This document shows, one piece after another, positions 1-64,000 of a DNA stretch of 64,000 bases; positions within the stretch are counted from its first letter, which is position 1, and the number at the start of each line of letters is the position of its first letter. The stretch is from Phormidium tenue FACHB-886 (GTDB lineage: Bacteria; Cyanobacteriota; Cyanobacteriia; Elainellales; Elainellaceae). The stretch covers positions 124,001-188,000 of the forward strand of contig NZ_JACXWX010000001.1 in the NCBI RefSeq assembly GCF_014764505.1. Direction: 5' to 3'. A program made the translations under genes and the position numbers. The notes below the pieces were generated by a model. The model was not told the DNA's origin. It saw only the letters and a list, made by a program, of their open reading frames with translations, and made no database searches.

Positions 1-1
1 A

Positions 2-934
2 TCACAATACGTCAACGATTTCACATTGGATCAACGTAACTACCGCGTCTATGTACAGGCGGATCAGCAGTTTCGATCGAGACCAGAGGATATCCAGCAG
101 CTCTATGTTCGCTCGAATCCACCAGCAGGTAGTGATGCTCAGTCCCAGATGATCCCACTTAGCAACTTGGTAACGATTCGTCCTACTACGAGCGCCCAGA
201 CTATCAACCACTACAACCTATATCGCTCGATTTCGATACAAGGCAATGCTGCTCCAGGCAGCAGTTCAGGTCAGGCATTGCGGGCAATGGAGGAAACAGC
301 TCAGGAGATCTTTCCGCCGGGTTTGGGCTTTGAATGGACAGGGACAGCACTTGAAGAAGTAGAATCGGGTGGTCAAGCACCGCTCATCTTTGGGCTGGGC
401 TTGGTGCTCGTCTTCCTGGTGCTGGCAGCCCAGTATGAGAGCTATATTGACCCCTTGATCATTATGCTAACGGTGCCGCTGGCGGTGCTGGGCGCTATGT
501 TGGCACAAAAGTTCCGAGGACTTCCAAACGACGTTTACTGCCAAATTGGTTTGGTAATGTTGATTGGTTTGGCGAGTCGAAACGCCATTCTAATCGTAGA
601 ATACGCAAACCAGCTACGTGAAAAAGGGTTATCGATCACGCAAGCGGCGATCGAAGCCTCCCAAGAGCGCTTACGACCGATTTTGATGACAGCTCTTGCA
701 GGAATTGTTGGCTTTTTGCCGTTGGCTCTAGCTACTGGAGCGGGAGCCGCCAGTCGCGTTTCGTTAGGAACTGCACTATTTGGGGGCTATCTTTTCGCAA
801 CGCTGCTCAGTCTGTTTGTGGTACCAGTCCTCTACATCATCATCAAGCAGCTAGAAGATCGCTTATTCCCACCTAATAAAGAGCGTCAAGAGCAAGAGCG
901 GAAGATTGTGGAGGAGTCAAAGCAGACGATATAG
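2..934 (+). CDS. RND efflux permease, HAE1 type (3' part only)
   Basis: This is the C-terminal 310 residues of an inner-membrane RND drug/solvent exporter driven by proton flow. The reading frame is open to the left edge, so the start lies outside the window. The first visible residues belong to a periplasmic porter loop. They are followed by the second membrane half, with the conserved stretch containing YESYIDPLIIML, a run of hydrophobic segments, and the RPILMT motif near residues 225-230 that precedes the last helices. The charged tail (EERQEQER-like) is cytoplasmic. A hairpin terminator follows directly. A second, complete RND system lies at 38-43 kb; the two share the family but are clearly different sequences. 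The substrate cannot be inferred. Confidence 0.93.
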   Translation, partial: SQYVNDFTLDQRNYRVYVQADQQFRSRPEDIQQLYVRSNPPAGSDAQSQMIPLSNLVTIRPTTSAQTINHYNLYRSISIQGNAAPGSSSGQALRAMEETAQEIFPPGLGFEWTGTALEEVESGGQAPLIFGLGLVLVFLVLAAQYESYIDPLIIMLTVPLAVLGAMLAQKFRGLPNDVYCQIGLVMLIGLASRNAILIVEYANQLREKGLSITQAAIEASQERLRPILMTALAGIVGFLPLALATGAGAASRVSLGTALFGGYLFATLLSLFVVPVLYIIIKQLEDRLFPPNKERQEQERKIVEESKQTI

Positions 935-952
935 GTAAAATCTGAAAAGTCA

Positions 953-996
953 GCGCTCAATTGCTACCTCATTCGGTAGCAATTGGGCGTTTTTGC
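953..996 (+). terminator. Rho-independent terminator after RND permease
   Basis: A stem of about 15 bp (arms built on caattgctacc and ggtagcaattg, with one G-T pair at the base) encloses a short loop and is followed by a T-rich run. It begins about 20 bases after the RND stop codon. Confidence 0.75.
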
Positions 997-1324
997 TGTC
1001 TTTGCTGTTTTGCTGTCTTTACTATAGTGCGCCAGTGTGCGAAGTGTTTGTGAGCTAGGAACCCTGCAAATGGCTTTCTAAGTCTTCTGTAGAGGATTTA
1101 CGCATCTTAAAAGACTTGCAGAAGTCCTAATAGATTTAGGCAGTTAAAAATCGCCAAAAATTTTGCTGTAGTTGCGCTAGATCACACTTTCTATGGGCAA
1201 AATATCGTAGTTTCATTCTACGTAAAACCAGTGCTACCTCCTTCAGAAATGTTCAGGGCTACTCCTGTAGACATAGGTACACTGTAGACAAAGCACATTA
1301 TCCATCCCCCTTAGGCAGTCTTCC
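997..1324. other. Intergenic region, nothing recognised
   Basis: About 330 bases between the terminator of the RND gene and the small membrane protein. It is AT-rich, with no convincing ORF, tRNA or repeat. It presumably holds the promoter of the small gene downstream, but no clear -35/-10 pair stands out. Confidence 0.5.
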
Positions 1325-1567
1325 ATGAGCAAAAATTCAGAAAAGCGACTTTGGACGGCGATCGCTATCTGCGGCGCACTCGGCATTATCTTCGGTTGTG
1401 CAACCGGACAGGCAGCAGTCAACCAATGCCAAACCACAGACCCCGCTAATCATTGCCTATCACAAGACCCCTGGCAAACCCGTCTAGAGAACATTAGCTT
1501 TGGTCTATTTGCCGGAATCGGCGGTGCTGTAGGAGCAACCTGGCAAGCCTGGAAGAAAAATATCTAA
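1325..1567 (+). CDS. Small membrane protein, function unknown
   Basis: An 80-residue protein with two likely membrane segments: residues 10-33 (AIAICGALGIIFGCATGQAA region) and 57-73 (a Gly/Ala-rich FGLFAGIGGAVGA stretch). A short polar loop between them carries two cysteines (CQ and NHC). The C-terminus is basic (WKKNI), so it would sit in the cytoplasm. I do not recognise the family. Codon use looks like that of the neighbours and a HIP1 octamer lies inside the gene. It stands alone between two genes on the same strand. Function is unknown; it is a plausible real gene because of the coherent membrane topology. Confidence 0.6.
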   Translation: MSKNSEKRLWTAIAICGALGIIFGCATGQAAVNQCQTTDPANHCLSQDPWQTRLENISFGLFAGIGGAVGATWQAWKKNI

Positions 1568-1701
1568 TGGCTTTGTAGCAGCCTCAAACGTTCACAATTC
1601 AAACAAATAAGCAAGCGGCACATCCTCTAGATGTGTCGCCTGTTCTAGTTTTTGCTCCTGACTATTGCTTCTGCACAGCTTTTCTGCAACTCTGCTGAAG
1701 T

Positions 1702-2613
1702 ATGACAAGCTCTTCTTCATCCCAACCCCCATCCCTAACCTGGCAACGCTTAACCCCTTACCTGTTTCTGCTGCCTGCGCTGCTAATGCTGACGTTAACG
1801 GTCTTCTACCCGGCACTGCAGGCGTTTTACCTCAGCTTCACTCAATACGGCTTTGACATCACTCAGCCGCCGCAGTGGATTGGGCTGGAGAATTTTCAAC
1901 GGCTGGCAGGCGATCGTATCTTTTGGCGAACGCTCCGCAATACCTTGGTTTACCTGATCGGGGTTGTGCCGATCTTAGTATTTGTGCCGTTAGGGTTGGC
2001 AATTTTAGTCAATCAAGCTCTACCGGGAATTCGCTGGTTTCGGGCTGCCTACTATACGCCTGTCGTTATTTCAATGGTGGTGGCAGGCATCGCTTGGCGC
2101 TGGCTCTATTCTGAGACAGGACTGTTCAACCAGTTCTTGCGCTGGTCGAGGCTCTTACAAGAAGGAATTCCTTGGCTAACCAGCCCGCAATTTGCTTTAT
2201 TTAGCGTTATGGCGGTGACAGTTTGGAAAGGCTTGGGCTACTACATGGTGATTTACCTAGCCGGTCTACAGTCAATTCCTGCAGATCTCTACGAAGCAGG
2301 AGCGATTGACGGCTCCGATGGCTGGCGTAAGCATTTGGATATCACGATTCCTTTAATGCGTCCCTATCTATTTCTGGTGGCAGTTATTTCTGCGATTTCT
2401 GCAACGAAAGTTTTTGAAGAAATCTATATCATGACTCAAGGCGGACCTCGGAGCAGTTCCAAAACCTTGGTCTACTATGTTTATGAAAGTGCCTTCACTG
2501 ATCTAGAAGTCAGCTACGCCTGCACAATTGGACTAATAATGTTTCTTATAATTTTGGGGCTTTCGCTGCTGCGCCTAGCTATTAATCGTCAGCCTACTGA
2601 CCTACAGTTTTAG
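1702..2613 (+). CDS. ABC sugar transporter permease, MalF/UgpA type
   Basis: A 303-residue inner-membrane permease of the binding-protein-dependent carbohydrate importer family (MalF/UgpA/LacF). It has six predicted membrane segments, the first at about residues 18-42. The EAA loop that docks the ATPase is clear near residues 198-218 (EAGAIDGSDGWRKHL and following IPL). The motif TQGGP around residue 249 is typical of MalF-like subunits. Such permeases normally pair with a MalG-type permease and a solute-binding protein, but neither is adjacent, so the partners must be encoded elsewhere, as is common in cyanobacteria. The sugar cannot be told from the sequence. The ATG start is preceded by a weak ribosome site. 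Confidence 0.92.
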   Translation: MTSSSSSQPPSLTWQRLTPYLFLLPALLMLTLTVFYPALQAFYLSFTQYGFDITQPPQWIGLENFQRLAGDRIFWRTLRNTLVYLIGVVPILVFVPLGLAILVNQALPGIRWFRAAYYTPVVISMVVAGIAWRWLYSETGLFNQFLRWSRLLQEGIPWLTSPQFALFSVMAVTVWKGLGYYMVIYLAGLQSIPADLYEAGAIDGSDGWRKHLDITIPLMRPYLFLVAVISAISATKVFEEIYIMTQGGPRSSSKTLVYYVYESAFTDLEVSYACTIGLIMFLIILGLSLLRLAINRQPTDLQF

Positions 2614-2736
2614 CCCAGTACCTCACTAGGTCATCCTGTAGCCCGATCGCCGATTGCCTGCTCTCGAGCAATAATCTTCTTTAGGGCTGGGGAACACCCC
2701 ACCCCCAACAACACCTGGATCAGGGAGGAGAACACA

Positions 2737-2955
2737 ATGAATCCAGCAGAAGTAAATTGTGCAACGGCTTGCGTTAATGGCTGTGTGTTAGGAGATCAGT
2801 GTCCCAAGCAAGAATATCGAGAGCAGGCATCTCAGTTTATTCAAGAGACCTCGCTCGATCAGATGTTAGCGATCGCTGAGCAGGCGCTCCGCAAAAAAGC
2901 AACGACTCCACCGCAGTGGGTCTTTCCAGAAGAGGGAACGCCTAAAACCGAATAG
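2737..2955 (+). CDS. Small Cys-rich conserved protein
   Basis: A 72-residue protein with a strong ribosome site (ggaggag) eight bases before ATG. The N-terminus holds four cysteines spaced C8-x3-C12-x3-C16-x5-C22, which could bind a metal or form disulfides. The rest is a helical stretch (residues 27-52) and a Pro-rich tail. It has no signal peptide, so it is probably cytoplasmic. It follows the sugar permease by about 120 bases on the same strand. I do not know a function. The metal-binding idea rests only on the cysteine spacing. Confidence 0.65.
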   Translation: MNPAEVNCATACVNGCVLGDQCPKQEYREQASQFIQETSLDQMLAIAEQALRKKATTPPQWVFPEEGTPKTE

Positions 2956-2982
2956 ATTATTTGGGGCAGGCAAAGCCTGCCC

Positions 2983-3924
2983 CTACTCTACCTTCGTTGA
3001 GTCACTTAGACAGCGGCTTATCGCTCCGTCCTCCTTTTCGGTTGCCTTATGGGCATGGAAGCGAATGCCCAGGAAGATGTCGTAGATAAAGCTCCAAAAG
3101 TCTTTGTCCTGAAAGATGCCTAGTGACTGATGGCAGCCCTTAGCATCCAGCAGGGGACGAGTTGCCTGATACGCTGCCTGATATTTGTACCATGGGATAG
3201 ACGGCCATAGATGGTGGATCAGGTGATAATTCTGACCCATAATCAGCAGATTTAGGATAGGGCTGGGATACACTCTAGCGTTCCTCCAGCGATCGCGTTC
3301 CTTAAAAGGGCGATGGGGAAAGTAGTCAAAAAACAAGCCAAGCGCCAACCCCACCACTAGCGCCGGAGAGAACCAGTAGTCAAAGAGGTAACCTACAAAG
3401 CCGTAGCGAATCGACAGAAAAACGATCGTTGCAAAAATCAGTCTTGCTAAAAACCACTCTAAAAGCTCAAACTTGCGCCAAAGCTGCCGCTTGAAAAAGA
3501 AAACCTCGTGATAAAAGAAGCGGGGGGCGATCAACCAAAGCGGACCACATGTTGAGACAAAGTGATCCGGATCGTTTTCTGGATCATTAACATTGGCATG
3601 ATGCTGCATATGCACTCGCGTAAACACGGGAAACGAAAAGCCCAGCATCAAGGCGCTACCATGACCCAAAACTGCATTCACTATTCGATTGCGATGTGCC
3701 ACGTTGTGCGAGGCATCGTGGATGACCGTTCCAACCAAATGCAGGGCAAGTGTGTTGCTGATGAAACAGCACCAGTTCGGTACATCCCATACCCAATATC
3801 CAAGGGTTGATCCAATTGCGATTGCTACAGCTGCCAAAAACATGAGCAGCGTTGGATTTAGCGTACCTGGCGGACCCAAAAATTCTTTTGGCACAGTCAG
3901 GGGCTTCACTGCCTCCGACACCAT
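2983..3924 (-). CDS. crtR: Beta-carotene hydroxylase
   Basis: A 313-residue membrane di-iron hydroxylase of the fatty-acid-desaturase superfamily that converts beta-carotene to zeaxanthin and related xanthophylls. The three histidine boxes are visible: HDASHNVAH near residues 68-76, HMQHH near 105-109, and NYHLIHH near 232-238. Hydrophobic segments flank them, as expected for an enzyme embedded in the thylakoid or cytoplasmic membrane. The overall length and boxes match cyanobacterial CrtR rather than the DesA-type acyl desaturases. The gene is monocistronic and convergent with the small Cys-rich gene, the two stops being 28 bases apart. Confidence 0.93.
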   Translation of the reverse strand: MVSEAVKPLTVPKEFLGPPGTLNPTLLMFLAAVAIAIGSTLGYWVWDVPNWCCFISNTLALHLVGTVIHDASHNVAHRNRIVNAVLGHGSALMLGFSFPVFTRVHMQHHANVNDPENDPDHFVSTCGPLWLIAPRFFYHEVFFFKRQLWRKFELLEWFLARLIFATIVFLSIRYGFVGYLFDYWFSPALVVGLALGLFFDYFPHRPFKERDRWRNARVYPSPILNLLIMGQNYHLIHHLWPSIPWYKYQAAYQATRPLLDAKGCHQSLGIFQDKDFWSFIYDIFLGIRFHAHKATEKEDGAISRCLSDSTKVE

Positions 3925-4468
3925 GATGTTTCCACTCCTTAACAGTCACCCTTGCGTAGTATAGGCTACGAAGCAGCACAGAATAAAGTTTTGTGAAATC
4001 AGGGGATTTAATCAGACCTGTGGTCGACCTCTCATGATTGCTAATACTTTAGCAGGACAGGGGGCAGAAGAGAGGAAAGATGTAAGGGCAGTGAAGATGA
4101 ACAATCTGCTTCCAAAAAGTTCATCTTTGCTTAATGGAGAATTCCCCGTTCTAACTGTGAAAATTCACGAAATTCACAGGGCTTTTCCGCAATACTACTG
4201 AAGCAGGGTGAGGTTGTTATTGTTGCTAAGAAAAGTCCGCAATGTCTCTCACCTTCTGCCTCCTGGCTGCTAGGTATTCTCAGAAACAAGCGAAAGTCTA
4301 TCGCAGGAAACAGGATGCATTTCCGTACTTTCAACCTAACGTTTCTGGTTCAGACAGCCTATTAAGTGACATATAGCAAGATACAGCGTCATATAAAATA
4401 CCTGACACTAAAAGTTAGGGCAGCCCATTCATCAGCCCCCTTCGGGGTGTAGATACTGTGAGGACGGT
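3925..4468. other. Intergenic region with probable divergent promoters
   Basis: About 540 bases between the divergent crtR and TPR genes. Both promoters must lie here. A candidate promoter for the TPR gene is annotated separately, and a UUCG-type mini-hairpin (ccccc-ttcg-ggg) sits about 25 bases before the TPR start. No ORF in this stretch looks protein-like. Confidence 0.5.
4367..4397 (+). promoter_or_regulatory. Candidate sigma-70 promoter of TPR gene
   Basis: TGACAT at 4367-4372 and TATAAA at 4392-4397 are separated by 19 bases, a little longer than ideal. The resulting leader would be about 65 bases and would include the small UUCG hairpin. This is pattern matching only. Confidence 0.3.
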
Positions 4469-5308
4469 ATGAACACTCGCTCTTTTGCCGGTCGCAACAA
4501 GAAATCGAATAATCCGCAACATTCCACTGGTACAGGCATCTCGTTCCGTGCTTTTCATGCTCAGAAGCGCTGGCAGCCCAAACAGGACACCAAGAACGTT
4601 AAGTCAGATGTAGCTGCAAGTGCTGCATCCTCTGGCAAAGCCCCTTCTTCAGAGAGCTGCGTTCCGCCGACCCTTAGTCTAGCGGAACAAGAAACATTGC
4701 TCCGGCAGCAGGCACTCGCTTTTGCTCATCAGGGCGATCGTTCAGCCGCTCTTAGCTTATTTAACGCGCTGCTAGCACGAAACCCACAGAGCGCGATTGA
4801 CTATAGCAACAGAGGACTCGTGTACTTCCAGAATGGACAGGCTGACCAAGCGCTAGCGGACTACGACAAGGCAATTGAACTCAATCCACGCCTCGATAGC
4901 GCCTACAACAACCGCGCCAACTACTACGCCGCCCAAGGTCAGTACCTAGAAGCCATTCTGGATTACGACATCGCGCTAGACCTGAACCCAGCTAACGTTC
5001 GCGCTTGGATTAATCAAGGGATTACCTTCCGCGAGTTGGAAATGTACGATCGGGCCCTAGAAAGCTTTGACCTAGCTCTTTGCTTGAATCGGCTGGAGGG
5101 TCATATCTATGCCGAGCGGGGGCGAACCGAGCATCTCCGAGGAGATTGGAACTGTGCAATTGCAGACTACAAACGCGCCTTAGAAAAGCTACCTCAGTTT
5201 ACAGAATCTACTGCTGATTCTGCAGTGCGGTTGCGGGTGCAGGTAGAGGGCTGGAAAAATGAGCTATTTAATGTAGCGCTTGAAGGCGATGCAGGATGGA
5301 AGCTCTAA
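4469..5308 (+). CDS. TPR repeat protein
   Basis: A 279-residue protein whose first 70 residues are polar and low in complexity, with no signal peptide. They are followed by at least four tetratricopeptide repeats from about residue 75 to 240. Repeat signatures such as A..YDKAIELNP and A..DYDIALDLNP recur every 34 residues. TPR arrays bind peptides or partner proteins and act as scaffolds; in cyanobacteria many serve photosystem assembly or pilus biogenesis, but nothing here indicates which. The ribosome site (gaggac) fits the ATG start. A perfect hairpin terminator follows about 100 bases downstream. Confidence 0.85.
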   Translation: MNTRSFAGRNKKSNNPQHSTGTGISFRAFHAQKRWQPKQDTKNVKSDVAASAASSGKAPSSESCVPPTLSLAEQETLLRQQALAFAHQGDRSAALSLFNALLARNPQSAIDYSNRGLVYFQNGQADQALADYDKAIELNPRLDSAYNNRANYYAAQGQYLEAILDYDIALDLNPANVRAWINQGITFRELEMYDRALESFDLALCLNRLEGHIYAERGRTEHLRGDWNCAIADYKRALEKLPQFTESTADSAVRLRVQVEGWKNELFNVALEGDAGWKL

Positions 5309-5404
5309 AAGCATTACCAGGAACTATTGAAATGTAGCGCTACAGGACTAAATTGATATCTTTAAATTTTTTGTCCTACACTATACGATTACGATATAGC
5401 AACA

Positions 5405-5446
5405 GCAAAAGCGGTGACGATTCCTTTGAATCGTCACCGCTTTTGC
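5405..5446. terminator. Bidirectional hairpin terminator
   Basis: A perfect 18-bp inverted repeat (arms gcaaaagcggtgacgatt and its complement) with a six-base loop, lying between the convergent TPR gene and a small minus-strand gene. The A-rich and T-rich outer ends would provide the U tract on either strand. Confidence 0.7.
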
Positions 5447-5517
5447 TAGCCACGTTCAATGACAGACACCCCTAATAATCTCTGAGCCTTCCAGTCCCTA
5501 AGCGTTCAGAGATGTAA

Positions 5518-5721
5518 TTACTCAATTGAGATGGACTGCGGACCGCTACTTCTACCATTGCTGCTGGTTGTAGCAGGCGACCCAGTTTGTTTATCTAGCC
5601 AGCTTTTGACGGGTTCTTCGGTCAGGTTCAGGCGCAGCAGCCCCGAAGCAAATCCACCCAGGAAGGCGATCGGGTATCCAGCCAGCTCTCTGAGAACTGG
5701 GGTTAGCTCATCCAAAAACAT
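5518..5721 (-). CDS. Small conserved cyanobacterial protein
   Basis: A 67-residue protein starting at MFLDELTPVLREL. The open frame extends another 44 codons upstream, but that part is unlike protein and the internal Met gives a sensible N-terminus. Residues 16-32 (PIAFLGGFASGLLRL) form a moderately hydrophobic, Gly-rich segment that could touch or cross a membrane. It is followed by a charged helix (TEEPVKSWLDKQ) and a polar Ser-rich tail. The core resembles a short conserved cyanobacterial hypothetical protein; I know of no function. It is convergent with the TPR gene and divergent from the EamA exporter. Confidence 0.6.
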   Translation of the reverse strand: MFLDELTPVLRELAGYPIAFLGGFASGLLRLNLTEEPVKSWLDKQTGSPATTSSNGRSSGPQSISIE

Positions 5722-5958
5722 AGGAGATTTTCTACATGCTACGGTTACACTCCTGATCCTAGCGTGAGAACAGCCGATCGCGGTTTGTTGGGTCGATTTG
5801 AGCAAACTAGGCGCTGTTTCGAGAGCTGTCATGCAGTTATTAGAAACGAACACATCATGGACAAAGTTTAATACTTAAACAACTACTTGACTTTAGCGAA
5901 TTGATCCTGTCATGCTGTGAAGATATGATCTGGCGCTTCATGTCCAGTCTATTGATTT

Positions 5959-6858
5959 GTGAAAGAGTCTAAACAACAATCGGCACTGCTTGCCCTGCTA
6001 GTTCTTTCTGCTATCTGGGGCTATGCTTGGGTCGTTATGAAGATTGGGGTGCAATACGCCCCTCCTTTTGCCTTTGCTGCCATTCGGGCAGCTTTTGGGG
6101 CAGGCAGCTTGTTTTTAGTGATGCTTTGCCTCCGAAAGCCACTGGTGCCCCAGCAGGTTGGCAAACTCATTCTATTGGGATTGCTGCAGACAGGCGGCAT
6201 GATTGGGCTACCGATGTGGGCGTTAGTTAGCGGTGGGGCAGGCAAAACATCGGTGCTATGTTATACCATGCCTTTCTGGGTGCTGCTGTTTGCCTGGGTC
6301 TTTCTGGGAGAACGCCTGAAACGAGAGCAGTGGGTTTATGTAGGTTTGGCGGTTGCAGGATTGGTTTGTGTCTTAATGCCGCTAGACTTCACAGAGCAGT
6401 CTTTCAGCAAAGTAGTCGCCATTTTGGCTGGGCTCTGCTGGGGACTGAGCGCAATTATCGTCAAAAAAATCAATCAAGCTGGAAGCATTGATCTCTTGTC
6501 ACTTACGGCATGGCAAATGCTATTCGGCAGCGTTCCGCTTGTACTTGCGGCGCTCTTGGTTCCCGCTCCACCGATTCAATGGACGGGTACTTTGATTGCC
6601 GCTTTGGGCTATGTTATTGTTCCAGCAACGGCGATCGCCTATATTCTTTGGCTGTATGCGCTGACACACCTATCGGCTGGGACGGCAGGGCTAGGCACAC
6701 TGGCAAACCCAGTTGTGGGCGTGCTGATGGCTTGGCTTGTGTTGGGCGAAGTGCCTAATGGAGCAGAGGCGATCGGCATGGTGCTGATTGGGACTGCACT
6801 TGCGCTAAACACGCTACAAGCTTTGAAGCTACGATCGACTGCGGCAGGGGTTAAGTGA
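5959..6858 (+). CDS. EamA (DMT) family transporter
   Basis: A 299-residue inner-membrane protein with ten predicted helices formed by two EamA repeats. The first repeat starts with LVLSAIWGYAWVVMKIG and the second near residue 150 with GLCWGLSAIIVKK. This drug/metabolite superfamily exports or imports metabolites such as amino acids; the substrate is not deducible. The start is GTG at 5959, chosen because it gives the usual short polar N-terminus before helix 1. It has no operon partner: the methyltransferase downstream begins 73 bases later. Confidence 0.9.
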   Translation: MKESKQQSALLALLVLSAIWGYAWVVMKIGVQYAPPFAFAAIRAAFGAGSLFLVMLCLRKPLVPQQVGKLILLGLLQTGGMIGLPMWALVSGGAGKTSVLCYTMPFWVLLFAWVFLGERLKREQWVYVGLAVAGLVCVLMPLDFTEQSFSKVVAILAGLCWGLSAIIVKKINQAGSIDLLSLTAWQMLFGSVPLVLAALLVPAPPIQWTGTLIAALGYVIVPATAIAYILWLYALTHLSAGTAGLGTLANPVVGVLMAWLVLGEVPNGAEAIGMVLIGTALALNTLQALKLRSTAAGVK

Positions 6859-6931
6859 CTACTGCACAGGTACGATATGCTTTAGGCGACACTACGCAGC
6901 TATTCTTTAGATCAAAGTAGATCAAAGTGAT

Positions 6932-7561
6932 ATGAGTGTTCAAGCTGCATACGATGATTGGTCTAGAACATACGACGTAGACAAGAACCTGACACGAGAT
7001 CTGGATCAAGCAGTAACCAGAGAAACCTTGATGGGTTTGAAGTGTAGATTAGCTATTGAACTTGGCTGTGGTACCGGCAAAAATACTCTTTTGCTTTCAC
7101 AGATCGCCCACGAAGTGCATGCGATCGATTTCTCAGAGCACATGATTGAGAAGGCAAGAGAGAAAATACATTCAGACAACGTGATTTTCTCCATAGCAGA
7201 TGTAACAAAGCCATGGGCAGATCCGTCAGGAGCTGCTGACCTAATCACTTGCAATCTTATTTTGGAACACATCAAGGATCTCTCGTTTATATTTGCCGAA
7301 GCTTCTCGTGTACTAGTTGAAGAAGGATACTTTTTTATTTCCGAGCTGCATCCATTCAAACAATATGGCGGCACAAAAGCTAACTTCCAGAGGAATCAGG
7401 AGATCGTTCAGATTGAAGCATTCGTCCACCACATATCGGATTTTTTGAGCACAGCGAAAGCGCATAGTTTTATACTTGAAGATTTGCAAGAGTGGTGGCA
7501 CGAACAAGACCAAGGCAAACCGCCAAGGATCGTATCGATCCTGTTCAAGAAGCGCCACTGA
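6932..7561 (+). CDS. Class I SAM-dependent methyltransferase
   Basis: A 209-residue cytoplasmic methyltransferase with a Rossmann fold. Motif I is ELGCGTGKNT at about residues 43-52. An acidic ribose-binding residue follows in HAIDFSEHM, and motif IV lies in ADLITCNLILEHI near 105-118. The N-terminal YDDWSRTYD resembles the UbiE/UbiG-like group that methylates small molecules. The substrate is unknown. It follows the EamA exporter on the same strand and could be co-transcribed. Its codon use (more A/T-ending codons) differs slightly from its neighbours, a weak hint of acquisition. Confidence 0.88.
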   Translation: MSVQAAYDDWSRTYDVDKNLTRDLDQAVTRETLMGLKCRLAIELGCGTGKNTLLLSQIAHEVHAIDFSEHMIEKAREKIHSDNVIFSIADVTKPWADPSGAADLITCNLILEHIKDLSFIFAEASRVLVEEGYFFISELHPFKQYGGTKANFQRNQEIVQIEAFVHHISDFLSTAKAHSFILEDLQEWWHEQDQGKPPRIVSILFKKRH

Positions 7562-7590
7562 CAAGCAAACCTATTTGAAATGCAACTCGC

Positions 7591-8166
7591 CTAGAAGATG
7601 CGGATATTTAAGAAATCTTCCAGCTGCTCACTAATTCTCAAAATTTGCTCATAGGCTTCTCCTAGCCGATTGCCATCTACCTGAACTTCCTGAGTTGGGT
7701 AGTTCTGCATCAGCTCCAGCAGCGTGATTTCGTTGTCTTCCCTTGCCGACAGCACCATCGCTGCTCGCATCGCCTTCTCGTCTTCTTCGCCTGATCGCGT
7801 ATACACGTATTGGCTTAGCTGCGACAACACCGCCTCTCCCGCAAAGCTATTTAGCACCCGATCGAGCATCACTGCATCGATCGACACAGGTTTGGTCAAG
7901 CTCTCGCGAATTGCTTGAGGGTCTTCACCGGACATACGGAGATAGGTGCGCAGGGGTCTAGAGGTTTCTCCTGTTTCGGCAAATTTTGCCAAATCTTCGA
8001 CCGCTACCGATCGCTGAATCACGTTGTATTTCAGCACGACCCGCTCAGCAGCGGCTGTCGGGGAGGAACTAAACATCACTGCACCCAACGTCACTGCACC
8101 CAACGCTGCCAGCTTACGCCAGCCGATCGATTGTCCTGCAGCGCGGTAGTTAGCAGTGTGATTCAT
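7591..8166 (-). CDS. Secreted DUF1400 protein
   Basis: A 191-residue protein with a Sec signal peptide (basic N-terminus, hydrophobic stretch LAALGAVTLGAVMF, cleavage likely after AAA near residue 40). The mature part matches the DUF1400 region usually found in front of cyanobacterial alpha/beta hydrolases (ERVVLKYN, SRPLRTYLR, NRLGEAYEQI). No hydrolase domain follows, so this is a stand-alone DUF1400 module in the periplasm. Family members lack an assigned role. It is followed upstream in transcription by nothing on the same strand within about 90 bases except the Ig-like gene's 3' end. Confidence 0.8.
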   Translation of the reverse strand: MNHTANYRAAGQSIGWRKLAALGAVTLGAVMFSSSPTAAAERVVLKYNVIQRSVAVEDLAKFAETGETSRPLRTYLRMSGEDPQAIRESLTKPVSIDAVMLDRVLNSFAGEAVLSQLSQYVYTRSGEEDEKAMRAAMVLSAREDNEITLLELMQNYPTQEVQVDGNRLGEAYEQILRISEQLEDFLNIRIF

Positions 8167-8252
8167 AGTTCCTCCTGGTTAGCCTAGTTAACTTGCTTGT
8201 ATTACAGGGCTGAAAGAGCGAGGTAGCAACCAGCACTCTTTCAGCAGCAGCC

Positions 8253-9362
8253 CTAGCGCGATTGTGCCCTTAGAATAAGCTGCGTTTGGGGGCTGGTTTG
8301 GTTGCCCTCAGTTGCAGTTGCCTGAATGCGATAGCGCAATCCCGGCACATCCACCGGCAATTCTGGCACTTCCACTTCAAAGCGCCCGTTGCGATCGGCA
8401 GTCACTTCTTCGTCAACAAGCGTTTGTCCGCCAACGGTAACGCCTAAGATCGACGCGCCTGCTACAACCCTAATTTGCACATCAGCATTTGGGCGGGTTT
8501 GCCCAACCAGCGTGAAACCATCCCGACTGACGCGTTCACCTTCTGAGTGGCTAGTGAAACGAGGCTGGAGCTGCGTGGAGGGCGTAGTTGTGCCGCCGCC
8601 CGTGTTGCCCCCAGTATTTCCGCCAGTGTTGCCTCCAGTGTTTCCGCCAGTGTTGCCTCCAGTGTTTCCGCCAGTAGTCACATTAAACGCTACAGGCCGA
8701 GGAGCAGCTGCATAGGTGTTTTGGGTACCCCGCCGCAGGCGACCGATTACGATCCCCTCATTGACGCGATCTCCCCGTTGCAGCGTGATGCTTGCAGCAT
8801 AAACACCCGACGAGGTTTCCCGTGCTGGCACCTCTCGCACGGTGCGGTTGTCCTGCACCAGCAGAAAAACGCCTTGTGCTCCGGCAGTGCCGTTCATCGT
8901 CATTGTCAGCGTTTGTCCGGTATTGAGGACGACACCAACGCCATCATGCGTGACGGAGGTAATTTGAGCAGCGGGTTGAGCTTGCTGCACGTTGAACGTC
9001 CAGTTGGCAGAACGAGGATTACCGTTGACGTTGCGAAACTCAACACGCACCTGTACCTGACCAGCGGGTAGCGGCTGTGTCGGACGATAGGTGAAAAAGT
9101 TGTTGGTGATCGTGCTTTGGCTGGTTACATCTCGCCCATTGACAAAGACTTTGACCGTATTGAGATCGACCGCAACCCCTGTAGTGGTGTCAAATTGCCC
9201 TGAGATTGAGGTGTTGGGCGAAACGTTAGTTGCATTTGCAGTCGGCTCAAAATTGGAAACGCGCTGAGCGATCGCGGCGGGCATTCCTGCCAAAGGAGCC
9301 AGCATAAAGCCTGTAGCAGCAAGTAGTGTAATGAGCCTTTGCGGTTTTCGAGGTGACATCAT
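8253..9362 (-). CDS. Secreted Ig-like protein with Asn-Thr-Gly-Gly repeat linker
   Basis: A 369-residue exported protein. A signal peptide covers residues 1-32, with cleavage likely after AIA. Two Ig-like beta domains follow (about 35-125 and 128-230); the first resembles the bacterial Ig-like domain with [11 protein letters not shown] and [12 protein letters not shown] linker of about six NTGG units (residues 232-256) leads to a third beta domain at the C-terminus ([10 protein letters not shown]). It probably acts at the cell surface or in the periplasm as an adhesive or carbohydrate-binding protein. Its ATG overlaps the TGA of mtnP (ATGATG), so the two are translationally coupled, which is an odd pairing. 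Function is inferred from fold only. Confidence 0.8.
8600..8675. repeat. 24-bp tandem repeat encoding NTGG units
   Basis: Imperfect 12/24-base units (gccagtgttgcctccagtg-type) repeat three to four times in frame. They encode the flexible NTGG linker of the surrounding secreted protein, and unit number may vary between strains through slippage. Confidence 0.8.
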
Positions 9363-10231
9363 AGATATTTTTTCAATAGTAAATCAAGGCTTTTTTTGGT
9401 TTCGGGTGGAACCTTATCCAGTGGAGTAATAATGGCGTATTTCAGTGCAGAATGAGCATCAGAGACAGGTGGATTGGCGCTGAGACGGCGCACCGTTTCC
9501 TGGATCACCCGCTGAGCGTTGATGGCATTCTTTTGCAGATTGCCGATTACCATCTCTACTGTGACGCTGTCATGATCGGGATGCCAGCAGTCGTAGTCGG
9601 TTGCGAGTGCTAGGGTGGCATAGGCAATCTCTGCTTCTCGGGCCAGCTTCGCTTCTGGTAAGTTGGTCATGCCAATAATTTTGGCTCCCCAACTTCGATA
9701 CAGGTTTGATTCAGCTTTGGTGGAAAAAGCAGGTCCTTCCATGCAGACATAAGTGCCACCCCGATGTAGCGTTACGTCTGCTAGATCCAGCGAAGCGATC
9801 GCCTCGGTCAAGACTTCTGCTAGCTTCAGGCAAATTGGGTCACCGAAGGCAATGTGTCCCACAATGCCGTTGCCGAAAAAAGTTGAGATCCGATTTTTAG
9901 TGCGATCGATAAACTGGTCAGGAACCACCATGTCTAGAGGCTTCACTTCTGCCTGCAGCGAACCTACTGCTGAAGCAGAGATCAAATACTCCACGCCCAA
10001 GCTTTTCATGGCGTAGATATTTGCCTGAAACGGTAGCTCAGACGGCATCAGCGTATGATTTCGCCCATGCCGTGCCAAAAACGCGACTCGGGTTCCTTCT
10101 AGTGTTCCCACAATGAGCGCATCTGATGGGTCGCCAAAGGGAGTTTCCACTTTGACTTCTGCCACATCTTTGAGCGCCTCCATTTTATAGAGTCCGCTGC
10201 CGCCAATAATGCCAATTTTGACCTGTTCCAT
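9359..10231 (-). CDS. mtnP: S-methyl-5'-thioadenosine phosphorylase
   Basis: A 290-residue cytoplasmic enzyme that splits methylthioadenosine with phosphate into adenine and methylthioribose-1-phosphate, the first step of methionine salvage. Phosphate-binding GGSGLY is at residues 10-15 and the ARHGRNH motif near 54-60. The substrate-binding CMEGPAFST lies near 165-174, followed by [16 protein letters not shown] and the TDYDCWH motif that marks MTA over purine nucleosides. The start at MEQVKIG is chosen over an eight-residue longer frame because it matches the family N-terminus. Its stop overlaps the start of the secreted Ig-like gene. Confidence 0.95.
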
Positions 10232-10331
10232 AGCCTGCCGCCTTTTATCCCGCAAAGTGATAACGACAAGTCATTCTATCGGGAAACGGGGTCGGGCACT
10301 TAACCTAAGCAGTTCAATAGGAGGAGAGATA

Positions 10332-10445
10332 ATGAGTGCAGCCGATCGCGTCTCTACCTCATCCGCCGATCGACTCCACCTAAAAGGTTCTAGTGGTATA
10401 GATGACTCAAGCAGTCAAACAAAAGTTCCTAAGATTGCTGCCTGA
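10332..10445 (+). CDS. Possible 37-aa peptide with strong ribosome site
   Basis: The sequence aggaggagagata stands directly before an ATG that opens a 37-codon frame (starts MSAADRVSTSSAD, ends VPKIAA). The peptide is Ser-rich and polar with no membrane segment. It lies alone in the 400-base gap between divergent mtnP and the DUF1517 region. The Shine-Dalgarno match is the only positive evidence, so it may be chance. Confidence 0.28.
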   Translation: MSAADRVSTSSADRLHLKGSSGIDDSSSQTKVPKIAA

Positions 10446-10587
10446 GGATTGTAAGGCTGTAGCCGTAGACATAGAGCTAAATGAATAATGCTTTGCATGG
10501 ATGAAGCCATACTCAACGCACTATGCAGACATTTAGACTGTATAGTTTCTAACCTAGTTGAGGGTATGCCCAACCTACTTAAAGATT

Positions 10588-10613
10588 AAAAAAAAGGGAC
10601 TGACTCCTCAGCC
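10588..10613 (-). terminator. Rho-independent terminator of DUF1517 gene
   Basis: On the minus strand, gggctga-ggag-tcagtccc forms a stem with one bulge, followed by eight T residues. It lies about 30 bases after the DUF1517 stop. Confidence 0.75.
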
Positions 10614-10641
10614 CCCATTGCATCCCGCTACTTCAAGGGTA

Positions 10642-11628
10642 CTAGATTAGCTTCAGATCAGGATAGCCTACCAACACATCCTCTGAAGAGAGCGTATCGC
10701 CTTCAGCTTGCGGTGTCCAAAGGACTTCCATCGCTAACAAATTGTCTGGCGAGACTGACCCAATCTGACCGAGTGCCTGCCTCAGATCTTGAGAAGAACT
10801 AACTGCTGGCAGCTGCAGCTTGCCTTGAGTTGCTACTAGCAACGTTACCACAATAAATTCACCTGGCTTATCAAACTGAGTCTCAGCAAGGGCGCCGCCT
10901 GCATCAGGCAGAGCTGCTTTCGCTTGATCAGCTTGCCTTAGCATGTTACCCACGTTAGAGAGGGTTTCGGCTGTGAGCTTGCTGCGCTCTGCTAGCGCCA
11001 AGCGGTTAAACTGGTTCTCTGCTGCTTCCAAACTGGCTTGCTTCACTTCACTGCCCGCATACATCCAGTATTCAGGGTGACGCATCAGTGCCAAAGTTGA
11101 CTCTTGCAGTACCTGCGCTAGCCCTTGCGAAGAGTCAGTGTCAGCTTTGAGAGCAATTTGGTTGAGAGAAGACTGCAGCTCGCGTGCCTCAGATAGTAAA
11201 CCAACCTGCAGCTTTGCCACGGATACTGCGGGAGAAGCGCTATAGCCACCCCCTTCACCCTGAGACGATCGCAGCGCCCGAAGTAGGAAGCTGGCAACCG
11301 CAAAGAGAATTAGCAGACTGAACAAACCGCCGCCACCCACTAGGAAGGGAAAGGGCATCACAAACGGGAAGCCAAAACCACCACCAGGATAGTATCCACC
11401 CCCATATCCCCCTCCATATCCGTATCCGCCAGGAGAAGGCGTGTAGGTGCGGCTGGGTGCAGGGCTGTAGGTGCGACTGGGCGCTCTAAAGCCACCGCCC
11501 CCAATCCGACCACCGCTTCTAGCTGCCAGTGCTGGGCTTACCTGGCTAAACACCAGCGTAAACACCAAGCTGGCAATCAGCAGCGGTTTAATAAAAGACT
11601 TGATTCGCGCAAATAGTTTTTTTTGCAT
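10642..11628 (-). CDS. DUF1517 membrane protein
   Basis: A 328-residue protein with an N-terminal signal/anchor (residues 13-35, ending ALAARSGG). A Gly/Tyr/Pro-rich segment (GGYGYGGGYGGGYYPGG, residues about 67-85) follows. A second hydrophobic segment (LFSLLILFAVASFLLRAL, about 102-120) leads to a soluble C-terminal domain of about 200 residues, which matches DUF1517, a family conserved in cyanobacteria and plastids. The ARSGGRIGGG opening of the mature part is characteristic. The exact function is not known to me; plastid relatives sit in thylakoid membranes. It is monocistronic with its own terminator. Confidence 0.85.
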   Translation of the reverse strand: MQKKLFARIKSFIKPLLIASLVFTLVFSQVSPALAARSGGRIGGGGFRAPSRTYSPAPSRTYTPSPGGYGYGGGYGGGYYPGGGFGFPFVMPFPFLVGGGGLFSLLILFAVASFLLRALRSSQGEGGGYSASPAVSVAKLQVGLLSEARELQSSLNQIALKADTDSSQGLAQVLQESTLALMRHPEYWMYAGSEVKQASLEAAENQFNRLALAERSKLTAETLSNVGNMLRQADQAKAALPDAGGALAETQFDKPGEFIVVTLLVATQGKLQLPAVSSSQDLRQALGQIGSVSPDNLLAMEVLWTPQAEGDTLSSEDVLVGYPDLKLI

Positions 11629-11855
11629 GTGCCGTACCGTCCAGATTAACGAGAGAGGATGTCGGCTGCGGCTGAAGCAATGTTCAGCCTGCTAAGAATC
11701 ACACTCTGGGTTAATAAAATTAACAAACTGTAAACTCTTTATGCCTTTAGTCTATCGCTCTTGCCGGGCACACACTAGTCAGCTTAAGGAGGATTTCAGG
11801 ATGCTATGAGGGAGGAAAACCGAACGGAAAAAAGAGCACAGATATAGATAAGGAG

Positions 11856-12068
11856 CTAGCCTCCCCCAACAATCGTCACGATCTCCAGCCGATCGCCCTC
11901 CTGCATCTCGGTGCTATCCCAAAACTGACGATGGAGGATTTCGCCGTTATACTCTACGGCAACCAAGCGAGGATTCATGCCTAGCTGTTCGAGAAACTGT
12001 GGCAGTTTGGTTTGGGCAGGGCATTGGCGACGATCGCCATTCACCTGTAAAGTTACAGATTCATTCAT
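11856..12068 (-). CDS. thiS: Sulfur carrier protein ThiS
   Basis: A 70-residue ubiquitin-like protein ending in the Gly-Gly tail (VTIVGGG) that is converted to a thiocarboxylate and donates sulfur for the thiazole ring of thiamine. The N-terminal strand (VTLQVNGDRR) and the family pattern VAVEYNGEILHR are both present. It lies 95 bases downstream of thiE on the same strand, so the two thiamine genes probably form one operon. The last residue is an extra Gly beyond the usual GG. Confidence 0.93.
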   Translation of the reverse strand: MNESVTLQVNGDRRQCPAQTKLPQFLEQLGMNPRLVAVEYNGEILHRQFWDSTEMQEGDRLEIVTIVGGG

Positions 12069-12163
12069 TACTACGGTTTAGCACTAAGCTTCGTTTTTGA
12101 TTTTGACAGAGAACCAGAGTCTCACTTCCCCACCATTCCTCTTTCCCTAGCCGTCTTCAGACC

Positions 12164-13270
12164 TCATCCACCTTTTCGTTTCAGTCGCTCTACCCGGTTC
12201 ATTTGCGATACAAAAAACTGGCTGCTTAGGGTGGGCTGGTTAGCTTGCATAATGGCACGGACGACTGCCACTCGATCGGCTCCGGCTGTGATGACTTCAT
12301 GTAAATTGTCGGTGTTGATGCCACCGATCGCGAACCACGGCAGGGTGGCATGTTGGGCAGCATATTGCACGTAGTCTAGCCCAGCGGCAGCTCTACCCAC
12401 TTTGGTGGGAGTTTCGTAGACAGGTCCGACACCCACATAATCTGCTCCTTCTTGAATGGCGCGGTGCAGATCGTCGGGCTTGTGGGTAGAGCGACCAATT
12501 AGGCGATGTTCTCCCAAGATTCGACGGGCTAAGGCAATTGGGATATCCTCTTGCCCTAAATGAACTCCATCAGCATCCACCGCAATCGCCAAATCCACGC
12601 GATCGTTAACGATGAACAAGGCATCATACTGCGAGCAAAGCGATCGCAGCTTTTCAGCAGTGTGAAGACGAGTTAGATCGTCTGAGGTTTTGTCGCGGTA
12701 TTGCACCAGGGTTAAGCCACCTTGCAGGGCTGATTCCACAATGGGCAGCAGATTAGGCATTGGTGATGTGACCAGATAGACAAACGATTGTTTTAGGGTT
12801 TGTAAGCGTTGCTGTCCGGTTAACTTGCTCTCTAGCGTGTAGACGGCGTAGCGCATCTGCTTGCAGGCAGCACCTAGCTGGGGAGAGTATAGCTTTCCAT
12901 ATTCTTCGAGTACCCGTAGCGCTTCTTGCGTGCGGCAAAAGTTGACCCGCAGCACTTGCGCTAGGCTCGATCGCTGTTCTTCTTGGGGGTGAGTTAGCTC
13001 GGTTCCCTGATCGTTGGGAGTGTCTCGCATGGCGCGAATTTCATCGGTGTGCCAGCGTCCTATTTCCTGCCGGAGCTGCTTACAGGTTTCAGTTAGCGGT
13101 TGGCTATTCAGCCCAAACCGGCACCATTCTTCAATGATACGAAGCCCTTCACGGGCGCGGTCTAGGTTGGCATCTAAGATGCGGTAAAGGGTTGAGTTTG
13201 AGTAGATTGGCTGCTGTGGTTCGCCCATTTGGTTCCTGCCGGTTGTTTCATTCGTCTTCGATCGTATCAA
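12164..13270 (-). CDS. thiE: Thiamine-phosphate synthase with N-terminal extension
   Basis: A 368-residue cytoplasmic enzyme joining the thiazole and pyrimidine moieties into thiamine phosphate. The catalytic TIM-barrel domain covers about residues 163-350: VQYRDK for pyrophosphate binding, IVNDRVDLA, DGVHLGQED, VGVGPVYETPTK and FAIGGI. The first 150 residues are a helical domain (LYRILDANLDRAREGLRIIEEW) found fused in front of ThiE in cyanobacteria and annotated as a separate ThiE-associated domain. A shorter start at Met15 is possible. No THI-box riboswitch motif was seen in the 380 bases upstream. thiS follows. Confidence 0.95.
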   Translation of the reverse strand: MIRSKTNETTGRNQMGEPQQPIYSNSTLYRILDANLDRAREGLRIIEEWCRFGLNSQPLTETCKQLRQEIGRWHTDEIRAMRDTPNDQGTELTHPQEEQRSSLAQVLRVNFCRTQEALRVLEEYGKLYSPQLGAACKQMRYAVYTLESKLTGQQRLQTLKQSFVYLVTSPMPNLLPIVESALQGGLTLVQYRDKTSDDLTRLHTAEKLRSLCSQYDALFIVNDRVDLAIAVDADGVHLGQEDIPIALARRILGEHRLIGRSTHKPDDLHRAIQEGADYVGVGPVYETPTKVGRAAAGLDYVQYAAQHATLPWFAIGGINTDNLHEVITAGADRVAVVRAIMQANQPTLSSQFFVSQMNRVERLKRKGG

Positions 13271-13669
13271 TCCTGACTGGCTAATTTAGATTGAGCACAA
13301 GTCTGTATGGCGCTATGCACCTAAATCGCGATCGTTTCTGGGGCGGCGCGGAGCTTTTCACAAAAGATTTGCCCTAAAGAAAAGATTTGCCCTAATGGGT
13401 GCGCATAGCTAGGTCAGCGGTGAGAGCTGTGAGAGAAACTTTCGCTCGTCGAAATACGCCTACGAAGCATCGCCGCATTTTCATTGTTGTCCTATATGTT
13501 GGGGCAAAGATTTTTGTTGAAGCGGGTTCAGCCAGAATTATTTAAGTAATATAGTCAGAATTACTCTGTATGTAGCGTGATAACTCGCTTGGTTTCGGGT
13601 GTTAAACGCTACATCTACTGAAAAGCCTATCCTCGGTTCTGGTAATGTTCGGTGTCTGGAGACTGCATT
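13271..13669. other. Intergenic region with short tandem repeat and leader hairpin
   Basis: About 400 bases between the divergent thiE and beta-helix genes. It contains a 16-base direct repeat (aaaagatttgccctaa) at 13362-13377 and 13380-13395. An inverted repeat (atgtagcgt / acgctacat) at 13570-13578 and 13606-13614 lies about 55 bases before the beta-helix start and could form a leader hairpin. No ORF or RNA gene was recognised. Confidence 0.5.
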
Positions 13670-15538
13670 ATGCCGCTGATTCCTCCCCACAGTTTGCTTC
13701 AGTTTTTGCCTGCCGTTCAGTCTTGGTCTATTGCAGTAGGCTTTGGGCTGCTGACAACGGTGCTGCCAACAGGAGGGGCGATCGCCCAATCTCGAATTCC
13801 TGCCCAAGCTGATGAGTTTGTGGGGCAGGCGCAAGCACAGCAAATGATATTAGTGAACCCGGCTACAGGCAACGATGCAGCCGCAACTGGCACTCAATCC
13901 GCTCCATTCCGGACAATTACCCGTGCTCTGCAGGTTGCTCAGCCCAACACAACCCTGCTGCTTGCACCCGGAACCTACAGTGCAGAGAGCGGTGAAGTCT
14001 TTCCCTTACGGCTTAAGGCAGGAGTTACAATTCAAGGCGATCCCACAACAGCAGGACGCGGCTTCCTGATTCGCGGTGGCGGCGATTTTATTAGTCCCAC
14101 TTCTACCAGACAAAACATAGCGGTTTTGGGAGCAGATCAAGCAATGCTAATTGGGGTGACGGTGACAAATTCCAATCCACGCGGCTATGGCGTATGGATT
14201 GAATCGAGCAGCCCGACCATTCTCAGCAACACGTTGACGGGCAACGGACACGACGGCATTTCTACAGTAGGCGACAGCGCCCCTTTAATTCAGGGAAATA
14301 TTTTTAACCACAACGGGGCAAATGGCATCACAATTTTTGGAGCGTCTCATCCAGAAGTACGGCAAAACGTGTTTGAGCAGACTGGGTTTGGGGTTAACAT
14401 CGCCGATACTGCCACACCACTTATCTTAGACAACCGAATTAGCCAGAACCGAGTTGCCATTGTCATCCAGGAAAGATCTCGTCCTGTGATTCGTGGCAAT
14501 TTGATCGAAGGGAGTCAGGAAGATGGAGTCGCTACCCTTGCCCAAGCCCTACCGGATCTCGGTACAGCCGCAGAACCAGGTAACAATGTGTTTCTAAATA
14601 ATCGTCGCTACGATATCAATGCAACGACTGCAAAGCAGGTAATTCCGGCGGCAGGCAACCAGTTGACCCCCGATCGCACCGCTGGCAATCTCGATTTGGC
14701 AGCCATTTCTGCTCCAGATGGCGTGATCGTCGCTTCTACTGCCAATCAGCTGCCGATCGCTGCAGCTGCACCAATTCTGATTAATCAACTCCCGCCCACT
14801 GCTTCCCCCGCTCCTGAAGGAGCCAGTCAAGTTGTCTCCAATCTGGTTCGCTCCTCTACTCAGTCCTTGATGCGTCCAGATACCTCTTCTATTTCAGCCT
14901 CTTCAGCCCCAGCGATCGCCATCCCCGTCCCTCCTGCCGCACGCCCAAATACCTTAAGCCGGACTTCGCAACCCATCAGCAGCGCAATTGCTGCACCCTC
15001 CAGAAGCTCAACGGCTGTCCGCGTCCTAACTCCAAACACCCCAACTCCGAGCCTCCCAACTCCGAGCACTCCAACTAGCCCACGCACAGCCGCCATTAAC
15101 ATCCCCGTACCGCCACCAGACTCTCGATCGCTGCCTGCCCTATCTGCCAACGCCACCCTACCCAAGCCACCTAACGCAACAGAACCCACCCTACAGGCAA
15201 ACACGCTACAGGCAGATCTGCTGCCCGTCCCGGATGGCAATGCGCCCGTTGGCAATATTGGTGATTTACCCACGGTGGCAGTTCCTGGGGTCTCAGGCAG
15301 CACGGCTTTTCGAGGAGTTCCGGCTGTGCCGCTGCAGTTCCGCGTTCTAGTTGAGGCAACCAGCGATCGCGCCCAGTCCTTAGTTAAGTCACTAGTGCCC
15401 AATGCCTTCTTGGTGCAGGCCCATGGACGATCGCTAATGCAGGCGGGCGCTTTTAGTAGCCGCGAGAATGCTGAAGAAATTATGCAAACACTCAATCGCA
15501 ACGGGCTACGAGCAACGATTGAACGAATAGATGAATAG
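13670..15538 (+). CDS. Secreted beta-helix protein (DUF1565) with C-terminal SPOR domain
   Basis: A 622-residue protein; the ATG at 13670 is preferred over an upstream in-frame GTG because it gives a normal signal peptide (hydrophobic residues about 20-37, cleavage after AIA). Residues about 60-300 match DUF1565 and right-handed parallel beta-helix repeats (NPATGNDAAATG, SPTILSNTLTGNGHDGIS, SRPVIRGNLIEGSQEDG). These folds bind or degrade polysaccharide, but I see no catalytic signature. A long Pro/Ser/Thr/Ala-rich linker (about 370-540) follows. The last 70 residues (QFRVLVEATSDRAQS to NGLRATIERI) look like a SPOR domain, which binds denuded peptidoglycan. Likely a periplasmic, wall-associated protein. 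Confidence 0.83.
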   Translation: MPLIPPHSLLQFLPAVQSWSIAVGFGLLTTVLPTGGAIAQSRIPAQADEFVGQAQAQQMILVNPATGNDAAATGTQSAPFRTITRALQVAQPNTTLLLAPGTYSAESGEVFPLRLKAGVTIQGDPTTAGRGFLIRGGGDFISPTSTRQNIAVLGADQAMLIGVTVTNSNPRGYGVWIESSSPTILSNTLTGNGHDGISTVGDSAPLIQGNIFNHNGANGITIFGASHPEVRQNVFEQTGFGVNIADTATPLILDNRISQNRVAIVIQERSRPVIRGNLIEGSQEDGVATLAQALPDLGTAAEPGNNVFLNNRRYDINATTAKQVIPAAGNQLTPDRTAGNLDLAAISAPDGVIVASTANQLPIAAAAPILINQLPPTASPAPEGASQVVSNLVRSSTQSLMRPDTSSISASSAPAIAIPVPPAARPNTLSRTSQPISSAIAAPSRSSTAVRVLTPNTPTPSLPTPSTPTSPRTAAINIPVPPPDSRSLPALSANATLPKPPNATEPTLQANTLQADLLPVPDGNAPVGNIGDLPTVAVPGVSGSTAFRGVPAVPLQFRVLVEATSDRAQSLVKSLVPNAFLVQAHGRSLMQAGAFSSRENAEEIMQTLNRNGLRATIERIDE

Positions 15539-15616
15539 CGCCCCCAAAAATGTCTCTGTTCTGGCTGTGACGATTGCTATAGCTCTCCGATCGCCGCAGG
15601 CTGCATTCTACAGCGT

Positions 15617-15868
15617 TTATTCAAGCAGGTCTGCATCAGTCATCTCCTGCAACGACTGCCAACCCGCCTGCCACATCTGCCGATCTTTTAGCTGCTGAGC
15701 GTTCAGCCAGAACCGCACTTCAGGATCGCAAGCTGCCACCATCTCGGCAAAGACCCAGCGTCCTTGGTTCTTGCGGTTAACCACCTGAAAATGTCGCCAA
15801 CCCCAAGTAGTTTGCTGAGCTGTCCATTTGGAGCCAACTAGGTAGGGAAATTTTTGTTTCTTCGGCAT
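15617..15868 (-). CDS. Trp-rich conserved protein (TIGR02450-like)
   Basis: An 83-residue basic protein starting MPKKQKFPYLVGSKWTA. The open frame continues 33 codons further upstream, but the family begins at this Met. Tryptophans are frequent (KWTA, TTWGWRHF, RWVF, FWLN, MWQAGW), matching the TIGR02450-type Trp-rich family of cyanobacteria and some proteobacteria. Its role is unknown. It lies 82 bases downstream of the DNA methyltransferase gene on the same strand and may be co-transcribed with it; I infer no functional link. It is convergent with the beta-helix gene. Confidence 0.78.
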   Translation of the reverse strand: MPKKQKFPYLVGSKWTAQQTTWGWRHFQVVNRKNQGRWVFAEMVAACDPEVRFWLNAQQLKDRQMWQAGWQSLQEMTDADLLE

Positions 15869-15950
15869 GCGTAGAGAGGAGCGATCGGCGGCGAGACAAT
15901 AGAGCGTAGCGCTACTTAACAATATAGAAGGAACAATGTAGAAGGTGTTT

Positions 15951-17225
15951 TCAACCTTTTTTTCCACAGATCCAATACTCTCCGATCGGCGTACCTGCCC
16001 CTTCTCGTTTCGACAAAATCCAACGGCTCCCTCTAGTCCTTAAAAGCTTACTCTCCACCTTTTCAAACCCTATTTCTTGCAGCAGGGTTAGAATGAGCTG
16101 CCCGGTTGGAATATGAACACCATAGAGATAAGCATCTCCCACAATCACATGTATACCAGCGTTGGGTTTGAGTAGCCTAAAGCATTCGCAAAAGATTTCC
16201 CGCATGCTGGCAAAATAAGGAAAAATGAGCGAATAATACTCTTTTTTGCCGGCTTTTTGAGTCCTCCGAATTTTCAACTCATCAACTAGCGGCTTTAGCG
16301 CCTCTATGAGCTTAGCGCTGAGCTGGTTGGCATAGAGCTCGTGGTTTCTTTTTATCTCTGCTGAAATGGTTGTAGTGTTCGGGACAAGTATGCTCCGCAC
16401 TGTATGGGTAATCTCACCCCATGAGGCAGCATAGCCCCAAAAGTACAACTCCATCCGGCTCATTTCTGCATAGTCAAAATTGTTTAAATACGGTGGGGAG
16501 GTAATGCATAACGAAGCGATGGAGGCAGGCTTCGCAGATAAAAGGCTAGCGCTTCCCTTAATCAGCTCAAAACTGAGATCTTGCTTCCTACTCATCAAGT
16601 AGAAATCTTCCATGATCTGCGCCTGAATCTTTAGCAACGCCGCTGGAAATGAATTTGACTTCTTGTGAGTTGTAGGCGCTTTGTAGATGCCATCAGTCTG
16701 TGAGTTGCTGGTCAGCTCAAGAATTGTAGAGACGACCAATCTGTAAAATAGCCCGTTGTTGGGAGCGATCTCTGGCTCTCTCAGCTTTGCAGCGACGAGC
16801 ATTCTCAACTCGGCTTCTGGGATCAGTTTCCGGAGATACTTTAATGCATCTGTAGAATAAACATCTGCTAAATCTCCTGAATAGGCAGTCAGCTGGTGTA
16901 GCGTAGAAAACACTTCATCAGGATCGATTAGCCCAAGTGCGGCTTGGCATTTGGCTGTTGCCAAGTCAGCAAAGAAAGGATTGGCTTCACAGGCAATTCC
17001 ACTAAACCCATCGAGCAAGCTCTGAACTGGCGTGGTTCCTAACCCACCGAAAGGGTCTAGAACTATATCTCCTGTAGACAAACGAGCGGCTTGAATACAG
17101 GTAGAAACAAAATCAGGTGAATAGCCAGCTATAAAGTTTGCCCATCGATGAATAGGATGCCGCGAACTTGTAAGATTTGTTGCTGAAACCGGATGGATAG
17201 GGTTAGGAAAAGAAGACTCTATCAC
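15951..17225 (-). CDS. Probable DNA methyltransferase (N4/N6 amino type), solitary
   Basis: A 424-residue cytoplasmic protein. Motif I (DPFGGLGTT, residues 57-65) and an acidic motif II (ACEANP, 78-83) form the SAM pocket. The catalytic motif IV is TSPPY at 242-246, with SPPY more often seen in N4-cytosine enzymes. The order motif I, about 180-residue spacer, motif IV corresponds to the alpha-like arrangement, with the spacer a candidate target-recognition domain. No restriction endonuclease or specificity gene is next to it, so it is probably an orphan enzyme used for epigenetic marking or left from a lost restriction system. A methyltransferase acting on RNA cannot be fully excluded. Confidence 0.82.
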   Translation of the reverse strand: MIESSFPNPIHPVSATNLTSSRHPIHRWANFIAGYSPDFVSTCIQAARLSTGDIVLDPFGGLGTTPVQSLLDGFSGIACEANPFFADLATAKCQAALGLIDPDEVFSTLHQLTAYSGDLADVYSTDALKYLRKLIPEAELRMLVAAKLREPEIAPNNGLFYRLVVSTILELTSNSQTDGIYKAPTTHKKSNSFPAALLKIQAQIMEDFYLMSRKQDLSFELIKGSASLLSAKPASIASLCITSPPYLNNFDYAEMSRMELYFWGYAASWGEITHTVRSILVPNTTTISAEIKRNHELYANQLSAKLIEALKPLVDELKIRRTQKAGKKEYYSLIFPYFASMREIFCECFRLLKPNAGIHVIVGDAYLYGVHIPTGQLILTLLQEIGFEKVESKLLRTRGSRWILSKREGAGTPIGEYWICGKKG

Positions 17226-17916
17226 GCTGCACTACTAGGCTCAGGGTTTGGAATTAAAAGCAGTGCTTTGAGGCAGAACCTTAACAGCACAGGATGTTAC
17301 GCCGATGATTTTGAAGTTAGTTTCCCTCTCGTTTTGCATCTTCCAAACTAACCAATTGCTCTGTGCTAGCACAAAAACACATATTTTTCAGCCCTAGGCA
17401 ATCTGCCTTTGGTTGTGTTGAACTAAATGAACAGCTAATGTGAGTATCGAAGGTTAATTCCATCCCCTAACCCTCCACGCAAAACTGCTCTAAAACGAAC
17501 TTGTATTGAGTTGATCTAGGTCGCCATTGTTAAAAGTGTGCCTACCCTAGAGCAGCTTGGTCACAAAACAATAAATTTTCGCGATTTCTCGTTAATCTCA
17601 AAGTTTGTATCACATTTTTGTGACAGATTTGGTGAAAAAAACGTGCAAGTTTTGTGAGAAAAGTTACAATCGGAGAGGTCTCAGCAAATCCACCAAAGGT
17701 AAGAATTTCCAACTTGGTGCTTCTACCCAGCACTCCTGTGACTGTGGAGGGGCGATAGTGCCTCAAGGTGGCTATGGGCGTTGAGTCTGTGGGTTATTAA
17801 CCTGAAGATTTTGGGAGTTTGACCGTTCACTCACTAGCATGAGGAAGCGTCTTGATTATATTCCCTGTATTGATTGACCTGTATTTATCTGACACAAGGA
17901 GCATGAGGAGCGCGGC
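17226..17916. other. Long upstream region of sigA
   Basis: About 690 bases between the divergent methyltransferase and sigA. It is AT-rich around 17560-17690 and must hold the sigA promoter(s). A TACAAT hexamer at 17666-17671 is a possible -10 element, but its -35 is weak. Long, complex leaders are usual for principal sigma genes. No RNA gene or coding frame was recognised. Confidence 0.5.
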
Positions 17917-19056
17917 ATGACCCAGGCAAATGACGTACTCGAACTAGAACTGGATCAACCTGAAGCTGAGGATTTTAGTGCTTTCATGGCTGATGAAGGC
18001 GATGATCGAGACGATTTTGATGCCCAGCCGGACGAGGAGGATGGCAAACCTGCCAAAGGCGGCGCTCGCCGTCGGACGCAGGTAAAGAAAAAGCATTACA
18101 CCGAAGATTCCATTCGCCTCTATCTACAAGAGATTGGTCGGATTCGCCTGCTGAGAGCCGATGAGGAGATCGAGCTGGCGCGGAAGATTGCTGACCTATT
18201 GGAGCTAGAACGGGTACGCGATCGCCTTTCCGAGAAGCTAGATCGCCCCATCCTAGACTTTGAACGCAACATGGAGCTGTGGGCAAATGAGGTGAACCAG
18301 CCTCTTCCCAAGTTCCGCAGGCGGCTTCATGAAGGTCGCAGGGCAAAGGAAAAGATGGTGCAATCAAACCTGCGTTTGGTAGTGTCGATCGCCAAGAAGT
18401 ACATGAACCGGGGCTTGTCATTCCAAGACCTGATTCAAGAAGGCAGCTTGGGTCTGATTCGGGCAGCTGAAAAGTTTGACCACGAAAAAGGCTACAAGTT
18501 CTCGACCTATGCTACCTGGTGGATTCGTCAGGCAATCACGCGGGCGATCGCTGATCAGTCCCGCACGATTCGGCTGCCCGTTCACCTCTATGAGACAATT
18601 TCGCGGATCAAGAAAACCACGAAGCTGCTGTCTCAGGAAATGGGGCGGAAGCCAACTGAGGAAGAGATCGCGACTCGCATGGAGATGACGATCGAGAAGC
18701 TGCGATTTATCGCTAAGTCGGCTCAGCTGCCGATCTCGTTGGAAACACCCATCGGCAAAGAAGAAGACTCTCGTTTGGGTGACTTCATTGAGTCGGATGG
18801 CGAAACGCCCGAAGATCAGGTATCGAAGAACCTGCTGCGCGAAGACCTGGAAAGCGTGCTGGGAACCCTTAGCCCCCGCGAACGCGATGTCTTGCGTTTG
18901 CGCTACGGCTTGGACGATGGACGGATGAAGACGCTGGAGGAAATCGGGCAGATCTTCAACGTCACCCGCGAGCGGATTCGACAAATTGAGGCGAAGGCGT
19001 TGCGGAAGCTGCGTCATCCGAATCGAAATAGTGTGCTGAAGGAGTACATCCGCTAA
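17917..19056 (+). CDS. sigA: Principal RNA polymerase sigma factor SigA
   Basis: A 379-residue group 1 sigma-70 factor that directs RNA polymerase to housekeeping promoters. After an acidic N-terminus come region 1.2 ([16 protein letters not shown], about 64-79), region 2 with the invariant [18 protein letters not shown], and region 2.4 ([19 protein letters not shown]). Region 3 follows ([14 protein letters not shown]), and region 4 ends with the helix-turn-helix [20 protein letters not shown]. The length and absence of the long proteobacterial non-conserved insert fit cyanobacterial SigA. The ATG is preceded by aggagcatgaggagcg. It is followed by a strong terminator, so the next gene has its own promoter. 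Confidence 0.97.
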
Positions 19057-19110
19057 TAGCTACACGATCGCTTCCGTGGATTACGGAAAGAGAATAGATT
19101 TTTTTGAAAA

Positions 19111-19145
19111 AAGCCTGCTGGTGTTCTACCAGCAGGCTCTTTGTT
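19111..19145 (+). terminator. Rho-independent terminator of sigA
   Basis: An 11-bp GC-rich stem (agcctgctggt / accagcaggct) with a five-base loop and a T-rich tail, about 55 bases after the sigA stop. Confidence 0.85.
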
Positions 19146-19284
19146 TGTATCCAAACTGGGCAAGCTAAGGGTAGTATGCTTGCGGGGTAGTGTGGCGGGG
19201 TAGTGTGCTTTGGTGCAAAGACACGCTTCACGCTTTCTAATTCCTCCCTACTCTGCTAGCTAGTGCAACAGACAAGGCGATGCG

Positions 19285-20046
19285 GTGGTGAACAGAGAAG
19301 TGGACAATATCCTGGCGAAGCTGCCGCCAGAAGCGCGGACATGGGTAGAAAGCTTAGCGTGGCATGAGCGCCGCTACATGCTATCGTTGTGCCATTTTAT
19401 GTGTGCTGCTACATCAGAAGCTCAGGCTGAGTTTTTGGATGACTACACGGCGGATGGGCTAGTTTCGCGCAAGCTGGAAGACCAGGAAACCAAACAGCGC
19501 GTCCGGCAATATCTCAAAGATTTTCACATCCAGACGGAACTAACGGCGATAGTGCTTCGGAGATATATCAAACAGTTTTATATTCACTCTGCACAAGACA
19601 CGCGCCGCCAGCCAGATCAGTATCTCCGGTCTGCACTCAAGTTGATGTCTAGCTCAGAAGAGCGAAATAACGTCTTCAATTACATCTTGGGCTTTGAGCT
19701 GCTGAAGATGATGTTTCAGATGAGCTGGCTGCAGCAGGAGCGGCTTTATCGACTCCAGCGCAATCAGGAGGAGTTTATTACTACCTACATCAAGCCAATT
19801 CGAGTCGCGCATCGGCTGAATGGAATTGTTGTGCCTAAGGATGAGGGCGTTTTTTTTGCAAAACGCCATTATTTTGTGCAGGAGCCAGAGATCGCTCCTA
19901 AAAAGCTAGTTGAGCTAGTAATTGCCACCTTCACGACCGAAGTCACCTCTAACTTTGGGTTTACTATTATTCGCCATCCCAACTCGCTCAATTTCGATTA
20001 TGACTTCATCTTTCAGCCGGAAACAGAAACAATTTTCGTACCCTAG
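19285..20046 (+). CDS. Conserved protein of unknown function downstream of sigA
   Basis: A 253-residue soluble protein without signal peptide or membrane segment. It is helical through most of its length: WVESLAWHERRYMLSLCHFMCAA in the first quarter, FNYILGFELLKMMFQMSWLQQERLYRLQRNQ in the middle. A beta-rich C-terminus ends SLNFDYDFIFQP. I do not recognise a catalytic motif. Two adjacent GTG codons (19285 and 19288) are possible starts; no in-frame ATG precedes them. It is separated from sigA by a terminator and ends with its own terminator. The clean frame and neighbour-like codon use make it a real gene. Confidence 0.82.
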   Translation: MVNREVDNILAKLPPEARTWVESLAWHERRYMLSLCHFMCAATSEAQAEFLDDYTADGLVSRKLEDQETKQRVRQYLKDFHIQTELTAIVLRRYIKQFYIHSAQDTRRQPDQYLRSALKLMSSSEERNNVFNYILGFELLKMMFQMSWLQQERLYRLQRNQEEFITTYIKPIRVAHRLNGIVVPKDEGVFFAKRHYFVQEPEIAPKKLVELVIATFTTEVTSNFGFTIIRHPNSLNFDYDFIFQPETETIFVP

Positions 20047-20049
20047 AAG

Positions 20050-20096
20050 CTTTGTTGCAGGCAACTAGATTACTTTGTCGCAGGCGACTAGATTAA
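20050..20096. repeat. Tandem near-repeat of about 23 bases
   Basis: Two similar units (ttgttgcaggcaactagatt and tttgtcgcaggcgactagat) follow each other directly after the stop of the preceding gene. Each has a small internal palindrome (ttgcaggcaa, tcgcaggcga). Confidence 0.5.
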
Positions 20097-20108
20097 GAGC
20101 CTTTTCGT

Positions 20109-20140
20109 GTAAAAGCCCTGCTGGGTAGCAGGGCTTTTAC
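20109..20140. terminator. Hairpin terminator, likely bidirectional
   Basis: A perfect 14-bp inverted repeat (gtaaaagccctgct / agcagggcttttac) with a four-base loop lies between two convergent genes. Confidence 0.8.
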
Positions 20141-20178
20141 ACAAAGATTATTTCTAACGTTTGCGCGTAGCGCTATGT

Positions 20179-20310
20179 TTATGGACTGCTAAGATTTTGC
20201 TGAATTGCAGCAGCAGGATCGCTCACCGAAATCACGGGAGACAAGGCGACTTTGACAGCAACTAGCATACTCAGGGCAGCGACAAGAATGTAGAGGGTAG
20301 CAGGTCGCAT
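20179..20310 (-). CDS. Possible 43-aa single-span membrane peptide
   Basis: A 43-codon frame starting MRPATLYILVAAL and ending QQNLSSP. Residues 5-24 form a hydrophobic helix, followed by a short polar tail, giving a credible single-span membrane peptide. A ggag element lies about ten bases before the ATG. It starts 64 bases downstream of the fructosamine-kinase-like gene on the same strand and ends just before the bidirectional terminator, so it would be the last gene of that operon. I do not recognise it; it is too short for confidence. Confidence 0.45.
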   Translation of the reverse strand: MRPATLYILVAALSMLVAVKVALSPVISVSDPAAAIQQNLSSP

Positions 20311-20373
20311 TGGGACAGGCTCCGATCGAGATGCATTGATAGATTTGACGGAGCCGATGCGGTCGGAGTTCCT

Positions 20374-21234
20374 CTAGAGCAATGCAGCCACCATGCGGTT
20401 TGCCTGTGACTCGTATCCACCGCCGAATAGATTGAAGTGATTGAGGATGTGATAGAGGTTGTAGAGTGTTTTGCGGCGCTCGTAGCCTGGGTCAAGCGGA
20501 AAGATTTGGCGGTAGGCGCTGTAAAAGTTTGCCGGAAAGCTGCCGAAAAGCTCCGTCATCGCCAGATCGACCTCCCGATCACCGTAGTATGCAGCCGGAT
20601 CGAGAATTACAGGTTCACCCTCTCGCGTCACGGCTGCGTTACCCGACCACAGATCGCCATGCACCAGCGAGGGCTGCGGATTGTGACCCGCTAGAATTTC
20701 TGAAACCATCGCTAGAAGCCGATCCTGCTGAGGGAAGCGCCCGCCACGCCGATTCGCCAGCCGAAACTGATAGCCCAACCGATGCTCTACGAAGAACTCC
20801 ACCCAGCTTGCAGTCCAGGGGTTCTTTTGGGGCGTGGAGCCGATCGTGTTGTCTCGATCCCAGCCAAAGCCTTTATCGCTAACTACGCGATGTAGGGCTG
20901 CCAAGTTGCGCCCCATCAGCTCCCAGGCTTGCGAGTTGCCATAGCCCAAATCGAGCCACTCTAGCACAATGTAAGCCGAATTATCTACAACGCCATAGCA
21001 GATCGGCAGCGGCACTCGGATCGTCTGAGAATTTGCCATTTGCTGCAGTCCCAAAGCTTCAGCCTCAAACATCTCCAGGCGTGTTGCCTGGTTCAGCTTA
21101 ACGAAATAAGGCGTGTTGCTATCGGATAGACAATAGGCTTGGTTGATACTGCCGCCGCCGATCGACCGGGGCTGGGTGGCCGTGAAGGGCTGCTGAGTGA
21201 CTTGGCTGATATGTTCAGCGATCGAGTTCCACAT
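20374..21234 (-). CDS. Fructosamine kinase family protein
   Basis: A 286-residue cytoplasmic kinase of the fructosamine-3-kinase/ketosamine kinase family, which phosphorylates sugar adducts on lysines so that they fall off. GGGSINQAY (about 26-34) is the nucleotide loop and YFVKLN (about 44) holds the ATP-anchoring Lys. LVHGDLWSGNAA (about 193-204) is the catalytic loop with Asp and Asn, and ILDPAAYYGDREVDLAMTELFG is the metal-binding Asp region. The start at MWNSIAEH is chosen because a longer frame would overlap the upstream amine oxidase by 44 bases. It starts 25 bases after that gene's stop, so they are very likely co-transcribed. Confidence 0.9.
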   Translation of the reverse strand: MWNSIAEHISQVTQQPFTATQPRSIGGGSINQAYCLSDSNTPYFVKLNQATRLEMFEAEALGLQQMANSQTIRVPLPICYGVVDNSAYIVLEWLDLGYGNSQAWELMGRNLAALHRVVSDKGFGWDRDNTIGSTPQKNPWTASWVEFFVEHRLGYQFRLANRRGGRFPQQDRLLAMVSEILAGHNPQPSLVHGDLWSGNAAVTREGEPVILDPAAYYGDREVDLAMTELFGSFPANFYSAYRQIFPLDPGYERRKTLYNLYHILNHFNLFGGGYESQANRMVAALL

Positions 21235-21259
21235 AACCGGTACTGATGGAGCATGACCA

Positions 21260-23197
21260 TTAGGAGTGCTGACAACAATCTTGCTTCGGCTGTGGCGGCA
21301 CATCCAATGCAGGATTTGCAGTGAAGAAACCGAGAGGTTTTAGCATGAAGCCGCTGTAGGCAGTTGGCATAACGGGGTGATCTTCCGGGCGAGGAATGTG
21401 GTGGTGTCCGAAGACATACCAGACCACTACATCAGTGTTTTCGAGGTTGCGATCGCTCTGCGTCCACTTCGGCAAGCCTTCGCCGCCCGGATGTTGATTG
21501 GGGTAATCGCCAGCGGCATAGCGCTCGCTGGGATCGTAAGGCGTGACCCAGAGATGTTGGGTCATGAAGCCTGCCCGCTTGAGGATGGGTGAATCAGGGT
21601 GGGCAAACGGCAGGACGTTTTCGCCGGGGATGAGCTTAAAGCCAACGGGCTGATCAAGCCGATTGTGAACGGTAGGATTCACCACTTTCCAGCAGCGCGC
21701 CGAGAGCGGATTGACGATGCGCTGAGCTGCCTGCTCGGTTTCTAGCAGCGTTGCTTTGGCGTAGAAAGCGTTGCCGTAGGGATTGGCTTCGCCCATGGGC
21801 TCAGCTTCAGTGTTGACTTCGTAGACGGAATTGTGGGTGCCATCCAAATCAAAGTCGAGCCGCATGGCAAAGAAGTGTTGGTGATTGATTGCGTTGAGTT
21901 CAGGCGCGATAACAGTGCCGTACTTGGGAAAATCTGCCAGCGCGCCACACAGCAGAATGCCCGTCAGCTTGACCTCATACTGAATCGTGCCGTCCTGATA
22001 GAAGTACCAGAAGAAGCCATATTCATAGTTGTCTACTGTGGCAATGAAAGACAGCACCAGACGGCGTGATCGGCGTACTTCCACTTCATCGAGCCGCCAA
22101 TCGGTGTGCTTCCAGAGAATGCCATAGTCTTCTTCGTGCAAGCACACAGCGTTTTGGGTCACTGAGACTTCACCTCGACTGTTGGTCAGCACCCCATCGA
22201 AGTAGTAAATCTCGCCCAGGCAATCACAGCCCAGCGTCAGCGAGTTTGCCAGCATTCCCACGCCATGTTCGCCCAGGTCAAACGCATTCTTGCGGAAGTG
22301 CTGGACGCGCGGATCGCCATACGGCACTACCATTTCACACATAGAGGCCCGATAGAGAATAGGGCGCAGCTTGCCTTCATCCTCATAACCCACTTGATAC
22401 AGCACCAACCCTTCGCGCGGCGTAAAGCCTATCCGCAGATCCCACTTCTGCCAGCGGATGTGATGTCCTTCGACCTGGAAGCTGGTTCCCTCCGGCTGAG
22501 TAATCTGGAGGGGTTTGATATCTTGCCTTTGGGTGGGCTGAAAGCGTCCAGCGTATTCGCTTGGCTCTGGCGGCACGGGCACAGCGCCGGAATCTTCAAT
22601 GCGAACGACCTGCATCTTGTTCAGGTCTACGACAGGCACCAGCCCATCGATCGGTCGGGCATAGAAATTGCCGTCTGGTGTGGCTCTCAGGTAGCAAAGA
22701 CAGCGCGACAGCCGGAAGCCTTTTTCGTCCTCAAAGCCAAAATTGCCGATCGCCCACGGATCCACCACAACCAGATCCAGCTCTGTAATGCCCCGTTTCG
22801 CCAAAGCTGCCGCAAACTCTGGGTGGGCTTTAACGGTCGCCTCGCATTCTGCCAGCTCATCTGCCATGATGTTGGGCTGCACGTCGGGGATGTGCGTCCA
22901 GCTAATCACCCGATTCTGCGTCAGTGAAACGATCGACTCGTAAGTTTTTCCGGTTTCGTTGTCCAATAGGATCAAAAATGCCTGCCGATCGACTGCATCC
23001 CCCGGTTTGAAGCCAAGCACCACCGCTTTAGGTGGCTCATGTAGCGTCACACAGGGAAAGCGAAATGCTGCACCAACATTTTGCTCTCGCCGCACGATCG
23101 CTACCGCCAGCGCCACTTCTGTAGCAGTCAGCGGCTCTAAGGGATGGAGGTGGCGATCGGCTTCTGGGTAGAGTTTGGGCAATTCGGTAGTGGTCAT
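21260..23197 (-). CDS. Copper-containing primary amine oxidase
   Basis: A 645-residue enzyme that oxidises primary amines to aldehydes, releasing ammonia and hydrogen peroxide, using copper and a self-made topaquinone cofactor. The cofactor Tyr is Y391 in TVDNYEYG. The catalytic base is Asp307 in NAFDLGEHG. The copper ligands are H439 and H441 (NHQHFF) and probably H600 (GHHHIPRPED). The N2/N3 domains lie before residue 230. There is no signal peptide, so the enzyme appears cytoplasmic. It forms an operon with a fructosamine-kinase-like gene. Substrates could be polyamines, tyramine or phenethylamine; the sequence does not decide. Confidence 0.95.
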   Translation of the reverse strand: MTTTELPKLYPEADRHLHPLEPLTATEVALAVAIVRREQNVGAAFRFPCVTLHEPPKAVVLGFKPGDAVDRQAFLILLDNETGKTYESIVSLTQNRVISWTHIPDVQPNIMADELAECEATVKAHPEFAAALAKRGITELDLVVVDPWAIGNFGFEDEKGFRLSRCLCYLRATPDGNFYARPIDGLVPVVDLNKMQVVRIEDSGAVPVPPEPSEYAGRFQPTQRQDIKPLQITQPEGTSFQVEGHHIRWQKWDLRIGFTPREGLVLYQVGYEDEGKLRPILYRASMCEMVVPYGDPRVQHFRKNAFDLGEHGVGMLANSLTLGCDCLGEIYYFDGVLTNSRGEVSVTQNAVCLHEEDYGILWKHTDWRLDEVEVRRSRRLVLSFIATVDNYEYGFFWYFYQDGTIQYEVKLTGILLCGALADFPKYGTVIAPELNAINHQHFFAMRLDFDLDGTHNSVYEVNTEAEPMGEANPYGNAFYAKATLLETEQAAQRIVNPLSARCWKVVNPTVHNRLDQPVGFKLIPGENVLPFAHPDSPILKRAGFMTQHLWVTPYDPSERYAAGDYPNQHPGGEGLPKWTQSDRNLENTDVVVWYVFGHHHIPRPEDHPVMPTAYSGFMLKPLGFFTANPALDVPPQPKQDCCQHS

Positions 23198-23254
23198 AGG
23201 AGATGCATTGCGTTCGAGTGTCTTACTCTATCATGGTCCCCAATCTGGACGGAC

Positions 23255-23285
23255 AAAAAGAACAGCAGACCGAAGCAGCCTGCTG
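23255..23285 (-). terminator. Terminator of the petN transcript
   Basis: On the minus strand, cagcaggc-tgcttcg-gtctgctg forms an eight-bp stem with one G-T pair, followed by ttcttttt. It lies about 40 bases after the small membrane ORF that follows petN. Confidence 0.65.
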
Positions 23286-23321
23286 ATTTGCAATGGGATA
23301 TGAAAGCTTGATGCTAATTTT

Positions 23322-23480
23322 TTAGGACTTTTTGCGGCGGCGCTCTCGTTTCTCTTGGTCTTCTCGCCGCCGATCGCGCCACTCAATTGTGGTCAGATAG
23401 ACAACGCCACCCGTCACCACGACCAGCAGCCCCAGCGCTAGCGTTGCCAGAACGGTTAGTGTAATACTTTCAGCGCTCAT
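23322..23480 (-). CDS. 52-aa single-span membrane protein in petN operon
   Basis: A 52-residue protein. Residues 6-30 form one hydrophobic helix (ITLTVLATLALGLLVVVTGG). It is followed by WRDRRR and a highly charged, basic C-terminus ending RRRKKS, which would lie on the cytoplasmic or stromal side. It begins 30 bases after the petN stop on the same strand, and a terminator follows, so the two genes probably share a transcript. The size and topology resemble the small subunits of photosynthetic complexes, but I cannot match it to a named subunit. A HIP1-related sequence lies within it. Confidence 0.62.
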   Translation of the reverse strand: MSAESITLTVLATLALGLLVVVTGGVVYLTTIEWRDRRREDQEKRERRRKKS

Positions 23481-23510
23481 CAGTAAATTTACCGCCTAAC
23501 CTTAACCAAG

Positions 23511-23600
23511 TTAAAAACCGTTGCGTCCCCAAACCACGAGGGCAACTGAAAAGGTAAATACCGTCAGCAGTCCAACCCAACCCAAAGACAAGATATCCAT
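23511..23600 (-). CDS. petN: Cytochrome b6f complex subunit VIII
   Basis: A 29-residue single-helix protein (starts [12 protein letters not shown], ends VVWGRNGF) that is almost identical to the known PetN pattern. PetN is one of the four small subunits at the periphery of the cytochrome b6f complex in thylakoid membranes and is needed for its stability. The gene is shorter than usual detection cut-offs. It is transcribed together with the 52-residue membrane ORF. The promoter should lie in the 230-base gap before the divergent glycosyltransferase gene. Confidence 0.95.
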
Positions 23601-23803
23601 AGCTGAATCTAAAACCCGCAATGCTTCAACTTGTTACAAATTTGATCATAATCTAAAGCGGTACAGCGTGGGACAGCGGTTTAAATAGATGCCCATAAAT
23701 CACCACATTATTTAAATCACTATATTTGAGCGCAGGCTGATCTCTTAACCATCTTTCAAAGCGGTTGTTAATTTTTTGAAAAAGCGCCTTGTCCTTCGAC
23801 CCC

Positions 23804-23809
23804 TATAAT
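23804..23809 (+). promoter_or_regulatory. Candidate -10 element of the glycosyltransferase gene
   Basis: A perfect TATAAT ends 20 bases before the ATG, giving a leader of about 14 bases. The best -35 match (TTGAAA at 23776) is 22 bases away, too far for a standard promoter. Confidence 0.4.
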
Positions 23810-23829
23810 TGTGTTGACGCAAAGGTGGT

Positions 23830-24573
23830 ATGACAATGCCAAAGTCACTGCAGAGTTTGCCTGAAACCACGAATGTATTGGGCTTACCGATTCATTTAAC
23901 CAAATACCTAGATTGGCTCACAGCTCAACTCAAGCAACAGCGAGGTGTTCATGTAGTGACCCTTAATGCTGAAATGGCGATCGCTGCCGAAGCCAATCCA
24001 GCGCTTGCAGCCGTGATTCGCCAAGCGGAGTTAGTCATTCCTGATGGCTCAGGCGTAGTGCTTTACCTGAAGCTACGAGGCTATCCCGTCAAGCGCTGTC
24101 CTGGCATTGAGCTATCTGAACTGCTGCTGCAGCAGGCAGCCCAGCAAACCTCACCCTGTCCGGTTTTCTTTTATGGGGGTGAACCGGGCATCAGCCAAAC
24201 GGCAGCAGAAAATCTGAAGCGCCGCATGCCGGGGCTAGCGATCGCTGCCACTGAGCATGGCTACCTGACGGCTGCCGAACAAGACCAGCTCTTACAGACG
24301 CTTGAGCAACTCCAGCCATGCATTGTTCTAGTCGGGCTGGGCGTGCCTCGTCAGGAATTCTGGATCGCTGAGCATCGCCATCTTTGCCCCAATGCCATTT
24401 GGGTTGGGGTTGGCGGCAGTTTCGATATTTGGGCGGGTGTAAAAGTTCGTGCCCCTGCCCTACTGCGAGACAACCATCTGGAATGGGTTTATCGGCTGTA
24501 TCAGGAGCCGTGGCGCTGGAAGCGGATGCTGGCGCTGCCAAAGTTTGCTTGGCGGGCGATCGTCCACCGCTAG
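23830..24573 (+). CDS. WecG/TagA/CpsF family glycosyltransferase
   Basis: A 247-residue GT26 glycosyltransferase that adds an N-acetylmannosamine-type sugar to a lipid-linked acceptor at the inner face of the cytoplasmic membrane during surface polysaccharide synthesis. Family motifs are visible in order: TLNAEMA (about 44-50), VIPDGSGVV (69-77), FYGGEPG (115-121), VGLGVPRQEFW (166-176) and GVGGSFDIWAG (190-200). The C-terminal EWVYRLYQEPWRWKRM serves membrane association. It stands alone, with no polysaccharide cluster nearby. The exact sugar is unknown. Confidence 0.92.
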   Translation: MTMPKSLQSLPETTNVLGLPIHLTKYLDWLTAQLKQQRGVHVVTLNAEMAIAAEANPALAAVIRQAELVIPDGSGVVLYLKLRGYPVKRCPGIELSELLLQQAAQQTSPCPVFFYGGEPGISQTAAENLKRRMPGLAIAATEHGYLTAAEQDQLLQTLEQLQPCIVLVGLGVPRQEFWIAEHRHLCPNAIWVGVGGSFDIWAGVKVRAPALLRDNHLEWVYRLYQEPWRWKRMLALPKFAWRAIVHR

Positions 24574-24584
24574 GGCTTCATGCT

Positions 24585-25214
24585 TCACTCACTCTGCGAA
24601 ACCGCCAGCCGCAGCCCCAGCCCTACCAAAATCACTCCCATCGCTCGATCGACCCAGTGCGAAACTGCCAAAAATCGAGTTTTGATGAACGGCTGATTAG
24701 TGGCGATCGCCACCAGCGAAAACCAGCCAAACTCGATTGCGGCGATTGTTAGTCCGTAGACTGTTCGGAGCGCTATCGGCGTGTCCGGACGGATAATTTG
24801 GGTGAACAACGCCAGCACAAACAGCGTGACTTTGGGATTGAGCAAGCTTGTTAAGAATCCCATCCGGAAAGCTGCCCGGCTACTGAGGAGGTTGGCGCGC
24901 TGCATCTCCACAGTCAGGACCGTTTTCTGTTTCGCCTGCAAAGATCTGATGCCAATGTAAATCAGGTAGAGCGCGCCCAACCACTTCAGCGCGTTAAACA
25001 GCAGAATCGATCGAGAAATCACGACACCAATTCCCACCAAGCAATAGGCGACATGTACCAAATCTCCTGCAGCTAAGCCCATCGCCGTATAGATACCAGC
25101 TCTGCGGGAATGCAGCAGACTGTTACGGAGTGTCATCGCAAAATTGGCACCCGGACTAATGATGACAAAGAACCCGATGAGGGCGATCGTGATCCAATCG
25201 GCTAAGAACTGCAT
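24585..25214 (-). CDS. LysE/RhtB family amino-acid exporter
   Basis: A 209-residue inner-membrane protein with about six helices, of the LysE/RhtB family that exports amino acids such as homoserine, threonine or lysine. The family pattern SPGANFAMTLRNSL appears near residues 20-33, and GFLTSLLNPKVTLFVLALFTQ near 117-137. The start at MQFLADW is chosen because ggag lies ten bases upstream and a longer frame adds a non-family segment. It is convergent with the glycosyltransferase gene, with only 11 bases between stops. The substrate is unknown. Confidence 0.9.
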   Translation of the reverse strand: MQFLADWITIALIGFFVIISPGANFAMTLRNSLLHSRRAGIYTAMGLAAGDLVHVAYCLVGIGVVISRSILLFNALKWLGALYLIYIGIRSLQAKQKTVLTVEMQRANLLSSRAAFRMGFLTSLLNPKVTLFVLALFTQIIRPDTPIALRTVYGLTIAAIEFGWFSLVAIATNQPFIKTRFLAVSHWVDRAMGVILVGLGLRLAVSQSE

Positions 25215-25633
25215 GAAGAACTCCAAATAAATCACACAATTTACTAAAGGTAATCTCGCCGCCAAACTACCATTCTTAGATTTATATAATGCTACGTATC
25301 TAGAGCGAGATTCTTGCGGCGAAAAGCTCCACTACGCCCGACTTTTACACCACAAGAGTTATCCTTGCATAGGCATGTAGTGCTGTATCTCTCCGCTTCT
25401 CGAGAAGAAAGTTCTTTGATTTTCTTGTTGCTGGCTAGAAGCTGGCAGTGCAGTTCTGAAGACTCTGCCTCCTTTAACTCTTCGCAGGGAGAGCCTCTGC
25501 AGCGACAGTTCCAAGCAAATGGAAGGCGATCGCACCTTCTTTAAGCCTTGATGGATTCTGTAGAGAAGCAAGACCTGCATTGCTCAATCTCTTTATGATG
25601 GGGTAAAACCATTAAGCTATCCGCACTGTCCTC
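25215..25633. other. Intergenic region, nothing recognised
   Basis: About 420 bases between the divergent LysE-type and M20 genes. It must carry both promoters. One HIP1 octamer (near 25527) is present; no protein-like frame, hairpin or RNA gene stood out. Confidence 0.5.
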
Positions 25634-26812
25634 ATGTTAAGCCGCATCAAAGATATTACTGCTACCCTTGCCCCTCGTTTGATTGAAATTCGCCGTCATC
25701 TACACAGCCATCCCGAGCTGAGCGGGCAAGAATACCAGACGGCTGCCTATGTTGCAGGGGTGCTGTCATCTTGCGGGGTGCAGGTGCAGGAATTGGTCGG
25801 CAAGACGGGTGTGGTCGGAGAGCTACCGGGCAATAGCAGCGACAAACGGCTGCTGGCAATTCGCACCGATATGGATGCCCTGCCTATTCAAGAAAAGACG
25901 GGGCTACCTTTCGCTTCACACCAGCCCGGTATCATGCATGCCTGCGGACACGATGTCCACACGACTGTGGGGCTGGGAGCAGCAATGGTTCTTTCGCAGC
26001 TAGTAGAACTACTGCCCGGAAAGATTCGCTTTTTGTTTCAGCCTGCTGAAGAAACAGCCCAAGGCGCAAGCTGGATGATCAAAGACGGCGTAATGAACGG
26101 AGTCGATGCCATTTTGGGAATTCACGTCTTTCCCACGATTTCCGCTGGTTCAGTCGGCATTCGCTATGGTGCGCTGACGGCCGCAGCAGACGATCTAGAG
26201 CTGATTATTACCGGCGAATCGGGGCATGGCGCTCGTCCCCATGAGGCGATCGATGCAATCTGGGTTGCCTCTCAGGTAATCACCACGCTGCAGCAAGCAA
26301 TTAGCCGTACGCAAAACCCACTACGCCCGGTGGTGCTGTCGATCGGGCAGATTCATGGCGGACGCGCCCCCAATGTAATTGCTGATCATGTACGGCTCTT
26401 GGGAACGGTGCGATCGCTTCATCCGGAAACTAGCGCCTCCCTGCCCACTTGGATCGAAACGATCGTTGGCAACCTCTGCCAAACCTACGGAGCAAAGTAC
26501 GAGCTGAACTATCGGCGGGGTGTCCCTTCAGTGATGAACAATTCTGCCCTGACGCAAATCACCGAATTAGCTGCGCAAGAAGCCTGGGGTAACGATCGCG
26601 TTCAGATTCTCTCAGAACCTTCGCTGGGGGCGGAAGATTTTTCGCTCTACCTGAATCATGCACCTGGAACAATGTTTCGCTTGGGCGTTGGCTCTCTCGA
26701 TAAGCCCAACTACCCCCTACACCACCCGCAGTTTCATGTGGACGAGGCGGCGATTGTCACAGGCGTAGTAACAATGGCATATTCGGCGTACAAATACTGG
26801 CAGCGAGACTAG
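25634..26812 (+). CDS. M20 family amidohydrolase
   Basis: A 392-residue cytoplasmic metal-dependent hydrolase of the M20D group (N-acyl-amino-acid or IAA-amino-acid amidohydrolases, hippurate hydrolase). Metal-binding residues are seen in HACGHDVHTT (about 101-110), QPAEE (about 136-140) and GIHVFP (about 160). A dimerisation lid with GHGARPHEAIDAI (about 197) and a C-terminal His in LHHPQFHVDEA (about 366) complete the site. It cleaves amide bonds between acyl groups and amino acids; the natural substrate is unknown. No operon partner is obvious, as the next gene begins 80 bases later. Confidence 0.92.
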   Translation: MLSRIKDITATLAPRLIEIRRHLHSHPELSGQEYQTAAYVAGVLSSCGVQVQELVGKTGVVGELPGNSSDKRLLAIRTDMDALPIQEKTGLPFASHQPGIMHACGHDVHTTVGLGAAMVLSQLVELLPGKIRFLFQPAEETAQGASWMIKDGVMNGVDAILGIHVFPTISAGSVGIRYGALTAAADDLELIITGESGHGARPHEAIDAIWVASQVITTLQQAISRTQNPLRPVVLSIGQIHGGRAPNVIADHVRLLGTVRSLHPETSASLPTWIETIVGNLCQTYGAKYELNYRRGVPSVMNNSALTQITELAAQEAWGNDRVQILSEPSLGAEDFSLYLNHAPGTMFRLGVGSLDKPNYPLHHPQFHVDEAAIVTGVVTMAYSAYKYWQRD

Positions 26813-26892
26813 CTCTCCCGCCAGAGAGATGTGATTCAGCCTTGTGCCTGACTACAGTACAGGCATCGTATTTTACTGGGGAAAATTCGCCC

Positions 26893-27147
26893 ATGTCTGC
26901 ATCGAAACCGCTTAAGGGTTTAGAACTGGTTGACTGTGCCAAAGCCAACGCCAAGCAGGGGATTACAGTGGCGGCTGATTTATGTGGCTATGGCACAGAC
27001 CTAAATCGCTTTCAGCAGGAGCTTGAAAAAGCCTGTAGCGATATGGGTGTGAAAATCTCCGAACTCAGCGATCTAATTACCGACCAGCAGACTGTAATCC
27101 ACCAAGGCGGCATTGAAGTTGCGCCTGACACTCCCGCCGAGCTATAA
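26893..27147 (+). CDS. Small conserved protein, function unknown
   Basis: An 84-residue soluble protein starting MSASKPLKGLELVDCAKANA. An upstream in-frame start was rejected because the extra 17 residues look unlike protein. It has two cysteines in the middle (DLCGYG and KACSDMG) and a helical segment (LNRFQQELEKACSDMG) ending in an acidic, proline-containing tail. I do not recognise a named family, though the sequence has the look of a conserved cyanobacterial hypothetical. It may follow the amidohydrolase transcript; it is convergent with the ExbD-type gene, the stops being 26 bases apart. Confidence 0.65.
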   Translation: MSASKPLKGLELVDCAKANAKQGITVAADLCGYGTDLNRFQQELEKACSDMGVKISELSDLITDQQTVIHQGGIEVAPDTPAEL

Positions 27148-27172
27148 AGCCCTTGGCGCATCGGTGCAGGCT

Positions 27173-27832
27173 CTAAGGCAGACTTGGAGCTGAACCTGTA
27201 TTGCCTCTTGGAGCAGAAGAGGGGGCAGTGGAGCTACCAGATGGAGCAGGCGCTAGCCCTGCGGGTTGATTTAGAGGACTGGTGGAGCTGCCAGGAGATA
27301 AACCCGGCAAGGTGCTAGGCAAGGGCGCAGGTGGATTTGTTCCGCCCAGCCCAGAGCTAGGATCGGGTAGAAATTCGCTGTTGCCTAAACCGGGAACCGT
27401 TTCACCTGGGGCAGTCGTGGGTACAGTGGTGCCGGGTAGTGTTGCCAATGCCACCCGATCGCCCCCTACTGCCCGAATCTGATCCAGGACATAAACCACG
27501 TCGTTGTAGCTAGCAGCGCGCGAGGCATACAACACGATCGTTCCTTCTGGGCTTGCCTGCCGGAAGTTACCCACCGCCTGAAAGAGCTGCTCTGGCGAAA
27601 CGGGCTGCTTCTCAACGTAGATCTGCCCAATGGGGTCAACAGTGATGATCAGCAGCTTTCGCATCTGCGCTGCGGCTGAGGCTGCCTTGGGCAGATCCAC
27701 ATTAATTGCAGTCTGACGAGTCAGCGTTACCGCTGCCAATATGAAGAAGGTCAGGATGCAAAAGATGACATCGATCAGCGGCACAATGTCGATTCGGACT
27801 TCGGGTTCAGGAGAGTCGAAGTTAAGTTTCAT
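27173..27832 (-). CDS. ExbD/TolR family protein with long Pro/Ser-rich tail
   Basis: A 219-residue inner-membrane protein that works with an ExbB/TolQ-like partner as a proton-driven motor. The N-terminal helix (residues about 15-37) carries the key Asp in PLIDVIFCILTFFIL. The periplasmic domain runs to about residue 135. The remaining 85 residues are rich in Pro, Ser, Gly and Thr (LPSTLPGLSPGSS region), an extension beyond the usual 140-residue length that could span the periplasm. It lies 39 bases downstream of the ExbB gene. No TonB or TolA gene is adjacent, so the final partner is unknown. Confidence 0.9.
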   Translation of the reverse strand: MKLNFDSPEPEVRIDIVPLIDVIFCILTFFILAAVTLTRQTAINVDLPKAASAAAQMRKLLIITVDPIGQIYVEKQPVSPEQLFQAVGNFRQASPEGTIVLYASRAASYNDVVYVLDQIRAVGGDRVALATLPGTTVPTTAPGETVPGLGNSEFLPDPSSGLGGTNPPAPLPSTLPGLSPGSSTSPLNQPAGLAPAPSGSSTAPSSAPRGNTGSAPSLP

Positions 27833-27871
27833 GAGGAGCGGTGGAAGGCGGAGGGTTTAGTTTTCTTCGGC

Positions 27872-28546
27872 TTAGTTTTCTTCAGCGATGATCGGGCTAC
27901 CAGGGCTAAGCTGCCGGTCACGTTGCCATGTGCGTCCTTTGCGGTAGAGCAACTCGATCTCATTGCCCGATTGCCGAAAAATCTTAGCCTGCCCAGAGAC
28001 AAAACTTTGAAACAGGCGATAGAAGGCGAGAGCAGTAATAGCGATAATCAAGCCTGCAGCAGTAGTGATCAGCGCTTCGGCAATACCAAGCGTTGCACCC
28101 GCAGTTGAGTCAGTACCAAGGTCTCCCAGGCGAATAGAGCTGAGGGAGCCAATCAAGCCTAGCACGGTGCCTAGCAATCCCAGCAGGGGAGCAATGGCGA
28201 TCGTCGCTTCCAGCACTTTTTCGCCGCGCCGCATAGTGGCAAGCTCTTCGTCGGCTGTGGCTTGCAGCGCCAGTTGGAACACTTCTGGATCGGGGTTGTC
28301 CAGCTCTAGCGCTGAATAGAGAAACCTCCCAATCGGCTGATTGCTGGACTTTCGAGCAATTTCGGTGGCAGCATCCCAATCGCGCCGTGCTGCCTCCAAA
28401 ACCCGACCCGCAATCTCGCGATCGTGGGTGAGAATTTTTGACCAAAACCAGGCACGCTCAATAATGGTACTAAGCGCCAAAAACGATAAGAGCAGCAGGG
28501 GCCACATGGCGATGCCGCCCCTAGCAAACAGGTCAGAAATATTCAC
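27872..28546 (-). CDS. MotA/TolQ/ExbB proton channel family protein
   Basis: A 224-residue inner-membrane protein with three helices: about 10-30 (GIAMWPLLLLSFLALSTIIERAW), 115-140 and 152-175. The MotA/TolQ/ExbB core APLLGLLGTVLGLIGSL and the proton-channel helix EALITTAAGLIIAI are clear. It forms a channel complex with ExbD/TolR to power outer-membrane transport or envelope integrity. It is the first gene of the exbB-exbD pair. The charged C-terminus is cytoplasmic. Whether it serves siderophore/vitamin uptake or a Tol-like role cannot be told from sequence. Confidence 0.92.
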   Translation of the reverse strand: MNISDLFARGGIAMWPLLLLSFLALSTIIERAWFWSKILTHDREIAGRVLEAARRDWDAATEIARKSSNQPIGRFLYSALELDNPDPEVFQLALQATADEELATMRRGEKVLEATIAIAPLLGLLGTVLGLIGSLSSIRLGDLGTDSTAGATLGIAEALITTAAGLIIAITALAFYRLFQSFVSGQAKIFRQSGNEIELLYRKGRTWQRDRQLSPGSPIIAEEN

Positions 28547-28944
28547 CGCTGCGTTTTACCTCCTTCAACAAACTGCGCCAGCCTAATAGCATGGCGTTGC
28601 GCCAAAGCAATCCTGCTTCAAACACTTCAACTAAAGCACTTTTTATTCTATGAATTTTCAGTTGCCTTGGTTTGCCTTGCCACATCAACCAATCAATATA
28701 AATCTAATTGACCAAGATTCTTGCAAAAGGTTCGCGGAAGACGGCAGAAGACGAAAGCTAGGGTTATGAGAAATGACCTGGCAGAAATTCTCAGAGCCAA
28801 AACCTTATTAGCAAACATCCCCCGCTTTACTAATCTGTAAAACAGGGGATGAACCGGTGGGGTTAGATTCATGTTTAGAGCGGAGCTTCAGGTCAGCCCA
28901 ACAGACGCAAGACTGATCGACAACTGCCGCTTAGTCGTCATTGA
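28547..28944. other. Intergenic region with a small hairpin
   Basis: About 400 bases between the exbB start and the 46-residue gene. A weak inverted repeat (tcccccgctttac / gtaaaacagggga) lies near 28819-28855. A 25-codon frame at 28870 was considered and rejected. No RNA gene or promoter was recognised with confidence. Confidence 0.45.
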
Positions 28945-29085
28945 TTAGCCAGAAGTGCGGCGGACGTGGTCCATAATTTGCCGTTTCCGATCGTCTGTCA
29001 ATCTTGTACTCGGCTTGACAAACTCATTAGTGGTGCGAGCCAAATGCTCCATAATTCGCTTTTTGCGATCGTCGGAAGTTGCCAT
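28945..29085 (-). CDS. 46-aa protein built from two DDRK repeats
   Basis: A 46-residue basic protein starting MATSDDRKKRIMEHLARTT. The block SDDRKKRIMEHLARTT (residues 4-19) recurs as TDDRKRQIMDHVRRTS (30-45), joined by NEFVKPSTRL. Each block would form a short amphipathic helix, suggesting a small adaptor or nucleic-acid/protein-binding peptide; this is inference. The internal symmetry argues strongly that the frame is translated. It stands alone, divergent from the ABC exporter, and has no strong ribosome site. I do not recognise a named family. Confidence 0.62.
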   Translation of the reverse strand: MATSDDRKKRIMEHLARTTNEFVKPSTRLTDDRKRQIMDHVRRTSG

Positions 29086-29223
29086 AGGGACAATGAAGGG
29101 AAAACCAGTAGAACTCTTCTATTGTAAAGAGGTGTAAACCGAATTCCAACACTTCTTACCCTTCTTAGCAAGGGACTCCGCTTGCCGCTCCTCTGTTGCC
29201 TGCCTCACGCTATCCTGGTACGC

Positions 29224-31041
29224 ATGAACCCTACCTCCCAGTCGCAGCTCCGCCGTTTTCTCACCCTCTTTCAATACTCTCCCCGTGCTCTGCAGCTTGT
29301 TTGGACAACCGATCGCCGTATCACCGTTGCTTTGGCAATTTTGACAGTTGTGGCAGGTCTGCTGCCGGGTGTAGTGGCTTATCTCGGCAAGCTGATTGTG
29401 GATGCGGTTGTGCAGGCAGCACAGACAGGACTAGAGCCCGATCGTTGGCAGGCGCTGGAGTATCTGGGGTTTGAGGCAGTTGCTGTGGCGCTGCAGTCAG
29501 GCTGCCAACAGGGCATTGCGCTCTGTACTTGGCTGCTGCGGGTGCGACTAGGGCATACAGTGAATCTGCTGATTTTGCAGAAGGCGTTGACGTTGGATAT
29601 GGCGCATTTTGAGGACTCAGAGTTTTACGACAAAATGAGCCGCGCCAGACGAGAAGCCTCCACGCGTCCGCTGAGTTTAGTCACGCGCACCTTTGGAATC
29701 ATCAAAGATTCTCTATCGATCGTTGCCTTTGGCAGTTTGCTGCTGCAGTTTTCGTTTTGGGCGGTGCTGCTGCTGCTGTTGGCAGCGATTCCAGCCTTCA
29801 TCTCAGAAACACGGTTTGCTCAGGAAGCCTTTCGCCTGTTTCGCTGGCGCACACCCGAAGCAAGAGAGCAGCAATACCTGGAGGTACTGCTCACCAATGA
29901 CACTTACGCGATGGAGGTGAAGCTGTTTCAGCTTGGAGAGACCCTATTGAACCGCTACCGCGCGATCTTCGACCGCCTCTATGAGGAAGACCGCGATCTA
30001 ACAGTGCGGCGCAGCATTTGGAGCTATTTGCTCAGCTTGATTAGCACTGCAGCTTTCTATGCCACCTATGTCTGGATTGTGTTGGAGGCAATCGTCGGAC
30101 GGATTTCGCTAGGAGATTTGACGATGTATTTGGTGGTGTTTCGGCAAGGGCAATCCACCTTTGCTTCCATCCTGACGGCAGTAGGCGGCATGTACGAAGA
30201 TTCGCTGTACCTGGCAACCCTATACGAATTTTTGGAAGAACCTGTTCCAGAGCCGTCAGGCTATGCCACCTACGGTAGCCAGCCAGATGCCGGGCTGCGA
30301 TTTGAGAATGTCTCGTTTACCTATCCTGGCAATACTGAGCCTGCTTTGCAAAATGTCTCTTTCCATTTACAGCCTGGAGAGAAATTAGCGATCGTTGGCA
30401 AAAATGGCTCTGGCAAAACAACGCTGATCAAGCTGCTAACACGGCTTTATACACCAGATAGCGGGCGGATTCTGCTGGACGGGCGTAACTTAGAGGACTG
30501 GGACATTGATGTTCTGCAGCGGCGGATTGGCGTGATCTTTCAGAATTTTGTGCGCTACCAGTTCAAAGTTGGTGAAAATGTTGGCGTGGGCGACGTCCAG
30601 CATCTAGAGGAGCAGCCACGCTGGGAAGATGCCACTATAAAAGGGACAGCGCGATCGTTTATTGATGATTTACCGCAAGGCTTTCAGACGCAGCTCGGCA
30701 AGTGGTTCAAAGCTGGACGCGAGCTGTCGGGGGGGCAGTGGCAAAAGATTGCGCTATCACGGGCATTTATGCGATCGGCTGCCGATATCCTGGTGCTAGA
30801 CGAACCTACCTCTGCAGTGGATGCTGAAGCTGAAGTGGAAATCTTCAACCAGCTCCGCGCCGTGACGCAGCACCAGATGGCAATTCTGATCTCGCACCGC
30901 TTTTCAACCGTGCGAATGGCAGATCAGATCGTGGTTATGGAGAATGGAAAAATTCAGGAACGCGGTACCCATGAAGAGCTACTTAAAGCTGGCGGGCAGT
31001 ATGCCCGCTTATTCGCGCTTCAGGCGGCAGGATATCGTTAA
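29224..31041 (+). CDS. ABC exporter (fused membrane and ATPase domains)
   Basis: A 605-residue half-transporter of the ABCB/MsbA-like group that works as a homodimer in the inner membrane. The membrane domain (about 1-330) has six helices. The ATPase domain has Walker A GKNGSGKT (about 399-406), Q-loop IFQNF, signature LSGGQWQK (about 512) and Walker B ILVLDEPTSAVD (about 532), followed by the H-loop ISHRFST. The start MNPTSQSQ is preferred over an upstream in-frame TTG. Substrates may be lipids, peptides or drugs. A very long palindrome follows about 50 bases downstream. Confidence 0.92.
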   Translation: MNPTSQSQLRRFLTLFQYSPRALQLVWTTDRRITVALAILTVVAGLLPGVVAYLGKLIVDAVVQAAQTGLEPDRWQALEYLGFEAVAVALQSGCQQGIALCTWLLRVRLGHTVNLLILQKALTLDMAHFEDSEFYDKMSRARREASTRPLSLVTRTFGIIKDSLSIVAFGSLLLQFSFWAVLLLLLAAIPAFISETRFAQEAFRLFRWRTPEAREQQYLEVLLTNDTYAMEVKLFQLGETLLNRYRAIFDRLYEEDRDLTVRRSIWSYLLSLISTAAFYATYVWIVLEAIVGRISLGDLTMYLVVFRQGQSTFASILTAVGGMYEDSLYLATLYEFLEEPVPEPSGYATYGSQPDAGLRFENVSFTYPGNTEPALQNVSFHLQPGEKLAIVGKNGSGKTTLIKLLTRLYTPDSGRILLDGRNLEDWDIDVLQRRIGVIFQNFVRYQFKVGENVGVGDVQHLEEQPRWEDATIKGTARSFIDDLPQGFQTQLGKWFKAGRELSGGQWQKIALSRAFMRSAADILVLDEPTSAVDAEAEVEIFNQLRAVTQHQMAILISHRFSTVRMADQIVVMENGKIQERGTHEELLKAGGQYARLFALQAAGYR

Positions 31042-31090
31042 GGCTGGCTATAGGTAGATTATTAGGTGAAGGGCTTTCGCAGATCGTAGT

Positions 31091-31151
31091 AAAATCAGAT
31101 GCTTTTTTGAAAGCTTTACAATGTAAAGCTTTCAAAAAAGCATCTGATTTT
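31091..31151. repeat. 61-nt perfect palindrome, possible bidirectional terminator
   Basis: Arms of 30 bases (31091-31120 and 31122-31151) are exact reverse complements with a single central base. The RNA could form a 29-bp hairpin with a three-base loop, with T residues after the right arm. It lies between the convergent ABC exporter and peptidase genes, where a shared terminator is expected, but the perfect length is unusual. Confidence 0.85.
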
Positions 31152-31191
31152 TAGGCAGTTGAGAGTTGCTTCGTTTAGCTGCCTATAGCCT

Positions 31192-33300
31192 CTACTGAGG
31201 CAGGTAGGCGATTGGGTTGACTGCGCCTTGTCCCGCAGGATGCACTTCAAAGTGGAGGTGAGGTCCAGTGCTGTAGCCCGTACTGCCCATCTCGGCAATT
31301 TGCTCACCCTGGCGCACTCGTTGCCCTGCCTGAACTAAGCTACGGTTCAGGTGAGCGTAGCGCGTCAGGCTACCGTCGGCATGGCGGACTTCTACCAGAT
31401 TGCCATAGCCACCAGAGTTCCAGTCTGAGAACTCCACAACCCCATCGGCAGCTGCATAGATGGGAGTTCCCACATCCGCGGCAATATCAATGCCCTGGTG
31501 CATTCTGCCCCAGCGCCAACCGTAGCCAGAACTCAGCATACCCTTGGCAGGCCAAATCATTCCCTGAGAGCGGGAGGTTTCCGGTAGATAAGCTTCTGCA
31601 CCTGGCAAAGGCGGCAGATCTGGAGAAACCGTCCGACCTGTCAAAGGCTGACGCAACGGCGCATAGCTCTCTGAACCCAATGGCGCTGTGGCCACCAAGT
31701 CAGGCTGGCTATCGCGCTGGTTAGCAGGAGCCTGCGTGATGGGATTAGTACGATTCACTGTGGCTAGCTGCTCAGCTCGGGCTGGTGTCTCCTGTTGCGC
31801 TACTGACGGCTGAGGGGCAGCACCGCCTGCTCCCAAATTGCCCTGATGCTTCTCCCGTAGCGCCCGCACTTCTGCCAGCAGATTTTCGACATAGCTGGCG
31901 TTGTTGGTGGTAGGCTGAGCTGCTGGAGCAGAGGGCATTTCTAACTGCTCTGCTGCAGGCTGCACCGGATTAACCTGACGCTCGACAGGGGCGATCGTCT
32001 CTGGGGCTACTGCAACAGGCTGCACAACAGGCACAACCGGAACCGTTGGACGTACAGAAGGAACGCGCAACGTCTGACCCACAAAAATGACGTTCGGATC
32101 GCTAATCCGGTTTGCATTGAGCAGGGTTGTCTGAGGGATATTGTGGGCACGAGCAATCTTGGCTAACGTGTCGCCCGGACCAACCTGATACTCTTCCATA
32201 CCGGCAGCAACAGCAACCTCAGCAGGGACGGCTGGCTGAGCACTGGGCTGTACAGCAGGCGCTGCCTGCGCAATCTGGAATTGCTGGGCTGGGGATTGAG
32301 CAGTTTGCGCCTCTACAACCTGAGCATCTACAGGTTGCTGCTGAGATGCTTGCACCGCTGCCTTAGGTGCAGCTTGGGGGCTAGGAATGTTCAACGACTG
32401 GCTAACGCGAATCCAGTCTGGGTCAGGTAAATGGTTCGTTGCCAAAAGCTGTTGTTCAGATACCCCATGCGTCCGAGCGATCGCCGTTAGTGTATCTCCA
32501 GGCTGGACTCTGTAAGAAACCGCTTCGGACTTTTGAGGAAGCTGGCTGGCTGCAATTGTCTGTGACGGGTCTACCCGGGGGGGTGTAGTAATCAGCGAGC
32601 TAATAGTGCTGGGGGCAACCGGAGCAGCTGTGCTAGCTGGTGCAGCTACCTCAGGCATTGCTGCCTTAGACGTCTCTGCTGAACGATTGATCTCCTCAAA
32701 CCGCAACTCTGCCAAACTTTCTCTTAATTTCTCACGCTGTTGGCGTAGGCGGCTCAGCGCAGCCTCTCGCTCAGCGGTTGCCGAACCTGTGTCCTGAGCC
32801 ACCGGCTGCATCGACACTTGGTTTAACTCTGCTGATGCAACGAGTCCCGCAGCGTCCGCTTTTCCTGTTGTAAGGTTGGCGACCGGGATTTGAAGGACTT
32901 GACCCGGCTTCAGGGCGGCATCCGCCGTTATCTGGCTAGCTCTGGTGATAGCACCGATGCTAACTCGGTAGCTACGGGCAATTTGTGCGAGCGTTTGTCC
33001 TTCACGCACAACATGTTCCACAACGGTAATCTTAGCTACCTCAGCCGTCCCTGCCGATTGCGGGAGGGCAGCAACCTGCGAAACAGAGGCTGCACTTGTT
33101 TCAGCACCACTCGCCTCTGCTGCACTTGCACCATCTTCATGATGGGGCAGCACAAGGCTGGTTGCCCCCACTGACAGCGCTAAACCAAACATTGCGACTG
33201 CCTTACGGTGAACTCCGCTCGGAGCCTGTTCGGGTTGTCCTGCTGATTCGCGGGGGGAGCAGGAAACAGGCTTAACTTTCCGCAGAAATGCTCGCTTCAA
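31192..33300 (-). CDS. LysM repeat and M23 peptidase, cell-wall hydrolase
   Basis: A 702-residue exported protein likely acting in the periplasm on peptidoglycan. A hydrophobic segment (AVAMFGLALSVGATSLVL, about 34-51) serves as signal or anchor. Three LysM modules follow at about 95-138, 260-305 and 372-416 (VREGQTLAQIAR, VQPGDTLTAIAR, VGPGDTLAKIAR), separated by long Ala/Gln/Pro-rich linkers. The C-terminal M23 domain has HQGIDIAAD near 606 and HLHFEVH near 682 with zinc-binding His and Asp. It could be an active endopeptidase or an NlpD/EnvC-like amidase activator; the metal residues appear intact. A strong ribosome site (aggaggt) precedes ATG. Confidence 0.93.
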   Translation of the reverse strand: MKRAFLRKVKPVSCSPRESAGQPEQAPSGVHRKAVAMFGLALSVGATSLVLPHHEDGASAAEASGAETSAASVSQVAALPQSAGTAEVAKITVVEHVVREGQTLAQIARSYRVSIGAITRASQITADAALKPGQVLQIPVANLTTGKADAAGLVASAELNQVSMQPVAQDTGSATAEREAALSRLRQQREKLRESLAELRFEEINRSAETSKAAMPEVAAPASTAAPVAPSTISSLITTPPRVDPSQTIAASQLPQKSEAVSYRVQPGDTLTAIARTHGVSEQQLLATNHLPDPDWIRVSQSLNIPSPQAAPKAAVQASQQQPVDAQVVEAQTAQSPAQQFQIAQAAPAVQPSAQPAVPAEVAVAAGMEEYQVGPGDTLAKIARAHNIPQTTLLNANRISDPNVIFVGQTLRVPSVRPTVPVVPVVQPVAVAPETIAPVERQVNPVQPAAEQLEMPSAPAAQPTTNNASYVENLLAEVRALREKHQGNLGAGGAAPQPSVAQQETPARAEQLATVNRTNPITQAPANQRDSQPDLVATAPLGSESYAPLRQPLTGRTVSPDLPPLPGAEAYLPETSRSQGMIWPAKGMLSSGYGWRWGRMHQGIDIAADVGTPIYAAADGVVEFSDWNSGGYGNLVEVRHADGSLTRYAHLNRSLVQAGQRVRQGEQIAEMGSTGYSTGPHLHFEVHPAGQGAVNPIAYLPQ

Positions 33301-34274
33301 GAATGACCTCCTAATGAGCAGCGTTTAACTCTCAAATACCTTTCCTAGCAGTCGGTGACTGAGATCACATAGAGCAGCGATCGAGATCACAGACGGAGCC
33401 GTATGACTAGGTAACATTACCCTGCTTTTTTGACTTAGACAAGCTTACACCAGTTAACAAAATTTTCAAGAGAGGGTGATTGGAGAAAATTGAATCTTTG
33501 AAGGAAAGATTTCTAAATAGCACCCCATCAGATGACCTCTGCCGATCGAGGTATCTTCAACGCCATAGTGTACATCACAGAATCTATAAATGGCATCTGA
33601 TGATACCAGCTAATAAAACTCTTTAATTTTGTGTCGAGGAATACGATTGGGTGACTTGCGTTATGGGGTGAAAGCATTGACTAGCCTTGATTCTAAGCAC
33701 TGAAACAGGCTTGAGTTCTAGGTTTTAATTTGTCGACAACTTATTTCAATGCAATTTGAGTTTTCCTATCGGTTCCTGAGAGTCTATTCAAAATAAACCT
33801 CAAATTTGCGGTTGACAACGTCTTTTGATACTTCGTTTTTACCTTGAAAATACGGAGATTCCCCAATAGGCAGAATGCCAAAATTACCATGCAATGCCAA
33901 GACACATAGACATTTGCAGCAGGAAGCGTTTACCTCCCTCTGCTTATAGAAATTTCTTATAGGGCACAATTGAATTTGGTAGTGCAGGTAACTGAAGCAA
34001 TCCCGCACTACTGAATTTTTTTACTGCAGCTGCGAAATTTCTGGCGTCTAGGTGAGAGGCATATGCAGAAAATTCGCCCCGTCTTCCAGATACATTCGCA
34101 GATGCATATATATAGATGCAGTACTCAACCTTGCTGATCGCTTGCTGATCGGCAGCTGTGGCGCTGTGAGTTCCTGCACGATTAGAGGGGGATACACTGC
34201 CGCATTTAGCAATTCCGGAAACGCAGCAAACTTTTTTCAGAAATTTCTGGCAACGAATTGATTTCAGCCCTTCT
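33301..34274. other. Long gene-poor region upstream of the peptidase gene
   Basis: About 970 bases without a convincing gene. The first 120 bases form the leader of the LysM/M23 gene and contain a palindromic TGTGA-N6-TCACC element at 33354-33369 plus a related copy (tgtgatctcgatc) at 33379-33391, both read on the minus strand. A cctag...ctagg inverted repeat encloses them. Further right are only short ORFs with odd composition, and a small tandem repeat (ttgctgatcg) near 34131. Confidence 0.5.
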
Positions 34275-34727
34275 TTAGTCCAACCCTAGCTGCCGCCGCG
34301 CCTCAAATAGCCCGACTGCAACGCTCACAGATAGGTTGAGACTGCGTACGCCTGGTTGCACCATGGGAATTCGGAGGACAGTATCGCATTCCGCAAGCAC
34401 TTCCGAGGACAACCCTGTTGTTTCAGATCCAAACAAGAGCCAGTCGGTTTCTAAGAACTCAAATCTTGTATAGCTGCATAATCCTGAAGTGCTAAAGCCA
34501 ATCCAGCGTCCGTTCCGCTGCTGTTGCCGAAAGTCATTTAGGGAGGGGTAATAGTGCAAATCCACGAATTCCCAGTAGTCCAGTCCTGCCCGCTTTAAGT
34601 AACGATCGCTTATCTCGAATCCCAACGGTCCTACTAAATGCAGCGGAGTTCCTGTAGCAGCGCAGGTTCGAGCAATATTGCCTGTGTTAGGAGGAATCAA
34701 TGGATTAACTAAAACAACTTGGGGCAT
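34275..34727 (-). CDS. trmL: tRNA (cytidine/uridine-34 2'-O) methyltransferase
   Basis: A 150-residue SPOUT-fold methyltransferase that modifies the wobble base of leucine tRNAs in Escherichia coli. The family start VVLVNPLIPPNTGNIARTCAATG is visible from residue 4. The knot motifs GSETTGLS (about 99-106) and IPMVQPGVRSLNLSVSVAV (about 119-137) follow. The start at MPQVVLV is chosen over a 14-residue longer frame because the family N-terminus begins here. It is monocistronic. The length matches TrmL rather than the larger TrmH-type enzymes. Confidence 0.93.
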   Translation of the reverse strand: MPQVVLVNPLIPPNTGNIARTCAATGTPLHLVGPLGFEISDRYLKRAGLDYWEFVDLHYYPSLNDFRQQQRNGRWIGFSTSGLCSYTRFEFLETDWLLFGSETTGLSSEVLAECDTVLRIPMVQPGVRSLNLSVSVAVGLFEARRQLGLD

Positions 34728-35316
34728 ATCGACATTTTTCGAGCAAATAGAGCAAGTATCGTAGATCAATGGCTAGTTAGAAAAAATATCAAGTCTCAGA
34801 AGTAGAAAATCCGGAGAAATAGACTTGAGAAAATCTGATATCTCTCTCCTCAAACTTTAAATATGTAGCTGAGAAGGAAATTGTGTGAACTTTCTATGAA
34901 GCTAATACCTGTTACAGAAAATGTGCAGCCTTAAAACCAGCGTTGCCCATTAGAACTGTCTTTGATTGAGCCGCTAGTGCTATAGAACTAATGTTATATA
35001 AAGCGTAAACGCAACTGTACCCCCTTCATCACAAAGGGATGAAGGGGGGAATTCCCCAATTTATTTCTAGCCGTAAGGGCAGAAGCTATTGAAATGCAGT
35101 AATCGTTTTGAAACTGTGGCTATTTTATAGGCTGTCGCTGTACTCAGCGCTATTTACTACGCTTGTCGAACTTTAAAGGGGGCGCTGCGCTTTAACAGGG
35201 GGACCCGAACAAATTGGATTAGCAAACTCAGTTAAATGGAAAGCAATTTTCTAATAGATGACAGCAGCGCACCACCAAAGGCATTGAGGCAGAGTGGAAG
35301 AAACACAGCAAAAATG
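34728..35316. other. Intergenic region with a strong hairpin
   Basis: About 590 bases with no coding frame. An 11-bp hairpin (cccccttcatc / gatgaaggggg) spans 35020-35048 and is followed at once by the palindrome ggggaattcccc, so two mutually exclusive stems are possible. G-runs recur near 35177-35203. No RNA family was recognised. Confidence 0.5.
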
Positions 35317-35643
35317 CTATTCCACAACAGCTAAAGATTCAGGCGAACCAGTTGGTATAGCCTCAATCCCCAGCCCAGTTTCCAGCTCAGACTCTATCCG
35401 CAGGCGATCGCAAGGAATAGTATCTGCCAAAATGGCGCTTGCCATCATGCCGCAATGAATTTCGAGCTGAGCATAAGGAAATGCCTCAAAAACGAGACGC
35501 TGCCCTGGAAATACGACCCGCTCAAAATACCAATTTGGAACATTGCTAATTCGGGCAATTTGAATTTTGCTGGTGGCATTAACGTAGCAACACAGAATCG
35601 GATCGATCGAGTCAGTCGGTATTGGATCAAATAGTTGAGACAT
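35317..35643 (-). CDS. DUF1830 protein
   Basis: A 108-residue soluble protein matching DUF1830, a family largely confined to cyanobacteria (ILCCYVNATSKIQIARISN, then WYFERVVFPGQRLVFEA). A CC pair at 18-19 and a third Cys in the IHCG motif are conserved-looking features. Function is not known to me. It is divergent from the radical SAM gene 350 bases away. The C-terminal acidic tail (SPESLAVVE) is variable in such proteins. Confidence 0.85.
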   Translation of the reverse strand: MSQLFDPIPTDSIDPILCCYVNATSKIQIARISNVPNWYFERVVFPGQRLVFEAFPYAQLEIHCGMMASAILADTIPCDRLRIESELETGLGIEAIPTGSPESLAVVE

Positions 35644-35992
35644 AGGTTGCAGAGCCTCATTAGATGCGCTTATTCTGCTTAGACCCTACCATTCCCTGAT
35701 CCCCGTTCGTTGTAAACGCGACTACCAATGCAGACGCGAACAAAGACAAGAACCGGCTAGCGGTCGAAAGGCAGGCAGTATCCAGGCTTCAACTGCTAGC
35801 AGCAGCCCACAGGGTTAAAAGAGAACGCATCTTTCTGCCCCAGCGTAAAGCTGCCATGCACTTCCTATGAGTCAGTGGTATCGTGAAGTTATATGAACTT
35901 AAATATGAGAATTTAGAACTGCCATTTAGCAGCGCCGCTCGACTTGAGACCTTTTTCAACATTCGCAATTTGCAACTCCCCAAATTCACGTT
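35644..35992. other. Intergenic region, nothing recognised
   Basis: About 350 bases between the divergent DUF1830 and radical SAM genes. It should hold both promoters. No RNA gene, long repeat or coding frame was evident. Confidence 0.45.
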
Positions 35993-37588
35993 ATGACAGC
36001 GCAACCGAAACAAATTCAAGGCGAACGCATCCTTTATGTCCGTCTCCCTTGCAATCCCATCTTTCCGATCGGCGTTGTATATCTGGCAGACCATGTCCAC
36101 AAGCTTTTTCCAGACCTAGAACAGCGAATCTTTGACTTGGGCACTGTGCCACCGCTGGATTTTAGAACTGCCCTCGATCGCTGCATTGATGAGTTTCAGC
36201 CGACGCTGATAGTATTCTCTTGGCGCGACATCCAGATCTATGCACCTGTAGGCGGGCGAGGTGGCAACCCGCTGCAAAATGCTTTTGAGTATCAGTATGC
36301 CCGTAATCCATTTATGAAGCTGCGGGGCGCGCTGGGGGGACTGCGGATGGTCACCTCTTATTTAAAAGAGCTGCGTCTAAATACAGGTTTGATTAAACGA
36401 GGGCTAAAGCGAGCGAAGCGGCATCATCCAGATGTGAAACTAGTGGTAGGCGGCGGTGCTGTTAGTGTTTTCTACGAACAAATGAGTAGGATTTTGCCGC
36501 AGGGGTCGATTGTCTCGGTGGGCGAGGGCGAAACCCTGCTGGAGAAACTGCTGCGCGGTGAGGAGATTACCGGAGAGCGCTGCTATACAGTGGGCGAGAC
36601 GACACCGCGCGATCGGCTGATCCATGAACAGCCAACCCCCATTGAGAAAACCGCCTGCAACTACAATTACATCGCCACTATTTGGTCAGACTTTCAGTAT
36701 TATCTGCAAGACGGTGACTTTTATGTAGGAGTGCAAACGAAGCGCGGTTGCCCCCACAACTGCTGCTACTGCATCTATACCGTGGTTGAAGGAAAGCAGG
36801 TGCGGATCAACCCGGCAGATGAAGTCGTGAAAGAGATGCAGCAGCTATACGAGCGCGGTGTCCGCAACTTTTGGTTTACCGATGCCCAGTTTATTCCAGC
36901 ACGGCGGTTCATGGATGATGCGATCGAACTGCTGCAAAAGATTCTGGACGCAGGCATGACAGACATCCACTGGGCGGCTTATATCCGAGCCGACAACCTG
37001 ACCCCAGAGCTATGCGATCTGATGGTAAAAACGGGCATGAACTACTTCGAGATCGGCATCACTAGCGGTTCTCAGGAGCTAGTCCGCAAAATGCGAATGG
37101 GCTATAACCTGAAAACGGTATTGCAAAACTGCCGAGATTTGAAGGCAGCCGGTTTCAATGATCTGGTGTCGGTTAACTACTCATTTAATGTGATCGACGA
37201 AACAGAAGACACTATTCGCCAGACGATCGCCTATCACCGAGAGCTAGAACGCATCTTCGGTGCGGATAAAGTAGAACCTGCGATCTTCTTCATTGGGCTG
37301 CAGCCGCACACCCATCTGGAGGACTACGCTTTCAAGGAAGGTATTTTGAAGCGGGGCTACGATCCCTTGGCAATTCACTTGCCGTGGGTAGCGAAAAAAC
37401 TGCTGTGGAATCCAGAACCACTCGGCTCGTTCTTTGGTGAGATTTGCATCGAGGCGTGGCGGCGCAATCCCAACGATTTTGGGCGCGAAGTCATGAACAT
37501 TTTGGAGGAGCGGTTGGGGGTAGCACCGCTAGAAGCTGCGCTGAGTGCGCCGATCGCCCTGAAAGAAAAGGAGTTGATAGGGGTTTAG
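35993..37588 (+). CDS. B12-binding-type radical SAM protein
   Basis: A 531-residue cytoplasmic iron-sulfur enzyme. The 4Fe-4S cluster cysteines are C253, C257 and C260 in KRGCPHNCCYC (CxxxCxxC). The N-terminal 200 residues look like a cobalamin-binding fold (VGGGAVSVF, VSVGEGETLLEKLL), as in BchE and other B12 radical SAM methylases or cyclases. The C-terminal half has the radical SAM barrel pattern (IHWAAYIRADNLT, FEIGITSGSQELVRKMRMGY). It resembles the cyanobacterial group annotated in databases as a photosystem II high-light acclimation radical SAM protein; that label is from memory and the reaction is unknown. A terminator follows. Confidence 0.85.
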   Translation: MTAQPKQIQGERILYVRLPCNPIFPIGVVYLADHVHKLFPDLEQRIFDLGTVPPLDFRTALDRCIDEFQPTLIVFSWRDIQIYAPVGGRGGNPLQNAFEYQYARNPFMKLRGALGGLRMVTSYLKELRLNTGLIKRGLKRAKRHHPDVKLVVGGGAVSVFYEQMSRILPQGSIVSVGEGETLLEKLLRGEEITGERCYTVGETTPRDRLIHEQPTPIEKTACNYNYIATIWSDFQYYLQDGDFYVGVQTKRGCPHNCCYCIYTVVEGKQVRINPADEVVKEMQQLYERGVRNFWFTDAQFIPARRFMDDAIELLQKILDAGMTDIHWAAYIRADNLTPELCDLMVKTGMNYFEIGITSGSQELVRKMRMGYNLKTVLQNCRDLKAAGFNDLVSVNYSFNVIDETEDTIRQTIAYHRELERIFGADKVEPAIFFIGLQPHTHLEDYAFKEGILKRGYDPLAIHLPWVAKKLLWNPEPLGSFFGEICIEAWRRNPNDFGREVMNILEERLGVAPLEAALSAPIALKEKELIGV

Positions 37589-37609
37589 CACATTAATTGA
37601 TTCGTAGAG

Positions 37610-37636
37610 CGCCTAGCGAGAAGCTGGGCGTTTCAT
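37610..37636 (+). terminator. Rho-independent terminator of radical SAM gene
   Basis: An eight-bp stem (cgcctagc / gctgggcg, one T-G pair) with a gagaa-type loop and a short T-rich tail, 20 bases after the stop codon. Confidence 0.6.
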
Positions 37637-38050
37637 TTATGGCGCTACACCTGTTCAATAGGACCCTAAACTAAATAGCCCCCTAAACAAACCGCAGATT
37701 CTTTGAGAATCCTGTCCGTAGGGCGTCAAAAACAGCCATCTTCAATCAAGCACAAAGCGATGACTGGAACTGCGGTCGCATCTTGTTTTAGGGATACTAG
37801 AAAAGTGCAGCACAGGACTACAGATTGCAATGAGGTAATTGCAATGAGGTAACGCATGAAGCGGATGGGGCATCTGCCCCTTTGCTACGGTATGTGTTGC
37901 ATGCGGTATGTGTTGCGTGTGTTACAGAATCTGTTGCCTCGAGCGCAGCATCGGCTTTTACACAAAAATCTACAGCCTGAACTCTACCTTCCGGCAAGGC
38001 TACAAACTTCATAGAACGTAATACAATTCGATCGGTACTGACTGAACTTA
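37637..38050. other. Intergenic region with two short tandem repeats
   Basis: About 410 bases before the RND adaptor gene. A perfect 14-base tandem repeat (attgcaatgaggta twice) lies at 37824-37851. A 16-base near-perfect repeat (cggtatgtgttgcatg / cggtatgtgttgcgtg) lies at 37888-37919. No gene was recognised; the promoter of the efflux operon is presumably close to the right end. Confidence 0.6.
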
Positions 38051-39352
38051 ATGAAATTTATGAAGCCTCCCTCACGCTGCTCAGTTCAGAACATTCGTCA
38101 CTGGTCTAGGTTAATCGTCGCTCCAATCGCTTTTGCGGGGGTACTTCTCACGCTTAGCAGCTGTTCACTATTGCCGGAAGAAGAAGCTCAAGCCCAAGAG
38201 CAACCTGGCGGACAAAGGCAACAAGCTCCTGCTGTGGAAACAGCGATCGCTGAGACGGGGTCACTCGAAGCAGCCCGCGAGTACACGGGCACAACTGAGC
38301 CGATCCGCGAGATCTCGTTGCGGGCACAGGCAGAGGGGCGCTTGCTTGATTTAAGTGTAGATGTGGGTGATCAAGTGGAGCAGGGGCAGGTGTTGGGGCA
38401 ATTGGACGATCGAATTTTGGCGATCGCTTCAAGCCAAGCGCAGGCAGAGCTAGCAGCGCTGCAATCAGAAGTTGCCCAAGCCCAAGCAGAAGTTAACAAC
38501 GCCCGGACGCAAGTGGCTCAAGCCGAAGCAGAATATCGGCAGGCGGTGGTCGATGCCGAGCGGCTGCAGTCGCTAGCTGCCCAAGGCGTAACTACGCAGC
38601 AAGATGCCGAACTAGCAGCGACTGCAGCGCTCACCGCAGAGCAGGCAGTGCGATCGGCGCAAGAGCAGGTGCGAACCCAACAGCAGGCAGTGGTGGCTGC
38701 CCAAGGGCGAGTGGCCGCACAGCGGGCAGCAGTCGCAGAATCGCAGGAGCGACGGGGATATACCTCGCTGACTGCTCCGATTACAGGCGCAGTGGTGGAA
38801 CGGGCAGTGCAGCCCGGAGATTTAGTGCAGCCGGGCGGCGAAGTGCTAAAGCTGGGAGATTTCAGCGCGGTTAAAGTGGTCGTACCGCTGTCTGAGCTGG
38901 AGCTAGGCGGGGTACGAGTGGGACAACCCGTTCAAGTGAAATTAGATGCTTTTGCCGATCGTCAGCTGCAAGGTGAAGTGATCCGCATTTCTCCTGCCGC
39001 AGACCCCACAGCCCGTCTGATTCCGGTTGAAATCCAGATTCCTAACAACGGCAGAATTGGTAGTGGCTTGTTGGCACGGGTGCAGTTTCAGTCTGGTGCT
39101 GCTCCCCGCATTGTCGTTCCAGAGACGGCGCTGCAGGCTGGCGGCAAAGACAATCAATCGACGATTTTTTTGGTGCAAGGAGAAGGTGAAGCGGCTAAGG
39201 CGATCGCCCGTCCAGTGCAGATAGGTGAACGAGCAAATGGACGGGTCGAAATTCGCTCTGGCTTGCGGCAAGGCGAAGCTTTCATCGTTCGGAGTGCTAC
39301 CCCGCTTAAGAATAATCAATCCGTTCGGTTGAGCATTTTATCGGAACAGTAG
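38051..39352 (+). CDS. RND efflux periplasmic adaptor lipoprotein
   Basis: A 433-residue membrane-fusion protein linking an RND pump to an outer-membrane channel. The signal peptide ends with lipobox LSSC (Cys38), so it is a lipoprotein. The barrel-sandwich half-motifs flank a long coiled coil rich in Ala, Gln and Glu (about 125-235; QAQAEVNNARTQVAQAEAEY). The lipoyl half LTAPITGAVVERAVQPGDLVQPG follows near 240, then a beta-barrel domain. It lies 85 bases upstream of the RND permease gene and is clearly in one operon with it. No outer-membrane TolC-type gene is adjacent, so a shared channel is expected. Confidence 0.94.
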   Translation: MKFMKPPSRCSVQNIRHWSRLIVAPIAFAGVLLTLSSCSLLPEEEAQAQEQPGGQRQQAPAVETAIAETGSLEAAREYTGTTEPIREISLRAQAEGRLLDLSVDVGDQVEQGQVLGQLDDRILAIASSQAQAELAALQSEVAQAQAEVNNARTQVAQAEAEYRQAVVDAERLQSLAAQGVTTQQDAELAATAALTAEQAVRSAQEQVRTQQQAVVAAQGRVAAQRAAVAESQERRGYTSLTAPITGAVVERAVQPGDLVQPGGEVLKLGDFSAVKVVVPLSELELGGVRVGQPVQVKLDAFADRQLQGEVIRISPAADPTARLIPVEIQIPNNGRIGSGLLARVQFQSGAAPRIVVPETALQAGGKDNQSTIFLVQGEGEAAKAIARPVQIGERANGRVEIRSGLRQGEAFIVRSATPLKNNQSVRLSILSEQ

Positions 39353-39437
39353 TGGTTTGCTTACCAGAACCGCTGTTATCTCCAGCATCTAGCGCTGGAG
39401 AACGTAAACTCACATCCATCCTCAATCCTCTTTCCCC

Positions 39438-42400
39438 ATGACCTCTGAAAGCTCTTCTAAACTGAGCCTCACCACTCTCTCTATTCGACAGCACATCGGC
39501 ACCTTGGTGCTAGCACTTACTGTGATTGTGATGGGCGTGTTCTATACCGCTCGTCTTCCAGTTGATCTCTTGCCTTCTATTACCTATCCCCGGATTGGGG
39601 TGCGGGTAGAAGCTCCTGGCATCTCTCCGGAAGTCGCGATCGACTCCATTACTCGTCCCCTTGAGGAAGCGCTGGCAACCACAGACGGAGTCGAGCAGAT
39701 CTATTCCCAAACGCGCGAAGGCCAGGTCAGCGTTGACCTCTATTTCAGCCCGGGCGGCAACATTGACCAAGCCCTCAATGACGCAACGGCATCCGTGAAC
39801 CGAGCAAGAGGCGATCTTCCAGACACCGTTGAACAGCCTGAACTGTTTAAGGTCGATCCGTCCCAGCAGCCGGTTTATGAATTCGCCCTCACCTCTCCCT
39901 CGTTGGAAGGAGTAGATTTACGAATTTTTGCCGAAGAGGAGTTAGCGCGAGAGCTGGCGGTTGTGCCTGGAGTCGCTAGCGTGGATGTGTCGGGAGCCGC
40001 TGAGGAAGAGGTGCAGGTGAATGTAGACCTGAACCGCTTGCAAGCGCTCAATGTTGGGCTGACAGACGTTTTGGATGGCATCACTGACCGCAACCAGGAC
40101 GTTTCGGGTGGACGAATTGAAGGCGGACAGGAAGAATCTCTGACCCGGACGATCGGACGTTTCCGTGAAGCAGAAGAAATTCAGAGTTTGTCCTTTGAGG
40201 TTGGCAACAATGCTGCCGGCGATGATTTGGCTGGTAATGATACAGCTGCCGAAACTCCAGCCACGACCGCAGCCCCAGCCAGACGCGTCTATCTACGCGA
40301 TTTTGCCGAAGTTAATGACGGGACAGAAGACCAGCGGGTGTTTGTCTTCCTCAACGGTACGCCTGCCGTTAAGGTCAGCATTCAAAAGCAGCCGGATGCA
40401 AACACGGTGACTGTGGTAGAGGGGGTAAAGGCAAGGATCGAATCACTGCAATCGACAGGCACGTTTCCAGAGGGTCTAGAGATCGTGGCAACACTGGATG
40501 AATCTCGGTTTATTCAATCCTCGATTGCCAATGTGATTAGCTCTGGATTAACAGGGGCAGGGCTAGCAACGATCGCCGTCTTGCTTTTCTTAGGTTCCCT
40601 CCGCCAAACCCTGATCATTATCCTGGCGATTCCGCTGACCACAATGGTTGCGCTGATCTTAATGGGGCTGTTTGGCTTATCGATCAACGTGTTCAGTTTG
40701 GGCGGTTTAGCCCTGAGCGTAGGAAGCGCCGTGGACTGCTCGATCGTGATCATGGAAAACGTAGCGAAGCGGGTGGGTGCAGACTTTGGCAATGAAAGTA
40801 ACCAAAGCAACGGCAACGGCAAGCCCCGCTCGAAGCGCGAGTTTCTGCGGCTGGCCGAAGAGGGAAGCCAAGAGCTAGAGTCGGCACTCACTGCCTCTAC
40901 GCTCACCAACGTCGTCTCTGTCGTGCCTTTTCTGCTGGTAGGTGGCTTCCTATCCCTGCTGTTCAATGAGCTAATTTTGACTGTTATTTTCTCAGCCTCA
41001 GCAGCACTGCTGGTCTCACTGACGATCGTGCCCATGCTGACCTCGCGGCTATTGGCAGTCCGTTGGTCTAGCGGGGTCAGAAATCTGCCGCCCCTACGCT
41101 GGTTTCGTCAGCGGCTAGCGGCAATGACTGTGGGATATCGTGGGCTTTTGGGCTGGGTGGTGCATCGCCGAATTATCATAATTGCGCTGGCGTTTCTGTT
41201 AATGGGAGGAGGTAGCCTGCTGATGGCTAGCCGCATCCCCCAGGAAGTTCTGCCCCGGATTAACACCGGGCAAGCGCGGCTGTTTGCTCAGTTTCCACCG
41301 GGAACTCCGCTAGAAGACAACCGCAAGGTGATGGAAGCTATCGAAGATACCCTACGACAGCAGCCCGAAGTACAGTATGTGTTTACAACGGCGGGGGGCT
41401 TCTTGTTTGGCACTAGCACCAGCGAAAACCCATTGCGAGGCTCCAGCACAATCACGATGAAGTCTGGAACTGATTTGGAAGCCTTTGTCGATCGCATGAA
41501 CCGTGAGTTCAACAAGCTCAACCTGGTAGGAACACGGATTCGAGTTTCGGCTGAGTCGGTGCGCGGCTTGGTTCTAAACAATTCTCCAATTCGGGGTGGC
41601 GATATTGATGTGGGGCTGCAAGGGCAGGATACTGAAACTCTCAAGCAAGCCGGACAGCAAGTTTTAGCAGCGCTGGATCAGCAGGCACAGCTGGCGCAAT
41701 ATCGCCCTGATGCCGACCCCGACCAGCCAGAAGTGCAGATCCGTCCAGACTGGGAACGGGCTGACTCGCTGGGCTTAACTGCCCAAGACATTGGTGACAC
41801 CGTGCAAACGGCGATCGAAGGCACCGTTCCCACCCAGCTACAGCGGGGCGAACGCTTGGTGGATATTCGAGTTCAGCTCAAGGATGGGGCAATCCAGCAA
41901 TCCTCCCAACTGCAACAGCTACCGCTGTTTACTGATAATAATCGCCTGGTTCGTTTGGGGGATGTGGCACAGGTTGAGCTAGGACAAGCCCCCGGGCAAA
42001 TCCAGCGGTTAAATCAGCGGGAAATCTTTTTGGGGGTTGGCAACCTGACGGAAGGAGTCAGCTTGGGCGATGCGCTTGAAGAGCTAAACAACATTGTCAG
42101 CGGCGTTGAGCTGCCTCAGGGTGTGACGGTGCTGCCCAGCTTTAGCGCTCAATCAACCCAAGAAGTCCAGTCAGCGCTGGTGGTGCTAGGAGGACTAGCA
42201 TCCTTCTTGGTGTTCGTCGTGATGGCGGTGCAGTACAACTCGTTGATCGATCCACTGGTGATCATGCTGACGATTCCGCTGGCGCTAGCGGGTGGAATTT
42301 TTGGCTTGTTTATTACGCAAACGGCGGTCGGCATCACGGTAATCATTGGTGCGGTACTGCTGGTTGGGATCGTCGTCAACAACGCCATCATCATGGTGGA

Positions 42401-42779
42401 GTTGGCGAACCAAATTCGGGAAGAAGAGAATATCAGCCACCAGGCAGCCATTTTGCGCGCCGCACCTGAACGGCTTCAGCCGATCCTGATGACAACTATT
42501 ACCACAGTGCTAGGCGCATTTCCGCTGGCATTGGGCGGCGGCGAAGGCTCCGAATTTTTGCAGCCGCTTGGCGTAGTGGTCTTCTCTGGGCTTTCGATCG
42601 CTACCCTGCTAACGCTGTTTATCATCCCCTGCTTTTACACGCTGTTCCACAGCCCACCGTGGAAGCCCCGCGCTCCCAAAGCTCTAGATAAGGGCACCAA
42701 AACTCGCCCTGCTCAAAAAGAAGGGGCAACGGCAGCACCCCGGCTTGTTGATGAAGGCGATGCACCTCTCTTAGGCTAA
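39438..42779 (+). CDS. RND efflux permease, HAE1/AcrB-like
   Basis: A 1113-residue inner-membrane proton-driven exporter with 12 helices and two large periplasmic loops. Visible markers are TARLPVDLLPSITYPRIGV after helix 1, and GLALSVGSAVDCSIVIMENVAKR in helix 4 with the proton-relay Asp. The duplicated second half includes QYNSLIDPLVIMLTIPLALAGG and RLQPILMTTITTVLGAFPLALG. A linker rich in Asn/Ser (ESNQSNGNGKPRSKRE, about 455-470) and a basic C-terminal tail are extra. It forms a tripartite pump with the upstream adaptor; the exported compounds are unknown. The 3' end of another RND gene is at the window's left edge. Confidence 0.95.
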   Translation: MTSESSSKLSLTTLSIRQHIGTLVLALTVIVMGVFYTARLPVDLLPSITYPRIGVRVEAPGISPEVAIDSITRPLEEALATTDGVEQIYSQTREGQVSVDLYFSPGGNIDQALNDATASVNRARGDLPDTVEQPELFKVDPSQQPVYEFALTSPSLEGVDLRIFAEEELARELAVVPGVASVDVSGAAEEEVQVNVDLNRLQALNVGLTDVLDGITDRNQDVSGGRIEGGQEESLTRTIGRFREAEEIQSLSFEVGNNAAGDDLAGNDTAAETPATTAAPARRVYLRDFAEVNDGTEDQRVFVFLNGTPAVKVSIQKQPDANTVTVVEGVKARIESLQSTGTFPEGLEIVATLDESRFIQSSIANVISSGLTGAGLATIAVLLFLGSLRQTLIIILAIPLTTMVALILMGLFGLSINVFSLGGLALSVGSAVDCSIVIMENVAKRVGADFGNESNQSNGNGKPRSKREFLRLAEEGSQELESALTASTLTNVVSVVPFLLVGGFLSLLFNELILTVIFSASAALLVSLTIVPMLTSRLLAVRWSSGVRNLPPLRWFRQRLAAMTVGYRGLLGWVVHRRIIIIALAFLLMGGGSLLMASRIPQEVLPRINTGQARLFAQFPPGTPLEDNRKVMEAIEDTLRQQPEVQYVFTTAGGFLFGTSTSENPLRGSSTITMKSGTDLEAFVDRMNREFNKLNLVGTRIRVSAESVRGLVLNNSPIRGGDIDVGLQGQDTETLKQAGQQVLAALDQQAQLAQYRPDADPDQPEVQIRPDWERADSLGLTAQDIGDTVQTAIEGTVPTQLQRGERLVDIRVQLKDGAIQQSSQLQQLPLFTDNNRLVRLGDVAQVELGQAPGQIQRLNQREIFLGVGNLTEGVSLGDALEELNNIVSGVELPQGVTVLPSFSAQSTQEVQSALVVLGGLASFLVFVVMAVQYNSLIDPLVIMLTIPLALAGGIFGLFITQTAVGITVIIGAVLLVGIVVNNAIIMVELANQIREEENISHQAAILRAAPERLQPILMTTITTVLGAFPLALGGGEGSEFLQPLGVVVFSGLSIATLLTLFIIPCFYTLFHSPPWKPRAPKALDKGTKTRPAQKEGATAAPRLVDEGDAPLLG

Positions 42780-42886
42780 TCCTCGGGCTAATTCCTCGGG
42801 CAATTCCCGAGTTTGCTCCTCCATCCCTCATCCCTACAACGTGGCACAATAATCCAATTGTCTCTTTGTCAGACTTGAGGATACTT

Positions 42887-43630
42887 ATGACGATTCATCC
42901 CTCGCTCCAGACTGCATTTCAGCGTAAAGCCGCCCTAAAAATTATTAGCGGTTTGACCAACTTCGACCGCGATCGAGTGGCAGCAGTGGTGAAGGCTGCC
43001 GATCGGGGCGGCGCTACTTTTGTGGATATTGCAGCTGATGCAGAGCTGGTTCGGATGGCAAAACAGCTCACAGAGCTACCTGTTTGTGTGTCTGCCGTGG
43101 AGCCAGAGCAATTTGTGGCAGCTGTTGCCGCTGGTGCTGACCTGATTGAAATCGGTAACTTTGATGCCTTCTACGCGCAAGGCGTTCGTTTTGAAGCAGC
43201 CGAAGTGCTGGCGCTGACGCAGCAAACCCGATCGCTGCTGCCCAGCATTACGCTGTCTGTGACGGTGCCGCACATTCTGACGCTCGATCAGCAGGTACAG
43301 CTTGCTGAAGTCCTAGTCAGCGCTGGAGCCGACATCATTCAAACCGAAGGAGGCACAAGCAGCCAGCCCCACCATGCCGGTACGCTTGGCTTGGTGGAAA
43401 AAGCTGCACCTACTATCGCGGCTACTTACGAAATCTCGCGGGCAGTTGCGGTACCTGTGCTGTGTGCTTCTGGCTTGTCTAGCGTGACAGCTCCCCTGGC
43501 AATCGCAGCGGGTGCTGCCGGAATTGGCGTCGGCTCTGCGGTGAATCAGCTCAACAGCGAGATTGCCATGGTGGCTGTAGTACGAAGTTTGGCTGAAGCT
43601 TTGGGCGATCGCGCCAATGTCAAAGCTTAG
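42887..43630 (+). CDS. ycf23: DUF561 (Ycf23) protein
   Basis: A 247-residue TIM-barrel-like protein conserved in cyanobacteria and some plastid genomes as ycf23 (DUF561). Patterns are KIISGLTNFDRDRVAAVVKAA near the N-terminus, ADLIEIGNFDAFY near 92-104, ADIIQTEGGTSSQPHHAGTLGLVEKA near 150-175 and PVLCASGLSSVTAPLAIAAGA near 195. The enzymatic role is not established as far as I know. The ATG at 42887 has gagg nine bases before it and is preferred over an in-frame TTG 21 bases upstream. A strong terminator follows. Confidence 0.9.
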   Translation: MTIHPSLQTAFQRKAALKIISGLTNFDRDRVAAVVKAADRGGATFVDIAADAELVRMAKQLTELPVCVSAVEPEQFVAAVAAGADLIEIGNFDAFYAQGVRFEAAEVLALTQQTRSLLPSITLSVTVPHILTLDQQVQLAEVLVSAGADIIQTEGGTSSQPHHAGTLGLVEKAAPTIAATYEISRAVAVPVLCASGLSSVTAPLAIAAGAAGIGVGSAVNQLNSEIAMVAVVRSLAEALGDRANVKA

Positions 43631-43719
43631 ATCTATGTCAAAGCTTAGGTCTACAGAGTGCGCTTAGATAAAGTTTGCGCTCAGATGAGATAAGCGCATC
43701 AGCGAATTCTATTTTTCTA

Positions 43720-43752
43720 AAAAGGGTATGGGGCTTTGCCTCACACCCTTTT
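43720..43752 (+). terminator. Rho-independent terminator of ycf23
   Basis: Outer arms aaaagggt / accctttt with a further inner stem (ggc/gcc, tg/ca) and a ttt loop form a compact hairpin that ends in TTTT. Confidence 0.65.
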
Positions 43753-43930
43753 ACCTTGTTTGAGTGGAAACGGCTGTATAACCTGCAAATTTCCAGATAA
43801 GACCGGGCAAATTGTCCTGGATCAACTTCCGACGGTTGACAGAACCCGTTTAGTAAAACGGCTGGGACAGCTCCAGCCTGCCGAACAGAAAGCGATTTTG
43901 GCAGTGCTGTCCGAGCTATTTGCCGAGTGA
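43736..43930 (+). pseudogene. Remnant of a MazF/PemK-type toxin gene (3' end)
   Basis: An open frame of 64 codons whose second half resembles the C-terminus of PemK/MazF-type endoribonuclease toxins: KFPDKTGQIVLDQLPTVDRTR followed by LVKRLGQLQPAEQ and a final helix ending in ELFAE. The N-terminal two thirds of a MazF fold, including the catalytic Arg/Thr region, are missing, and the frame starts inside the ycf23 terminator hairpin. No antitoxin is present upstream. It overlaps the 3' end of selO by 15 bases on the opposite strand. I regard it as a dead fragment; the family match is from pattern memory. Confidence 0.5.
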
Positions 43931-45397
43931 AGGTTCCACAGCGGTCTGGAGCTGTTTGACCAGTTCATTGAACGGCTGCCAGTTGTCTTCGTTGGTGATT
44001 GCTTCCCAAACTGCCTCAATCTCTGGACGAATCAACGCTTTGGTCGGGTTGTGCTGGCGCAAACGCTGGGCGATCGCTGGCAGTTCTTCAGCAGGCAGGC
44101 TGTTCAACACCTGATGATAAAACTGCCGCCATTGCTCGAAACTATTGGCAGCATCTTCAGAATTAACCGCAGGATCGATCGACCCCTGGAAGATTGTCTC
44201 TGCCGATTGCCGCCACTCTGCAGAAAACTGCTGGCGCAACGCCAAGAAGAAATCGTGATAGCCCACTTTTGTATTCCAGAGCATCTGGAGCGATCGCCGC
44301 AGCAGTTCATCAGCAACTTCAATCGAAACCCCGTCTAAAGCAATTTCAAAACCCAACTTTCGCAGCATTCGCTGCCGATAAACTGCCAGATACTGCGGCT
44401 CAAAGCCAGCCAGCGCCGTTTCCATTTCAAACGGCTCGATCAAGCCTTTCAGCGGCACCTGCAGCATTTGCAGATTCCACGCGCAGGCAGTCGGCTGGTT
44501 GCCATAGCAATAGCGACCAAAGTAGTCGAAATAGGCGGCAGTAAACTGTGGATCGTAATGAGTAATGAAGGCGTAAGGTCCGTAGTCAAAGCTTTCGCCA
44601 GCGATCGACATGTTGTCCGTGTTCAAAACGGCATGACAGAAGCCCACCGACATCCACTGAGCAGTTAGCTCCGCTACCCGCTGCACTAGCTCTGTATAAA
44701 ACCGCAGATAGCGATCGGCTGCGCCTAGCAAATGCGGGTAATAAATCTCAATCACATGATCCAGCAATTTCTGAATTAAGTCCTGTCGCCCCACGTAGTG
44801 CAGCCGCTCAAAGGTACCGAAGCGAATATGCGTTTGGGCGAGCCGCACCATCACAGACGATCGGGTAGGCGAAGGCTCATCGCCGCGCCACAAAGGTTCA
44901 CCCGTCTCCACTAAGCTGAGGCAGCGTGAAGTGCGGACTCCCAAATGGTGTAGTGCCTCCGCTGCCAATACCTCCCGAACGCCGCCTTTTAACGTCAGAC
45001 GACCGTCACCACCTCTGGAATAGGGCGTTGTTCCCGATCCTTTTGTGCCCAAGTCATAAAGGTCGCCATCGCTGCCCCGCACCTGCCCATACAAAAAGCC
45101 GCGCCCGTCTCCTAATCGAGGGTTATAATCACCGAACTGGTAGCCGTGATAGCGCATCGCCAGCAGCGGTTGGCGGCTGCGAAACTCCCCAAATGCCTCC
45201 ACAAAATCGTCATCGCTGACCTGAGTTGGCTCCTGCCCCAACAGCGGCAGGAGAGCATCGTTGCGAAAGCGCAAGATGTGGCTGGGAAACTCAGCCGCCA
45301 CAACAGGATCGGCATAGTCTTCCCCCAATCCTTCAAAGGCAGGCTGAAAAGGCAATGCCAATAATGGATTTGCGGCAGACCGATTTGAAACTATCAT
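43916..45397 (-). CDS. selO: Protein adenylyltransferase SelO (YdiU/UPF0061)
   Basis: A 493-residue pseudokinase-fold enzyme that transfers AMP to proteins during redox stress in studied species. Family signatures are [13 protein letters not shown] (about 42-54), [22 protein letters not shown] (about 77-98), [34 protein letters not shown] (about 113-146) and [25 protein letters not shown] (about 251-275), the last holding metal-binding Asn and Asp. The start [12 protein letters not shown] is chosen over a 24-residue longer frame because it matches related proteins. A conserved Cys near the C-terminus, used for redox control in some SelO proteins, is not present. It starts back to back with pcp. 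Confidence 0.92.
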
Positions 45398-45413
45398 GAA
45401 CCTTAAACTTGCA

Positions 45414-45932
45414 ATGAATAAACTTCTGCTTACGGCGTTTGCACCCTGGAGGGCGCAGCAGTCCGCCAATTCTTCTGATACGCTTTTGCAATTGATCCAA
45501 AAGACTCTGCCTTCACTTTATTTTGTGCGCGGTCTGCCCGTAAATCTACCTGTAGCGCGAACTATGACGATCGCTAAATTGCAGCAGGTGCAACCCCAAG
45601 TGCTGGTATTGTGCGGTATGGCAGAGACTCGCTCCAAGCTCAGTGTAGAGGTCAGCGCAGTGGTGGGCGATCGACGGCTTTCTACGTCGATCGATTTAGA
45701 AACACTGGTTGCAGGCTTAGCTGCTACAGAAATTAGCCAAGATGCCGGACGGTTTGTGTGCAACAGCCTTTACTATGCGATGTTGAGCTATATCCAAACG
45801 CAGTCTCTCGCCTGTCGCTGTTTATTTGTGCATGTCCCGATTTTGGCAGAGCAAAATCGAGACCTGATCCTCGCTGACTTCCAACGCCTATTGCAGCGGT
45901 TGTCTAGTCCTGTTGCTGAGCCAATGGGTTAA
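45414..45932 (+). CDS. pcp: Pyroglutamyl-peptidase I-like (C15) protein
   Basis: A 172-residue cytoplasmic peptidase of the C15 family, which removes N-terminal pyroglutamate from peptides. The Glu/Cys/His triad is suggested by [13 protein letters not shown] (Glu about 66-73), [14 protein letters not shown] (Cys about 118) and FVHVPIL (His about 140). It is shorter than the usual 210 residues at both ends, especially the N-terminal G-F-x-P-F loop, which here reads TAFAPW. Start is set at 45414; an in-frame ATG at 45396 is possible but would sit against the divergent selO start. Activity is likely but not certain. Confidence 0.82.
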
Positions 45933-46217
45933 GCACTTTCACAAAGATGCGATCTTCGTCACAAAAATTCGCTATTGTTAAATCGCTGTTTTGATAAGTT
46001 AGTCAAAAATTAGACACGCTATCATGAATCGCTTGCATTTAAGACACAAATATCTTGCAGACAAGCCCATATGATAAAGTGTGCGTCGTATAGCGATTCG
46101 ATCGAGCATTTGCATCTCCCGTAAGGTCATTGGTGCAATGGGCACACTGCCTTTTGCCAGCAGGTTAAAGAACCTCTGCTAATCCTTTGTTAGTTAGATC
46201 CTGAGCTTCTGAGGTTG

Positions 46218-48434
46218 ATGATGGCGTTTTGGGAATTTCTGATTCAGAAAGAGGGTGATCGCTCCTGGCTGCCTCTAGATTCTACTGTGGAGATTCTGGA
46301 AGGACGATATCGCATTGTGGCTCGCTCCAGCCGCCTCAACACCAGCGTCGAGATTCGGGTGATCCACAGCGCCATCGCCGAAACGCCCCCAGTTCGCCGT
46401 ATCCAGAAGCGAGTTAGCCAAACAAACGCAGACGGCTTGGTGGTCATCATCCCCTACACACGCCTGCTGCCTGGAAGTTGGGAATTGCGCTGTGCAAGCG
46501 ATCTGATGGCAGATATGATGGGCAACGGCTGGTTGCACTCCGTCCGCCTAGAGGTGCAGCCGATCGAAGTAGACCACCACGACTGGGAAGCAGATTGGCA
46601 AGAAACGGAAGACCAGCTACACGAAAATAGACCCACCGATACGGATCAGCCTGGCTCGGAGGCCATTAGCTTAGATCGTCCTGTGGCAGTTGGGGCTGGG
46701 GAAGCGATCGCACAGAACCCCTCGTCGGTTGCTGCAGCAGTAGACGATCCTGAGCTGCGTCCGCTCGAGTTCGGCAAACTGTCCGAAAGCAGCATCCATT
46801 CGCTTTGCTTCCAGTTGGACAAAGAGAACTATGTTGTCCAGCGGGGACAGCCGCTCATCTTGAATGGAAGCGTTGTCAGTGGAAGCAATGACTCAGCCGA
46901 ACAAGCTCAACCCACAACAGTGACCGGAAAGCTGCGGGTGCGTTTGTTTGACCCTCAAACCGCCGAGATGCTAGTAGACGAAACGCAACCGCTGCTGCAT
47001 CAGCTGCCGCCCTTTCCGGTTGCGCTGGCGGTTGCGCTTCCGGCAAATTGCGAGACTCATGTGATTTTGGGAGAGCTAGCCCTATATGGGCAGTCGGGCG
47101 AGGGCAGTCTGCCGCCCGTTTTGGCAACCCAGCGGTTCAGTGTCACTACCGATTTGCTGGAACTACTGGATGCGATCGCCAACGACTTTACCGAACCAGT
47201 TACTCCACCAACCCCGCCTACCCCGCCTACCCCAGCCGACAACAGTGCTTTTCTAAATCTACGTCCGTCTATAGTTCCGGCAATTCAATTTCGTCCGGCA
47301 ATTCAGCAGCCCTTGCCGCCCCAGCTCCGCCCCGCTGATTCAAACAAAGCTGCTCGTCCGCTCGATCTGCCAGCCTTTAGCAAGGCGGAGTTGGAGGGAC
47401 GCCAGCCAACCGAGCCGAGTACAGGCAACACAGAGAATATTCCTGACGCAGCAGCTTCTACAGATTCAACTTCTACAAACCCAGCTCCTCCAGACCCAGC
47501 TCCTCCAGACCCAGCTTCTATAGAGGAATTGCCTGCCACAGACCCAGCCAGCCCCGCAGAGGCAACTCCCGTCACACAGGCTGAAGTCAATGTGGTAGCA
47601 CCAACAGCACCAGCGGCTCCTTCAGCCGAATTGCCATCGCCCGAACTTCCATCTGAGATCGCAGATCTGCCCCCCGCCCTGCGGCCGCAGCTAGAACTGG
47701 TGAATGATACTGCCGATCCTGCAAACGATTGGCAGAGCGCAGGCGATTACCTGCCTTATTGGCAGCAAAAACCTGACCCAGACGCCCCATCTTCCAATAA
47801 AGCCGAAGATGTTGCATTTCGATCGCTCAACCTACAGGAGCGATTTTGGTCGAAGCTGCAGTCGCTGGTAGGCGATACAGAGCTAGCCGGGTGGCTGAAC
47901 GACGAGGGCGAGTCGGCTACTGCTAAACATCAATCAACCAGTCTGGATGCTGAGCTAGCTGCTCACGAAATTGTCGTAGAAGACCCACCTAAAGACGCTC
48001 CTGAAGATAAAAGTAACGGCAAAACCGCTGCAACCGTGAGCCGCCTCCAAACGCTTGCTACCCTTACAACGGAACCTATTGCCGTTCCAGAGCTAGAAGT
48101 GCCCATGGGCGAACTCACCTGCGGGCAAACCATCCCCATCACCATTCGGCTCTCTGGCGATCATGCTCGCGTTTACGCCAAGCTATGGATGCATGATCGC
48201 CAATCTCGTACTTTGCTGGATGGTCCCCACTGGCTAATGGACTTTACCCCTGACGGTTTTGGCAATCTGGTGGTCAAGTCGCAAGTCATGGTGCCGTTTG
48301 GCTGCGTGGAAGTGCAGTTTGAGGCGATCGCTATTGACATGACCACCCAGCGCGAAAGCGCAAAGGTTTCAATTGTGCGGACGACTATCCCACCTAGCCT
48401 GACAACGCTGTCTATTGAAGAACTGGAAGGATAA
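46218..48434 (+). CDS. Large Pro-rich protein of unknown function
   Basis: A 738-residue protein with no signal peptide or membrane segment. Residues 1-115 look like a compact beta domain (FWEFLIQKEGDRSWLPL, VVIIPYTRLLPGSWELRC). A second beta-rich part spans about 190-320 (FQLDKENYVVQRGQPLIL, VTGKLRVRLFDPQT). A disordered region of Pro/Ala/Ser/Thr (about 330-520) follows, and a third beta domain ends the chain (about 625-735; PMGELTCGQTIPITIRLSG, FGCVEVQFEAIAIDM). The beta domains resemble Ig-like modules, so a scaffold or binding role is possible. I do not recognise a named family. The start has gagg close upstream; an ATG one codon later is equally likely. Confidence 0.75.
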   Translation: MMAFWEFLIQKEGDRSWLPLDSTVEILEGRYRIVARSSRLNTSVEIRVIHSAIAETPPVRRIQKRVSQTNADGLVVIIPYTRLLPGSWELRCASDLMADMMGNGWLHSVRLEVQPIEVDHHDWEADWQETEDQLHENRPTDTDQPGSEAISLDRPVAVGAGEAIAQNPSSVAAAVDDPELRPLEFGKLSESSIHSLCFQLDKENYVVQRGQPLILNGSVVSGSNDSAEQAQPTTVTGKLRVRLFDPQTAEMLVDETQPLLHQLPPFPVALAVALPANCETHVILGELALYGQSGEGSLPPVLATQRFSVTTDLLELLDAIANDFTEPVTPPTPPTPPTPADNSAFLNLRPSIVPAIQFRPAIQQPLPPQLRPADSNKAARPLDLPAFSKAELEGRQPTEPSTGNTENIPDAAASTDSTSTNPAPPDPAPPDPASIEELPATDPASPAEATPVTQAEVNVVAPTAPAAPSAELPSPELPSEIADLPPALRPQLELVNDTADPANDWQSAGDYLPYWQQKPDPDAPSSNKAEDVAFRSLNLQERFWSKLQSLVGDTELAGWLNDEGESATAKHQSTSLDAELAAHEIVVEDPPKDAPEDKSNGKTAATVSRLQTLATLTTEPIAVPELEVPMGELTCGQTIPITIRLSGDHARVYAKLWMHDRQSRTLLDGPHWLMDFTPDGFGNLVVKSQVMVPFGCVEVQFEAIAIDMTTQRESAKVSIVRTTIPPSLTTLSIEELEG

Positions 48435-48643
48435 GACACCCTCTCGTGATTCTCTCCGAGTTATCCATAGCTTAGATAAATGACTGTTTACTCCTCACAG
48501 CCTCTCTAACTTCAGAATCACGATCGATGTCCCTAATCAAGATAAAATCACAAAAAGTCTTGATCCCCGTCGAGCGAAAGTGGCGGTGTCGGGCTGAAAA
48601 AACAAGCATATTCACGAGCGGTTGCGCGTTCTCATGAGGTTGT

Positions 48644-49042
48644 ATGAAAACATTTTTGTCTCGTTTTATTGCCCTAGCGCTAGTGCTAGTCATCGGCTTG
48701 ATGGGCTGTTCTGCGGCTCCGGCTGGATTAAGCGGCAACTATCGTCAAGATACACTCGCTCTGATTAGCACCCTCAGAACCGCCCTAGATGCGCCAACTG
48801 ACTCCCCCACAAGTCCGGCGCTCCAGTCTGAAGCGAGGACAATGCTGAATAACTTCTTTTCTCGCTACCGTCGGGATGGTTCTTTAGCAAAACTAAATTC
48901 CTTTACCACCATGCGAACAGCGCTCAACTCGTTGGCAGGGCACTATAGCTCCTACCCCAACCGTCCCGTTCCTGCAAAGCTCAAGAAGCGTCTGACCCAA
49001 GAGTTTAATCAGGTTGAGATGGCGCTGAAGCGAGAGCCATAG
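48644..49042 (+). CDS. psb27: Photosystem II assembly lipoprotein Psb27
   Basis: A 132-residue lumenal lipoprotein that binds CP43 during assembly and repair of photosystem II and keeps the manganese site open until maturation. The lipobox is LMGC with Cys22. The mature part is a four-helix bundle with the family pattern YRQDTLALISTLRTALD, then FFSRYRRDGSLAKLNSFTTMRTALNSLAGHYSSYPNRPVP and a final helix ending in ALKREP. Length and motifs match cyanobacterial Psb27. It is monocistronic, with its own terminator 25 bases after the stop. Confidence 0.96.
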   Translation: MKTFLSRFIALALVLVIGLMGCSAAPAGLSGNYRQDTLALISTLRTALDAPTDSPTSPALQSEARTMLNNFFSRYRRDGSLAKLNSFTTMRTALNSLAGHYSSYPNRPVPAKLKKRLTQEFNQVEMALKREP

Positions 49043-49068
49043 ATCGACAATCTTTAGTTCAACAAAAG

Positions 49069-49116
49069 CCAAAGATCGTAGCTCGTGTGATGTACGGGCT
49101 ACGATCTTTGGTTTTT
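49069..49116 (+). terminator. Rho-independent terminator of psb27
   Basis: A 14-bp perfect stem (ccaaagatcgtagc / gctacgatctttgg) with a 15-base loop and a run of five T residues. Confidence 0.85.
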
Positions 49117-49187
49117 AAGCCGCACGACACACCGCTAAAATGGCGTTATTAAGTTCAGGTTAATCTAGGAGATCTTCTATCGGTACT

Positions 49188-50777
49188 TTGTCTCGTTGGC
49201 GCGATCGCTCTTTTGATTTTGATCAAGCTTGGGTTTGCGGCTTAACATTCACAGCGGTCGTGCTTTTTACCTGGAATTTGGGCGGCTTGCCCCTGCGCGA
49301 CTGGGACGAAGGCTTAGTGGCACAAGTAGCACGGGAAATTAGCCAAACGGGGCAATGGCTCTACCCCACGATGTGGGGCGAACCCTATCTGAACAAACCC
49401 CCGTTGGTGCATGGGCTAGTCGCGATCTCCTATAGGCTGGGTGGCATCAACGAATGGACTGCCCGCCTACCGGGAGCCATTTTGAGCGCACTGTCTGTGC
49501 CGCTGCTGTACGGCATTGGGCGAGAAATATTCCATCGACGGTCGGCAGCGGTCTGTGCCTCGCTGGTGTATCTCACCACATTGCCTGTAGTGCGTAATGG
49601 GCGACTTGCCATGCTGGATGGAACGCTGGTCTGCTTCCTGCTGCTGCTGGTTTGGTGTGCATTACGATCGCGACGGAATCGGCAATATGCCTTGGGAATG
49701 GGCATTGCGCTGGGGCTGGTTTGCCTGACCAAAGGCGTGATGATAGGGGTGCTGCTGGGAGGGATCACCATCGTTTTCTTGGCGTGGGATACGCCACGGT
49801 TGCTTCGGTCAGGCTATCTGTGGCTGGGGGCACTATTAGGCAGCATGCCGGTTGTAGGCTGGTATGGAGCACAATGGTTGCACTATGGGCAGCTCTTTTG
49901 GGGCAATAACTTAGTGAACCAATCTTTCTTGCGCATTTTGACAGATGTAGAGAGTAACGGTGGTCCACCCTGGTTCTATCTGCTAGAGCTGCTAAAGCAC
50001 AATATTCCGTGGCTGGTGTTTCTGCCGCTGGGCTGCAAGCTAGCCTGGGAGAACCGCAGCCTCAGCTGGGCAAAGCTAGCGATCGTCTGGAGCAGCCTCT
50101 ACTTGGTTGCCATTTCTCTGATGGCGACCAAACTGCCCTGGTATATCCTGCCGCTCTATCCGGCTTTGGCGCTGCTAGAAGGAGCTGCCTTGGTAGAGCT
50201 TTGGCAACAGGGAAAGCACATTGGCACTCCGCAATTCCCAGCGCCACTATACGATCGCGTTTGGATGGGGCTTTTTGCCCTACTGGCGGTAGCAGGCTGG
50301 GTGGGCTTTGGCTATTTCGGCTGGTGGAGCGAGCCGCCCCAGCCCGATTTGCAACTACTGTTTGCTGCAGTGGCTTTAACGATGAGTACCGTTTCTATCC
50401 TGCTGGCGCAGCAAGACGCCCAGTTTCTGCCCGTGCTGATCTGGGGCACGTTTCTGTCGCTGCTGCTGTTTGTCTCGTCAGATCACTGGGTCTGGGAGCT
50501 TGCGGAGGCTTATCCAGTTAAACCCGTGGCAGCAATCCTGCAGCAGGTTCCGGCGAAGCAAAAAATCTACACGTCTTACCCTTACAACCGTCCCTCACTC
50601 AACTTCTACAGCGAGCACCTCGTTTTGCCTGCCGATGCCAAACAGCTCAAACAGCAATGGCGGCGAGAAACCCAGCCTTATCTGCTGCTGGATCAGGCAG
50701 CAATCGACAGCCTCAAGCTCAAATCGGCTAAGCCACTGGGAACTGCGGCAGGCTGGACGCTGGTAGGAAAACAGTAG
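49188..50777 (+). CDS. Glycosyltransferase family 39 membrane protein (ArnT-like)
   Basis: A 529-residue inner-membrane protein with about 11-12 helices, related to ArnT and protein O-mannosyltransferases, which move a sugar from a polyprenyl-phosphate carrier onto lipid A or proteins. The catalytic acidic motif RDWDEGLVAQVAREI lies at about 37-51 in the first loop, followed by NKPPLVHGLVAISYRLGG typical of the ArnT group. A periplasmic C-terminal domain covers about 430-529. The start is TTG at 49188, because no ATG or GTG precedes the DWDE loop with room for helix 1. Substrate and acceptor are unknown. Confidence 0.88.
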   Translation: MSRWRDRSFDFDQAWVCGLTFTAVVLFTWNLGGLPLRDWDEGLVAQVAREISQTGQWLYPTMWGEPYLNKPPLVHGLVAISYRLGGINEWTARLPGAILSALSVPLLYGIGREIFHRRSAAVCASLVYLTTLPVVRNGRLAMLDGTLVCFLLLLVWCALRSRRNRQYALGMGIALGLVCLTKGVMIGVLLGGITIVFLAWDTPRLLRSGYLWLGALLGSMPVVGWYGAQWLHYGQLFWGNNLVNQSFLRILTDVESNGGPPWFYLLELLKHNIPWLVFLPLGCKLAWENRSLSWAKLAIVWSSLYLVAISLMATKLPWYILPLYPALALLEGAALVELWQQGKHIGTPQFPAPLYDRVWMGLFALLAVAGWVGFGYFGWWSEPPQPDLQLLFAAVALTMSTVSILLAQQDAQFLPVLIWGTFLSLLLFVSSDHWVWELAEAYPVKPVAAILQQVPAKQKIYTSYPYNRPSLNFYSEHLVLPADAKQLKQQWRRETQPYLLLDQAAIDSLKLKSAKPLGTAAGWTLVGKQ

Positions 50778-50873
50778 GGTAAAAGCTCAAGGTTAATCAG
50801 AGTTTGAACTGCCGCAGGATATCGCGCAATACGGTAGGATCGGGTACGATTTCTCAAACCGATCGCCCTGCCC

Positions 50874-51743
50874 ATGACCCTGACTCGCCCCCGCCTGCGA
50901 TTCTCTGACTACCCCCGTCTGTCGATTCGGATGATGGCAGTCGGCACTATTATTATGCTGCTGTTTGTGCTGGTGGCGCTCTTCGCTCCTCTGCTACAAG
51001 CTGGCGGGCTGCTGCAAGATCCCACCCAAGGTCTAGCAAACCCCATCCACGAGCCGCCTTCTGCTGCCCATTGGTTTGGCACAAGCCGACAGGGATACGA
51101 TGTCTTTTCGCGAACGCTGTATGGCAGTCAAGCGGCTTTGCAGGTGGTGATTTTGGCAACGGTGATCAGCCTGTTGATCGGCGTGCCGCTGGGTATGGTT
51201 AGCGGCTATTTGGGTGGACGGCTTGATCGCGCCTTGCTGTTTCTGATGGATACAATCTACACATTACCCGGTCTACTGCTCTCAGTGACGCTGGCATTTG
51301 TCGTAGGGCGGGGCGTTTGGAATGCAGCGATCGCCCTCAGTATCGCTTATGTACCGCAATATTATCGGGTGGTGCGAAACCACACGGTTAGCATCAAAAC
51401 AGAGCTGTTCATTGAGGCAGCTCGATCGATGGGGGCTTCCACCTGGCGGGTTTTGTCTCGCTATTTATTTTTTAACGTGATCCAGAGCGTCCCCGTTCTG
51501 TTTACGCTTAATGCTGCTGATGCGGTGTTGATTCTGGGTGGCTTAGGTTTTTTGGGCTTGGGCTTACCAGAACAGACGCCTGAGTGGGGAACCGATCTGC
51601 GGCAAGCGTTAGATGCCTTACCTACCGGCGTTTGGTGGACGGCGCTATTTCCCGGCTTAGCGCTAACGCTGTTGGTTGTGGGGCTGTCGCTGGTGGGCGA
51701 AGGATTGAATGAATTAATTAATCCCCTGTCGCGGCAGGAGTAA
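50874..51743 (+). CDS. Peptide/nickel-type ABC permease (DppC-like)
   Basis: A 289-residue inner-membrane permease of the dipeptide/oligopeptide importer family. After a first helix (about 23-45) comes the DppC-type segment HWFGTSRQGYDVFSRTLYG (about 65-83) and PLGMVSGYLGGRLDRALLFLMD. The EAA loop is EAARSMGASTWRVLSRY (about 183-199), followed by GLGFLGLGLPEQTPEWG. It normally needs a DppB partner, a binding protein and one or two ATPases. None is adjacent, but a fused two-ATPase protein of the same family lies at 58.5 kb in this window and is a candidate partner. Confidence 0.92.
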   Translation: MTLTRPRLRFSDYPRLSIRMMAVGTIIMLLFVLVALFAPLLQAGGLLQDPTQGLANPIHEPPSAAHWFGTSRQGYDVFSRTLYGSQAALQVVILATVISLLIGVPLGMVSGYLGGRLDRALLFLMDTIYTLPGLLLSVTLAFVVGRGVWNAAIALSIAYVPQYYRVVRNHTVSIKTELFIEAARSMGASTWRVLSRYLFFNVIQSVPVLFTLNAADAVLILGGLGFLGLGLPEQTPEWGTDLRQALDALPTGVWWTALFPGLALTLLVVGLSLVGEGLNELINPLSRQE

Positions 51744-51830
51744 CGCTCCGGGGTTTTCTTGGAAGCTGCAGAAGGTCTTTCTCAGAAGAAGGTTTTTCTC
51801 AAAGAATTAACTCGACTGCGGCAGGAGAAG

Positions 51831-52766
51831 ATGGCAAGTTTAGCAAGACTGGGGGAAAGAATGGGCGAAGAAAAGGGGGAAGTCATTGGCGTTGACTTAG
51901 GCGGCAGCGCCATTAAGCTCGGACGATTTGACTGGGACGGTAGGTGTTTGCAGTCGCTCACGGTTGCCACCCCCCAGCCTGCCTCTCCCAAAGCCGTACT
52001 GCAGACGATCGTTGAAGCGATTGCCGAACTCGACCCCGCCCAAAAAACCCTGGCGATCGGCGTGGGCACACCCGGACCTGCTGATGCAGCGGGACGCATT
52101 GCCAGAGTCGCGATTAATCTAGAAGGCTGGTACAACATCCCGCTTGCAGATTGGCTAGAAGCCGAAACAGGCAAACCCACCGTGCTAGCCAACGATGCAA
52201 ACTGCGCCGGCTTAGGCGAATACTGGTTGGGCGCAGGCAACCGCTTCCAAGATGTGATTGTGCTAACGCTGGGTACGGGCGTGGGCGGTGCCATCATCCT
52301 GGATGGCAGGCTGTTTGTGGGTAGAGATGGCTGTGCCGGAGAGCTAGGATTAATTACGCTCAATCCCGATGGACCGGACTGCAACAGCGGCAACAAAGGC
52401 TCTTTAGAACAGTACACCTCTATTCGGGCGATTCGCCGCCGCACAGGGCTGGAACCCCACGAGCTGGGCGAACGGGCTAAGTCAGGAGATCGAGAGGCGA
52501 TCTCCTTTTGGCAGGCATACGGGCGCGACTTGGGAGCCGGTCTCGCTTCGCTAATTTATGTGTTAACTCCAGAAGCCGTGATCATTGGGGGCGGCATCAG
52601 CGCCAGCGCCGAATTTTTCTTTCCCACCGTGCAAGCCGAGATTGAGCGCAGAGTTCTCTCTAGCTCCCGCTCCGGGCTGCATCTCCTCAAAGCCGAACTG
52701 GGCAACCAAGCAGGAATCGCGGGGGCAGCAAAGCTGGCATGGCAGGCATGGCAACCTTCTGCATAG
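51831..52766 (+). CDS. ROK family sugar kinase-like protein
   Basis: A 311-residue cytoplasmic protein of the ROK family (glucokinases and related kinases). The phosphate loop GVDLGGSAIKLG is near 22-33, the catalytic Asp lies in LANDANCAGLGEYWLGAG (about 119-136), and TLGTGVGGAIILDG near 144-157. The usual zinc motif C-x-C-G-x2-G-C is degenerate: only C184 remains, with Ser186 and Ser191 replacing the others. Start is uncertain: ATG at 51831 or 51861 both have purine-rich sites, while an upstream TTG gives a non-family extension. It lies 87 bases after the DppC-like gene on the same strand. Glucose is a possible substrate, unproven. Confidence 0.87.
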   Translation: MASLARLGERMGEEKGEVIGVDLGGSAIKLGRFDWDGRCLQSLTVATPQPASPKAVLQTIVEAIAELDPAQKTLAIGVGTPGPADAAGRIARVAINLEGWYNIPLADWLEAETGKPTVLANDANCAGLGEYWLGAGNRFQDVIVLTLGTGVGGAIILDGRLFVGRDGCAGELGLITLNPDGPDCNSGNKGSLEQYTSIRAIRRRTGLEPHELGERAKSGDREAISFWQAYGRDLGAGLASLIYVLTPEAVIIGGGISASAEFFFPTVQAEIERRVLSSSRSGLHLLKAELGNQAGIAGAAKLAWQAWQPSA

Positions 52767-52841
52767 TTTCCTTGATGCCTTGATGAAACAACGTGCGAGA
52801 TGAAACAATGTGCGATGCTCGCGTCAGGGTTCAAGCTGTAG

Positions 52842-53597
52842 TTACACGCTATCTGGGTCTTCCCCTAGCGATCGCAGCCGTTCCGCCAGCCGTTCTGCTC
52901 TCAGTCGCTCTTGTTCTGCCCTTTGGCGCTCTTGTTCTGCCCTTTGGCGCTCCTGCTCAGCCCTCAGCCGCTCCTGTCCCAGCAATGCTTCTGCCTGCTG
53001 CCGAGCGATCGTCTCCTGCCGCAGCGCCTCAACTAGCTCATTCGATGCCAGCAGTTTTTCTCCGGTATCTTCTCGGTGGAATGCAATCAAGGAGCCATCA
53101 ACCCGCAACTGCAGGCGCAGCGGCTGACTGCGACCATCAGCGATCGGCACGTAGGCTTCCCCCTGTAGCCGATAGCCCCGCAGCTTCTCGGGAATCCACT
53201 CGCCTTTAGGGTCAAACTGCCAGTATTCGTTGACCTCTAGGCTTTCGTACAGGTTCTTTTTCACCGTCTCGTCCTGATCTCTCGTCCCCGCAGAGGTAAT
53301 TTCAAAGATTACTGCCGGGACCTGTCCTTCTTCCCAGGTTTTGTAGTTGTCACGGGCACCAGACGGCACATCAAAGACCACCATAATGTCTGGTGCAACT
53401 CTAAGCTTCGGGAAGCCTTGGGCATAATACAAAAATTGATCGGCGAGGACGATCGCCTGCTGATTTTCCAGGTAGTTCCGCAAAACAACCACCGCATTGA
53501 TGATGGCATCAACGTGAACCGAAGTTTCTGCCAAAGGTTCACCGTCCGAGCTAGGGTAAACAACTCCGGGCTTGTGCGAAGGCAGGAGCGAAGCCAT
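52842..53597 (-). CDS. Uma2 (DUF820) family protein with coiled-coil tail
   Basis: A 251-residue protein of the Uma2 family, a PD-(D/E)XK nuclease-like fold that is highly expanded in cyanobacteria. The core has VAPDIMVVFDVP (Asp about 71), AVIFEITSAGTRDQD (Glu about 98) and a following Lys (TVKKNLYESL), forming the nuclease-like site. The last 60 residues are a charged coiled coil of repeated RAEQERQ units encoded by 21-base DNA repeats. The biological role of Uma2 proteins is not settled. It is convergent with the ROK gene, and the gap to prfC is 80 bases. Confidence 0.88.
   Translation of the reverse strand: MASLLPSHKPGVVYPSSDGEPLAETSVHVDAIINAVVVLRNYLENQQAIVLADQFLYYAQGFPKLRVAPDIMVVFDVPSGARDNYKTWEEGQVPAVIFEITSAGTRDQDETVKKNLYESLEVNEYWQFDPKGEWIPEKLRGYRLQGEAYVPIADGRSQPLRLQLRVDGSLIAFHREDTGEKLLASNELVEALRQETIARQQAEALLGQERLRAEQERQRAEQERQRAEQERLRAERLAERLRSLGEDPDSV
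52885..52982. repeat. 21-bp tandem repeats in Uma2 gene
   Basis: Two exact 21-base units (52906-52926 and 52927-52947) are flanked by diverged copies. They encode the heptad-like RAEQERQ coiled-coil units of the surrounding gene. Confidence 0.85.
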
Positions 53598-53677
53598 AGG
53601 TTCAGATGAAGTAGCTGGCTTAATCTTAGCGGAAGGGCGTCAGCAAGCAATATATTCTAATTTCTACAGTCCAGCTT

Positions 53678-55306
53678 TTACAGCGACTCTGGTTCCTGCC
53701 CAGACACCACTGGCGCAACGGAGCGCAGCTGCAACTCTGGGTGTTCTCCTTCCACCTGCTGACAGTTCCACTCATTACGGAACAGCAGCACCGGACGACC
53801 CCAGCTGTCTTTGACGGTGACGGTATTGAACAAACGACCGACTTTTTCGATCGCCTCCCAGCCCCCTTCTACCCAGCGCGCCACGCTGTAAGGCAACTGT
53901 TCAAGCAAGGTTTCAACGCCATACTCGTTCTGCAGGCGGAACTGCACTACTTCAAACTGAAGTTGCCCAACGGCAGCCAAGATCGGATCGCGCTTGGCCT
54001 CATCGACCGAGTACATGATTTGCACCGCTCCTTCTTCGCGCAGTTCACTAACCCCTTTGCGGAACTGCTTGAACTTGGAAGGGTTGGGATTTCTGAGATA
54101 GGCAAACAGCTCTGGCGAGAACATGGGAATGCCTTCGTATTCCAAGCGTTTGCCGTTGTAGATTGTGTCGCCGATCGCAAACACGCCCGGATTATTTAAG
54201 CCAATCACATCGCCCGGAAAAGCCTCTGTCAGCGATTCCCGGTCTTGCCCAAACAGCTTTTGCGGATGCGACAGCCGCACCGTTTTGCCCGATCGAGCGT
54301 GGTTAACCACCATGTCTTTCTCAAATTTGCCGGAGCAAACACGAATAAAGGCGATTCGATCGCGGTGCTTCGGGTCCATGTTGGCTTGCAGCTTGAAGAC
54401 AAAGCCGGAAAACTCAGGATAGGACGGCTCAATTTCTCCTACGGTGCTGCGTCGAGAACCGGGCTTGAGGGCAAAGTCCAAGAAAGAGTTTAAAAACAGC
54501 TCAACCCCAAAGTTGGTCATAGCGCTGCCAAAGAACACAGGGGTCAGCTTGCCCTCATGCACCAAGTCCAGATCAAACTCTGTGCCTGCAATATCCAGCA
54601 GCTCAAGGTCCTCTTTCAGCTTGTAGTAAAGGTCTTGCTCTAGCAAGTCCTCAATACGCGGATCGCCCAAATCAATGACCGTATCGACGGCTTCCTTACT
54701 GCCGTGCGCCGATCGCTCAAACAGGTGAATCTGCCGAGTGCGCCGATCATACACGCCTTTGAAGCGATCGCCCATGCCAATGGGCCAATTCACCGCGTAA
54801 GTCTGCAAGCCTAACTCTCGCTCAATTTCATCCATCAGCTCAAACGGATCACGCCCAGGGCGATCGAGCTTGTTGAAGAAAGTGAAGATCGGAATGCCAC
54901 GCATCCGACAAACTTCAAACAGCTTGCGGGTCTGTGGCTCCAAACCTTTAGCGGCATCTTCCAGCATCACCGCATTATCAGCAGCAGCGAGGGTGCGGTA
55001 AGTGTCTTCACTAAAGTCTTGGTGTCCTGGCGTGTCCAGCAGATTGATCCAGAAATCGCTGTATTGGAACTGCAGCACGGTGGAAGTGATTGAGATACCG
55101 CGCTGCTGCTCCATCGCCATCCAGTCAGAGGTGACATGGCGCTGCGCCCGCCGCGCCTTCACCGCTCCTGCTTCATGAATGGCACCTCCGTAGAGCAGCA
55201 GCTTTTCGGTTAGCGTCGTTTTTCCAGCATCTGGGTGGGAGATAATCGCGAAGTTGCGTCGTTTTGTAACAGCAATTTGCAGCTCGTCGAGAAGTTCAGT
55301 GGACAT
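53678..55306 (-). CDS. prfC: Peptide chain release factor 3
   Basis: A 542-residue translational GTPase that recycles release factors 1 and 2 from the ribosome after termination. G1 is [10 protein letters not shown] (about 22-31), the switch I region RGISITS is near 68-74, G3 is DTPGHQDF (about 89-96) and G4 is NKLDRPG (about 143-149). The long domain 2-3 sequence with [22 protein letters not shown] is typical of RF3 rather than EF-G. The start MSTELLDEL is chosen because the 25 upstream codons are not family-like. It is monocistronic, in tandem with ntcA upstream. Confidence 0.96.
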
Positions 55307-55461
55307 GCTTTGAGAACAGGAGGACAGACCTTCATTATAGAATTCAAGGCTAACAAAGGGGCGGCAGGCTCCGCTCACCACTCCTCAACGCAGCCCCTAT
55401 TTCTGATTGCATAAAACGTCAAGCTAGGCTTAGATAACCTTAAAGCTTGGGTGAATTAAGC

Positions 55462-56133
55462 TTAGGTAAATTGCTGGCTTAATGTCACCGGGTTGTGAAC
55501 CGTAATTTTTTTCTTGTGAATCGAGATCATCTTGTCCTGGCGCAGATCGCCCAGCAGCCGTGTCACCGTTACACGCGTTGAACCGATGGCTTCTGCGATC
55601 GCCTGATGCGAGAGTTTGAGATCAATCGTGATACCATCAGAAGTCGGAATCCCAAAATCGCGGCAGAGAATTAGCAAAAAGCTGACTAGCCGCGACCCCA
55701 TATCTCGATGTGCCAGAGTCTCAATCATCATTTCTGTCTGCAAGATGCGAGAGGACAGCCCCTGCAGCATAATCATCGACAGGTCTGGATTGTCTTTCAG
55801 AGCTTTTTCAACCTGCTCAATGGGGATCGAGAGCAGCTCAGTGGGTGTGAAGGCGACAGCATGATAGAAGCGATCAGCTCTCTGCCCCGTGATCAGCGAC
55901 AGTACCCCGAAGACACTGTTCTCTCGCAGTAGAGCAACGGTTATCTCTTCGCCAGCTTCGTAGACTCTAGAAAGTTTAACGGCACCCTTCATCAAGAAAT
56001 AGACGCGCTCTGCAGGGTCGCCTGGGAAGAAAATTGTTTTACCACGTTCATAGGTTTCGACAACGGGTGGGAAGGCACTACCACTAATTTGGCGAAATAC
56101 ATTTGCTAATGGTCGATCCTGTGCCACTACCAT
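55462..56133 (-). CDS. ntcA: Global nitrogen regulator NtcA
   Basis: A 223-residue CRP-family transcription factor that activates nitrogen-assimilation genes when 2-oxoglutarate rises. The sensor domain shows [30 protein letters not shown] and [23 protein letters not shown]. The long dimer helix is near 113-140, and the helix-turn-helix [24 protein letters not shown] near 176-199 binds GTA-N8-TAC sites. The start [15 protein letters not shown] gives exactly the usual family length, so the 12-residue longer frame was rejected. A canonical NtcA site lies about 160 bases upstream, suggesting autoregulation. Confidence 0.97.
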
Positions 56134-56261
56134 ACCTCTATTCCCAGCCTGTGCATTCAAGATGTGCAAGAGCGTTCGTCAGATTATGCAAGAGATCTTC
56201 CCCACTGATAACGCTAATCAATACTGTCATCGCTGATCTGTGATAAAACTCTGACTTTCAA

Positions 56262-56267
56262 ACACTA
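56262..56267 (-). promoter_or_regulatory. Candidate -10 element for NtcA-activated ntcA promoter
   Basis: Read on the minus strand, TAGTGT (TA-N3-T) begins 24 bases downstream of the NtcA box, close to the 22-base spacing of class II NtcA promoters. Transcription would start about 130 bases before the ntcA start codon. Confidence 0.4.
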
Positions 56268-56291
56268 AACTTAACTTTGCCACAGTTTTTT

Positions 56292-56305
56292 GTAGTATGC
56301 GCTAC
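56292..56305. promoter_or_regulatory. NtcA binding site (GTA-N8-TAC)
   Basis: GTAGTATGCGCTAC matches the consensus GTA-N8-TAC exactly. It lies about 160 bases before ntcA and about 350 before fabI. Autoregulation of ntcA through such a box is known in other cyanobacteria. Confidence 0.72.
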
Positions 56306-56656
56306 ACAAAGCTCATCAAACCCTTTAATCCTGTGAATCTTAGCAAAGACTTAAAGTTTTCTGCTCCACCTTAGAAAAATCTCATTCTTACTTCATTACT
56401 AAAGTCTTCTGTTCGTCTCTTTTTACCAGCTTCCTCTTCACACTTTGATATCAACTTGATATCATCAGCAACACGGGATAAATTACTTTAGCCCTAATAA
56501 CGGAGTAGCCTATTAGCTCACTCTAAAGCGCAACCAACTCCCACTTTTCCATACCTCCTCCACCGAAGCGAGCCCGTAGAAGCAAGCGAAATCTTTCTAT
56601 GCGTCCCCGTTTTTCAGTATTCTCCTAGATGCGCTATCGCTTAAGAGAAGTCTGCC

Positions 56657-57433
56657 ATGTTAAACCTAACCGGAAAGAACGCCTTGGTTACAGGCATTGC
56701 CAATAATCGATCGATCGCCTGGGGAATTACCCAGCAGCTTCATGCTGCCGGAGCCAATATCGGGGTTACCTACTTACCAGACGACAAGGGACGGTTTGAG
56801 AAGAAAGTAGCAGAATTGGTGGAACCACTACAGCCAACTCTTTTTTTACCCTGTAATGTGCAAGACGATGCCCAAGTAGAGGCAACATTCAACACTGTCC
56901 AGGACAAATGGGGCAGATTGGATATCCTGATCCATTGCCTTGCATTTGCTAGTAAAGAAGCGCTAAGCGGTGATTTTAGCAGCGTTTCTCGTCAAGATTT
57001 TGCTCAGGCAATCGAGGTCAGTGCTTTTTCACTGCTCAGCCTCAGTCGCGCAGCAAAGCCGCTGATGACTGAAGGTGGCAGCATTTTAACATTAACTTAC
57101 CTTGGAGGGGTACGGGTCATCCCCAATTACAACACAATGGGGATCGCCAAAGCCGCTTTAGAGATGAACGTTCGCTATCTCGCCTCTGAGATGGGGTCTC
57201 AGAAGGTAAGGGTTAACGGCATTTCAGCAGGTCCAATCCGCACATTGGCTTCGTCTGCGGTGGGCGGTATCCTGGACATGATTCACCATGTTGAGAAAGT
57301 AGCACCCTTACAGCGCACCGTTACGCAGGAAGAAGTTGGCAATGCCGCCGCTTTCCTCTGTAGCGATCTAGCAAGCGGCATTACCGGACAAATTTTGTAT
57401 GTCGATGCAGGCTACGAGATCATGGGCATGTAG
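56657..57433 (+). CDS. fabI: Enoyl-[acyl-carrier-protein] reductase (NADH)
   Basis: A 258-residue cytoplasmic short-chain-dehydrogenase-like enzyme that performs the last reduction of each fatty-acid elongation cycle. The nucleotide-binding VTGIANNRSIAWGIT (about 12-26) is the FabI-specific form of the glycine motif. The acyl-substrate loop ILTLTYLGGVRVIPNYNTMGIAKAALE (about 143-169) contains the catalytic Tyr and Lys of the Y-x6-K pattern. VRVNGISAGPIRTLAS and the C-terminal ITGQILYVDAGYEIMGM complete the family. It is divergent from ntcA, and a hairpin follows its stop. Confidence 0.96.
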   Translation: MLNLTGKNALVTGIANNRSIAWGITQQLHAAGANIGVTYLPDDKGRFEKKVAELVEPLQPTLFLPCNVQDDAQVEATFNTVQDKWGRLDILIHCLAFASKEALSGDFSSVSRQDFAQAIEVSAFSLLSLSRAAKPLMTEGGSILTLTYLGGVRVIPNYNTMGIAKAALEMNVRYLASEMGSQKVRVNGISAGPIRTLASSAVGGILDMIHHVEKVAPLQRTVTQEEVGNAAAFLCSDLASGITGQILYVDAGYEIMGM

Positions 57434-57473
57434 CGGGGCATGGAGTGAGCACGTAGCGGACACGTAGCGCAGA

Positions 57474-57509
57474 AGCCTTGAGCGCGTTCAAGGCTGAACG
57501 CTCAAGGCT
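57474..57509 (+). terminator. Hairpin after fabI
   Basis: An 11-bp inverted repeat (agccttgagcg / cgctcaaggct) with a 14-base loop, without a clear T run, between convergent fabI and the broken hydrolase. Confidence 0.45.
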
Positions 57510-57521
57510 GAATGCTCAGCT

Positions 57522-58335
57522 CTAAACCAAGTGCCGCCCAAAGAATGCCAAGGTCATTTCCCACGCTTCTTCAGCAGCAGCAGGGTCGTAATTCTCGCGA
57601 CGATCGCTAAAAAACCCATGCCCTGCGTTGGGAGATAAGTTAATGACGTAGCGTTTTTTCGCACTTGATAGCGCAAGCGCTACCCGTTCGTGTTCATCTG
57701 CAGCAATTAGCGAATCCTCCGCTCCATACATCAGCATAATTGGCGCCTGCATTGCTGGAGTTTAGTCCAACAGCTCTTTGAGATCGAGAGGATTTGGGCG
57801 GGCTGAAATACCAGCGCCATAGAAAGAAACAGCCGCCTTTAGCTTGTCAGCATGAACAGCGTTAGCAAGATAAACAAGCCGTCCGCCCATGCAAAAACCG
57901 ATCGTTCAACAATATTGGGTTTGACTTCCTCTTGCTGTGCTAAAAACCCTAGCCCTTTGCCGAACTCTGCCATCACTGTGTCATCGCTGAGGCTCTTGAG
58001 CTTGGCAACTGCCCCATTCGTATCTGTGTAGGCAAAAGTCTCACCGTAGAAATAGTCAGGTGCAAGGGCAGCGTAACCTGCTTGGGAAAGGCGATCGCAA
58101 ATGCTTTTTACATAATTTTCAAGCCAAAAGCTTCCATCTGCACAATGACCGCAGGAACGAAACCTGCCCCAGCCAGACGGCTGTAGTAGCCTTTGAGGTC
58201 GCCCGCTAGCGTTACCATCTCCCCAGAAACTTCGCCTGTAGAAGTTGGGGCTGCGGCAAGCGTTGTGCTTGCCTGCATCCATAGAGGTGCCAAGGCAACG
58301 CCTGAAGAGGCAAATAATAAATCACGTCTTTTCAT
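57522..58335 (-). pseudogene. Broken dienelactone hydrolase family gene
   Basis: Three reading-frame pieces together encode one secreted dienelactone-hydrolase-like protein. The N-terminal piece (from 58335) has a Tat/Sec-like signal peptide (MKRRDLLFASSGVALAP). The frame shifts near 58112, where the middle piece continues ENYVKSICDRLSQAGYAALAPDYFYG. It shifts again near 57890, where GFCMGGRLVYLANAVHADKL with the nucleophile Cys appears. An in-frame TAA at 57762-57764 then interrupts before MQAPIMLMYG and the C-terminal His motif NAGHGFF. Three separate lesions make it very likely a pseudogene rather than a sequencing error, although errors at the two frameshifts cannot be excluded. Confidence 0.85.
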
Positions 58336-58486
58336 GGGTCACCTAATCGCTGTAGCTAGGGTAGAGGAAGATTTTACCCCCTTCAGGTATCGCTTCTCAC
58401 CACCAAGCCGCTAGGATTGCTACAATCTGCCTAATCCATCTGCTTTAGGTTAGTGTCGCCATCCTATTTGCGACTTTTGTAACGCC

Positions 58487-60409
58487 ATGACAGACCCCAT
58501 CCTCGATGTTCGCAATCTTCAAGTTCAGTTTCAAACTGACGATCGCATCATTAAAGCCGTAGACGGTGTTTCGTTCCAGGTCGAACGTGGACAAACGCTA
58601 GGAATTGTGGGGGAGTCAGGCTCAGGGAAGTCCGTGACATCACTCGCGGTAATGGGGCTAATCCCCAATCCACCGGGGCGCATCACCAGCGGTGAGATTT
58701 GGTTTAAAGCAGAAGGAGCAGACCCGCCGCTAGATTTGGTAACCCTGCCGCCTCAGAAAATGCAGCGGTATCGCGGCGGCAAAGTCTCCATGATTTTTCA
58801 GGAGCCGCTTAGCTCGCTCAACCCGGTTTACACCTGTGGCTTTCAGCTCACAGAAGCCATTCGTCAGCACGAACCCACGATCGCCCCTGCTGAATCTCGA
58901 CGGCGAGCGATCAATTTGCTGCAAGAGGTGAAACTGCTGCCCAGCGATGAAGTGCTTCGGAAAAATTACATTGAGCTTTGCCATAAGAAAAGCGCAGCCA
59001 AGGCTGCTCCATCAGAGCGCGACATCGCCCAGTGGATTAGTCAGCAGAAACATGCGCTTTTAGAGCGCTATCCACATGAGCTGTCGGGTGGACAGATTCA
59101 GCGAGTAATGATTGCAATGGCAATTAGCTGCAATCCGGTTCTGCTGATTGCCGATGAGCCGACAACGGCGTTAGACGTAACCGTGCAAGCAACAATTCTG
59201 GATTTGCTGCGAGAGCTGCGCGATCGGCGGGGCATGTCGATTATGTTCATTACGCATGATTTAGGCATCATTGCCGAAATTGCTGACTCGGTGGCAGTGA
59301 TGTACCAAGGTAGGATCGTAGAGTATGGCTCAGTCTGGCAAATCTTCTCCAACCCCCAGCACCCCTACACCAAAGGCTTGCTGGCTTGCCGACCGCAGCC
59401 CGGTCATCGCATGAAGTATTTGCCAACGGTGGCAGACTTTATGGAGGTTGTGGAGTCTCCAACCGATGAACTTGTAATTCGAGAGCGCATTATGACTCCG
59501 GAGCAGGTCATGCGTTTCAGCACTGAGCTTAGCTCCTCGGAAATCAATCAGCGCATGGCAAATTTTGAGCAGCAAGCCCCACTGCTATCGGTTGAAAATC
59601 TGCAAGTCCGCTACCCAGTGCGCGGCATTTTTGGACAGACGCAAAGCTATGTCATGGCGGTAGACGGGGTCTCGTTTCAGGTTGCTCCGGGTGAAACGCT
59701 GGGGCTGGTGGGCGAGTCGGGCTGCGGCAAAACGACGCTGGCGCGCACCCTGCTGCACCTGATCAAGCCGTCTGCTGGCAGAATCATATTTGATGGAGCC
59801 GATGTGACGCAGATCTCAGGAAGCCGCCTGCGCCACCTGCGCCGCGACATGCAAATTATTTTCCAGGATCCGTTTAGCTCGCTTGATCCCCGAATCAACA
59901 TCGGCGAGGCAATTTTAGAGCCGCTGAAAATTCATGGCGTGGGCAATAGCCGCCGCACTCAGCTAGAGCGAGTTTCTTATTTGCTCGATCGCGTTGGGCT
60001 AAATCCTTCCTGCCGCAACCGCTATCCTCATGAGTTTTCGGGTGGGCAACGGCAGCGGATTTGCATTGCCCGCTCGCTGGCGCTCAATCCCAAATTCATT
60101 ATTTGCGATGAGTCGGTTTCGGCATTGGATGTATCAGTGCAGGCGCAGGTCTTAAATCTGCTAAAAGAGCTTCAAGAAGAGTTCAAGCTGACCTACATCT
60201 TCATCTCGCACGATCTGAGCGTGGTCAAGTTTATGAGCGATCGCATTATGGTGATGAATTGCGGCAAGATTGAGGAAATTGGCGCTGCCGAGCGGATCTA
60301 CCGCCAGCCACAGCAGGCATACACACGCCAGCTTATTGATGCCATTCCGGTAGGAAGCTTGGATGTGATCCGCGATCGGCAGACACAGCGAGGATTTGCT
60401 ATTAACTAG
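58487..60409 (+). CDS. Oligopeptide-type ABC transporter ATPase, two fused domains
   Basis: A 640-residue cytoplasmic protein with two nucleotide-binding domains of the peptide/nickel importer family (DppD plus DppF in one chain, like GsiA). The first domain has Walker A GESGSGKS (about 43-50), signature LSGGQIQR (about 199) and Walker B LLIADEPTTALD. The second has GESGCGKT (about 410), FSGGQRQR (about 518) and IICDESVSALD, in which the usual Asp-Glu-Pro reads DES. The oligopeptide-specific C-terminal extension of each half (HPYTKGLL, QQAYTRQLIDAIP) is seen. No permease is adjacent; the DppC-like gene at 50.9 kb is a possible partner. Confidence 0.94.
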   Translation: MTDPILDVRNLQVQFQTDDRIIKAVDGVSFQVERGQTLGIVGESGSGKSVTSLAVMGLIPNPPGRITSGEIWFKAEGADPPLDLVTLPPQKMQRYRGGKVSMIFQEPLSSLNPVYTCGFQLTEAIRQHEPTIAPAESRRRAINLLQEVKLLPSDEVLRKNYIELCHKKSAAKAAPSERDIAQWISQQKHALLERYPHELSGGQIQRVMIAMAISCNPVLLIADEPTTALDVTVQATILDLLRELRDRRGMSIMFITHDLGIIAEIADSVAVMYQGRIVEYGSVWQIFSNPQHPYTKGLLACRPQPGHRMKYLPTVADFMEVVESPTDELVIRERIMTPEQVMRFSTELSSSEINQRMANFEQQAPLLSVENLQVRYPVRGIFGQTQSYVMAVDGVSFQVAPGETLGLVGESGCGKTTLARTLLHLIKPSAGRIIFDGADVTQISGSRLRHLRRDMQIIFQDPFSSLDPRINIGEAILEPLKIHGVGNSRRTQLERVSYLLDRVGLNPSCRNRYPHEFSGGQRQRICIARSLALNPKFIICDESVSALDVSVQAQVLNLLKELQEEFKLTYIFISHDLSVVKFMSDRIMVMNCGKIEEIGAAERIYRQPQQAYTRQLIDAIPVGSLDVIRDRQTQRGFAIN

Positions 60410-60518
60410 CTAGCTGCACAGCAAATCTCAACAAGCCATCCTCAGTAACGCGCCAACAGAAAAAAGTGCGCCATGGCACTGCCCAACGCACTTCCCAACC
60501 GCTTAAAAAAGCAAGACT

Positions 60519-60869
60519 TTAAAGCCCTGGAATGTTTAGCCCTTCCGTTAGTGCTTCCATCTTGCCTCTCATAGTGGCAGTAGATTTGTTGTAGGCGTCT
60601 TTCATGGCAGCCGTCACCAAGTCAGACAAAACTTCTGCACCTTCCCCCAAAACATCCGGCGAGATCTCAACCCGACGAGGCTCTTGGTTGCCGCTCAAAA
60701 TAACCTTGACCAAGCCACCGCCTGCTTCGCCTTCGATCTCCATGACCTCAAGCTCTTCCTGCAGCTTTTTCGCGCCTTCTTGCACCTGCTGCGCTTTCTT
60801 AAAGGCATCGGTCAGCTCTTTCATTTTGCCAAGACCGAACCCAAAGCCTTGTCCTTGTCCTTTTGACAT
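60519..60869 (-). CDS. ebfC: YbaB/EbfC nucleoid-associated protein
   Basis: A 116-residue small DNA-binding protein of the YbaB/EbfC family, which forms dimers and coats the nucleoid. The core shows [42 protein letters not shown] and [12 protein letters not shown], with the usual helix-strand-helix order. The N-terminus ([15 protein letters not shown]) is Gly/Gln-rich. It lies 159 bases downstream of murB, and the murC-murB-ebfC order is common in cyanobacteria, suggesting one transcription unit. Confidence 0.93.
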
Positions 60870-61028
60870 AATTTCCCTGCTATTGTGCGTTGAAACTAGC
60901 CTAACAATCTTAGCCCACTCTGCGGAGGGTGATGTTCCAGACGAGTTGCTTCTTTCTAAGAGATATTTCGTTAAAATCTACGGCTTTCTAGCCAGTTCCC
61001 GCTTGCCACAGCCCCTTGAGAAGGACTT

Positions 61029-62066
61029 CTACGCAGGCTGAAACTCACCCAACATTTTGACTTCTGGCTCCAGACACAGTGACCAGTTCTGCTCAACTTT
61101 TTGCTGGATATGCTGAATCAGCTGAAAAATATCAGTGGCTGTTGCGCCACCGCAGTTAAGAATAAAATTGGCATGACGCTGAGCAATTTGAGCACCACCA
61201 ATTTGATAGCCCTTCAGCCCCGTTTGCTCAATCAGCCACCCTGCCTTATAAGGCGTTGGGTTACGAAAAACGCTGCCGCAGCTAGGCAAGTGATAGGGCT
61301 GCGTGGTGCGGCGCTGATTCATGTGGATGGTTGTGGATGCTATCAGCGCTTCTGGTTCATTGCCTGGCTGCAGTTGAAACGTTGCCTGCGTCACGAGCCG
61401 CACAGCCTGCGGAGCAGAGGTATGGGTATTGGGCTGTAAGTTGGAAGTCCGGTAGCTGAATTCTAGCTGCTGAGGCGTCCAGATTTGGGTTGAGCCATCG
61501 CCCATTAGCGTATGGGCATCCACCAGAATGTCAGCCGTGCAGGACTGGTGCGCACCCGCATTCATAACAACGGCTCCCCCAACTGTCCCCGGAATCCCGA
61601 CTGCCCACTCTAAGCCGCTCCAACCCCGCTCAGCCGCTTGCCATGCTAACCGAGCGATCGGCTCCCCTGCTGCTGCAGTAAGCTGACCAGTTTTTTCATC
61701 AAAGTGAGTGTGGCGCAGGTAGCGGGTGCAAATCACCAGTCCAGGAAGCCCTTGATCACTAATCAACAGATTGCTTCCTGCTCCCAAAAGTGTGATTGGC
61801 AGACCTTGAGTTTTTGCCCACTCTAGGCTTGCCTGCAAGTCTTCGGTGCGGCGGGGTGCCATGTAAAGCTCTGCAGGCCCACCTACTTTAAATGAAGTGA
61901 GGGTAGTCAAGGGCACTTGGGGTTTAATCAAACAGTCTGTTCCAGGAATGCGAATGGGCTGTAGAGTCTTGCCGATCGGGATAGACCGTGACGCGTTCAC
62001 CAGCGCAGCTTTAGCTCTTCCGGTAGAAGAAGCGTGAGTCGTCAGGGAGTCTTTGGAGAGAGTCAT
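61029..62066 (-). CDS. murB: UDP-N-acetylenolpyruvoylglucosamine reductase
   Basis: A 345-residue cytoplasmic FAD enzyme that completes UDP-N-acetylmuramic acid for peptidoglycan. The FAD-binding motifs TSFKVGGPAELY (about 57-68), LGAGSNLLISDQGLPGLVI and VGIPGTVGGAVVMNAGAH (about 155-172) are present. The catalytic Ser lies in SCGSVFRNP (about 263) and the Glu near the C-terminus in LEPEVKMLG. The first 35 residues are a polar extension. It lies 120 bases downstream of murC on the same strand. Confidence 0.96.
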   Translation of the reverse strand: MTLSKDSLTTHASSTGRAKAALVNASRSIPIGKTLQPIRIPGTDCLIKPQVPLTTLTSFKVGGPAELYMAPRRTEDLQASLEWAKTQGLPITLLGAGSNLLISDQGLPGLVICTRYLRHTHFDEKTGQLTAAAGEPIARLAWQAAERGWSGLEWAVGIPGTVGGAVVMNAGAHQSCTADILVDAHTLMGDGSTQIWTPQQLEFSYRTSNLQPNTHTSAPQAVRLVTQATFQLQPGNEPEALIASTTIHMNQRRTTQPYHLPSCGSVFRNPTPYKAGWLIEQTGLKGYQIGGAQIAQRHANFILNCGGATATDIFQLIQHIQQKVEQNWSLCLEPEVKMLGEFQPA

Positions 62067-62186
62067 GATCTTACAGGTTCAAAAATGCTTTAATTTATGG
62101 CGTGAACTGTAGCGAATCGAAATAGGGGAAATGGAGCATTTAGAAGGGTTCGAGCTGGACTTGCCAATGCAGCCAGTAGCGCACGG

Positions 62187-63623
62187 CTAAGCCGGGCTGT
62201 AGCAAGTTGCCTGTTGTTCTGCCTGCTGGTAAAACGCCAGTAGTTCTGGAATGATTCGGTTTAAATTGCCAGCCCCTAAGAACAGCACTAAATCACCAGG
62301 ACGAAGCGCCGTTTGAAGATAGGCTTCCACTTCAGCCAAGGTAGACTGGTAAGAAACCTGTGGATGATGAGCGGCGATCGCTGCTGCTAGCTGCTCCCCG
62401 GTCACCTGCCCCTGATTAGACTCTCCCGCACTATATATATCTGTTGTCACGACCAGATCTGCATCACCAAACGACTCCGCAAATTCTTTTAGAAAAGTTG
62501 AGGTGCGGCTGTAGCGGTGCGGTTGAAAAACTGCCACTACCCGCTGTAAATTGGGCTGAGCGCGTAGCCGAGCCGCTGCCAACGTTGCCTGAATTTCGCT
62601 GGGGTGGTGGGCGTAGTCGTCAATGAAAAGAATCTGGTTGTATTCGCCGCGCCGCTCAAACCGCCGTCGCGCGCCCTCAAAGGTGGTAAGGATAGAGGCG
62701 ATCTGAGCAAATTCTAGACCGACTAACCGCCCCACCGCGATCGCTGCTAACGCGTTGCTCAAGTTATGCTCACCCAGCAGCCGCAGATGTAGTTCACCCA
62801 GTAGTGTTCCCCGCTCATACACCTGGGCAATCGTTCCGTCTGCCTGATAAACAACTTGAGCGACTGTGTAATCGGCACCATCTGAGCAGACGCTATAGCT
62901 TACAGTGGGCTGTACTTGCTGAACGAGCGGACTATCGAGACAGCCGATTAAAGTTTGACACTGACGAGCAAACGTTTGAAAGGTGGCGATCACTTCATCC
63001 AACGAGGCGTAATGGTCTGGGTGATCGAGTTCAATGTTGGTGATAACGCCAATGTCTGCCGCCAGTTTCACCAGAGAACCGTCTGATTCATCTGCTTCTG
63101 CAACCAGATAGGCGCTTTCTCCAGAGCGGGCGTTACCTTCCCATGCCTTTACTTCACCCCCAACTACAATTGTCGGGTCGAGCCCCGCTTGGAGCAGTAA
63201 GAAGCCGATCATGCTGCTCGTGGTCGTTTTGCCATGCGTTCCAGCAACAGCAATTCCCCTATATTCTCGCATCAGCGCTGCCAGTAGATCAGAGCGATGA
63301 AAAATCGGGCAGCCGAGATCAATTGCTGCCCGATATTCTGCATTTGCAGCGCTGATCGCCGTAGAGCAGACAACCTGGGGCAGCAAGGCTATATCTGAGA
63401 GAGGAACTTCTGAACGAAATGCTTCTAAATTGGCTGCGTCTTGGCTCCAGAAAATGTGAGCGCCCTGCTCTTGTAGCCGCTGCGTTATATGGTTAAGACT
63501 TAGATCTGATCCTGATACAGGTAGCTTGCGCTGGGTCAGAACGTAAGCGAGAGCTGACATCCCAATTCCACCGATTCCGATGAAATGAAATGGTCTCCCG
63601 CTGAAATCAACAGAGTTCAGCAT
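62187..63623 (-). CDS. murC: UDP-N-acetylmuramate--L-alanine ligase
   Basis: A 478-residue cytoplasmic ATP-dependent ligase that adds the first amino acid of the peptidoglycan stem peptide. The N-terminal Rossmann motif FIGIGGIGMSALA (about 14-26) binds the UDP substrate. The ATP loop AGTHGKTTTSSM lies near 126-137, NIELDHPDHY near 198-207 and the central motif FIDDYAHHPSEI near 329-340. The length is normal. It is the first gene of the murC-murB-ebfC group; no start alternative is needed. Confidence 0.97.
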   Translation of the reverse strand: MLNSVDFSGRPFHFIGIGGIGMSALAYVLTQRKLPVSGSDLSLNHITQRLQEQGAHIFWSQDAANLEAFRSEVPLSDIALLPQVVCSTAISAANAEYRAAIDLGCPIFHRSDLLAALMREYRGIAVAGTHGKTTTSSMIGFLLLQAGLDPTIVVGGEVKAWEGNARSGESAYLVAEADESDGSLVKLAADIGVITNIELDHPDHYASLDEVIATFQTFARQCQTLIGCLDSPLVQQVQPTVSYSVCSDGADYTVAQVVYQADGTIAQVYERGTLLGELHLRLLGEHNLSNALAAIAVGRLVGLEFAQIASILTTFEGARRRFERRGEYNQILFIDDYAHHPSEIQATLAAARLRAQPNLQRVVAVFQPHRYSRTSTFLKEFAESFGDADLVVTTDIYSAGESNQGQVTGEQLAAAIAAHHPQVSYQSTLAEVEAYLQTALRPGDLVLFLGAGNLNRIIPELLAFYQQAEQQATCYSPA

Positions 63624-63908
63624 TATAGCTCCTTACACACACCACACCACACCAAATATCACGCGATATCATAGCAAGAATTGCTTTTTCTGCGATATGC
63701 CTTTGCCGCAGATTTTTTATGAATGGTCTGAATTATCGCTCAACTCTCAGAATTTGACTCCATTAGTATCTCGGATTTAATTCACGTTGTTCGGCATCCT
63801 CACCTACAGAAATAGACTGAATTTGCCTTAGAGTTATACCGAAATAGCTACACAAGTGCTTTAAAAGATTCCTGAAAGCACTGAATTAATTTTTGATATT
63901 AGCTTTTT

Positions 63909-64000
63909 ATGTCCAAAAAAATAGCAGTCCTAGGAGGCACATTTAATCCAGTTCATATCGGTCATTTGATAATGGCAGAAACTGCCTTAAATCAGTGCGC
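63909..64000 (+). CDS. nadD: Nicotinate-nucleotide adenylyltransferase (5' part only)
   Basis: The first 30 codons of a gene cut by the right window edge. The nucleotidyltransferase motif GGTFNPVHIGHL (residues 9-20; G-x-F-x-P-x-H-x-G-H) is visible, followed by MAETAL, as in NadD, which makes NAD precursors. Other members of the family, such as NMN or phosphopantetheine adenylyltransferases, are less likely because of the order GGTFNPVH. It is divergent from murC with a 285-base gap, which should carry its promoter. Confidence 0.85.
   Translation, partial: MSKKIAVLGGTFNPVHIGHLIMAETALNQC

Follow-up and report, generated by a model that had tools for sequence, protein, structure and literature searches.

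The window, that is the whole stretch of 64,000 nucleotides that was analysed, contains at 28945-29085 of the minus strand a frame with an ATG start, 46 codons and a stop codon, whose product is MATSDDRKKRIMEHLARTTNEFVKPSTRLTDDRKRQIMDHVRRTSG. This small gene is isolated, with a divergent ABC transporter gene on one side and exbB/exbD on the other, recognised with Pfam, and the features of the locus are the following.

27872-28546 and 27173-27832, minus strand: exbB/exbD (Pfam)
28945-29085, minus strand: gene of the 46-residue protein, with its stop codon at 28945-28947 (homologues and purifying selection)
28954-28989, minus strand: copy 2 of a 12-residue helix unit, residues 33-44, RKRQIMDHVRRT (alignment and per-column counts; predicted helix 27-44)
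28990-29031, minus strand: variable linker, residues 19-32 (column entropy)
29032-29067, minus strand: copy 1 of the 12-residue helix unit, residues 7-18, RKKRIMEHLART (alignment and per-column counts; predicted helix 4-22)
29121-29149, minus strand: possible promoter TTGGAA-17-TACAAT (consensus match only)
29224-31041, plus strand: ABC transporter (Pfam)

A preliminary description had proposed that the frame is really coding and consists of a 16-residue helical motif repeated at a 26-residue interval. The repeat is borne out: SDDRKKRIMEHLARTT (residues 4-19) returns as TDDRKRQIMDHVRRTS (residues 30-45) at an interval of 26 with 9 of 16 positions identical, and the best ungapped self-match of the protein scores 56, a value reached by none of 20000 shuffles (mean 16.0, sd 3.5, maximum 39). 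The gene is single copy in its own 8.9 Mb genome, since the next match to the protein there has an E-value of only 1.9. The protein is very basic, with a pI of 10.8, and across 76 family sequences the median pI is 10.6 and the lowest 5.8.

Relatives were found at E<1e-6 in 26 of the 36 genomes searched at the level of the order, its own genome counted, and a profile of 47 sequences, run against 388 genomes of the class, had matches at E up to 0.05 in 138, with a best E of 1e-3 or lower in 128 of these. The weakest of these class-level matches should not be counted, because only 12 of the 20 border loci that we inspected for weak profile matches hold members, whereas the other eight (G094, G065, G046, G354, G594, G108, G137 and G114) miss the two-unit layout and were rejected, G594 being a false match despite its E-value of 2.9e-4. 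The small gene also went undetected in many near-complete genomes. Among genomic contigs, the peptide patterns hit 184 stretches, of which 48 encode relatives, 47 under titles whose genus names we take to be cyanobacterial and one under the title of Candidatus Gracilibacteria. This last contig (L079) carries a three-unit member, and judging from sequence it is probably a misbinned cyanobacterial contig, since about 7.0 of its 12.0 kb are 84-92% identical at the DNA level to a Hydrococcus locus (L078). A draw of 386 genomes from the phylum gave 34 matches, all in the same class or in the genome itself and including the two non-members G354 and G594, but it is a weak test outside the class, since the misses listed (20 of 352) were all of that same class. 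Matches in plasmids (six records, E 0.2-5) and phages (one record, E 3) did not amount to relatives, and none of 39 pattern matches in viral contigs was confirmed as one. When a single-unit profile was run against 145 genomes for larger proteins containing the unit, small frames were found, and frames longer than 180 aa gave scattered, weak matches (best E 0.0056); the one in G290 is by eye a coiled-coil/TPR-like protein and was discarded.

In 28 overlapping pairs of relatives (29 had been planned, and L067 was left out, its protein being identical to that of L068) the pooled pN was 0.082 and the pooled pS 0.490. The dN/dS ratio was between 0.009 and 0.275 in 25 of these pairs, which partly share a member and so are not independent, and dS was saturated in the remaining three. 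The frame is short and antisense frames overlap it, as might be expected of a chance open frame; the homologues among cyanobacteria and purifying selection in the same frame, with a dN/dS far below one, refute that explanation, to which we leave practically no probability. The coding claim thus holds, both conditions that the preliminary description had set for its refutation having failed, and it is nearly certain that the 46-residue frame is a real, conserved gene.

The gene had also been described as assignable to no known family, and our searches agree with this. The window protein had no match in NCBIfam and reached at best 12.2 bits in Pfam, against a cut-off of 25, its sole match there being the SpeFL leader peptide (PF10940) over 10 residues, an identity that we rejected as chance level (E 0.17). 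For the other 44 members the best E-values, which are the only measure considered here, were 0.0037 in Pfam and 0.045 in NCBIfam, both to unrelated entries. The best match of the 45 members in PHROGs (phrog_2763, of unknown function, E 0.0067, in 8 of 45 members) and the best in PADLOC (E 0.018) were not convincing, nor were the best sequence matches of the window protein or the members in the PDB (E 0.1 and 0.37). As far as sequence searches can tell, then, there appears to be no existing model for this microprotein in Pfam, NCBIfam, PHROGs or PADLOC, and it belongs to a cyanobacterial microprotein family that is patchily distributed and undescribed in the libraries searched. Nothing fitting was found for the unit sequences, or among small or repeated cyanobacterial proteins, in the available portions of the literature (including PMC12475003, PMC11124002 and PMC7760959).

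When 45 members are aligned, the best-kept positions are R7, K8, I11, H14 and S/T18 and, 26 residues on in the second copy, R33, K34, I37, H40 and S/T44, giving each 12-residue unit the core pattern R-K-x-x-I-x-x-H-[LVI]-x-x-[ST]. Of these 45 members 44 retain both His14 and His40, and the remaining one has Arg and Cys; member L125 is without either histidine. The mean column entropy is 3.0 bits in linker residues 20-30 versus 1.3 and 1.2 in the two cores. On a helical wheel the best-kept residues of each unit fall on one side, the entropy profiles of residues 5-19 and 31-45 have a correlation of 0.91, and the conserved faces of the two units over these ranges lie 5 degrees apart. Out of 50000 permutations, 3 attained the joint conservation moment; the count was 98 when the ranges were extended by a residue on both sides and 0 when they were one residue narrower. 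With the ranges tried first (4-22 and 30-45), neither helix on its own gave a significant face test (p 0.15 and 0.11).

The two copies are nevertheless of distinct types. Over the 12 positions, identity is 0.633 among first copies and 0.569 among second copies, versus 0.462 between the copies of one protein and 0.473 between those of different proteins, and copy 1 tends to E, L and A where copy 2 tends to D, V/I and R. This comparison gave no sign of concerted evolution between copies 1 and 2. The duplication of the unit is probably old, with each copy under its own constraints, since the copies are no more alike within a protein than between proteins.

Units were counted with the fixed core pattern, which demands the His, in 94 distinct sequences: 76 from the first collections (E<=1e-5, identical sequences collapsed) and 18 later loci, leaving out L115 (a coiled coil, by hand), L114 (from G354, below the cut) and 12 members from the border loci. 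Two units are present in 82 sequences and three in another 11, and one sequence, L125, has none; L132, counted among the two-unit proteins, has by eye a degenerate third unit. The spacing in the two-unit proteins lies between 25 and 29 in 80 of 82 (26 in 42, 27 in 12, 28 in 11, 29 in 9 and 25 in 6), with outliers at 32 (L100) and 55 (L132). The last pair of the three-unit proteins is 21-27 residues apart and the first unit comes 59-93 residues before the last, mostly behind a Pro-rich stretch. Many of the 76 sequences first collected begin at an internal Met, so that their lengths are minima. What stays constant is the final pair with its distance of about 26 residues, since this spacing is kept in two- and three-unit proteins, and the remote first unit, mostly behind a Pro-rich linker, fits modular units. 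In the three-unit members of group f11 (L110 and L111), units 2 and 3 depart strongly from the usual form, which may reflect a different partner specificity.

The helical nature of the motif, also part of the preliminary description, is supported by AlphaFold2, which predicts helices at residues 4-22 and 27-44 of the window protein (pLDDT 76.5, pTM 0.32) and at 2-21 and 59-99 of a three-unit member (pLDDT 71.2, pTM 0.22). These models support helices but no fixed tertiary arrangement, and the predicted continuous helix over units 2 and 3 would count against a flexible joint in that lineage. It speaks for a reading of the protein as a self-associating peptide whose two helices would form a helical hairpin or short coiled coil, either together or with another molecule; the conserved spacing of the units and the heptad-like pattern R7-I11-H14-S/T18 favour this reading too. 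Just about two hydrophobic residues per unit lie on the conserved face, however, both pTM values are low and the first unit of the three-unit forms is remote, mostly behind its Pro-rich linker, so that we hold self-association to be fairly improbable.

The charge of the protein raises another alternative. Ribosome-associated microproteins place Arg/Lys-rich helices in nucleic-acid grooves, and a small basic protein binding RNA, DNA or the ribosome in this manner would agree with the high pI of the window protein and its family and with the Arg/Lys strongly kept at unit positions 1 and 2. Of the nine sub-threshold PDB matches of the profile, four are to the mitochondrial ribosomal protein mS25, with E-values of 0.83-0.91 that are at chance level. 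On the other hand, the most conserved face holds Ile, His and Leu/Val, more typical of protein docking, the pI falls as low as 5.8 within the family, and the gene goes undetected in many near-complete genomes, unlike a core ribosomal part. Binding to nucleic acid or the ribosome is therefore an unlikely explanation, though one to be taken seriously.

The surroundings of the gene do not point to a partner. The small gene is upstream of exbB/exbD on the same strand, where it could be a leader peptide or regulatory ORF for these genes, but a gap of about 400 bases separates it from exbB and exbB or exbD is nearby in only 10 of 49 loci, with other neighbours elsewhere; this role is largely refuted and appears highly improbable. 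The order of ABC and exbB genes is common to relatives of one group, a gene that we presume from its sequence to be transketolase-like adjoins in 6 of 49 loci, and other loci have lineage-specific neighbours. No neighbour kept across lineages was found in the 49 loci, and the wider set gave the same result. Nine genomes of the order lack a clear small gene, and in all of them the best ExbB match has E<=9.5e-85; in four (G013, G028, G032 and G033) the ABC gene is still beside ExbB and the small-gene profile does no better than E 1.9 there, whereas for the other five the 1.5 kb covered contained no ABC match. The small gene was probably lost in these four genomes, since ABC and ExbB remain side by side. 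ExbB/ExbD and the ABC transporter were rejected as functional partners, as the context is found in one group only and persists without the small gene.

Four of the five loci fetched from group f17 (L101, L102, L108 and L109, all of one genus) have the small gene directly ahead of cutA and in the same orientation, at a distance of 4 bases in L108, which suggests an operon in that genus; in L107, of another genus of the group, the small gene does not precede cutA. CutA too was rejected as a partner, cutA being missing in 3 of 35 chosen carriers, including the genome of the window, and present in 30 of 35 chosen non-carriers.

Docking at two nearby sites explains these facts with the least strain, given the paired like helices, each with one conserved face; it also explains the constant spacing with a variable linker sequence, the occasional third unit, the independence from neighbours and the absence from some genomes. 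The protein probably acts as a small clamp, holding another molecule at two places, and we give an even chance to the reading that it docks both helices onto a protein partner. This stand-alone cyanobacterial microprotein would then be a bivalent helical docking peptide, trivalent in some lineages, in which each 12-residue unit would fold on binding into an amphipathic helix, one side of which would carry R/K, I, H, L/V and S/T. The linker would keep the helices about 26 residues apart, its length mattering more than its sequence, and the two helices would dock at neighbouring, similar sites of the partner, in the simplest case on two subunits of one oligomeric protein, which the microprotein would clamp or cap.

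The preliminary description had already claimed bivalent binding, and this remains reasonable in view of the same conserved face in both copies, the kept spacing and the three-copy relatives. Nonetheless we infer the docking, the bivalency and the protein nature of the partner, and the two copies, being of distinct types without concerted evolution, need not bind identical sites; nothing in the sequences shows that both must fit one such site. A spacing of 25 could also suit one continuous helix with both faces aligned, like the helix 59-99 modelled in the three-unit member, and the very basic charge also suits nucleic acid. Member L125, in which neither histidine is present, and the face tests over the ranges tried first likewise count against the docking reading. 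A more tentative proposal, which we hold with considerable doubt, is that the family is a cyanobacteria-specific class of helical microproteins with two or three heads, which would cross-link or cap a single oligomeric complex of the cell, lineages tuning the valency. If true, this would be an unseen layer of control in these phototrophs.

The family has the repeated short unit and variable linker of multivalent helical linear-motif proteins, with helices that are predicted, and this designates a way of working and not a homology family. Small proteins such as CP12 and the glutamine synthetase inactivating factors IF7 and IF17 work by folding on an enzyme, as is proposed here on binding; to our knowledge tandem like units are not a feature of either, and CP12 is not among the Pfam matches of the 45 members. 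EPYC1 and the N-terminal repeats of CsoS2 string short helical units along a flexible chain, and the present family shares such units but has only two or three. CsoS2 is not among the 24 Pfam families matched by the 45 members. Its family PF12288 was found, among 26 genomes, only in two of group f2, of which G036 shows no small gene and G354 has the match that is not a member; the genome of the window lacks the CsoS2 middle region and the 21 confirmed carriers among the 26 all lack PF12288. A CsoS2-type carboxysome linker was rejected on these grounds, the members having no CsoS2 region.

Small size and restriction to cyanobacteria are shared with Norf1/AtpTheta, a widely conserved, cyanobacteria-specific ATP synthase inhibitor of 48 aa in Synechocystis 6803, according to the available portions of PMC5126843 and PMC9241938. 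Norf1 is acidic, however, with a pI of 3.76 in the accessible text of PMC5126843, against the very basic values of the window protein and its family, and on this comparison, made by description and not by alignment, the identity was rejected. According to PMC5126843, roughly half of the proteins of up to 50 aa predicted in Synechocystis 6803 have yet to be characterised. The present microprotein family is easily recognised, widespread but patchy and under strong selection, and its tandem units make monovalent versus bivalent binding simple to probe.

Upstream of the window gene, the stretch contains two promoter-like sites versus 0.4 expected from shuffles, and TCTTTACAAT at the putative promoter is identical in the window and three close relatives aligned. 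Members from L116-L122, L124 and L129-L131 (group f13 and one of f26) have an altered first unit, for instance KAQIQKHLSLSS, and a second unit that is near canonical. Five loci of group f13 (L116, L117, L118, L119 and L122) have in common a TATATT box and the conserved TAGTGATGATTGCCAGGAT about 40-170 bases upstream of the small gene, together with a strong hairpin followed by T's. Four of these five loci were searched and gave no Rfam match at the gathering threshold; the upstream element may be a small RNA some 100 nt long.
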